Of a stretch of DNA of 33,974 nt, positions 1 through 33,974 are shown piece by piece. The DNA lies in contig JAMXLK010000007.1 of assembly GCA_024281075.1 (NCBI GenBank), positions 1 to 33,974 on the forward strand, written 5' to 3'. The position numbers and the translations under genes were made by a program. Position 1 is the first letter of the stretch; each line of letters opens with the position of its first letter. Origin of the DNA: Vulcanimicrobiia bacterium (GTDB taxonomy: Bacteria > Vulcanimicrobiota > Vulcanimicrobiia > Vulcanimicrobiales > Vulcanimicrobiaceae). A model generated the notes under the pieces. The model made no database searches. It was given only the letters and a program-made list of their open reading frames with translations, and was not told where the DNA came from.

Positions 1-1738
1 TCGCCCAGCCACCGTAGTATATGTTCGTCGTGCCGTTGGGATTGGTGAAGCATTGCGCCGCGTTCGTCGGAAGGAAGTAAGCTAACGTGGCGCCCGATGC
101 CTTGATTTGGTAGTTCGGATTGTTGCAGACTACGTTCTTCGGAAGAAAAATGGTGTCGGTCTTCCACGGTATCTGATCGTAGCCGGCCGCGAACTCCAAG
201 CCTTTCCACGGGTGGAATCCGATCTGCGCTCCGAAAACTTCACTATTGATTTTGCCTAGAAACGATTTACCGGCATTCTGGTTCCATCCACCCTGTAGCG
301 CGATCCAAGGGGTCATCGCGTTGTTAAACGTGTACGATCCGTCAAACCACCACATATTAACGAGATCGTACATTCCGTAGAAATATGCGTCCGCCGCAAA
401 ACCGTGTCCTAAAGCATTAACACGCGGGCCCGACGGATCGAGGTACCCGACTCTGCCCATAGCAAAGCCGTCGGTCTGGATGCCGTTTCCATTTGGCAAA
501 AAGATGTTCGTTGGCAAGCCTGGATTGCCGGCGGGGTAACTCGTCAGCAACGTCTGCCGCGTGAACTGCGAGCTCGTTCGATTCTCGTACTCCAACATGT
601 CGAGCCCTTCGACTGTCAGGCCGCTTGGCCACGTGAAACCAAGGTCGCCGCCGAGATAGGCGGGCGGCTTGAGTCGCGAATCGGCCGCGCTCGAGCTCGC
701 CCACGGAGAGCTCTGTCCGTTCGTGGGTGTCGGCGTCGCAGTGAGAAGCTGCTCGCCGAGCGTTCCGTTCCAGCCGTACTGCTTATACTTCAGATAAGCC
801 TGATAGAACGTGCTGAGCGTAAAGCCGGGCAACGTGTCATCCGGGTTGGTATTCGGTGGAACTTGGGTGACGCAGACCGCGCCCTTGAGATGATTGGCGG
901 GAACGACGCACGGCCCGTCCATCGGATTGGCATAGAGATACGAACCGCCGAGATGCCAGCCGGTACCGACGAAATTGTAGTCGGCGCCTACCGAAACCGC
1001 GGTGTTCCAGCTGGCTTGATTGACGCCTGTCGGACTGTACGACGATGAAGAAAAGTTGTACTGAGCTCCGGGATTATTCGAAGCGTTCTGGCGCGTGAAA
1101 TAATACGATCGCACATATCCCGGAAACGTCCAGCCACTGGGTTTGATCGTCGGCACCGGCGTCGGCGGAGGTGCTTCGGTCGGCACGGGCGGAGCTTCGG
1201 TCGGCGGCGGCGTTGCCGGAATGTAGCGCACGACGACGATGCGGCGATCCGGCACCCACTGCACGTACGCACCCATCCCCTCCGAGATGACGCGCACCGG
1301 AACCAGCACGACGCCTTGATAGACGATCGGCGGCACGTCGAGCGGCCGCGACTCACCGTTGATCAGGACCTCGGGCTTGCCGACGGTCACGGCGACCTGC
1401 GCGCCGGGTTTGCTCACGGTTGCGGTCTTGGTGCCGGCGTCGTACGAAACGGTCGCTCCCATCTGCTCGAACATCGAGCGCAATGGAATGTACAGCGTAC
1501 CGCCGCGCACGAGCGCGGCGAGAACGCGGCCCTGCTTGAGGATGTCAGGACGCGCATAGACGTGACGATCGTTGTAGAGAATCGGAATCTGTCCGGATGG
1601 GGGAGCGCCGAAATCTGCGGCCGGAACCGAGGTGGCTTGTGCGACTGGTGTTGCCTGTGTTGCCGCCAGTGCAAAGCCGGTACTCGATAGAACCATTGCC
1701 GCGGCGACCAGCGCGATGCGAGCGCGAGTCAATAGCAC
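1..1738 (-). CDS. Secreted stalk-domain outer-membrane barrel (porin-like) protein, 3' end outside window
   Basis: The reading frame is open from a GTG at 1738 to the window edge (579 codons, no stop). An AAAGGAG ribosome site lies 10 bases before the GTG. Residues 1-26 form a Sec signal peptide (basic MLLTRAR, hydrophobic core, ALAA). Residues about 51-172 look like a copper amine oxidase N-terminal-like (stalk) domain: IPILYNDR, LYIPLRSMFEQMGA, LVPVRVISEGMGA, WVPDRRIVVV. A Pro/Thr/Glu linker follows to about 200. The rest is rich in Tyr, Trp, Asn and Gly with alternating strands, as expected of an outer-membrane beta-barrel. The stalk domain may anchor the barrel to the periplasm or cell wall, as SLH domains do in other diderm porins; that role is inferred. 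It lies downstream of phoB-phoR-pstB with a Pho-box-like repeat before it, so a phosphate-regulated channel is plausible. Substrate unknown. Confidence 0.75.
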   Translation of the reverse strand, partial: MLLTRARIALVAAAMVLSSTGFALAATQATPVAQATSVPAADFGAPPSGQIPILYNDRHVYARPDILKQGRVLAALVRGGTLYIPLRSMFEQMGATVSYDAGTKTATVSKPGAQVAVTVGKPEVLINGESRPLDVPPIVYQGVVLVPVRVISEGMGAYVQWVPDRRIVVVRYIPATPPPTEAPPVPTEAPPPTPVPTIKPSGWTFPGYVRSYYFTRQNASNNPGAQYNFSSSSYSPTGVNQASWNTAVSVGADYNFVGTGWHLGGSYLYANPMDGPCVVPANHLKGAVCVTQVPPNTNPDDTLPGFTLSTFYQAYLKYKQYGWNGTLGEQLLTATPTPTNGQSSPWASSSAADSRLKPPAYLGGDLGFTWPSGLTVEGLDMLEYENRTSSQFTRQTLLTSYPAGNPGLPTNIFLPNGNGIQTDGFAMGRVGYLDPSGPRVNALGHGFAADAYFYGMYDLVNMWWFDGSYTFNNAMTPWIALQGGWNQNAGKSFLGKINSEVFGAQIGFHPWKGLEFAAGYDQIPWKTDTIFLPKNVVCNNPNYQIKASGATLAYFLPTNAAQCFTNPNGTTNIYYGGWA

Positions 1739-1796
1739 GGTAGGGGTATCTCCTTTACGACTGCGTGGCTATGTAGCAACCAGTCTAACGGCCGCT

Positions 1797-1827
1797 GATT
1801 AAGAGCGGTTTAACGTTCGCTTAACCG
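1797..1827 (-). promoter_or_regulatory. Pho-box-like direct repeats upstream of the porin
   Basis: On the minus strand three 11-bp units follow one another: GTTAAGCGAAC, GTTAAACCGCT and CTTAATCAGCG. The TTAA cores start every 11 bases (plus-strand TTAA at 1799, 1810 and 1821). This one-helical-turn spacing is the hallmark of PhoB/PhoP/SphR binding sites, and the cyanobacterial type has YTTAACC-like units. The block ends about 60 bases before the porin start. A weak -10-like TAGACT follows it. The first two units also form an imperfect inverted repeat, so a weak terminator for pstB is an alternative reading, but no T-run follows. Confidence 0.55.
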
Positions 1828-1854
1828 CTTTGCTTGACCGCGCCAGTTTTTAGC

Positions 1855-2646
1855 TTATCCGAAGCGCCCCGTAATGTAGTCTTCGGTGCGCTTATCGCGC
1901 GGCTTGGTAAAGATCGTCGCAGTCGTATCCGCCTCGACGAGATCGCCCAAGAGAAAGAAAGCCGTGTTGTCGCTGATGCGCGCCGCTTGTTGCATCGAAT
2001 GCGTCACGATGACAACCGTGTACTGCTTCTTAAGATCGTCGATCAAATCTTCGATCTTACTCGTCGCGATCGGATCGAGCGCCGAGGCTGGCTCGTCCAT
2101 CAAGATCACTTCGGGATCGACGGCGAGGCAACGCGCGATGCAGAGCCGCTGCTGCTGGCCGCCGGAAAGCGCGAGCGCCGACCGATCGAGCCGGTCCTTG
2201 ACTTCGTCCCACAACGCGGCCTGACGCAAACTGCGCTCGCAGATCTCCGTCAACGCGGCGCTTCGCCGTTCGCCGTGAATACGCGGCCCGTAGACGACGT
2301 TGTCGAAGATCGATTTCGGAAACGGATTCGGCCGCTGGAAAACCATTCCGATGCGGTAGCGGATCGTTACCGGATCGATATCCGCAGCATAGATGTCTTG
2401 ATCGTCCAGCAAGACGCGTCCGTCCACGCGAGCGCCGGGCGTAAGGTCGTGCATGCGATTGAGCGCTCGAATGAACGTCGACTTGCCGCAGCCAGAGGGG
2501 CCGATCAACGCCATCACCCGATTGGCCGGAATGCGCAGCGATGCATTCTTGATCGCGCGGAACGCGCCGTAATAGACGTCTAAATTCTCGACGTCGATTT
2601 TCGTCTCGGTGGAGAGCGCAGCGGGCTCCGTCGCATTGGCAAACAT
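1855..2646 (-). CDS. pstB: Phosphate ABC transporter ATP-binding protein PstB
   Basis: This is the ATPase subunit of the high-affinity phosphate importer PstSCAB. From the ATG at 2646 it encodes 263 residues, the usual PstB length. Walker [10 protein letters not shown] is at 49-57, the Q-loop region [11 protein letters not shown] at about 102-112, the ABC signature LSGGQQQR at 160-167 and Walker B ILMDEP at 181-186. The H-loop [12 protein letters not shown] follows, and the protein ends in the PstB-typical [10 protein letters not shown]. The frame is open further upstream into phoR. An ATG at 2715 would add 23 residues, but the 2646 start leaves the usual short tail before the first strand ([12 protein letters not shown]). 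It follows phoR by 55 bases. The permease genes pstC/pstA and the binding protein are not in the window. Walker B continues as ASALDP rather than TSALDP, a common variant. Confidence 0.95.
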
Positions 2647-2701
2647 CGGCGCTTCGTCTTTCGGCGCACTTTCTTCCGATGCCCGTCCGGAGTTAAGAAC
2701 G

Positions 2702-3892
2702 TTAAGAGGCCGCATCGCGTTTGATCCGCATGATCGGAAGCCGAATGGTGAAGGCGGTCCCGCGGCCGAGCATCGATTCCGCGGAAATTGCACCGCCGTG
2801 TGCGTCGATGATGCCTTTGACGATAGCGAGGCCGAGCCCGGCACCGCTGCTGCCGCGTTTGCGCGAGCGATCGACGACGTAAAAGCGCTCGAAGATGTGC
2901 GGCAGATCGCGATATGGGATGCCTTCGCCGGTATCGCGTACGCGCAAGACTGCATCGCTGTCGCGCGCGTCGACCTCAACCCGTATGCGTCCGCCGCCGC
3001 GCGTATGCCGTAGCGCGTTGTCGATCAAATTGACGAAGACTTGGGCCAAGCGATCCGGATCCGCTTCGACGCGAACCGGGCGCAACGCGGTCAACTCCAG
3101 CTCAATCCCCTTATTCGCCGCTTGCTGGTCGAAGGACGCAACGATCGGCCGCGCGATCTCTTCGAGGTCGACGTCGCGCACGTTGAGCTTGAGCTGCCCC
3201 GATTCGGCACGCGCCTGCTCCAGCAGCTGTCCCACGAGCGCTGCCAGACGATCCACTTGGGCAAGTGCTTGCGGCACGAAGAGGTCGCGCGCTTCCTGTT
3301 CGGGCGCTTCCAGAACCGTTTCGAGCATGAGCTTGATGGACGAGAGCGGCGTTCGCAGTTCGTGCGACACGTTGGAGAGAAACTCTTTGCGGGCGCGATC
3401 CAGCCGAAGCAGTGCGGTTTGATCGTCGGAAAAGATCACGACGCGGCGCGACTCCTCGTCGCTGTCGGTGAGCGGATAGATGGAAACGCGATAGGTGCGC
3501 TGGCCGGTCGCGCCCGTCAGCATCAGCGGCGCGACCGAGGCCTCGCCGCGCAGCGCGTCGCCGATGCGCCGTTCGAGTTCGACGTTTGGAATTGCCTCAA
3601 TAACGTGAACGTTCAACGCCCGATCCGGATCAAATCCGAACGTCGTGCCGGCAGCCGCATTGGCGAACTCCACGCGGCACGTTCGGTCGACGAGCACGAC
3701 GCCGATCGGCAGTGCGTGTACGAGCCGCGCAAAAGCGTTATCGAAGGAAATCGGCGCCGATGCGGGCGCACGCAACGGGGCCGGCTCCGCGACCGGAGCC
3801 GCCGATTCGGAAGTGCGAAAAAGCCTCGCAAGAAGAACGCCGCCGGCGGCGCCGGCAATCAACGCGAGAAGCACCCACTCGAGCGGGGTCAA
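2702..3892 (-). CDS. phoR: Phosphate-regulon sensor histidine kinase PhoR
   Basis: Membrane sensor kinase of the PhoR-PhoB pair, 396 residues. One N-terminal membrane helix (about 4-24) is followed by an Ala/Pro linker and a PAS domain (about 50-150). The HisKA dimerisation domain carries the phospho-accepting His177 in [17 protein letters not shown]. The HATPase domain has an N-box [10 protein letters not shown] (288-297), a G1 box DTGEGIP (320-326) and a later [11 protein letters not shown] box. The start is a TTG 15 bases after the phoB stop, with TAAGGA upstream; a GTG six codons downstream is an alternative. Placement between phoB and pstB and the PhoR-like architecture (short N-terminus, PAS, no large periplasmic domain) support PhoR over another kinase. 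Signal input would probably come through PstB/PhoU; phoU is not seen here. Confidence 0.9.
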
Positions 3893-3907
3893 GTGCGCGG
3901 AACGTCC

Positions 3908-4648
3908 TTAGGCTTTGAACATGTAACCACGGCTGCGCACCGTCAGAATGTGTCGCGGTGTCCGCGAATCTTCCTCGATTTTCTCACGCAGCCAACGGAT
4001 ATGGACGCTAACGGTCTGCTGCTCGCCTTCGAAATCGTACCCCCAAACCTTATCGAGTAACGTCTGGCGGGTGACGACGCGGCCCTGGTTTTCCATCAGA
4101 ACGCGCAATAGCCCAAACTCTTTGGGCGCAAGCGCAACCTCTTTTCCACGTACGGTCAACTGTTGCCGGGACGGATCCAAAACGATCGATCCAAGCACAA
4201 TGGCCTCCTCGTGCCCGGAATGTATCGAGGTTTGCCGGCGCAGCCGCGCCTTGACGCGCGCCAGAAACTCGTGCAGCGCGAACGGTTTGGTTACGTAATC
4301 GTCGGCACCAAGCTCCAGCGCAAGAACTTTGTCGATCTCCTGATCCTTCGCGGTCAGCATAATAATCGGCACCGGACTGAACTTGCGAATCTCCTTGCAC
4401 GCTTCCACGCCGTCGAGTACGGGCAGCATGATGTCGAGCACGATCAGGTCCGGCTGCTCGCGTTGTGCCATGGCGATGGCGCTGCGTCCGTCGCCGGCAG
4501 TGACGACCGCATAGCCGCTGCGCTCCAAGTTGAATCGAAGTGTCTGCAGAATCGCAGACTCATCGTCTACGACGAGAATCTTCTTGTTGAACTCCGGCGT
4601 CTTGACCAGCGCGCTACGCGGCGGCTTAACTTCCGTCGTTGTACTCAT
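3908..4648 (-). CDS. phoB: Response regulator PhoB (OmpR family)
   Basis: DNA-binding response regulator of 246 residues. The receiver domain has acidic residues Asp28/Asp29 (VVDDE), phospho-acceptor Asp72 in IVLDIMLP, Thr99 and Lys121 in YVTKPF. The C-terminal winged helix has LAPKEFGLLRVLMENQGRV and ends TVRSRGYMFKA, typical of OmpR/PhoB. A tail of about 22 residues before the receiver (MSTTTEVKPP...) is longer than usual. The start codon lies inside the last codons of the upstream dehydrogenase (23-base overlap), so translation may be coupled. The neighbouring phoR and pstB justify the Pho assignment, and the 11-bp TTAA repeats at 1797-1827 are the most obvious candidate target in the window. 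Confidence 0.92.
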   Translation of the reverse strand: MSTTTEVKPPRSALVKTPEFNKKILVVDDESAILQTLRFNLERSGYAVVTAGDGRSAIAMAQREQPDLIVLDIMLPVLDGVEACKEIRKFSPVPIIMLTAKDQEIDKVLALELGADDYVTKPFALHEFLARVKARLRRQTSIHSGHEEAIVLGSIVLDPSRQQLTVRGKEVALAPKEFGLLRVLMENQGRVVTRQTLLDKVWGYDFEGEQQTVSVHIRWLREKIEEDSRTPRHILTVRSRGYMFKA

Positions 4649-5507
4649 ACTCTTTTACTATCGCGCTGTAGTCCAGCGCGCCGTCCCCTCTAGCAGAGCG
4701 AGTGGTGTAGAGCTGATATGCCAGCCCCGTGGCCGGCATCGGGTGGCTCATCGTGCGCGCCGCGTCGAGCGCCGCGGCGAGGTCCTTGCGAAGCAGATCC
4801 ATTGCAAACCCGCCGTCAAAACTCCCCGCGAGCCACGTTTTCGGCAGCCACTCGGCGAGAATGTAGTTCGACGCCGTCGCCGAGCCGAGCACGGCTCGCA
4901 CGGCACCCAAATCCGCGCCGGCGCGCTTTGCAAAAACGAGCCCTTCCGCGTTGGCGATCATGACGTTTGCGATGATGATTTGGTTGACCAGCTTAACGGT
5001 CTCTCCCATGCCGACCGGGCCGACGTGGTGCGGCGTTCCCATGGCGCGTAGAACCGGCTCCGTTCGCTCGAAAGCCGCGGGTGACGCGCCCACCATAATC
5101 GTCAGCGTTCCTTGGCGCGCCCGAACGGGGCCGCCGCTCACCGGCGCGTCGACAAAGTCGATATGGCGCTCGGCGAGCCGCGCGGCGAAAACCCGCGACG
5201 CAACCGGCGAAATCGTCGACATGTCAACGACGACCAAGCCCGCGCGCGCACCCGCTGTGACGCCGCGCGGACCAAAGAGCGCATCGTCGACTTGCGGTGC
5301 GTCCGGCACGCAGAGCACGACGGCATCGCTCGTGCCTGCGAGCTCCGCGGGATCGGCCGCTTCAGTGACGCCCGCCTCACGCAACCGGTCGAGTGCATCG
5401 CGCCGGCGATACACGCTCGCCCTAACATCGTAGCCCGCGCGGCGTAACGCCGCAGCCATCGGCTCGCCCATGGCGCCAAGACCGATAAAGCCGATGCGCG
5501 CAATCAC
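4626..5507 (-). CDS. NAD(P)-dependent beta-hydroxyacid dehydrogenase (3-hydroxyisobutyrate dehydrogenase family)
   Basis: A 293-residue member of the beta-hydroxyacid dehydrogenase family, which oxidises 3-hydroxyisobutyrate, tartronate semialdehyde, glyoxylate or similar compounds. The N-terminal Rossmann motif is GFIGLGAMGEPMA (6-18). The substrate-binding DAPVSGGPVRARQGT is at 120-134 and the catalytic lysine is Lys172 in GETVKLVNQ. The C-terminal all-helical domain ends in DYSAIVKEYE, near the family's usual DxSAxxxxLE end. The start is GTG 5507 with AAAGG about nine bases upstream. The exact substrate cannot be read from the sequence. It overlaps phoB by 23 bases and appears to be the first gene of that transcript; a link to phosphate is not evident. 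Confidence 0.88.
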   Translation of the reverse strand: MIARIGFIGLGAMGEPMAAALRRAGYDVRASVYRRRDALDRLREAGVTEAADPAELAGTSDAVVLCVPDAPQVDDALFGPRGVTAGARAGLVVVDMSTISPVASRVFAARLAERHIDFVDAPVSGGPVRARQGTLTIMVGASPAAFERTEPVLRAMGTPHHVGPVGMGETVKLVNQIIIANVMIANAEGLVFAKRAGADLGAVRAVLGSATASNYILAEWLPKTWLAGSFDGGFAMDLLRKDLAAALDAARTMSHPMPATGLAYQLYTTRSARGDGALDYSAIVKEYEYNDGS

Positions 5508-5569
5508 GAGCGGGGCCTTTGTGCGTTGCTTGAGGATAACCTTCGGGGCCCGGCGAAGCCGACGCTATT

Positions 5570-6496
5570 ATGACAGCAGCCGTCACTCCCCGCGTCGCGC
5601 GGCCTACCTTCGACGCGTTGAACCTCTCGATCGGCAAACGGACGCGTTTGCACCGCTTGATGTACGAGCACGGCCCCGCAAACGGCACGCTCATGATGTT
5701 GCCGATCGATCAGGGTCTGGAACACGGTCCGGTGGATTTTTTCGATAATCCCGATTCGGTGGACACCGACTGGATCTACCGGCTTGCGGTAGAGGGCAAC
5801 TTTTCCGGCATCGCGCTGCACGTCGGCCTTGCCCAAAAATATCAGAAGAACTATTGCGGCCGCGTGCCGCTGCTGCTCAAAGTCAACGGCAAGACGAACA
5901 TTCCGCCCGACGACGAAGCCTTCAGCCCGCTGACGTCCTCGGTCGAAGATGCGGTGCGTTTGGGCGCGGATGCGGTCGGTTACACGCTTTACGTCGGAAG
6001 TCCGTCACAAGAGGTCGACATCGCACAATGCAACGAGGTGCGGCGCGATTGCGAACGGTTTGGAATGCCGCTCGTGATCTGGGCGTATCCTCGCGGATCG
6101 GCCGTGAAAGCCAAGGGCGGAATCGATTCGCTCTACGCCGTCGACTACGCGGCGCGAGTCGCGTGCGAGCTGGGCGCCGACGTCATCAAGCTCAACGAGC
6201 CGGTTTGGAAAGCCGACGACGCCGCGAAGCTGCCCAAACCGTACAACACGCTGGAATTCGACGACGTCGACGGTTTGCGCAAAGTCGTCAAGTCGGCGGG
6301 CCGGAGCCTCGTGCTCGTCTCCGGTGGGAGCAAGATGGGCGACGAAGCGACCATTCACAAAGCACACGTCGCGATGGCGGCCGGATGCGTCGGCTTAATT
6401 TTCGGACGAAATATGTGGCAGCGCAAGTGGGATGAAGCGCTGTCGATGGCGTCGCGTATGCACGACGTCATGCGTGACTACGGCCAAGACCAGTAA
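5570..6496 (+). CDS. Class I fructose-bisphosphate aldolase, DhnA/FbaB (archaeal) type
   Basis: This enzyme of 308 residues interconverts fructose 1,6-bisphosphate with glyceraldehyde 3-phosphate and dihydroxyacetone phosphate. It belongs to the DeoC/LacD/DhnA superfamily rather than the eukaryotic class I or zinc class II types. Visible motifs are LPIDQGLEHGP (44-54), LLLKVNGKTN (101-110), IWAYPRG (170-176) and GADVIKLNEP (202-211), with Lys207 as probable Schiff-base residue. VSGGSK and LIFGRNMWQR form the C-terminal phosphate-binding loops. The gene is divergent from the dehydrogenase (62-base gap). No convincing ribosome site precedes the ATG; TATTAT overlaps the start, so a short-leader or downstream start remains possible. 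Together with pyruvate kinase at 22178 it indicates a glycolytic/gluconeogenic role. Confidence 0.92.
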   Translation: MTAAVTPRVARPTFDALNLSIGKRTRLHRLMYEHGPANGTLMMLPIDQGLEHGPVDFFDNPDSVDTDWIYRLAVEGNFSGIALHVGLAQKYQKNYCGRVPLLLKVNGKTNIPPDDEAFSPLTSSVEDAVRLGADAVGYTLYVGSPSQEVDIAQCNEVRRDCERFGMPLVIWAYPRGSAVKAKGGIDSLYAVDYAARVACELGADVIKLNEPVWKADDAAKLPKPYNTLEFDDVDGLRKVVKSAGRSLVLVSGGSKMGDEATIHKAHVAMAAGCVGLIFGRNMWQRKWDEALSMASRMHDVMRDYGQDQ

Positions 6497-6513
6497 CGAC
6501 CGTACGATCTAAA

Positions 6514-6783
6514 CTAGTGTGCTGTAGCTTGAGCGGTGGCGCACTGCATGCATTGATAGCCGACCGCGCCGCCGTGGTGCTGCACGATCATCTGGTCGAG
6601 CGTTCCGCGCCGGCCGCATGAAGCGCAGGCGTACGTCGCCGTCGTGCTCGCGGTCGCAGTCGCAGCCGCGGCCTTTTCGTGGCGCTTCGCAACCCAGAAC
6701 GTAAGGTAGATCACCGCACCGACCACCCAGGGCGCCCACGCAAAGAACGAGTCGAAGGCGTGGCTGGAGATCGCGGCAATCAT
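6514..6783 (-). CDS. Small membrane protein with zinc ribbon
   Basis: An 89-residue protein that I do not recognise as a named family. One membrane helix lies at about 14-31 (FFAWAPWVVGAVIYLTFWVA), followed by a Lys/Ala/Thr linker. The C-terminal zinc ribbon has two CxxC knuckles (CASC and CMQC) about 25 residues apart. The ATG overlaps the ferredoxin stop by four bases (ATGA), so both are probably translated together. The protein ends 17 bases from the convergent aldolase gene. Coupling to a ferredoxin hints at a redox or metal context, but this is inference. Confidence 0.7.
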   Translation of the reverse strand: MIAAISSHAFDSFFAWAPWVVGAVIYLTFWVAKRHEKAAAATATASTTATYACASCGRRGTLDQMIVQHHGGAVGYQCMQCATAQATAH

Positions 6784-7022
6784 TTTTTAAAATATTCCGC
6801 GTTGATTTCCGTGTAGTTCTGCCACTTCTCGGGAACGTCGGAATCGGCGAAGATTGCTTCGACCGGGCAGGCTGAGACACACGCGCCGCAGTCGATGCAG
6901 ACTTCCGGATCGATGTAGAGCATCTCGTCTTCATCCTTGCCGTGGATGCAGTCGACCGGACAAACGTCCACACACGATTTGTCTTTGGTTCCGATGCACG
7001 GCTCGGTGATAACGTAGGCCAT
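6780..7022 (-). CDS. fdxA: 7Fe (3Fe-4S/4Fe-4S) ferredoxin, FdxA type
   Basis: An 80-residue soluble electron carrier. The first cluster motif, starting CIGTKDKSCVDVCPVDC, has the Cys-x7-Cys-x3-Cys spacing followed by a further Cys-Pro-type site, as in actinobacterial and Thermus seven-iron ferredoxins. The second motif is CIDCGACVSACPVEA. The C-terminal PEKWQNYTEINAEYF tail is typical of FdxA. Length matches the core of the family (the longer C-terminal extension is absent). It is preceded by a GlsB-like gene (36-base gap) and overlaps the zinc-ribbon gene by ATGA. The ribosome site (GGAAG) is about ten bases before the ATG. Its redox partners are not in the window. Confidence 0.95.
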   Translation of the reverse strand: MAYVITEPCIGTKDKSCVDVCPVDCIHGKDEDEMLYIDPEVCIDCGACVSACPVEAIFADSDVPEKWQNYTEINAEYFKK

Positions 7023-7058
7023 AAAATTTCAGCTTCCCTCGATAGGCTTGGGCGCCCT

Positions 7059-7319
7059 TCAGACGGTGCTTCGGCCGCTGACTGCCCGCAATATCCAGAG
7101 TAAAACGACCGCGCCGATAAAGGCGCAGACTAAACTCGGAAGGTTGAAACCGGTTACGCCCACATGGCCAAACAGCCCGTAAAGCCAGCCCCCGATCAGC
7201 GCTCCCACGACGCCGACGATCACATCGGCAATGCAGCCGCCGGGCGCTGCGCCGGGAACGACCCAACGGGCGACCAGGCCGACGATCAGCCCGAAAATAA
7301 TCCAGCTGAGAATTCCCAC
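7059..7319 (-). CDS. GlsB/YeaQ/YmgE family membrane protein (stress-associated)
   Basis: An 86-residue membrane protein of the so-called transglycosylase-associated family. It has three hydrophobic segments: ILSWIIFGLIVGLVARWVVP, CIADVIVGVVGALIGGWLYG and LPSLVCAFIGAVVLLWILRA. The glycine-rich GxxGxxxGG pattern in the second helix is characteristic. The start is a GTG with a strong GAGGAGG ribosome site six bases upstream. Homologues are often induced by envelope or acid stress, but their biochemical activity is not established. It is the first gene of a three-gene minus-strand group and is divergent from the SIMPL-domain gene (62-base gap), where promoters for both must lie. Confidence 0.9.
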   Translation of the reverse strand: MGILSWIIFGLIVGLVARWVVPGAAPGGCIADVIVGVVGALIGGWLYGLFGHVGVTGFNLPSLVCAFIGAVVLLWILRAVSGRSTV

Positions 7320-7381
7320 GGCGTACCTCCTCGGAACGAGCGCAAAGGGACGACACCTCGCTACGTTGGAGCATACCCATT

Positions 7382-8080
7382 ATGAAGCGTACTTTCTTTT
7401 GCCTGCTGCTCACACTTGGCGTCTTCGCCGCGCGAGCGGTCGCCGCGCAGGCTGCGGGAACTGAAATTACGGCGCCGGGAAACGGAAGCGTCGCGCTGCC
7501 GCCCGACATGGCAACCATCAGCGCGGCCGTGGAGACGAACGCCGACAACGCCAACGACGCCATCTCGCAAAATAATGCGCGTTACGAGCGAATCGTAACG
7601 GCGCTCGCTCGGGAAGGCATTGCTCGAAACGATATCACGCTCTCCTACTACAACGTCAGCTACAATCCACGCCCGCGAACGATGCCGCCGAATTCAACCG
7701 GAGAGCGCTATGGTTATACGGTGTCGCGCAACTTTTCGGTCAAGGTTCGTAAGATCGCTTCGACGGGCCGAGTGAGCGACGCATGCATCGCTGCGGGCGC
7801 GACCGCGATTAACGGCGTCACGTTCGGTCTGTCGAATCCGGCGTCCGCACGCGGTGAAGCGACGCGAAAAGCGGTCGCCGAAGCTCGTGACAACGCCGAG
7901 GCATTAGCGGCGGCAGCCGGGCTGCACATCACCTCCATCAAAAGCATCGAGCTGGGTGGCGTCGGTCCAGGGCCGGTGCCGATGATGCGCGTCGCCGCGG
8001 CAAATGCCCCGACCGAATTCGATCAATCCAACGTCAACGTGACGGTGTCGGTGACCGTGGTCTTCCTCGCCGGCCCGTGA
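7382..8080 (+). CDS. Periplasmic SIMPL (DUF541) domain protein
   Basis: A 232-residue exported protein. A signal peptide covers about residues 1-24 (MKRTFFCLLLTLGVFAARAVAAQA). The rest is one SIMPL/DUF541 domain: it begins ITAPGNGSVALPPDMATISAAVET, has helices with the family's NN.....I..L...GI....I pattern (NNARYERIVTALAREGI), and ends in alternating strands (VNVTVSVTVVFLA). Family members form periplasmic oligomers and are linked to oxidative stress or outer-membrane maintenance; the function here is not defined. It is followed 44 bases later by the Clp-like ATPase on the same strand and they may be co-transcribed. Confidence 0.88.
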   Translation: MKRTFFCLLLTLGVFAARAVAAQAAGTEITAPGNGSVALPPDMATISAAVETNADNANDAISQNNARYERIVTALAREGIARNDITLSYYNVSYNPRPRTMPPNSTGERYGYTVSRNFSVKVRKIASTGRVSDACIAAGATAINGVTFGLSNPASARGEATRKAVAEARDNAEALAAAAGLHITSIKSIELGGVGPGPVPMMRVAAANAPTEFDQSNVNVTVSVTVVFLAGP

Positions 8081-8124
8081 ACCCGTCCGAAACCCCAACC
8101 TAAGGCCGGCGGTAGAGGATAAGG

Positions 8125-10056
8125 ATGAACCGAACTTGCGAAGCCTGCGGCCGGCTACCCGCCACAACGTCCTTTGCCGGCAGATACCTCTGCTCGCGGT
8201 GCGCGCAGAAGCGTACAGCCGCAACCGCCTTGCCGCTGATTGGCGCCGCGCTCGCCGCCGCGGGCGTCATCGCGGGCAGCGCGATCCTAGCCGAAAAGAT
8301 GCAAGGCGAAGGGAAGGTCTCGCCGCTGGACGAGTTAGGCAAGCGATTCCGCGGCGGCACGCCGACGCTGTCGGCGTACTCACGCGATCTGACGGAGCTC
8401 GCGCGCGACGGCAAACTCGACCCCGTCATTGGGCGCGACAAAGAGATCGATCGCATCATCTCGATTCTGGCACGGCGCAGCAAGAATAACCCGTGTCTCG
8501 TCGGTGAGCCCGGCGTCGGTAAAACCGCGATCGTCGAAGGGCTCGCGCAACGCATGGTTTCCAGTGATGCGCCGCCCGCGCTGCGCGGCAAACGTCTTCT
8601 CGCGCTGTCACTCGGCCCGCTCGTTGCCGGCACGAAGTACCGCGGCGAGTTCGAAGGCCGGGTCAAGCGCATTCTCGACGAAGTCAAGCGTAGCGCCCGC
8701 GACGTGGTGCTCTTCATCGACGAGCTCCATACGCTCGTCGGCGCCGGCGCGGCGGAAGGGGCGCCGCTCGATCTGAGCGCGATGATCAAACCCGAGCTCG
8801 CGCGCGGCGATCTGCAATGCATCGGCGCCACGACCTTTGACGAGTATCGAAAGCACGTCGAATCCGACGCCGCCCTCGAGCGCCGCTTTCAACCCGTCAT
8901 GGTCGAAGAGCCGAGCATCGACGAAACGGTTGCCATTCTGAGCGGATTGCGCGAACGCTACGCGCGCCATCATCACGTCACGATCGATGAAGAGGCGATC
9001 GAGACCGCCGCGCAGCTATCGGCCCGATTCATCGCCGATCGTTTCCTACCCGATAAGGCACTCGATTTAGTGGATGAAGCGGCGGCTTCGGTTGCACTCG
9101 CCAACAAAGGTGCGGTCGACTCTCCGCCGGTGACGAGCGCCGACGTTGCCGCCGTGGTGACGCGTTGGACCGGGATTCCGCAATCGGCCCTCACCGAATC
9201 GCAAGCGGGACGGCTGCTCGATCTCGAGCGATTGCTCGGCAAACGCGTCATCGGGCAAGATCGCGCGATCTCCGCCGTCTCCGAGGCAATTCGCCGTGCG
9301 CGCACCGGCCTGCACGATCCGCGCAAGCCGCTGGGAACGTTTCTTTTTCGAGGGCCGAGCGGCGTCGGCAAGACCGAGTTGGCAAAATCGCTCGCCGAGG
9401 TTCTTTTCGGCAGCGAAGCCGCGCTGGTGCGCGTTGACCTCTCGGAGTTCACCGAACCGCATACCGTTTCGCGCCTGCTCGGCGCTCCGCCCGGATACGC
9501 GGGGCACGACCAGCCCGGACAGCTGACCGAACCGGTGCGGCGGCGGCCCTATTGCGTCGTGCTCTTCGATGAAGTCGAGAAAGCGCACCCGGACGTCGCT
9601 TCGATTCTGCTGCAAATCCTGGACGACGGACGAGTGACCGACTCGAAGGGACGCACGATCGACTTTCGGCACGCCCTGATCATCCTGACGACGAATTTGG
9701 CCGAGGACGAGCTGGGCATCGGATTGCGCTTAGAGCTGCTCGACCGAATCGACGACATCGTACCCTTCGCCGAGCTCGGGCTGGAGCAAATCGAAGCGAT
9801 CGTAACGATCCACGTCGACGCACTCGCAGAGCGGCTTGGCGCACGCAACGTTTCGCTGAATCTTTCCGACGATGCAAAAATCTATCTGGCGCGCGTTTCA
9901 ATGGGCGCGGGAAGCGGCGCGCGCTACGTCCAGCGCACGGTCTCGCATTACGTCTCGACGCCGTTGTCCGCAGCGCTGCTGCGCGGCGAGTTGCGCGAAG
10001 GCGGTGGAGCGGAGGTAACGCTCGAAGGCGACGCGCTCCAGGTTCGCGCGGCTTAA
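8125..10056 (+). CDS. ClpE/ClpC-like double AAA+ ATPase with N-terminal zinc finger and hydrophobic segment
   Basis: A 643-residue Hsp100 unfoldase. Residues 5-26 hold a Cys4 zinc finger (C5, C8, C23, C26). Residues 32-56 are a Gly/Ala-rich hydrophobic stretch. There is no Clp-N repeat domain. D1 has Walker A GEPGVGKT (127-134), pore loop [11 protein letters not shown], Walker [10 protein letters not shown] and arginine fingers ERRF (252-255). No coiled-coil M domain separates D1 from D2. D2 has Walker A GPSGVGKT (410-417), pore loop PPGYAGHD and Walker [15 protein letters not shown]. After TTN (522-524) the segment that normally carries the ClpP-docking (I/L)GF loop and FRPEFLNRID is cut to a short [15 protein letters not shown] ClpP-independent remodelling role is therefore likely. 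It ends 4 bases inside the convergent lipoprotein gene. A ribosome site (AGAGG) precedes the ATG. Confidence 0.9.
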
Positions 10057-11897
10057 GGCAAGAGCGTCGGCGCGTTTCCCGTCGCGGGCGAGAGCGCCAG
10101 CGCGAGGGGCGCGTTGACCCCGCTCGAGATCGTCGTCCACGAACCTGGACCGTACGGTGCCGCGTATTGCGTCACCGTATTGTTGCCGTAATTCGCAACG
10201 TAAAGATTGCCGGCGGAGTCAATTGCGAGCGCCAGCGGCTGACTCTGCCCGCCGACGATCGTCGTCGGCGGATTGCTGTACGGCGCCGTGTATTCGGTGA
10301 CGGTATTGGCGCCTTGATTCGGCACGAAGAGATTCGAGGAGAGCATCGCAATCGCGCCCTGCTCGTTCACACCGTTGGTGATGGTTGCGACCGGCGCACT
10401 CGCGCTCGAAAAGGGCGGCACGTATTCGACGACGGAGTTCGGCGTCGAATTCAGATTGGCGACGAACAAATTTCCGTGATTGTCCAACGCCGCGGAGCTT
10501 GGGGTATTGAGACCCTTTGTAATCACTGCCGACGCGGTGCTATACGGCGGCGCGTATTCGCTCACCGTATTTGCAGACGCGTTGACGACGAAGAGATCGG
10601 CCGTCGCATCGAGCGCAAGGCTCACGGGGTCGTCGACATTCGAAGCGATCGTTGCGGCCGGGGGCCCGCCGTATGGCGGCGAGTAGACCGTCACCGTATT
10701 GCTGCCGTTGCCGTTGGCGACGAAGAGATCGCCGCGCGCGTCCACCGCAAGCGACTGAGGGTGGTTGACCCCGCTCGTGATCGAGACCGGCGATTGATTG
10801 TACGGCGGCACGTACTCCGTCACGCTTCCCGCTTGATTGGCAACGAACAGGTCGCCGGAGACGTCGAACGCGAGCGCTTGCGGGCTCACCACACCGCTTT
10901 GGATGGTCACGAGCGGGTTGGGCTGTCCCGCGACGTAAAGCGTCACCGTATTCGCGCCCGAGTTGGCGACCGCCAAGATTTGCCGTACGTCGACGCGCGT
11001 GGTTCCGCTGCAGACGGCAGCCGGCTGCGCGCACGGATTCCCCGGCCCCATGTAGTTGACCGTCGCATGCAGCAACGCCGAGCTTGCGTTCGCTCCGGTG
11101 CCCGTCGTCACGTAGAAAAGATTCGGCGCCGCCGCCGCCGCTTGCGCGACATTGAGCTGAAGCGATCCGCCGGCTTGATTCAGAGTAAACGTCGCCCCGT
11201 TGCCGCCGACCATCACGTTTTGATTCGCGTCGAGGAGCTCGACCAGCATTGCGTGTTTTCCCGCTCCGTACAGATCGATTCCGCCTTGTCCGTTCTGGGC
11301 GCTCGCGCTCGACGCGGGCACGACCACTGCTTGTGCGGGAACGCCGCCTAACGTCAAATTGAGCACGTTGCTCGATGCCGCGACCACGGTGAAAGCAATC
11401 GCCGCATTGCCGATCGTTCCCGAATAGGTTCCTGCGGGAAGCGAGAGCGCGAGTTGACACGTCGATCCGCCCGCCGCCTGCGCGCAGCCGCTCGAGTTCG
11501 GTCCGACCGGAACGGTCTGATTGATCGCGGTCGGTCCGTTCACATTGATCGCCAAGAGTTGGGAGCCGGGCGCAGCCGGGCCGGCAGCGACCGGCGCCGG
11601 CGTCGAGACCGGCGGAGTGGCAAGACCTTGCTGTACGGGCGACGTTCCCGCACCCGGCGGCACCGATCCGTTCGGCGAGGATGGGTTAAACGGCGATCGC
11701 GGATTCGGCGTGCTGATCGTGCTTCCGGCGGGCACGTAGATCTTTACGACGGTATTTCCGACGCCCATGATTCCGCTGACGGTACCGCTGCCCGTTGGAA
11801 GCAGCACGTTGCCCTGGCCGCCCCCGCCCGCGCATCCCGCGAGTATGGCTGCTCCCAACGCCACCGCCCAACGCCGCCCCGAGTTTTTCGCAAACAT
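10053..11897 (-). CDS. Lipoprotein with C-terminal seven-repeat NHL-like beta-propeller
   Basis: A 614-residue lipoprotein. The lipobox LAGC places the acylated cysteine at residue 22, followed by a Gly-rich start. Residues about 65-115 are Pro/Ser/Gly-rich. A middle region (about 115-305) contains Ig-like beta segments, with GTYSGTIGNAAIAFTVVA followed by a second domain. From about 308 there are seven repeats of roughly 43 residues, each with an NTVTxYxPPY-like element, a GVxxPxxLAxD element and GxLFVAN. This is the pattern of NHL/SMP-30 propellers. Repeats 2-7 carry PPY, PPF or APY, and the first reads NTVTLYVAGQ. Enzymatic function is not evident; extracytoplasmic binding is likely. The start lies two bases after the TlpA-like stop with no ribosome site of its own, so it probably relies on coupling. 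Confidence 0.85.
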   Translation of the reverse strand: MFAKNSGRRWAVALGAAILAGCAGGGGQGNVLLPTGSGTVSGIMGVGNTVVKIYVPAGSTISTPNPRSPFNPSSPNGSVPPGAGTSPVQQGLATPPVSTPAPVAAGPAAPGSQLLAINVNGPTAINQTVPVGPNSSGCAQAAGGSTCQLALSLPAGTYSGTIGNAAIAFTVVAASSNVLNLTLGGVPAQAVVVPASSASAQNGQGGIDLYGAGKHAMLVELLDANQNVMVGGNGATFTLNQAGGSLQLNVAQAAAAAPNLFYVTTGTGANASSALLHATVNYMGPGNPCAQPAAVCSGTTRVDVRQILAVANSGANTVTLYVAGQPNPLVTIQSGVVSPQALAFDVSGDLFVANQAGSVTEYVPPYNQSPVSITSGVNHPQSLAVDARGDLFVANGNGSNTVTVYSPPYGGPPAATIASNVDDPVSLALDATADLFVVNASANTVSEYAPPYSTASAVITKGLNTPSSAALDNHGNLFVANLNSTPNSVVEYVPPFSSASAPVATITNGVNEQGAIAMLSSNLFVPNQGANTVTEYTAPYSNPPTTIVGGQSQPLALAIDSAGNLYVANYGNNTVTQYAAPYGPGSWTTISSGVNAPLALALSPATGNAPTLLP

Positions 11898-11899
11898 CG

Positions 11900-12409
11900 T
11901 TATCGCACGATGCGCTCGACGTTCTCGCGCATCGCTGCCGGTGAAAGCTCACCGACGACGATCTTGCGCACGATCCCGTTACGGTCGATAAAAACGTGAA
12001 CCGGAAGGCCGTTGATTTCGTATTGCGCCCGAAGCGCGCCGGTGTCGACGACGACCGGATAGCTCAAGCGATGCTCCGTTTTAAAAAGCGCCGCTTTGCG
12101 GGCGTTTTCCAAAACGTCGACGCCGACGACCCGCAACCCGGCGGAAGAAAAGTTACGCGAGAGCGCGTCGATCGCGGGCGCTTCCTGCGCACACGGCGGG
12201 CACCACGTCGCAAAGAAGTTGAGGTAGACGGGTTTGCCGCGCAGCGCCGAGAGTGACAGCGTCGGACCGGGAATGCTGGGCTGCGTCCAGGCGGGCGCCG
12301 GGTGCCCTACCTGGGCGAGCGTCGTCCCCGCGGAGTCCGAGCCGTCGCCATGGGCGCAAGCGCCGAGCGAGCATGCGAGAGCGACGGCGAGGGCCGCGGC
12401 CCTATCCAT
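11900..12409 (-). CDS. TlpA/ResA-type thioredoxin lipoprotein
   Basis: A 169-residue membrane-tethered thiol-disulfide oxidoreductase facing the periplasm. The lipobox LGAC puts the lipidated cysteine at residue 18. The thioredoxin-like domain follows, with YLNFFATWCPPCAQEAP (active-site C70 and C73). GLPVHVFIDRNGIV carries the cis-proline loop, and the Asp/Glu-rich strand VVGVDV matches the AhpC/TSA-Redoxin fold. Family members (ResA, TlpA, CcmG) reduce apocytochrome c or copper-centre cysteines; which applies here is unknown. The ATG overlaps the ribF stop by eight bases, placing it at the tail of the translation operon, an unusual location for this family. Confidence 0.92.
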   Translation of the reverse strand: MDRAAALAVALACSLGACAHGDGSDSAGTTLAQVGHPAPAWTQPSIPGPTLSLSALRGKPVYLNFFATWCPPCAQEAPAIDALSRNFSSAGLRVVGVDVLENARKAALFKTEHRLSYPVVVDTGALRAQYEINGLPVHVFIDRNGIVRKIVVGELSPAAMRENVERIVR

Positions 12410-13316
12410 AGCTCGGATAGCCGATCGCTTGCAGGTCGCGCTGCATCTGCTTGACGAGTTCGCTCACTTCGGGGAAAAGCCGCTGTTCGCGCAGGTACCG
12501 CAAGTCGCGCACGGCCAGTTCCCGCCCGTAGATCGTCTGCTCGAAATCGCGCAGCCATGCCTCAACGGTTCGGGTACCCCCGCCGAACTGCGGGTTGCTT
12601 CCGATCGAGACGAGCGCGGCGTAGTCCCGCCCGTCGTAGCGCGCCGTCGCGGCATACACGCCGTCCTTCGGCAGCAGCTTTTCCGGCACACGAAGGTTAG
12701 CGGTCGGAAACCCGAGCGCGTGACCGCGCCCGGCACCGAGCTCTACCGGCCCGCGCAATTCGTAGCCGGTACCGCCGAGAAGCTCGTCCGCCGCGACCAG
12801 CTCGCCGCCGCGCACGAGCGCGCGAATGCGCGTGCTCGAGATGCGTTCGCCGCCGTCGCAGACCGGCGGTACGGCTATGGCGGACGCGCCTTGCGCTTCG
12901 AGAAATTCGGTCATGACGGCGACGTCGCCCGCGCGCTTATGACCGAACCGAAACGTCGAGCCGACGACGACGGCCGCAACGTGCAGACGCTCGCGCAGCA
13001 GCGTCAAAAACGCGTGCGGCGAGAGCGTCGCAATGCGCTCGTCGAACTGCACGAAAAAACACTCTTCGAAACCGGCGCGACCGAAGAGCTCCAGCCGTTC
13101 CTGCGGCGTGCATAAGAGATCCGGCTCCGATCCAGGACGCAAATGCGTTGCCGGATGATTCGCAAACGTCAAGAGTCCGGAGCGCCAACCGGGCCGGCGA
13201 AGACGCTGCGTGCGGCGCGCGATCTCGCGATGCCCTCGGTGGAAACCGTCAAAAAAACCGATCGCGAGCACGAGGGGACGCGTGCTTTGACGCGTCAGCT
13301 CGTGGCTGACGTTCAC
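12402..13316 (-). CDS. ribF: Bifunctional riboflavin kinase / FAD synthetase
   Basis: A 304-residue enzyme that makes FMN from riboflavin and then FAD. The N-terminal adenylyltransferase has GFFDGFHRGH (19-28), TFANHP, a VVGSTFRFGHKRAGD segment and ISSTRIR. The C-terminal riboflavin kinase has GRGHALGFPTANL, DGVYAA and the NPQFGGGTRTVEAW segment (usually NPTF..). The start is a GTG whose bases overlap the truB stop (GTGA), so it is translationally coupled to truB, the usual neighbour in the infB-rbfA-truB-ribF order. Cytoplasmic. Confidence 0.96.
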   Translation of the reverse strand: MNVSHELTRQSTRPLVLAIGFFDGFHRGHREIARRTQRLRRPGWRSGLLTFANHPATHLRPGSEPDLLCTPQERLELFGRAGFEECFFVQFDERIATLSPHAFLTLLRERLHVAAVVVGSTFRFGHKRAGDVAVMTEFLEAQGASAIAVPPVCDGGERISSTRIRALVRGGELVAADELLGGTGYELRGPVELGAGRGHALGFPTANLRVPEKLLPKDGVYAATARYDGRDYAALVSIGSNPQFGGGTRTVEAWLRDFEQTIYGRELAVRDLRYLREQRLFPEVSELVKQMQRDLQAIGYPSYG

Positions 13317-14209
13317 ACGAAAACCTTGCGCGGCGCGAGCAACGCTCCCAACGCTTCGCCGACGCCGACGAGCGTGCGCGATTCATCGCGCACGAAGACG
13401 TGGCGTCCGGTTGCGCCTTCGGGAAGCGGCACCACGCGGCCGGCGCGAAAGTCCGCCGATCCGCGCAGATCCAACACGATGGTTGGAAACGGAATGATGT
13501 GTTCCGGCGCGATGAGAGCCTCCGAAGGTTCGCGAGCGATCTCATCGAGCGTGCGCGCTTCGTAGAGAACGAACGGTCCGGACGCTTCACGCACGAGGGC
13601 TCCCATGTGTGCCGGCACTCCGATTGCCGCCCCGAGGTCGTGGCAGAGCGTGCGGACGTACGTCCCTTCGCTGCAGGCAATGCGCAGGCGCGCGAGAGCG
13701 TGGCCCGAGTTCGTCGAAGCGGGCAGCTCTACGCCCAGAAGCGTCGCGCCGTAGATCGTAACGGTCCGCGCTCTACGCTCGACACTCTTGCCCTCGCGCG
13801 CGAGCTCGTACAATCGCTTGCCCTGATGGTGCGCTGCCGAGAACATCGGCGGCGTCTGAGCGATTCGGCCGAGAAACGCCGGTAAGGCTTTTTCCAAACG
13901 CGCGGACCAGTCGTGTGGAACCGGCCGTTCCTCAACCGTTTCGCCGTGTGCATCCTGCGTGGTAGTCGAGCGGCCTAGGACCAGCGTGCACGCGTAACTC
14001 TTTCGTTGATCGGCGAGCAGCGGAATGAGCCGCGTCGCTTTCCCAACTGCGACGGGAAGAACGCCGGCGGCTTGCGGATCGAGCGTGCCGAGATGACCGG
14101 CGCTCAGGCGGCGATCGCCGGCGTAGAACCCGTAGATGCGGCGCAGGCGCGAAACCGCTTGCGCGGAGCTCGGTCCGGCCGCTTTAAAGAGATTGACGAA
14201 CCCTATCAT
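13313..14209 (-). CDS. truB: tRNA pseudouridine-55 synthase
   Basis: A 298-residue enzyme that isomerises U55 of the tRNA T-loop. The catalytic aspartate is Asp44 in GHLGTLDPQAAGVLPV. Other signatures are KATRLI, KSYACTLVLG, TPPMFSAAHHQGKRLYELAR and EGTYVRTLCHDLG. In the fourth motif the common PPxxSAxKxxG lysine is histidine (SAAHHQG). The C-terminal part resembles a small PUA-like domain (RAGRVVPLP, HVFVRDE, LVGVGEA). The gene starts 11 bases after nrnA and overlaps ribF by GTGA. Confidence 0.96.
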   Translation of the reverse strand: MIGFVNLFKAAGPSSAQAVSRLRRIYGFYAGDRRLSAGHLGTLDPQAAGVLPVAVGKATRLIPLLADQRKSYACTLVLGRSTTTQDAHGETVEERPVPHDWSARLEKALPAFLGRIAQTPPMFSAAHHQGKRLYELAREGKSVERRARTVTIYGATLLGVELPASTNSGHALARLRIACSEGTYVRTLCHDLGAAIGVPAHMGALVREASGPFVLYEARTLDEIAREPSEALIAPEHIIPFPTIVLDLRGSADFRAGRVVPLPEGATGRHVFVRDESRTLVGVGEALGALLAPRKVFV

Positions 14210-14220
14210 CTGACACTGAA

Positions 14221-15201
14221 CTATAAACCTTCGGCGACGAGCGCCGCTTCGACGGCCGGAAATGCGTCCTGCAACGTGCCGTGATACGTCAATCCGGAGG
14301 CGCGAAAGTGCCCGCCGCCGCCCAACCGCTGCGCCGCAGCCTGCACGTTGAGACGGCCGCCCGATCGAAGGCTGACGCGGATTTCGCCGTCGATCGCCTT
14401 GAAAAGCGCCGCAACGTCGACGCCCTCTTGTCCGAGCAGCGTATTGACGACGTCCTCCGTATCCTCACCGTCCGCGCCGGTTGCCTCGAGCATCGCGTCG
14501 TCCACGTACGAATAGCAATACCGGCCGGCGTGCTCGAACTTCATCGCGTCGATGATGCAGCCGAGCAGCTTTGTTGCAGCGACGCGTTTGCGCAGAAAAA
14601 TTTGGTCGGTGATTTCTTCCTTGTCGGCACCTTGGCGCATTAACTCGGCGGCGAGATCGAGTGCCTCCGGAGTGGTATTCGAATGCATGAATCCGCCCGT
14701 GTCGGTCATGATCGTCGCGAGAATGCACGTCGCGATGGGCGCGTCGATGGGCACGCCGAGCTCCCGCAACAGGTGCATCACGACCGTTCCGGTCGAACAC
14801 TCGTGCTCGAGCACGAAATTCAGTTTGCCGAAGAGCGAATTACCGAGATGGTGGTCGATGTCGAGCATGTTCTCGCGGGCGACGGCCGGTAAGTGTTCCC
14901 CGGCGCGCCGCCAGTCGCTCATGTCGCAAAAGACGTAGAGCGTGTCGGGCGGAAGGTCGCCGGGAATTGCGCGGCTGACGAGCTCGGACTCCGGCAGAAA
15001 ACGCAGATTGCGCGGCACGGCATCTTGTTGAAAATATGCGACGCGTTTGCCGAGGCGCTTGAGCGCTAATCCCAGCGCGAATCCGGCGCCTAGCGTATCA
15101 CCGTCGGGCTTGACGTGGCTGACCATGACGAAAGCGCTGCGACGGCGCAGCTCGGCAACGACTTGCGCCGCCGATGCGATGCGTGGGCTGCTTTCGATCA
15201 C
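14221..15201 (-). CDS. nrnA: DHH/DHHA1 phosphoesterase, NrnA-type oligoribonuclease / pAp phosphatase
   Basis: A 326-residue member of the DHH family that degrades nanoRNA and can dephosphorylate 3'-phosphoadenosine 5'-phosphate. Metal-binding motifs are SHVKPDGDTLGA (D33, D35), the aspartate of FCDMSD (D93), DIDHHLGN (D116, H117, H118) and TDTGGFMHSNT. The C-terminal DHHA1 domain has VSLRSGGRLNV and RLGGGGHFRASG. The GTG start overlaps the rbfA stop (GTGA). In this operon position the family is near universal in several phyla, and it fits RNA turnover coupled to ribosome assembly. Confidence 0.95.
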   Translation of the reverse strand: MIESSPRIASAAQVVAELRRRSAFVMVSHVKPDGDTLGAGFALGLALKRLGKRVAYFQQDAVPRNLRFLPESELVSRAIPGDLPPDTLYVFCDMSDWRRAGEHLPAVARENMLDIDHHLGNSLFGKLNFVLEHECSTGTVVMHLLRELGVPIDAPIATCILATIMTDTGGFMHSNTTPEALDLAAELMRQGADKEEITDQIFLRKRVAATKLLGCIIDAMKFEHAGRYCYSYVDDAMLEATGADGEDTEDVVNTLLGQEGVDVAALFKAIDGEIRVSLRSGGRLNVQAAAQRLGGGGHFRASGLTYHGTLQDAFPAVEAALVAEGL

Positions 15202-15563
15202 TCGGCGTTCTCGCGCGGAGAACGTGCAGCGGCTTCCCGCAGAGTTTTCGCAAGCGCAATCGCGCGCTCGGCGGAGCGGTCTTCGACAAAGATCAGTTCG
15301 GGCGTATGGCGCAGATCGATCTTGCGCCCGAGCTCGCCCCGAAGGAATCGCCCTGCATGCTTGAGCGCGTCGAGCGATTGACGAGCCTGGTGACGGTCGC
15401 CGATCACCGAAATGAAGACTTTGCAGTAACGCAGGTCATCGCTGACCTCCGCGCGCGTCACCGTCACGAATGCCAAGCGCGGATCTTGCAGCTCCTGCGA
15501 AACGAGCGTGGCGAGTACGCGCTGAATCTCGTGATCGATCTTCGCTATTCGCTGTGCCTTCAT
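15198..15563 (-). CDS. rbfA: Ribosome-binding factor A
   Basis: A 121-residue 30S maturation factor with a KH-like fold. Signatures are RIAKIDHEIQRVLATLV at the N-terminus, DPRLAFVTVTRAEVSDDLRY, KVFISV and the ALKHAGRFLRGELGR helix, followed by RHTPELIFVED. The frame is open upstream inside infB, but the ATG at 15563 gives the normal RbfA start and overlaps the infB stop as ATGA. The long Ala/Arg-rich C-terminal helix is ordinary. It is coupled to nrnA through GTGA. Confidence 0.95.
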   Translation of the reverse strand: MKAQRIAKIDHEIQRVLATLVSQELQDPRLAFVTVTRAEVSDDLRYCKVFISVIGDRHQARQSLDALKHAGRFLRGELGRKIDLRHTPELIFVEDRSAERAIALAKTLREAAARSPRENAE

Positions 15564-18226
15564 GCCCGCACCAGTTCCGGAGCGACCTGTTCGCGCACGT
15601 ACGCTTCGATGACGTCGCCCTCTTTGAGGTCTTGGAACTTCGCAACTTGGATGCCGCATTCGAAGCCTTCGGCCACTTCGCGAACGTCGTCTTTGAAGCG
15701 GCGCAGGCTCTCGATCTCACCGTCGAAAACGACCGCCGCATCCCGAACGACGCGCACCTTTGCATTGCGCGCGATCTTTCCGCTCGTAACGTAGCATCCG
15801 ACGATTGTTCCGACACGGCTCACCTTGAAGACCTGGCGCACTTCCGCGCGTCCGAGCACGACCTCGCGCTCGACCGGCGAGAGCATGCCGCGCATCGCTT
15901 TCTTGAGATCGTCTTCGATCTCGTAGATCACTTGATAGAAGCGCAGATCCACGCCCTCGTTTTCGGCTAAGCGGCGCGCCGTTTCGTCGGGACGAATGTT
16001 GAACCCGATCAAAACGCCGTTGGAGGCGCTTGCGAGATTGACGTCGTTGGGCGAGATCGCTCCGACGCCGCCATGAATGACTCGTATCTCGACGTCGTCG
16101 GTCGAAAGCGACTCCATTCGCGCGCGCAGCGCTTCGAGCGAACCTTGGCCGTCGGCCTTGATGATGAGATTGAGCACCTTCCTGCCCTCGGCAGGCATCG
16201 ACATGAAGGTCTCCAGCGAGACGCGCTGGTTTCCGGTCGCCGAGATCCGGACGTCGCGGCGCCGGGTTGCGCGTTTCTCGGCGGTCTCTCGCGCGACGCG
16301 CTCGTCGCTGACGACCATCAGCATGTCGCCCGCAGCCGGTACGTCAGAAAGGCCCATGACCTCGACTGGAATCGAGGGTCCGGCCTTCTTCACTTGTTTG
16401 CCGCGGTCGTCGATAAGCGCGCGCACCTTACCGAACGTGCCGCCGGCGACGACGATATCGCCGACCCGCAGCGTTCCGTTTTGAACTAAAACAGTCGCAA
16501 CCGCGCCGCGTCCGCGGTGCAGCGCGGATTCGATCACGACGCCGGTCGCGCGCCGGTTTTTGTTGGCGCGCAGCTCGCGAATGTCGGCTTCGAGCAGCAT
16601 CGTATCGAGCAGATGATCGATGCCGTCGCCCGTCTTGGCGGAAACCGGCACCATTTCGATCGTGCCGCCCCAGTCCACCGGCTGCAGCCCCTGCTCGACG
16701 AGCTGCTGCTTGACGCGATCCGGTTGCGCGTCCGCTTTATCCATCTTATTGATCGCGACGACGATCGGTACGTTCGCCGCCTTGACGTGCGCAATCGCTT
16801 CTTTGGTTTGCGGCATCACGCCGTCGTCGGCAGCGACGACCAAAATCGCCACGTCCGTGACCTTGGCGCCGCGCGCGCGCATCGCGGTGAACGCCTCGTG
16901 ACCGGGCGTATCGACGAACGTTATCTTACGATCGTTGCGCTCGACGGTGTACGCGCCGATTTTCTGCGTAATTCCACCCGCTTCGCCGGCGGCAACGTTC
17001 GCTTGACGAATCTTGTCGAGCAGCGACGTCTTGCCGTGGTCGACGTGACCGAGAACCGTGACGACCGGCGGACGAGCCGTAAGCATTTCCGGCTTGTCCT
17101 CTTCCTGCTCGACCGTTACTTCTTCGCCGGCCTCTTTGACGACGGCGTTGAATCCGAAGCGTTTCGCGGTCTGAATCGCGACGTCGCTCGGAATGTTTTG
17201 ATTGATCGTCGCCATCGTGCCGATCTTGATCAGCTCGGTAATGACGTCGCGAACAGGAACGATCATTGAGGTTGCCAGCTCTTGAACCGTCAGCAGATCG
17301 GGAATCTCGATCGTCTCGAGCGCGCGTGCGGGCGCCGGCGCAGTGGTTTCGCCCTTCTTCTTACGCTGGCGCTCTTTTTCGAGCAGCAGCTCTTTTTCGC
17401 GGTCTTTCTTTGCCGCGGCTTTGTCCTCGTGCGTGCGAACGCGGTCGCCGGGCCGGCCGCCGGCAGAGGGCGCAGGCCCTTCGGTCGCGCCGGTTCCCGG
17501 GCGCACGGGCCCGGGACGTAGACCGGGTCCCATCGGGCGGAATGGGCCGTTACCGGCGGGCCTCCGCGTGGGCGTAATCACTCCAGGCGCCGAGGCGCGC
17601 GGCGGCGCACCCTTGCCGCCTTGTCCCGGCATCGCTTCGCCCGGCCGCGGCGCAACGCCGGGCCGGCCCGGAAGACCGCTGCGGGGACCGGGCGACGCCG
17701 ACGCGGCGGTCGTCGGCGGCGGCGGACGGCGCACGATGGAAGGCTGACCGGCGGGGACCGGCCGCAGCTGGGGAATCGACTCGGCAGCCGGACGTGCGGC
17801 AGGCGCGCGGCGCGCCGGCGGTTCGGCCGGCGGACGTTGGACGGCCGGCCCGTCGACCGCAGGCCGTTCGGCGGTAGGCGCAGGCTGCGGCGGCGCCGCG
17901 GCCGCGCGTGGAGTAGCGCCCGTCACGGGCCGCAAACGAGTGATCGGGGGCGGCGCGGCGACCGGCTTGGGCGGAGCTTTTGGCGCCGTGCGCGGCGCTG
18001 CAGCGGGAGCGCTCGGCGGCGCAGGCTTCGGTTTTGGGGACGCTTCGGCGGCCTTCAAAAGCACGCTTCGGACCAGATCGGCGATCTGATCGGGGACGAC
18101 GCTCAGTTGGTTCTTTGCCTCGAAGACGCCGCCCAAGCGTTCGTTAAAGAGCGTCGTCAGTTCTTTCGAGGTGAGCCCGACTTCTTTTGCGAGCTCAAAA
18201 ATACGTACTTTTCCGGCCAAGTTCAC
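15560..18226 (-). CDS. infB: Translation initiation factor IF-2
   Basis: An 888-residue GTPase that brings fMet-tRNA to the 30S subunit. A short IF2N motif ([17 protein letters not shown]) begins the protein. A Pro/Ala/Arg/Gly-rich disordered region runs over about residues 60-275, then a charged Lys/Glu helix (about 270-295), a second IF2N domain and the G domain. G1 is GHVDHGKTS (about 394), G3 is DTPGHEAF, G4 is NKMD and G5 is SAK. Domains II, III and IV end [14 protein letters not shown]. The start is a GTG with a weak ribosome site. A 127-base untranslated stretch separates it from ylxR, the largest gap inside the operon downstream of rimP. The low-complexity linker is similar in style to that of other high-GC bacteria. 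Confidence 0.97.
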
Positions 18227-18353
18227 TCTCGAGCGCAGAACGCCCGAGTCCCATCAGTTGAGTGCGCGGAGCCCCAACCGACGGTCCGGCCCCGCTAGGT
18301 AATCAAAGGTTCGCCCTCATCGGAGGGAACGGTCACAACAAATCATTTTGCTT

Positions 18354-18596
18354 CTACTTTTTGCACAGGCTTTCTATTAAACCATATTCTGCCGCCGAAG
18401 CGCCAAGCCCCGGGTAACGCCGATTCTTTCGCGCGCGTTCCGCGCACGCGGTCGAACAGAGGTACGCACCGCGTCCTGCCTGCTTGCGCCGCGGATTGCC
18501 GTCGGGCAGCCAGCCCCCCGGCCGGCGGACGAAGCGCACCAGCGCACGTTGGGCGAAACGCGTGCGGCAGCCCACGCAGGTCCGGACCGGTTCTAT
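18354..18596 (-). CDS. ylxR: YlxR/RnpM family RNA-binding protein (probable AUA start)
   Basis: A small protein of about 80 residues between nusA and infB. The conserved sequence is [19 protein letters not shown] and [17 protein letters not shown]. The B. subtilis homologue (RnpM) binds the RNase P RNA and affects its activity. The only standard start in frame is GTG at 18575, but it would remove the conserved RTC. The frame stays open upstream to a stop at 18641 with no ATG, GTG or TTG. An ATA at 18596 gives [11 protein letters not shown], lies six bases after a strong AAGGA site, and overlaps the nusA TAG stop by four bases (ATAG), the same geometry as the NTGA overlaps elsewhere in this operon. 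I place the start there. The GTG 18575 start (73 residues) is the conservative alternative. Confidence 0.85.
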
Positions 18597-19816
18597 TCGT
18601 CTTCCTTCCCGAGGCGTTCGCGGCGGAACTCTTCGAGTTTACGGATGAGCTCCGCATCGATCTCTTCACCCGACGGCGCGACCGGCGTCTCGACGGCTTC
18701 GGCGGCAGGCGCGGTTTCCGTCGCGACGCGTTCTTCGCGCTCGGCGAGATAGCGCTCTCGCGCTTGCGCCGATTCCGTCTCGGTCGCGATATCGAGGCGC
18801 CAGCCGGTGAGCCGTGCGGCCAGGCGCACGTTCTGACCGTCGCGGCCGATCGCGAGCGACAACTGATAATCGGGCACGATGACGAGTGCGACGCCATCGT
18901 CCTCGAAGAGCTCCACACCGATCACCTTTGCGGGCGCGAGGGCGTTCGAAATAAAGGCTGCGGGTGCCGCGTCGTAACGAATGATGTCGACTTTCTCGCC
19001 GCGCAGATTATCGGTTACGTTTGCGATACGACTCGACTTTGGACCCAGGCAGGCTCCGATCGGATCGACTTCGGGACGATTGCTCTTCACCGCGACCTTC
19101 GAACGGCTTCCGGGATCCCGCGCGATCGCCATAATTTCGACGGTGCCGTCGGCAATCTCGGGCACCTCGAGCTCGAGCAGACGCTGCACGAGCCCTTCGG
19201 CCGCGCGCGAGAGAATGACTTGCGGACCCTTCGGCGATTTCTTCACGTCCAAGACGTAGGCGCGAATAAAATCGTTGATGCGGTACGCCTCGCCAGGCAC
19301 TTGCTCGTCGAGGTACATGACCGCCTCGTCGCGACCCTCGAGCGTGATGAACATATTGCGCTGCTCGTAGCGTTGGACCGTGCCGGTGACCAAATCGTTG
19401 AGCTTACGAACGTATTTGTTATATACCGTGTCGCGCTCGGCTTCGCGTATGCGTTGTACGATAACTTGCTTGGCGGTCTGCGCGGCGATGCGTCCGAAAT
19501 CTTTCGGCGTCACTTCTTGGTCGTAGTAGTCGCCGATCTGATAGGGTTTGCCGGACTCCTTAACGGAAATTTCCAGCTTCGGATCCTGCACGTCTTCAAC
19601 GACGGTCCGCCGATGGAAGACGCGATAGGCTCCGCTCTGCCGATCGACGATCACGATGGCGTTGGATTCGCTTCCGAAGTGGCGTTTGTACGCCGTAAGC
19701 AAAGCAGCTTCGAGCGCCTCGAGCAGCATCTCGAATGAGATGTTCCGATCCTTCGCAATCGACTGAAGGACGTCGATGAGTTTTTCGTCAGTTACGGTGT
19801 TTTCTGTCGTTGGCAT
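18593..19816 (-). CDS. nusA: Transcription termination/antitermination factor NusA
   Basis: A 407-residue RNA polymerase-binding factor. The N-terminal domain begins [24 protein letters not shown] and runs to about 130. The S1 domain follows ([17 protein letters not shown]). KH1 has [22 protein letters not shown] and KH2 has [21 protein letters not shown] Glu/Ala-rich C-terminal tail has no acidic AR repeats. The frame is open upstream, but ATG 19816 gives the usual NusA start. This start lies 29 bases inside the rimP 3' end, a strong sign of co-translation. The stop overlaps the proposed ylxR AUA start. Confidence 0.96.
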
Positions 19817-20327
19817 GCCTTTGTTTCCGTTGAAGTTTGTCGCGCGTGAGATCGGCCCGCGGATCGTATTCCAGATTCGCCGCTTTGATCGCCGCCATTG
19901 GAAGAAGGAGCTCGCCGGCATCGTTCTCCACGACCACCGTCTCGCCGCGCAATCCGCGCAACGTTCCGCGGTGCGTCTTGCCGCCGTTGACGGTGAGCGA
20001 CGTCACCACTCGCACACGTTCGCCAATAAAGCGCTCGTAGTCGGCGCTGCGCAGCAGCGGCCGCTCGAGACCCGCGGACTCCACTTGCAGCGTGTACTCC
20101 GCATCGCCGAGCTGCGCGTTCAGCCGCGCCGCAACGCGCTCGCAAAGCGACAAATCTGCGCCGCCGGGGCGATCGATCGTGACCCTCAACGCCGTGGCGC
20201 CGCGCACGGGTCGTGCGGAATGTGCGACGATTTCGAGCCCGGCGAAGGACGCATCGTGCGCGATTGCGTCGAGCTCTCGTTCGAACGCCGTCGTCACCGC
20301 AGAATTGCCTCGCGCCACGCTTCTCAT
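19788..20327 (-). CDS. rimP: Ribosome maturation factor RimP
   Basis: A 30S-assembly factor of about 179 residues from the ATG at 20327. The N-terminal domain has FAGLEIVAHSARPVRGATALRVTIDRP and LCERVAARLNAQLGDAEYTLQVESAGLERPL, which holds the family's S-x-GxxRPL motif. The C-terminal SH3-like domain contains GERVRVVTSLTVNGGKTHRGTLRG and ETVVVENDAGELLLPMAAIKAANLEYD. No clear ribosome site sits at a good distance; in-frame GTGs at 20318 and 20300 are alternative starts. It is preceded by a long hairpin-rich leader and overlaps nusA by 29 bases. Confidence 0.92.
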   Translation of the reverse strand: MRSVARGNSAVTTAFERELDAIAHDASFAGLEIVAHSARPVRGATALRVTIDRPGGADLSLCERVAARLNAQLGDAEYTLQVESAGLERPLLRSADYERFIGERVRVVTSLTVNGGKTHRGTLRGLRGETVVVENDAGELLLPMAAIKAANLEYDPRADLTRDKLQRKQRHANDRKHRN

Positions 20328-20404
20328 CTTCCGTAAGCCTGCTCTCTGAAGCAGCGAAGCGCGGGCAAGACCCACGCTCCGTATTAGACCGTCTTAAAGG
20401 ATAC

Positions 20405-20445
20405 CGAAAAGAACGACGGGCCGCAACCCCACGTGGGCGCGGCCC
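20405..20445 (-). terminator. Intrinsic terminator or attenuator hairpin before rimP
   Basis: GGGCCGC (20445-20439) pairs with GCGGCCC (20424-20418). An inner CCC/GGG stem closes an ACGT loop. The 3' side continues GTCGTTCTTTTC, a moderately T-rich tract. It sits between the promoter at 20629-20657 and rimP (20327), so full termination here would silence the operon unless it is conditional. Confidence 0.5.
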
Positions 20446-20622
20446 CTCATTCTGTTTACCTATCTTTGCGAATTGCGCCCCGCCGGTTGTCGTCCGGCTG
20501 CCGTGGGCGCGCTCTCGGCGCCCCTACTCGGCGCTGTTTCGCGGGCTTGCGTAGCCCGGCGGATCTTGCGGTTCCAACCGCCCTCCTTCGTATTTTACGA
20601 AGCGTACCGGCCATTCCGGCAC
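20405..20622 (-). ncRNA. Structured leader or small RNA upstream of rimP (candidate)
   Basis: Between the TonB-like gene and rimP there are 347 bases without a confident gene. The predicted RNA folds into a string of local hairpins. Stem arms (plus-strand positions) are 20604-20610/20616-20622, 20586-20592/20596-20602 (CTTCGTA-AAA-TACGAAG), 20568-20573/20576-20581, 20542-20547/20553-20558, 20505-20510/20518-20523, 20482-20486/20494-20498 and the terminator-like 20439-20445/20418-20424. A good promoter lies immediately upstream and a terminator-like hairpin at the end. I recognise no known riboswitch, 6S, SRP, tmRNA or RNase P signature. It could be an attenuator for the rimP-nusA-infB operon or an independent RNA of about 215 nt. 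A 32-codon frame (20524-20622) overlaps it. Confidence 0.5.
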
Positions 20623-20628
20623 GTTAAA

Positions 20629-20657
20629 ATTGTAGTGCGACAAAGGTCGAAATTCAA
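20629..20657 (-). promoter_or_regulatory. Sigma-70-like promoter of the rimP-nusA-infB operon leader
   Basis: On the minus strand a -35 box TTGAAT (20657-20652) and a -10 box TACAAT (20634-20629) are separated by exactly 17 bases. TACAAT matches the consensus at five of six positions and TTGAAT at four of six. The expected start point is around 20622. It lies just downstream of the TonB-like stop codon, as expected for a promoter serving rimP and the genes after it. Confidence 0.6.
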
Positions 20658-20674
20658 GCGGGAAACACCACCGT

Positions 20675-22111
20675 CTACGGCGACGAAACGGGCGACGGAA
20701 CGAACGGCACCAGGCGTCTGCCGTCGCATGGCTGCGAAACCATTCCGTCAACGATCGGCGCGATGCCGGCATCGAACGGACCGAGCGGTTGCGACGACCG
20801 CCCGCCGCCGCCAATGCTGATCTGCGTACCGTTTGCGGGGCCGGCCCACGTGCCGTTTTGAACGACCGGCGGCACGCTGCTTCCGTCGTTGGCAGCGGAC
20901 GCGTAGCCGCCGCGCACTGCCTGTGGATAACGCACGAGCCAGCCGCTGCAGATCGTCGTCGGGCCCTCTTTGCGCGCGGCAATCACCCACATCTTCACCC
21001 GAGCCTCATTGCCGGTACCGCGCACTTCGTACATATACTTGGTCTTCGCAAGCACGTCGGGCGGCGGCGTTGGCTCGAGGCGTCCGCGCAGCGACAAATT
21101 GGGCGTGTACGATTTCGCGGTCGGATTCACGGGGTTATGCGGAAGCAAGGAGCGCAGCTTCGCATTGATGTTCGCGGGCGCGCTCGTTGCCCTCGGACGG
21201 CTCGTGGCGCGCGCGACCGGCACCGGCGTCGGGCGTATGGTGACGGGCCGCGCGGGCGCGGGCACCGTCTTTGTCGCCGCTCCGGGTTGCGGACCCGGCG
21301 ACGCTCCGCCGCTGGGACCGGGACTCGGCGCCAGGCCGGTCGTGCGAGAGACGGCTGCCGCGGTGGTTGTTGGGCCTGGGCTCGGTATGCCGGGCCGCTC
21401 TGCCGGCGGCGCGGAAGCGCGCACGGCGGGCGCAGCCGAAGCGCTCGGCGCCGGGCTCGCACGTGCGGGCGCCGCGGCCGTCGGCGACGCTTTGGGTACC
21501 GCAGGCGCCGGAGTCGCCGCAGCGACGGTGGCCCGCACGACGGGTGCCGGCGGCTTCTGCGTCGGGCGCGCCGACGGAGCGGCGGTCGGCGCGGGCGACG
21601 GTGCGGCGGTCGGGGGCGCTTTTACGGCGACGGCAAGCGGCGCGACGCTGGGAACGTTCACTGGCGCGGCCGGAATTTCGGGGCTCGGCTGCGTCTCGAA
21701 AATATTCTGCGTCGGCTGAGGGTTCGGCTGAGGTGACTGCTGCGGAATCGGACGGGGGTTGGGCGGAGCCGTCGGCGCGACTTTCGCCAGCTCGTGCCGG
21801 TTCGACGGCAAGCGTTGCGTTTGCGGCTGCGCCAACGGCGCGTGGCGCACAGGTGCAATAACGGGCGCGTGCGGAACGGGCGGAACGGCACGCGTCGCAG
21901 CCGGTTGATTGGCGACGACGATCGGCGACGTTCGTGTAACCGTAACGACCTCGCCGCCCGCAACGCTTTCCGTCGCGCCTTCCTGCGAAGAACTGCTCAA
22001 CACGGAAAAGAGCAGCAGCGCCAAGAGCAAGTGGACCAGGAGCGAGGTCAGGAAGCTCCCGGCGAGTCGCTCCGGATATCGGCGATCCCGTGGATCGCGT
22101 TGCAGATGCAC
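20675..22111 (-). CDS. TonB-like envelope-spanning protein with unknown C-terminal domain
   Basis: A 478-residue protein. A basic cytoplasmic N-terminus (RDRRYPERLAGS) is followed by one membrane helix (about 20-40, LTSLLVHLLLALLLFSVL), the layout of TonB/TolA N-termini. Residues about 70-330 are a long Pro/Ala/Thr/Ser-rich stretch that could span the periplasm. The last 130-140 residues (from about NINAKLRSLLPHN) look folded and contain two cysteines (TTICSGW, SQPCDGR), but they do not show the TonB C-terminal signature. It may transmit force or position to an outer-membrane partner; this is inferred from layout only. The GTG start has no visible ribosome site. It is divergent from pyk. Confidence 0.75.
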   Translation of the reverse strand: MHLQRDPRDRRYPERLAGSFLTSLLVHLLLALLLFSVLSSSSQEGATESVAGGEVVTVTRTSPIVVANQPAATRAVPPVPHAPVIAPVRHAPLAQPQTQRLPSNRHELAKVAPTAPPNPRPIPQQSPQPNPQPTQNIFETQPSPEIPAAPVNVPSVAPLAVAVKAPPTAAPSPAPTAAPSARPTQKPPAPVVRATVAAATPAPAVPKASPTAAAPARASPAPSASAAPAVRASAPPAERPGIPSPGPTTTAAAVSRTTGLAPSPGPSGGASPGPQPGAATKTVPAPARPVTIRPTPVPVARATSRPRATSAPANINAKLRSLLPHNPVNPTAKSYTPNLSLRGRLEPTPPPDVLAKTKYMYEVRGTGNEARVKMWVIAARKEGPTTICSGWLVRYPQAVRGGYASAANDGSSVPPVVQNGTWAGPANGTQISIGGGGRSSQPLGPFDAGIAPIVDGMVSQPCDGRRLVPFVPSPVSSP

Positions 22112-22116
22112 GAGAA

Positions 22117-22136
22117 GCGTTAAGTGCGCTTAATGC
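22117..22136. promoter_or_regulatory. Imperfect palindrome in the TonB-like/pyk divergent region
   Basis: GCGTTAAG-TGCG-CTTAATGC is a near-perfect inverted repeat (seven of eight pairs) in the 66-base gap between the divergent TonB-like and pyruvate kinase genes. It is where a dimeric repressor could control either gene. The TTAA spacing is 10, not 11, so it is not a Pho-box match. Chance is possible. Confidence 0.3.
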
Positions 22137-22177
22137 ACCGCAGGAGCCTGCCTTTACCGGCGCACAAGGCGCACGTC

Positions 22178-23611
22178 ATGGAACCGATTCTGCAAAAGCG
22201 CACGAAGATCGTCGCGACCGTCGGACCGGCGTCGCGCGATCCGGCGATTTTGCGATCGCTCTTCGTATCCGGCGCCAACGTGCTGCGACTGAATTTTTCG
22301 CACGGCGAACCGGAAGAACACGGCCGCGTTATCGAGGCTGCGCGTGCCATCTCTGCCGAGCTGGGCATTCATACTGCAATTTTGCAGGATCTACCCGGGC
22401 CGAAAGTGCGGACCGGGCCGCTCGCCGACGGCGTGACGTCGGTTCGGCTCGACCGCGGCGCGCGTTTCGTCATTACCTCCGAGCCGGTCGCCGGTACGGC
22501 AGAGCGAGTCGGCACGAACTATCGCGATCTTCCGTCCGACGTCGCCATCGGCAAGCGGCTTTACTTACAAGATGGGCAAATCGCGTTGCTCGTCGTCGCA
22601 AAGAGCGCAACGGAGATCGATACGACCGTCGAATTCGGCGGAAACCTGCGCGCGTCGGTCGGGATCAACTACCCCGACGGCTCGCTCAACATTCCGTCGG
22701 TGACCGAGCGCGACTTCGAGTTCCTGGCGTTTGGCCTGCAGCGCGGTATCGACTACGTCGCGCTCTCGTTCGTGCGCTCGGCCGAAGACGTCGAACGCGC
22801 CCAGGCGTTCATGGCCGAGAAAAATCAGCGCGTGCCGGTTATCGCAAAGATCGAAAAGCACGAAGCGCTTGCCGAGCTCGACGATATTATCGCCGTCGCC
22901 GACGGCATCATGGTGGCACGCGGCGATCTGGGCATCGAAGTCCCGATCGAAAGCGTTCCAATCATTCAAAAAGAGATCATCGCCAAGTGTAATCGCGCGA
23001 GCAAACCGGTCGTCACGGCGACGCAGATGCTCGAATCGATGGTCGCGTCACCGCGGCCGACGCGCGCCGAAGCAACGGACGTCGCGAACGCAATTCTCGA
23101 TGGAACCGATGCCGTGATGCTTTCCACGGAGACCGCGCTCGGCGCGTATCCGACCGAGGCGGTGCGGACGATGGCCGAAATCGCGCGCGAGGTCGAGCAG
23201 CATTACCCGCACGCGTCGCTGCGCGACCGGCGCTTGGAGAACATCGAGCCGACGATCGCATCGACGATCGCCGAAGCGGCGACGCGAGCCAGCACCGAGC
23301 TGCACATCCCGTACATCGTCACCGGAACGACGACCGGAAACACCGCCCATCACATTGCGGCGTTTCGGCCGCGCGCACGGATCGTCGCGCTCACGCCCGA
23401 GCCGCGCGTCGCGCGCCGCCTCGCGCTCCTCTGGGGCACGGAATCGCTCATCATCGACCAATACGCGTCGATCGACGTCTTACTCTATATGACGGAACGT
23501 CAGATGGTGCGTGAAGGGTTGGTGCGCTCCGGCGACTTGATCGCCTTCACGACCGGAATGCCGGTTGGGTCCGGCGGGACCAACGTGCTGAAGATCCACC
23601 AGATTCCGTAA
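22178..23611 (+). CDS. pyk: Pyruvate kinase
   Basis: A 477-residue glycolytic enzyme that converts phosphoenolpyruvate and ADP to pyruvate and ATP. Motifs in order are RTKIVATVGPASRD, VLRLNFSHGEPEEH, LQDLPGPKVRTG, the B-domain, IAKIEKHEAL (catalytic Lys), MVARGDLGIEVP, TQMLESM and GTDAVMLSTETALGAYP. The C-terminal regulatory domain is present, with no PEP-utiliser extension. An ATG at 22124 would add 18 residues, but ATG 22178 has AAGG upstream and gives the normal MEPILQKRTKIV beginning. It ends one base from the convergent recN stop, with no room for a terminator. Confidence 0.96.
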   Translation: MEPILQKRTKIVATVGPASRDPAILRSLFVSGANVLRLNFSHGEPEEHGRVIEAARAISAELGIHTAILQDLPGPKVRTGPLADGVTSVRLDRGARFVITSEPVAGTAERVGTNYRDLPSDVAIGKRLYLQDGQIALLVVAKSATEIDTTVEFGGNLRASVGINYPDGSLNIPSVTERDFEFLAFGLQRGIDYVALSFVRSAEDVERAQAFMAEKNQRVPVIAKIEKHEALAELDDIIAVADGIMVARGDLGIEVPIESVPIIQKEIIAKCNRASKPVVTATQMLESMVASPRPTRAEATDVANAILDGTDAVMLSTETALGAYPTEAVRTMAEIAREVEQHYPHASLRDRRLENIEPTIASTIAEAATRASTELHIPYIVTGTTTGNTAHHIAAFRPRARIVALTPEPRVARRLALLWGTESLIIDQYASIDVLLYMTERQMVREGLVRSGDLIAFTTGMPVGSGGTNVLKIHQIP

Positions 23612-23612
23612 G

Positions 23613-25283
23613 CTAGGCATTGCGGGCAAGCAGCGCACGAGCGTGCCGCAGCGCCGCATCGTGCGATTCGCCCGACAGCATGCGCGCGATTTCCGTTTCG
23701 CGTTCTTTTTTGCCGGCAATCGAACGGACGACGATCGTCGTCTCGCGTTTACGCTCGATTTTTTCCAGAACGTAGTGGCGATCGGCCCACGTCGCCAGCT
23801 GCGCCAAATGGGTGACGCAAACGACTTGGCCGCGACGACTCAGGTCGCCGATGCGCGCACCGACCGCAGTGGCGGTAGCGCCGCCGATGCCGGCGTCGAT
23901 CTCGTCGAAAACCAGAGCACTGGCGGAATCGCGAGCGCCCGCGAGCACGACGACGATTGCGAGCAAAACGCGGGAGAGCTCGCCGCCCGAGACAACGCGC
24001 GAGAGCGGACGCGCCGGCTCGCCGGCGTTGGCGGCAAAAAGAAACTCAATGCGCTCTGCACCGCTCGGGCCGATACGATCCAGCGGCTGGAGACTCACCT
24101 CGAACCGCCCCGACGCGAGCGCCAGCTCGGCAAACTCCGCAAGAACGCGTTTGCTCAATTTCGTTGCCGCGTGCGTCCGTGCCGCGCTCAACGCGGCGGC
24201 GGCTTCCCGCAGCTCTCGGTCGGCGGCCGCTGCACTCTCTCCCAGCTCCGCGACGCGGCGGTCGCGGCCTTCGTACTCGTCGACGGTTGCCCGCGCGCGG
24301 TTCGCCGCTTCTGCGATTCCCTCGACCGAATCGCCGTACTTGCGCTTTAAGCGTGCGATGAGTTCGAGGCGTGCGTTCACGGCTTCCAACTCGGCCGGAT
24401 CGTATTCCGCGGCGTCGAGCGCGCGCGATAGTTCGGACGAAAGCTCCACCGCTTCGGACTGCAGCGCTTCGGCGCGTTGAGTGAAGTCGCGGAGCGATGC
24501 ATCAAATTTCCCAACGGCCGCGAGCGCTCCGGCGGCATTCCCCAACGAACCCGTTGCTCCGCGCTCGTCGCCCGCAAGCGCTTCGTGCGCCGCATGGAGT
24601 GCGGCGGCAATGCGCTCGACGTTGTCGAGATACTCCCCGCGCTCCCGCAGCCGCTCCGGCTCGCCCGCTTCGATGCGCGCTTCTTCGATCTCGCGGATCG
24701 CGAACGCCGCGTCATCGTAGCGCTCGCGCGCGCGGCGATCGTCTTGTTCGAGCCCTGCGAGCTCCGCGGCGAGCTCGTGCGCGCGCGCGTACGCCGCCGC
24801 AACCCGTTGGCGAAGCATCAAGGCTGCGTCTCCCGCAAAGCGATCGAGCAATTCGAGATGATACGCGGGCGCGAGCAACCGCTGTGCCTCGTGCTGGCCG
24901 ACGATCTCCACGACCGCATCGCGAAGTTCGCGAAGCTGTGCCGCGGTCGCCGTGCGGCCGTTAAGCCGCAGCGTCGAGCGGCCGCCGTCGCTCATCTCGC
25001 GTGCAACGGTCCCGTCCTCGCCGCGATCGAGCTCGAATCCCTCGGCTGCAAGGCGTTCGCGCAGCGCTTCGTCGGGATCGAATACGAGCGTTACCTCTGC
25101 CTTACGCGCGCCGCGCCGGACGACGTCGCCGCCGGCACGCGCGCCCAGCGCAAAATCCAACGCTCCGATCAGCATCGTCTTTCCCGAACCGGTCTCGCCG
25201 GTGAAGATCGTCGCGCCCGTGTCGAACTTGACGTCGGCATGCTCGATGAGTCCGAAATCCTCGATCAGCAGCTGCCTTAGCAC
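23613..25283 (-). CDS. recN: DNA repair protein RecN
   Basis: A 556-residue SMC-like ATPase for double-strand break repair. Walker A GETGSGKT is at 29-36. Two long Ala/Glu/Arg-rich coiled-coil arms (about 155-370) flank a central turn. The C-terminal ATPase half has the signature SRVVSGGELSRVLLAI and Walker B LVFDEIDAGIGG, followed by VTHLAQLA. The length is normal. The start is GTG at 25283, nine bases after nadK. It is the last gene of the long minus-strand operon. Confidence 0.96.
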   Translation of the reverse strand: MLRQLLIEDFGLIEHADVKFDTGATIFTGETGSGKTMLIGALDFALGARAGGDVVRRGARKAEVTLVFDPDEALRERLAAEGFELDRGEDGTVAREMSDGGRSTLRLNGRTATAAQLRELRDAVVEIVGQHEAQRLLAPAYHLELLDRFAGDAALMLRQRVAAAYARAHELAAELAGLEQDDRRARERYDDAAFAIREIEEARIEAGEPERLRERGEYLDNVERIAAALHAAHEALAGDERGATGSLGNAAGALAAVGKFDASLRDFTQRAEALQSEAVELSSELSRALDAAEYDPAELEAVNARLELIARLKRKYGDSVEGIAEAANRARATVDEYEGRDRRVAELGESAAAADRELREAAAALSAARTHAATKLSKRVLAEFAELALASGRFEVSLQPLDRIGPSGAERIEFLFAANAGEPARPLSRVVSGGELSRVLLAIVVVLAGARDSASALVFDEIDAGIGGATATAVGARIGDLSRRGQVVCVTHLAQLATWADRHYVLEKIERKRETTIVVRSIAGKKERETEIARMLSGESHDAALRHARALLARNA

Positions 25284-25292
25284 GATGAACCT

Positions 25293-26120
25293 CTAACGAC
25301 GAGGGTCCTTGATGGAAACGCCCCAGAGCATTTTTGCCTCGAGCCGTTCCAGGAAATGCAAGGGCGCCGTCCGTGCGAAGTGAACGCGTTTGGGGTGCAG
25401 CCGGATCGCCACGCACGAGTTCGGCGCGACCTCGCAGAGCACGTCGCCGTCGCACTCCAAGTGCGCCTGCGCCGACTCCAAATCCGACGTGATCTCGATG
25501 CGCGACGTCGACGGAACGATTAATGGCCGCGAAAAGAGCGTATGCGGCAGCAGCGGTACGACGCCGAACGCGTCGACGCTGGGTGCGATCAGCGAACCAC
25601 CCGCCGAGAGAAAATAGGCCGTCGACCCCGTCGGGGTCGCGACGCAAATGCCGTCCGCGGCGATTTGCGTCGAAGCTCCGTCGTCGACGCGCAGTCCAAA
25701 CGGAACGAGCCGCGATACTTCACCCTTGCGCACGACGACGTCGTTCAGTGCGAAGAACTGCCGATCGCCGTATTCGGCCTGCAACGCGGTGCGTTCGTCC
25801 ATGAAGAGACCGCGTTCGACGAGCGACGGGAGATCGTGCAGTCGCGGATCGTCCTCGTCGAGTTCGGTGAGAAAACCCAAGCGGCCCGTGTTGATGCCGA
25901 GCAACGGCACGTCGTGCACGATCGCTAAGCGCGCGGCCCGCAAGAGCGTGCCATCCCCTCCGACGGTAATCATCAGCGCGGCCTGCGCGACATTCTTGCC
26001 GTCGACGACCTCGAAACCGTTCGCGCGAAAGTCGGAGGCAATGCGCGTTCCGATCGTGCGGGCATGCTCGCGCTCCGCGTCCACGTACAGCCCGACGATC
26101 TTCTTCTCGACTGCAAGCAT
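25293..26120 (-). CDS. nadK: NAD kinase
   Basis: A 275-residue ATP-NAD kinase that makes NADP. The GGDGT motif is at 54-58 (TVGGDGTLLRAAR). LGINTGRLGFL, ALNDVVV (Asp in place of the more common Glu of the NE motif) and the glycine-rich TPTGSTAYFLSAGGSLIAP follow. The order tlyA-nadK-recN is conserved in many phyla. It lies five bases after tlyA. Confidence 0.96.
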   Translation of the reverse strand: MLAVEKKIVGLYVDAEREHARTIGTRIASDFRANGFEVVDGKNVAQAALMITVGGDGTLLRAARLAIVHDVPLLGINTGRLGFLTELDEDDPRLHDLPSLVERGLFMDERTALQAEYGDRQFFALNDVVVRKGEVSRLVPFGLRVDDGASTQIAADGICVATPTGSTAYFLSAGGSLIAPSVDAFGVVPLLPHTLFSRPLIVPSTSRIEITSDLESAQAHLECDGDVLCEVAPNSCVAIRLHPKRVHFARTAPLHFLERLEAKMLWGVSIKDPRR

Positions 26121-26125
26121 TGCCG

Positions 26126-26899
26126 TTACTCTTCGCCGAGCACCGCCTCGAGTCGTGCGTCGTCGAACGGCTCGCCGCGCCGCCGCAGCTCCATCAAGAA
26201 TTCACGGTTTCCGGCCGGCCCCGTCAGCGGCGATGCGGCCAGTCCGACCGGCGTGAGCCCAAGGGCACTCAGCGCTGCGCGCAGCTCCCGCAAGACGTCA
26301 CGATGCGTTGCGGGATCGCGGACGACGCCGCCCGAACCGAGGCGCGCCCGTCCGGCTTCGAACTGCGGCTTGACGAGTGCGATCACCGTGCCGGCGTCGC
26401 GCAGGTACGCGACCGCTCGCGCCACGATCGTGCGGAGCGAGATGAACGACGTATCGACCGTGATGAGGTCGAAGCCCGCCGGAAACGCGTCGTCCGCAAG
26501 CTTGCGGAAGTTCGTGCGCTCCATGACGCACACGCGCGGATCGTTGCGTAACCGCCAGTCGAGTTGCCCGTAGCCGACATCGAGTGCGGTAACGCTCGCG
26601 GCGCCGCGCTGCAATAAGCAATCGGTAAAGCCGCCGGTTGAAGCGCCGACGTCGAGCGTTTCGGCACCGCTGACGTCGATGCCGAATGCGTCCAGCGCGT
26701 ACGCCAGCTTTTCTCCACCACGGCTCACGAAGCGGCGCGGCCGTTCGATCTCGATTTTTGAGTTCGCTGCGACGTTTTGGCCGGCTTTATTCGCAACGAC
26801 GCCATCGACGCTCACGCGTCCTTCCATGATGAGGCTGCGCGCTTGCGACCGCGTCATACCGCTGCGCTCGGCAACGGCCGCATCGAGCCGAACTTTCAT
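26126..26899 (-). CDS. tlyA: TlyA-family rRNA 2'-O-methyltransferase
   Basis: A 257-residue S4-domain methyltransferase predicted to methylate riboses in rRNA. The N-terminal S4 domain is MKVRLDAAVAERSGMTRSQARSLI and VDGVVANKAG. FVSRGGEKL carries the family lysine (Lys64). The SAM site is LDVGASTGGFTDCLL, and the remaining catalytic positions are in TVDTSFISL, LVKPQFEAG and NREFLMEL. A GTG at 26929, with AAGGTG before it, would add ten residues and overlap the acetyltransferase stop. I chose 26899 because the family begins MKxRLD. Confidence 0.94.
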   Translation of the reverse strand: MKVRLDAAVAERSGMTRSQARSLIMEGRVSVDGVVANKAGQNVAANSKIEIERPRRFVSRGGEKLAYALDAFGIDVSGAETLDVGASTGGFTDCLLQRGAASVTALDVGYGQLDWRLRNDPRVCVMERTNFRKLADDAFPAGFDLITVDTSFISLRTIVARAVAYLRDAGTVIALVKPQFEAGRARLGSGGVVRDPATHRDVLRELRAALSALGLTPVGLAASPLTGPAGNREFLMELRRRGEPFDDARLEAVLGEE

Positions 26900-26921
26900 G
26901 TACCGAGCAGCGGAAACGTAA

Positions 26922-27455
26922 TTATTCACGCACCTTCGCGTACAGTAGCATATTCATGACCTTGCCGTCCTTGATGCAGGCGCTGCGCATCGTTCCCTCC
27001 AGTTGAAAACCGGCCTTTTCGAGAACACGCGCCGAAGCCGGATTCCAAGCGATCGGCGTTGCGAAGACGCGGAGCACGTCCAGATCTTCGAACGCGTACC
27101 GGCAGATGCGACTGACAGCGGCCGTCGCGATGCCGTACCCCCAGTGCTCGGCGCCGACCCAATAGCCGACTTCCGCGGAGCATCGTTCGATGTCGCTGCC
27201 GAGCACCAGTCCGATCCCGCCGATCGCTTCGCCGTCGAGATCGATCATGAAGGTGACGCGAGGATCTTCATGTTGGATGCTTCGTAGCCATTCGTTCGCG
27301 TCGGCGAGCGAGTACGGATGCGGCATCCGATCGCGCAGATTGATCCAGATTTCGCGATCGTTCGCGTGTTTCGCCAAGGCGTGCGCGTCAGAGGGCTGCG
27401 GGGCTCTCAGCGTTACGCGGTCATTGCATCGAAGGACCGGATCGGCGGCGCTCAC
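26922..27455 (-). CDS. GNAT N-acetyltransferase, RimJ/RimL type
   Basis: A 177-residue acetyl-CoA-dependent acetyltransferase. It starts LRCNDRVTLRAPQPSDAHAL, has IGGIGLVLG and AEVGYWVGAEHWGYGIATAAV (the acetyl-CoA binding Q/RxxGxG/A region reads HWGYGIA), and ends NPASARVLEKAGFQLEGTMR. This is the Acetyltransf_3 subgroup, which includes enzymes acting on ribosomal protein N-termini and on small molecules; the substrate is unknown. The start is GTG, 18 bases after xseB. It is inserted between xseB and tlyA, which are often adjacent. Confidence 0.9.
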   Translation of the reverse strand: MSAADPVLRCNDRVTLRAPQPSDAHALAKHANDREIWINLRDRMPHPYSLADANEWLRSIQHEDPRVTFMIDLDGEAIGGIGLVLGSDIERCSAEVGYWVGAEHWGYGIATAAVSRICRYAFEDLDVLRVFATPIAWNPASARVLEKAGFQLEGTMRSACIKDGKVMNMLLYAKVRE

Positions 27456-27473
27456 GTCGCGCTCGAAAACCGC

Positions 27474-27719
27474 TTAGAACGGTATTTGGTCGTCGAGCTC
27501 GTCGGCTTTGGCGCGCTGCTTTGCGCCTTTCGCCGGCTCGGACATCGCTTCGTCGATCTGAAGCTGCGCGCTCTTGAGCAGCTCTTCACACTCGCGCGCC
27601 AATTGTTTGCCTTCTTTAAACAGCACGATCGCGCGATCGAGCTTGGTATCGCCGCTTTCGAGCTCCTTGACGATCGCATCGATTCGATCGAGCTTCGCTT
27701 CGAAGCCGCCGTCACTCAT
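27474..27719 (-). CDS. xseB: Exodeoxyribonuclease VII small subunit
   Basis: An 81-residue helical subunit of exonuclease VII. It has the family pattern FEAKLDRIDAIVKELESGDTKLDRAIVLFKEGKQLARECEELL and a charged C-terminus. It binds XseA to form the nuclease that trims single-stranded DNA in both directions. The ATG overlaps the xseA stop by eight bases. Confidence 0.95.
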   Translation of the reverse strand: MSDGGFEAKLDRIDAIVKELESGDTKLDRAIVLFKEGKQLARECEELLKSAQLQIDEAMSEPAKGAKQRAKADELDDQIPF

Positions 27720-28995
27720 CGAGCGTCACCCGTTCGACGCTTGCGGCAAGCCTCCCGTGAAAGAGCTGCGCTTCGATTTCGTCGCCGGCACGAACTTCGC
27801 GCGCGTCGCGGAGCGCGCGTCCGGCATGCGTGACGATCGCGTATCCGCGCTCGAGCGGCCCTTCCGGATTGACCGAAGCGAGCCGGCTTCGCGCGAGCGC
27901 GAGCGCATTGCTCTTTCGCGTTAGCACACGCTCCCGCAGGCCATCAAACTTTACGCGCGTCGCGGTGAGCCGCGTCTCGCGCTCGCCGAGCCGATGGCGC
28001 GGATTCTGACGCTCCAGCCGATTTTGCAGTTGTAAAAGGCGTTGCCGCTGCTGCGAGATGCGCGAGTCGATGGCCCTCCTCAGCGATTGCTCGGACCGAT
28101 CTCGACGCTGCGAGTTCCGCGTTACGACAGCGACTACAGCATAGGCGAGCTTCTCAACCTGACGGTGCAGGACGAGCGTGATTTCGGCCCACGCTCCCGC
28201 TATATGCTCGGCGGCGGCCGTCGGCGTTTTGAAAACCGCGTCGGCCACGTCGTCGGCAAGATGCGTGTCCCCGGTGTGCCCGATCGCGGTGACGACCGGA
28301 TGGCGCGACCGCACGATGGCGCGAACGACCGGCTCGGTGTTGAACGGATAACGATCTTCGTACGAGCCGCCGCCGCGCAACAGCACTATCGCGTCAACGT
28401 TTTCGCGCGAAGCGCGGTCGATGGCCTCGGCGATGTCGATTTCGGCGCCGTCGCCTTGGACGCGCGTCTCGATGAATCGCACGGCGACGTGCGGCGACTT
28501 TTCGCGCAGCGTCGTCTCGAAGTCGTCGGCGCCTTTCCCGCGCGCGGAGACGAGTGCCACGCGTCGCGGAAAACGTGCGAACTCGCGCTTGCGCGCGCGC
28601 TCGAAAAGACCTTCGGCCTGAAGCCGTTTGCGCAGCGCCTCGACTTTCGCGGCGATCGCGCCCACTCCCAGCGGCGCGATCTCGACAACGCGCAGCTGAT
28701 ACTCGCTCGAGCGTTCCCAAATTCCGATCGTGCCGGTTGCCACGACGGCGACGCCGTCGCTCACGGCGGGAAAGCGTTTCGCGTCGCTCGAGTAGACGAA
28801 ACAGCGCAAAATCGCGCGGTCGTCCTTCAGGCTGAAAAAAACGTTACCGCTCGGCTGCGGCTTCCATCCGGAAATTTCGCCGACGATTGCAATGCGCTGC
28901 AGTTCGGGTCGACGCTCCAGCCAGCGGCGGAAGCGATCCGAGAATTGCGATACGGTGAGCTGAAGAACCGGACGCGGTTCTTCGAAGAGCCTCAC
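27712..28995 (-). CDS. xseA: Exodeoxyribonuclease VII large subunit
   Basis: A 427-residue catalytic subunit. The N-terminal OB fold has IAIVGEISGWKPQPSGNVFFSLKDD. The catalytic region has VALVSARGKGADDFETTL, VLLRGGGSYEDRYPFN and AIGHTGDTHLADDVADAV. In the last motif the common GHExD is GHTGD, but the histidine and aspartate known to matter in E. coli are kept. A coiled-coil region (about 275-370) follows and the C-terminus has LERGYAIV. The GTG start overlaps the PBP stop as GTGA. Confidence 0.95.
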   Translation of the reverse strand: MRLFEEPRPVLQLTVSQFSDRFRRWLERRPELQRIAIVGEISGWKPQPSGNVFFSLKDDRAILRCFVYSSDAKRFPAVSDGVAVVATGTIGIWERSSEYQLRVVEIAPLGVGAIAAKVEALRKRLQAEGLFERARKREFARFPRRVALVSARGKGADDFETTLREKSPHVAVRFIETRVQGDGAEIDIAEAIDRASRENVDAIVLLRGGGSYEDRYPFNTEPVVRAIVRSRHPVVTAIGHTGDTHLADDVADAVFKTPTAAAEHIAGAWAEITLVLHRQVEKLAYAVVAVVTRNSQRRDRSEQSLRRAIDSRISQQRQRLLQLQNRLERQNPRHRLGERETRLTATRVKFDGLRERVLTRKSNALALARSRLASVNPEGPLERGYAIVTHAGRALRDAREVRAGDEIEAQLFHGRLAASVERVTLDE

Positions 28996-31127
28996 CGCCG
29001 GTGTCGCGGCGGCGCGCTGGGCGATTCCACGGGCTCCGGCGAATCGGTCGGCACGAGTGTCGGTCGCGGAAGGGCAGGTGGCGGCGTTGCATCCGGCGGC
29101 GGTAACGTTGGCTGCGACAGATCGGCCTCGTACGTGCCGCCTCCACGCTCGTTACGATCGCTGCCGTAGGCTTCGATCGAGCTGCCACAGCCGGTTTGCG
29201 GCTCGGTGCCTTTCAGATAATATTCGTATCCGCCGCGGCCACAGCCGGCAACTTTGGCAAGCTCCTCGGTCGGATACGGAAACTCGTGCGGAGGCGTTTT
29301 AGCCAACGCCGTTTTCATGAAGCGCGCCCAGATGCGCGCCGGTACGTTGCCGCCGTACGATTCGACCATCGGCGTATAGTCGTCGTTGCCAAGCCACACC
29401 GCGGCGACGAGATCCGGCGTGTAACCGACGAACCACGCGTCGCGAAAACTGGAGGTCGTTCCGGTTTTACCGGCGGCCGGCCGGCCGATGACCGCATTCG
29501 GATAACCGGTGCCATGGTTGATGACGTCTTCAAAGATCGACGTCATGATGAATGCGGTGCCCGCACTCACCACGTCGGTCGCCTGTGGAAACCGGTCGTC
29601 GAGCACGTTGCTTCCGAGCGAGTCCTTAACCACTCGAAACGGCGTCGGGTCGATGTGCAGGCCTTGATCGGCGAGCGTCGCATAGCCGGTCGCCTGATCG
29701 AGCGGCGTGACGCCGGACGAGCCGAGTGCGAGCGAGAGGTTCGCCTCGAGCGGCGACGTCACGCCCATGCGATGGGCGTAATCGATTACACGATCGAGCC
29801 CAACGCGCTCGGCGAGTTTGACGGCGACGATGTTTCGCGACATCGTCAGCGCCTCGCGCAGGCTAATTGCACCCATATAGCTGTTGTCGTCGTCCATCGG
29901 CGACCACGACGTGCCGTCTCCCATGGGATAACTTACCGGCGAATCATCGATAACGGTCGACGCGGGAATGCCTTCATCGATTGCCGCCGTGTAGTCATAA
30001 ATCTTGAATGACGACCCGGGCTGACGATGGGCTTGCCAGGCGCGATTGAACTGATTGTGCAGCGTGAAACCTTTGCCGCCCACCATCGCAAGGATCTCTC
30101 CGGTCGACGGACGCAGCGCGACCAGCGCGGCTTCGTGCGCCCCGATTCCCTCCGCAATCGCCTGATTAACGCCCCATGTGACCGCGTCTTGAGCGATCTG
30201 TTGCAGGCGCGTATCCAGCGTCGTGTACACTTGCAGGCCGCCTTCTTCCACGGTCGTTCTGCCGAAGAGTCGCTCGAGCTGCGCAATCGCGTACGTCGTA
30301 AAGTATGGGAAGCGGTAGCCCTGAAGCCCGGGCGTACGCTCGGCAGCGAGCTCGAGCGGCGCATCGTACGCGGCGTCGGCTTGTTCGCGGGTGACATAAC
30401 CGCTTTCGACCATCCGGTCGAGCACGTGGCGTTGCCGGTCGCGTGCGAGCTGCAAATTGGAGAATGGCGAATAATCGGACGGCGCGGCAACGATACCGGC
30501 CAGCATCGCGGCCTGACCCACCGTCAGCTTCTCGACGCTCCGGCCAAAGTACGTATGCGCGGCGGCGTCGACGCCGTACGCGCCCGCGCCAAGGTAGATG
30601 ATGTTCAGGTAGCGTTCTAGGATTTCGTCTTTGGTGTAATAGCGCTCAATTTCGATCGCGAGCAGCGCCTCCTGAACCTTGCGCGACAGTGAAACCTGAT
30701 CGTTGAGGAAGAGCCTCCGTGCGAGCTGCTGCGTAATCGTCGAAGCGCCTTGAAACTCTTGATGCGTCAAGTCCGCAAAACCGGCGCGGACGATACCGCC
30801 GAAGTCGACGCCGTGATGCCGGTAGAAATTATGGTCTTCGTTTGCAACGAATGCGTCGCGAACGATCGGCGGGATGCGGCCGAGCGGAACCCAGACGCGA
30901 TTCTCCTTGTAAACCGACGCAAGCAGCGAGCCGTCCCGGGCAAAGATGCGCGTCGAGCTGGCAGGCTGATAATCGGCCATCCGCGAGATATCCGGAAGGT
31001 TGCGCCCGTACGCCGTGATCATGCCGGCGATCGCGCCGATCGAGAAGAGCACCAGCATGAGCAGCGCGACCAAAAGGCCGCGCCAGAAACCGCCGCCGCT
31101 GCGCCGGCGCCGCTTACGCCTTGGCAT
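28992..31127 (-). CDS. Class A penicillin-binding protein (PBP1A type)
   Basis: A 711-residue bifunctional peptidoglycan synthase. A very basic cytoplasmic tail (MPRRKRRRRS) precedes one membrane helix (about 15-40). The GT51 glycosyltransferase domain has the catalytic Glu97 in ANEDHNFYRHHGVDFGG, then GASTITQQLARRLFLN and ERYLNIIYLGAGAYGV. The transpeptidase domain has SSFK (Ser372), SRN and KTGTT. A Pro/Thr-rich tail ends the protein. It overlaps nusB by 14 bases and xseA by four. Whether the tail is a binding or spacer segment is unclear. Confidence 0.95.
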   Translation of the reverse strand: MPRRKRRRRSGGGFWRGLLVALLMLVLFSIGAIAGMITAYGRNLPDISRMADYQPASSTRIFARDGSLLASVYKENRVWVPLGRIPPIVRDAFVANEDHNFYRHHGVDFGGIVRAGFADLTHQEFQGASTITQQLARRLFLNDQVSLSRKVQEALLAIEIERYYTKDEILERYLNIIYLGAGAYGVDAAAHTYFGRSVEKLTVGQAAMLAGIVAAPSDYSPFSNLQLARDRQRHVLDRMVESGYVTREQADAAYDAPLELAAERTPGLQGYRFPYFTTYAIAQLERLFGRTTVEEGGLQVYTTLDTRLQQIAQDAVTWGVNQAIAEGIGAHEAALVALRPSTGEILAMVGGKGFTLHNQFNRAWQAHRQPGSSFKIYDYTAAIDEGIPASTVIDDSPVSYPMGDGTSWSPMDDDNSYMGAISLREALTMSRNIVAVKLAERVGLDRVIDYAHRMGVTSPLEANLSLALGSSGVTPLDQATGYATLADQGLHIDPTPFRVVKDSLGSNVLDDRFPQATDVVSAGTAFIMTSIFEDVINHGTGYPNAVIGRPAAGKTGTTSSFRDAWFVGYTPDLVAAVWLGNDDYTPMVESYGGNVPARIWARFMKTALAKTPPHEFPYPTEELAKVAGCGRGGYEYYLKGTEPQTGCGSSIEAYGSDRNERGGGTYEADLSQPTLPPPDATPPPALPRPTLVPTDSPEPVESPSAPPRHRR

Positions 31128-31515
31128 TTGCTACCGCGCTCAACACGCCATTGACGAACCGCCCGGAGTCCTCGGTCGAAAACCGCTTCGCCAGCGCGAC
31201 CGCTTCATTGATCGCGACCGCTTGCGGAGTCTCGGGGCGGCAGTGTAGTTCAAAAGTTGCCATTTCCAGTAGGAGGCGGTCGATCGTCGGCAAGCGCTCG
31301 ATCGTCCAGCCTTGCAAGAGCGGACTGACGATGCGATCGGCCTCGTCGGCGTATTCGAGCGTTCCCAGCGCAAGTTCCTCGACGAAGGTGCGTTGGTCGT
31401 TGTCGGCGTTCTCGCCGACGACGTCGCGAACCGCCTCGGCGGGTTCGCGGTCGCCGATTGCTATGGAATAGAGCACCTGCAGCGCCTGCTCTCGGGCGAG
31501 GCGGCGCGAAGTCAT
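31114..31515 (-). CDS. nusB: Transcription antitermination factor NusB
   Basis: A 133-residue all-helical RNA-binding protein of rRNA antitermination complexes. It has the family's RRLAREQALQVLYS start, IDRLLLEMATFEL, AINEAVALAKRFSTEDSGRFVNGVL. The ATG overlaps the accC stop (ATGA). Placement between accC and a PBP is uncommon, though accC-nusB adjacency occurs in many bacteria. Confidence 0.95.
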   Translation of the reverse strand: MTSRRLAREQALQVLYSIAIGDREPAEAVRDVVGENADNDQRTFVEELALGTLEYADEADRIVSPLLQGWTIERLPTIDRLLLEMATFELHCRPETPQAVAINEAVALAKRFSTEDSGRFVNGVLSAVANAKA

Positions 31516-32873
31516 CGCGCGCTCACTTCGCCGTTGGTGAGAATGCGCGCGGGAATGAGCTCGACGTCGTAGCGTCCGCTGCGGAATGCCGAGCTCGCGA
31601 GAATCTCGAGGCAGATCGCGATCGTCGTATTTACCCCTTCGACGAGCGTCTCGCGCAACGCGCGTTCCATCCGCGCAATGGCGACGTCGCGCGTATCGCC
31701 GAACGCGACGACTTTAGCGATCATCGAGTCGTAGTACGGCGGAATCGTCGCGCCTGCATAGAGATGCGTATCAACGCGAATGCCCGGACCGCCGGGAAAG
31801 ACGAGCTTCGAGACGGTCCCCGCGGCGGGCGCGAAGTTGTTGCGCGGATCTTCGGCGTTGATGCGGCATTCGATGGCGTGGCCGCGCGACATGAGATCGG
31901 ATTGCGTATAGCCCAGCGGCTCCCCCGCGGCGATTCGAATCTGCTCCTTGACGAGATCGATGTTGAAGACCATCTCCGTCACCGGATGCTCGACCTGAAT
32001 CCGCGTGTTCATCTCCATGAAGTATGCCTCGTCGCCCGAGACGAGAAACTCGAGCGTTCCGGCATTGGTGTAGCCGACGTAGCGTGACGCTTGCAACGCC
32101 ATATCGTGCAATGCGTCCCGCGCCCGCAGGGAAAGATTCGGCGCCGGCGTCTCTTCGACGATCTTCTGATGCGCGGGCTTCTGTACCGAACAGTCGCGCT
32201 CGCCCAAGTGGACGATGTTGCCGAACTCGTCGCCGAGGACTTGCACCTCGATGTGCCGCGGCTCGCGAATCAAACGCTCGAGGTAGACGCGACCGTCTTT
32301 AAAGCTCGCCTCTGCCTCGGCGGTCGCGCCGGCGTACGCGCGCGCCAGCTCGTTCTCGGCATTGACGACCCGCATTCCGCGTCCGCCGCCGCCGGCAGTC
32401 GCTTTGAGCAGCAGCGGATAACCGATCGATCCCGCTGCATGCTGCGCTTCCTCGATCGAATCCAGAATGCCGCTTCCCGGCGTCGTCGCGACGCCCGCTT
32501 CGCGCACGACCCGCTTGGCCGTCGCCTTATCGCCCATCAGCGCAATCACGCTCGGCTTAGGTCCGATGAACGTCAGACCGTGGTCGGCGCAAATTTCGGC
32601 GAACCGCGCGTTCTCGGCGAGGAATCCATACCCGGGATGGATGGCGTCGCAGTTCGTAATGAGCGCCGTCGAAATAATGTTGGGAATATTCAAATACGAA
32701 CGCGCCGCCGGGCCGGGACCGACGCAGAAGGCTTCGTCGGCCTGACGAACGTGCATCGAATCGCGATCGGCTTCGGAAAAGATCGCGACGGTAGCCATGC
32801 CGAGCTCTTGACAAGCTCGATTGATGCGCAGCGCAATCTCGCCGCGATTGGCGATCAAGACCTTCTTGAAAAT
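31512..32873 (-). CDS. accC: Acetyl-CoA carboxylase biotin carboxylase subunit (probable AUU start)
   Basis: A 453-residue ATP-grasp enzyme that carboxylates biotin on BCCP for fatty acid synthesis. Motifs are FKKVLIANRGEIALRI, PGYGFLAENARFA, FIGPKP, KATAGGGGRGMRVV, ERDCSVQKPAHQK, FMEMNTRIQVEHPVTE and HAIECRINAEDP. The frame has no ATG, GTG or TTG that would keep FKKV. An ATT at 32873 gives MFKKVLIANRGE, the canonical start, with GAGG nine bases upstream. A TTG at 32858 would remove five conserved residues and has its GG too close. The usual QRRHQK is QKPAHQK, one residue longer. It follows the FolK fusion by two bases. Confidence 0.94.
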   Translation of the reverse strand: MFKKVLIANRGEIALRINRACQELGMATVAIFSEADRDSMHVRQADEAFCVGPGPAARSYLNIPNIISTALITNCDAIHPGYGFLAENARFAEICADHGLTFIGPKPSVIALMGDKATAKRVVREAGVATTPGSGILDSIEEAQHAAGSIGYPLLLKATAGGGGRGMRVVNAENELARAYAGATAEAEASFKDGRVYLERLIREPRHIEVQVLGDEFGNIVHLGERDCSVQKPAHQKIVEETPAPNLSLRARDALHDMALQASRYVGYTNAGTLEFLVSGDEAYFMEMNTRIQVEHPVTEMVFNIDLVKEQIRIAAGEPLGYTQSDLMSRGHAIECRINAEDPRNNFAPAAGTVSKLVFPGGPGIRVDTHLYAGATIPPYYDSMIAKVVAFGDTRDVAIARMERALRETLVEGVNTTIAICLEILASSAFRSGRYDVELIPARILTNGEVSAR

Positions 32874-32875
32874 AG

Positions 32876-33763
32876 TTAGCGTCCTCGCGAAATCAAAAAG
32901 AGCGCCTGTCCGTACTCGACCGCGGCGCCGTCGGTTGCCGCGACCGAAACGATACGGCCTGCGCTCGTGCTGTGTACCGGCGTTCGAATGCCGAGCGCTT
33001 CGATATAGCCTAACTCGCGATCGCCGTCGACGATCTCGCCGTCCACCGGTGCAGGCCGGCCGAGACGGAAGATTCCGACTAGATCGGCCTTGATCGTATC
33101 CACGCGCGCTGAGCCGATTTCGGTTGCGCCGTCGCCGCCCGAAGCATCGCTGGATGCGCGGCGCCGCCCTGCAGCGACTTCTACCGCATCGTCGCCGCGC
33201 TCGATGCGCACGCGCGCCGCGCCGCTCTCGGCGAGAAAGCGCGCAAGCGCGCCGATGCGCTCGGCCACTGACGAGATTTGTTGCTCGGGCATCGCCGCTA
33301 CGTTTTCGCGCTCGATACGCACGACCCCCGCGAGCTCCGATTCGGCAAGCGCGTCGCGCAGCGTCGCAAAGCGGCCGTCGATTTCCGCAAGCGGAACGAG
33401 CACGAAAGCGCGCTCGCGCAAATACGGGTGTGGAACGCGCAGATTGGGCTCGTTGAGCTCGAGATCGTCGTAAAGCAGTAGGTCGAGATCGATCGTGCGG
33501 GGTGCCCAATGCTCGTCGCGCACGCGGCCCATACGTGATTCGATTGCGCGCAGCCGATCGAGCAGCGTTCGCGCGGGCAATGCCGTTTCGATTGCGACGA
33601 CGGCGTTGAGATACCACGGCTGATCGGGATTGCCCCACGGCGCGGTACGATAGAAGGACGAGACGCGCGTGATGCTGCCGAGCGCCGCAATCTCGTGCAG
33701 CGCGCGCTCGGCGTAAGCGGCGCGATCGCCGAGATTGCTACCGATTCCGATGTATGCGAGCAC
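32876..33763 (-). CDS. folK: FolK (HPPK) fused to a BCCP-like domain lacking the biotinyl lysine
   Basis: A 295-residue two-part protein. Residues 1-157 are a complete 6-hydroxymethyl-7,8-dihydropterin pyrophosphokinase (folate pathway): IGIGSNLGDR, FYRTAPWGNPDQPWYLNAV and RTIDLDLLLYDD with Asp92/Asp94. Residues 158-295 match full-length acetyl-CoA carboxylase BCCP: an N-terminal helix starting MPEQQISS, VRIERGDDAVEV, a Ser/Gly/Asp/Ala linker, and the lipoyl/biotinyl fold from TIKADLVGIFRLGRP to VEYGQALFLIS. Where BCCP has EAMKM this has EALGI, so the biotinylated lysine is glycine 258. The frame is unbroken. An internal ATG at 33292 falls exactly at the domain junction. Its position immediately before accC suggests the second half relates to the carboxylase. 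The start is GTG, overlapping folB by 26 bases. Confidence 0.9.
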   Translation of the reverse strand: MLAYIGIGSNLGDRAAYAERALHEIAALGSITRVSSFYRTAPWGNPDQPWYLNAVVAIETALPARTLLDRLRAIESRMGRVRDEHWAPRTIDLDLLLYDDLELNEPNLRVPHPYLRERAFVLVPLAEIDGRFATLRDALAESELAGVVRIERENVAAMPEQQISSVAERIGALARFLAESGAARVRIERGDDAVEVAAGRRRASSDASGGDGATEIGSARVDTIKADLVGIFRLGRPAPVDGEIVDGDRELGYIEALGIRTPVHSTSAGRIVSVAATDGAAVEYGQALFLISRGR

Positions 33764-33974
33764 GGGTAAGCGTTACCGACGGCGTGGCACCGCCGAGTAT
33801 CCGCGGCTTCGAGAGCGACACCGTCGCCCGCACGACGCGCTCGTCGGCGAACATCGCATCGAGCAGATCGCTGCCGAGCCGTTCGAGCAGGGCATATGAC
33901 GTCGTGGATACGATGCGGATGACTTGTGCGTGCAGTGCGTCGTAATCGAGCGTTTGTGCGAGATCGTCGCTGCG
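33738..33974 (-). CDS. folB: Dihydroneopterin aldolase, C-terminal 78 residues (5' end outside window)
   Basis: The frame enters at the right edge and stops with TAG at 33740-33738. Visible sequence SDDLAQTLDYDALHAQVIRIV, followed by a helix with LLERLGSDLLDAMF and strands RVVRATVSLSKP, matches the second half of FolB, which splits dihydroneopterin in folate synthesis. FolB-FolK is a common pair. The stop lies 26 bases inside the folK fusion gene, so the two are likely coupled. The N-terminal half with the active-site start cannot be judged. Confidence 0.85.
   Translation of the reverse strand, partial: RSDDLAQTLDYDALHAQVIRIVSTTSYALLERLGSDLLDAMFADERVVRATVSLSKPRILGGATPSVTLTRARIHRNR

Follow-up and report, generated by a model that had tools for sequence, protein, structure and literature searches.

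Acetyl-CoA carboxylase commits carbon to fatty acids, and EAMKM is the biotin-carrying motif of its carrier protein, BCCP. Bacterial "glue" subunits of the epsilon type, from actinobacteria, have another fold. According to the available part of PMC11926652, certain bacterial acyl-CoA carboxylases have such non-catalytic "glue" subunits, and plant BADC (Arabidopsis BADC1-3) is a BCCP relative without a biotinylation motif that coexists with true BCCP in the heteromeric acetyl-CoA carboxylase; the same text calls BADC unique to the plant enzyme and treats it as a glue or cap promoting formation of the BC-BCCP complex. In contrast, the accessible portion of PMC7712654 presents BADC as a competitor of BCCP for BC, so that glue versus inhibitor is disputed between these two papers. 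A further point of comparison is Chloroflexus aurantiacus BC1 (a BC fused to BCCP), in which, in the part of PMC11077971 open to us, the BCCP beta hairpin drives formation of BC tetramers.

The protein described here resembles plant BADC in being a BCCP relative without a biotinylation motif and in coexisting with a true BCCP. It is unlike plant BADC in that it is bacterial, is encoded beside accC and is sometimes fused to FolK. The gene lies in a 33,974-nucleotide stretch (the window) that is one whole contig (C7) of a draft genome of 2.47 Mb, 86.5% complete. In a scan of named genomes, the best relatives of the fusion were from Candidatus Eremiobacterota / Vulcanimicrobiota MAGs. The gene order on the minus strand is the end of folB, then the folK-BCCP-like fusion, and then, directly, accC. 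The features are as follows:

33738..33974, minus strand: end of folB (PF02152), cut by the contig end
32876..33763, minus strand: FolK (HPPK) and lysine-less BCCP-like protein in one open frame, 295 aa, GTG start
33377..33754, minus strand: HPPK domain, residues 4-129 (PF01288, E 6.7e-41; TIGR01498 above cut-off)
33305..33329, minus strand: bipartite DNA element, GGGGG ... CGAA, in front of the internal ATG, with CGAA at -16
32879..33292, minus strand: BCCP-like part, residues 158-295, from the internal ATG at 33290-33292 (alignment A1, E. coli BCCP profile match)
33173..33286, minus strand: predicted N-terminal helix (160-180) and beta hairpin (184-197), from the AlphaFold model, aligning with the BCCP N-terminus
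32888..33103, minus strand: biotinyl-like beta fold, residues 221-292, predicted with pLDDT about 97
32987..33001, minus strand: EALGI replacing EAMKM, with Gly (32990-32992) at the biotin-lysine position
31512..32876, minus strand: accC, biotin carboxylase (start codon approximate)

The first-pass annotation had described an unbroken 295-codon frame joining a complete HPPK to a complete BCCP-like protein, a motif that reads EALGI instead of EAMKM, and an internal ATG at the domain boundary. Each of these is borne out by the sequence, with the addition that the frame is on the minus strand, a point absent from that annotation; read on the plus strand, 32876-33763 contains stops. The HPPK domain is full length and above cut-off, and the 50 Foldseek matches shown for the fusion are all HPPK structures, alone or within fused folate enzymes. 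When the fusion is modeled with AlphaFold (mean pLDDT 86, pTM 0.55), the HPPK is followed by a loose linker, then by the helix and hairpin of residues 160-197, and finally by the biotinyl-like fold. The low pTM of this model suggests that neither half is held in a set position relative to the other.

Standard family models recover the BCCP-like half poorly. It scores 18.3 bits against a cut-off of 22.1 for Pfam Biotin_lipoyl, and 22.5 bits (fusion) or 24.7 bits (BCCP-like part alone) against a cut-off of 115.2 for TIGR00531, although the latter test is weak, since the canonical AccB of the same genome scores 106.7 and is also just under the cut-off. The profile A1, built from 61 relatives picked for diversity among 90 loci in the window's family, aligns with residues 24-176 of E. 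coli BCCP (4hr7_B) at an E value of 6e-12, which indicates that the two share the N-terminal helix/strand region of BCCP as well as the biotinyl fold. The alignment has a five-residue gap opposite the tpspd of the E. coli thumb, and the window protein is five residues shorter there than E. coli BCCP. Nine A1 columns are invariant, including E98, L100 and G101, so that the E, L and G of the motif are present in 61/61 sequences. The position of the biotin lysine is Gly in all of these and in 90/90 loci of the family. Because the window protein has neither the biotin lysine nor the full thumb, we do not class it as AccB. It is like AccB/BCCP (TIGR00531) in aligning over the whole of E. coli BCCP, including the N-terminal helix, and in being encoded beside accC, as is the BCCP gene in many of the 74 BCCP-type loci described below. 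It is unlike AccB/BCCP in lacking the biotin lysine, in its short thumb region, in scoring far under the TIGR00531 cut-off and in the presence of a separate canonical AccB. In a broader alignment (A2) of 36 diverse rows, four of them from Armatimonadota and Chloroflexota, the thumb block (the residues absent in the window) is empty in 27 rows, while the other 9, all from other families of Eremiobacterota, have 2 to 5 residues in it. The short thumb region is thus true of the window's family and of most rows, not of all.

A biotinyl/lipoyl fold raises the possibility of a lipoate or biotin carrier that uses a different lysine, and some distant relatives do have Lys in the motif. However, A1 has no column with a conserved lysine (Lys reaches at most 49% of the 61 rows), and we regard such a carrier as very improbable.

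The first-pass annotation had also proposed looking for a second BCCP with an intact lysine motif, and the genome has one. It is a 146-aa AccB on contig C115 (G000), with the thumb stretch and the motif VLEAMKL, located between hisS-like and gmhA-like frames (identified by eye) and not near accC. By its motif, this protein is a candidate for biotinylation, and so the BCCP-like protein coexists with what appears to be a true BCCP. AccD and one BPL/LplA-family protein are also encoded in this genome. Another contig (C151, locus L021, positions 1-3862) carries acyl-CoA carboxyltransferase-like, small and enoyl-reductase-like frames and a second accC cut by the contig end (identified partly by eye), a separate carboxylase cluster. 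Across the phylum, a profile of eight canonical AccB sequences (A4, threshold 1e-12) matched 109 of 121 genomes, one of them (G066) as a fragment only. All of the best 30 canonical loci have LEAMKL and the FY....P thumb stretch, and within flanks of roughly 1.5 kb none of these 30 has accC, folK or the BCCP-like gene nearby.

The BCCP-like family is present in 13 of the 14 Eremiobacterota families sampled, and in the 123 loci that were read (90 from the window's family and 33 from 12 other families), accC is directly downstream in 122 and the biotin lysine is absent in 116. In the window's family, 97 of 99 genomes match the BCCP-like part, although for some of these a canonical BCCP is the sole match. 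The 90 loci are one per genome; genomes G013, G015, G027, G043, G046, G051 and G063, with weak, partial or canonical matches, are outside this sample, and two of them (G013 and G015), which are further members of the window's genus, have no such locus. A same-strand accC follows in 89 of the 90 loci, and in the remaining one (L190) the contig ends. The gap between the two genes is -14 to +24 bases in 87 loci and 118 and 133 bases in two. In the other 12 families, a same-strand accC follows in 33/33 loci, with a gap of -11 to +42.

Among the 121 phylum genomes that are at least 80% complete, A1 matched 115. In five of these (G015, G027, G043, G051 and G132), the match is by a canonical or weak hit only, and removing them leaves, on our reading of the match table, the BCCP-like protein in 110 of 121 genomes. 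Five of the 121 seemingly have the canonical protein only. Neither the BCCP-like protein nor canonical AccB was found, at the thresholds used, in six (G099, G100 and G101 of family f4; G135, G136 and G137 of family f14), and these include all three genomes of f4. These six genomes are perhaps without this fatty-acid pathway.

This distribution bears on whether the gene is a decaying, functionless copy of accB, a reading that the lost catalytic lysine and the weak matches to BCCP models might suggest. Same-genus pairs (the 10 nearest, not mutually independent) give a dN/dS of 0.13 to 0.26 for the BCCP-like part, 0.05 to 0.32 for folK and 0.06 to 0.09 for accC, indicating that the BCCP-like part and the folK half are both under purifying selection. 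Together with the nine invariant columns in 61 sequences and the presence of the protein in 110 of 121 phylum genomes, these values make decay highly implausible, and we rejected a pseudogene on the basis of conservation and dN/dS.

A second alternative is a competitive inhibitor, in which the lysine-less domain would fill the AccC site and lower carboxylase activity without helping assembly. Competition of plant BADC with BCCP for access to BC, as put forward in the available part of PMC7712654, and the invariance of the motif E, L and G in 61 rows are both consistent with this. In contrast, an accC neighbor in nearly every genome would fit a standing subunit as well or better, and a glue role has been argued for plants (PMC11926652, available part). 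We think an inhibitor unlikely, although it retains some weight.

The main result against a uniform loss of the lysine comes from f3, another family of the window's class. At the 33 loci outside the window's family, the biotin position has no Lys in 26. All four f2 loci have Gly; the 13 f3 loci divide into 6 with Arg and 7 with Lys; and the other 16 have Gly, Arg, Asn or Ser. The Lys-bearing motifs of f3 are EALKL and EALKV, and judging from these motifs biotinylation may still take place in such members. Within one genus, two close f3 proteins (L224 and L225) have Arg and Lys, respectively, at this position, a difference that argues that the lysine is not needed. Lysine-bearing relatives had been named in the first-pass annotation as a finding that would speak against its proposal. 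Such relatives do exist at a distance, in 7 of 13 f3 loci as opposed to 6 with Arg, and so speak in part against it.

Outside the phylum, the scan of named genomes with the fusion gave 343 relatives, from which 80 loci were kept, a sample picked by likeness to the query. Six of these (L054-L059) match the HPPK and 74 are BCCP-type. Lys is present in the motif of 69 of the BCCP-type loci. The five without it (L065, L067, L123, L125 and L133) come from Chloroflexi or Armatimonadetes, and four of their genomes (those of L067, L123, L125 and L133) encode a canonical BCCP in addition. L065 (4848-5321, Chloroflexi) keeps the thumb stretch, has EALQV for EAMKM and groups with canonical BCCPs, and apparently lost the lysine independently. 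At L125, the BCCP-like gene stands between a frame resembling accA and one resembling fabD, and accC comes after the latter (names assigned by eye).

With A2, 119 of 121 Armatimonadota genomes are matched, mostly twice. The best 30 loci lack Lys in 20 cases and have it in 10, and a same-strand accC is 343 to 579 bases downstream in 25, with none found in the other five. The loci that keep Lys (L383, L385, L391-L393, L397, L399, L403, L404 and L406, of EAMK, ESMK or ESLK type) could show whether the paralogue lineage once carried biotin. In three Armatimonadota loci that were inspected by eye, a short frame resembling a prepilin-type protein is located between the BCCP-like gene and accC (L379, 1932-2345, reverse complement; L386, 1844-2257; L399, 2018-2413). 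In Chloroflexota, A2 matches 84 of 151 genomes; 19 of the best 30 loci lack Lys and 11 have EAMK, and no accC was found in the flanks of these 30. In Cyanobacteriota, A2 matches 193 of 194 genomes, and the best 30 loci all keep EAMK and the thumb. The first-pass annotation had credited cyanobacteria as well as plants with BADC proteins. No BADC was seen among the best 30 loci from the 193 matching cyanobacterial genomes, all of which are canonical, although A2 also catches canonical BCCPs and could miss a weaker paralogue below rank 30; in the accessible text of PMC11926652, BADC is restricted to plants.

In a tree of 84 rows, a single change separates the 36 rows of A2, among which are four Lys-bearing f3 rows, from the groups labelled canonical (support 85/85; 87% of bootstrap trees). 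In one group (90/84) are 34 of the A2 rows, and the other two, L246 (f5) and L249 (f7), are on the canonical side. Because the tree has many long branches and 29 open forks, we consider an ancient AccB paralogue to be the likely, rather than proven, origin of the BCCP-like family. Because Lys is present in 7 of 33 distant Eremiobacterota loci and in 10 of the best 30 Armatimonadota loci, some members of the family may carry biotin.

The fusion with FolK is much less widespread than the BCCP-like gene. The search of related genomes for the fusion, another of the first-pass suggestions, was successful: among the 90 loci in the window's family, the two genes are joined in 21 and folK is a frame of its own in 31, and the fetched flank of the other 38 gave no folK match (this flank is about 1.5 kb in 37 of them and missing in L166, which is cut by the contig). 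The window's own genus has the fusion in 15 of 16 loci, and in the sixteenth, L026, a stop separates the genes; among the fused loci of this genus, the contig ends inside folK in L027 and the frame in L032 holds two N. Six other fusions are found in six other genera (L050, L141, L151, L175, L185 and L186). Assembly error is unlikely as the source of the fusion and was rejected in view of the 15 fused loci of the same genus, which are from separate genomes. In two genomes counted among the 38, a longer stretch places folK further upstream, at about 2.1 kb in L057 and 3.4 kb in L059, showing that folK and the BCCP-like gene stay loosely near each other.

These observations allow the folate connection to be weighed. 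The first-pass annotation had inferred that the fusion links folate and fatty-acid synthesis. The 21 fused loci and the two with folK loosely near are in keeping with that inference, but because 69 of 90 loci are unfused they argue for it weakly at best. A bifunctional HPPK/carboxylase-subunit fusion that couples the two pathways would be consistent with the fused state of 15/16 same-genus loci and of the six loci in six other genera, with purifying selection on both halves, and with the more distant folK (2.1 and 3.4 kb upstream) of two loci from the no-folK count. However, the unfused majority (31 with separate folK and 38 with none in the fetched flank), the DNA element that precedes the internal ATG in 16 of the 19 fused loci having such an ATG, and the lack of a fixed domain orientation in the model all point away from it, and we consider it improbable. 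We read the fusion as secondary, a merger of neighboring genes, and the BCCP-like part as the probable functional unit; the protein is ordinary as a fusion and notable as a family.

An ATG is found near the start of the BCCP-like domain in 19 of the 21 fused loci. The sequence CGAA is present at -19 to -14 from the start in 16/19 fused loci, 34/35 loci with no folK and 15/24 loci with separate folK, compared with a background of 351/6384 for all ATGs, 1/60 for accC starts and 7/28 for canonical accB starts; the element was found by inspecting these same sites, and the counts describe it and do not test it. In 45 non-redundant sites aligned on CGAA, a second block, GG(G/A), is located about 18 bases further upstream. 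GG(G/A) and CGAA are at the same place in 65 loci whatever the gene upstream, including inside fused folK frames. Since the element keeps its place whatever gene is upstream, the internal ATG (33292) is probably still used and a short BCCP-like protein is probably still made, which renders plausible the separate short product that had been suggested. Judging from the position of the element, use of this start might depend on a promoter that leaves almost no leader or on an atypical ribosome site. Classical Shine-Dalgarno pairing is stronger at the fused loci (mean of -4.24 kcal/mol, n=19) than at 65 other ATGs (-2.15 kcal/mol), while for the no-folK loci there is no difference (-4.40 versus -4.27 kcal/mol), and the window's own site has only -0.2, values that do not decide for such pairing at the internal ATG. 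The GG(G/A)...CGAA element may serve as a promoter whose transcript has hardly any leader, and it might mark out a regulon.

Based on the gene neighborhood, the motif and the coexisting canonical AccB, we consider it fairly probable that the BCCP-like paralogue is a non-catalytic, BADC-like subunit of acetyl-CoA carboxylase, with the FolK join secondary and the short form probably still made. In the mechanism that we propose, an AccB paralogue would have lost the biotin lysine, shortened its thumb region and been inherited together with accC. Using the helix and hairpin of BCCP type at its N-terminus together with the biotinyl-like fold, the protein would bind AccC and/or AccB and thereby control how acetyl-CoA carboxylase assembles or how active it is, in a manner similar to plant BADC. 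Fusion with FolK would be a later merger, with the short protein probably still produced from the internal ATG. In an AlphaFold model of the BCCP-like part linked to AccC, pTM is 0.73 and the N-terminal hairpin is not firmer than in the part modeled alone. Chloroflexus aurantiacus BC1 comes from a phylum that also has lysine-less paralogues; the protein here is unlike BC1 in that the BC1 BCCP keeps EAMKM and is biotinylated. By analogy, the BC1 hairpin may be a hint to the role of the N-terminal hairpin here. As a proposed non-catalytic subunit that would help carboxylase assembly, the BCCP-like protein also resembles the bacterial "glue" subunits mentioned in the accessible part of PMC11926652.

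A BADC-like mode of working is our best guess, and we do not class the protein as BADC, the likeness resting on sequence and gene context. No BADC-named entry is among the 53 PDB sequences matched by the A1 profile, and we found no bacterial BADC in print in the open-licence literature, which leaves most subscription journals outside. A wider proposition, for which we see an even balance of probability, is that a standing lineage of non-catalytic acetyl-CoA carboxylase subunits, usually lysine-less and often thumbless, extends across Eremiobacterota, Armatimonadota and parts of Chloroflexota, and is of BADC type and older than or parallel to the plant one. As part of that proposition, the paralogue in Eremiobacterota would take the place of accB beside accC, with the active BCCP gene elsewhere.

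Because the BCCP-like gene is so widely kept, its product probably helps or regulates fatty-acid synthesis. If this is true, the accC neighbor in these phyla should not be assumed to be a biotin carrier. A BADC-type role has so far been described in plants, and here it would belong to a widely kept bacterial family. A small bacterial version encoded beside accC would make both the supposed uniqueness of BADC to plants and the question of glue versus inhibitor testable by reconstitution.
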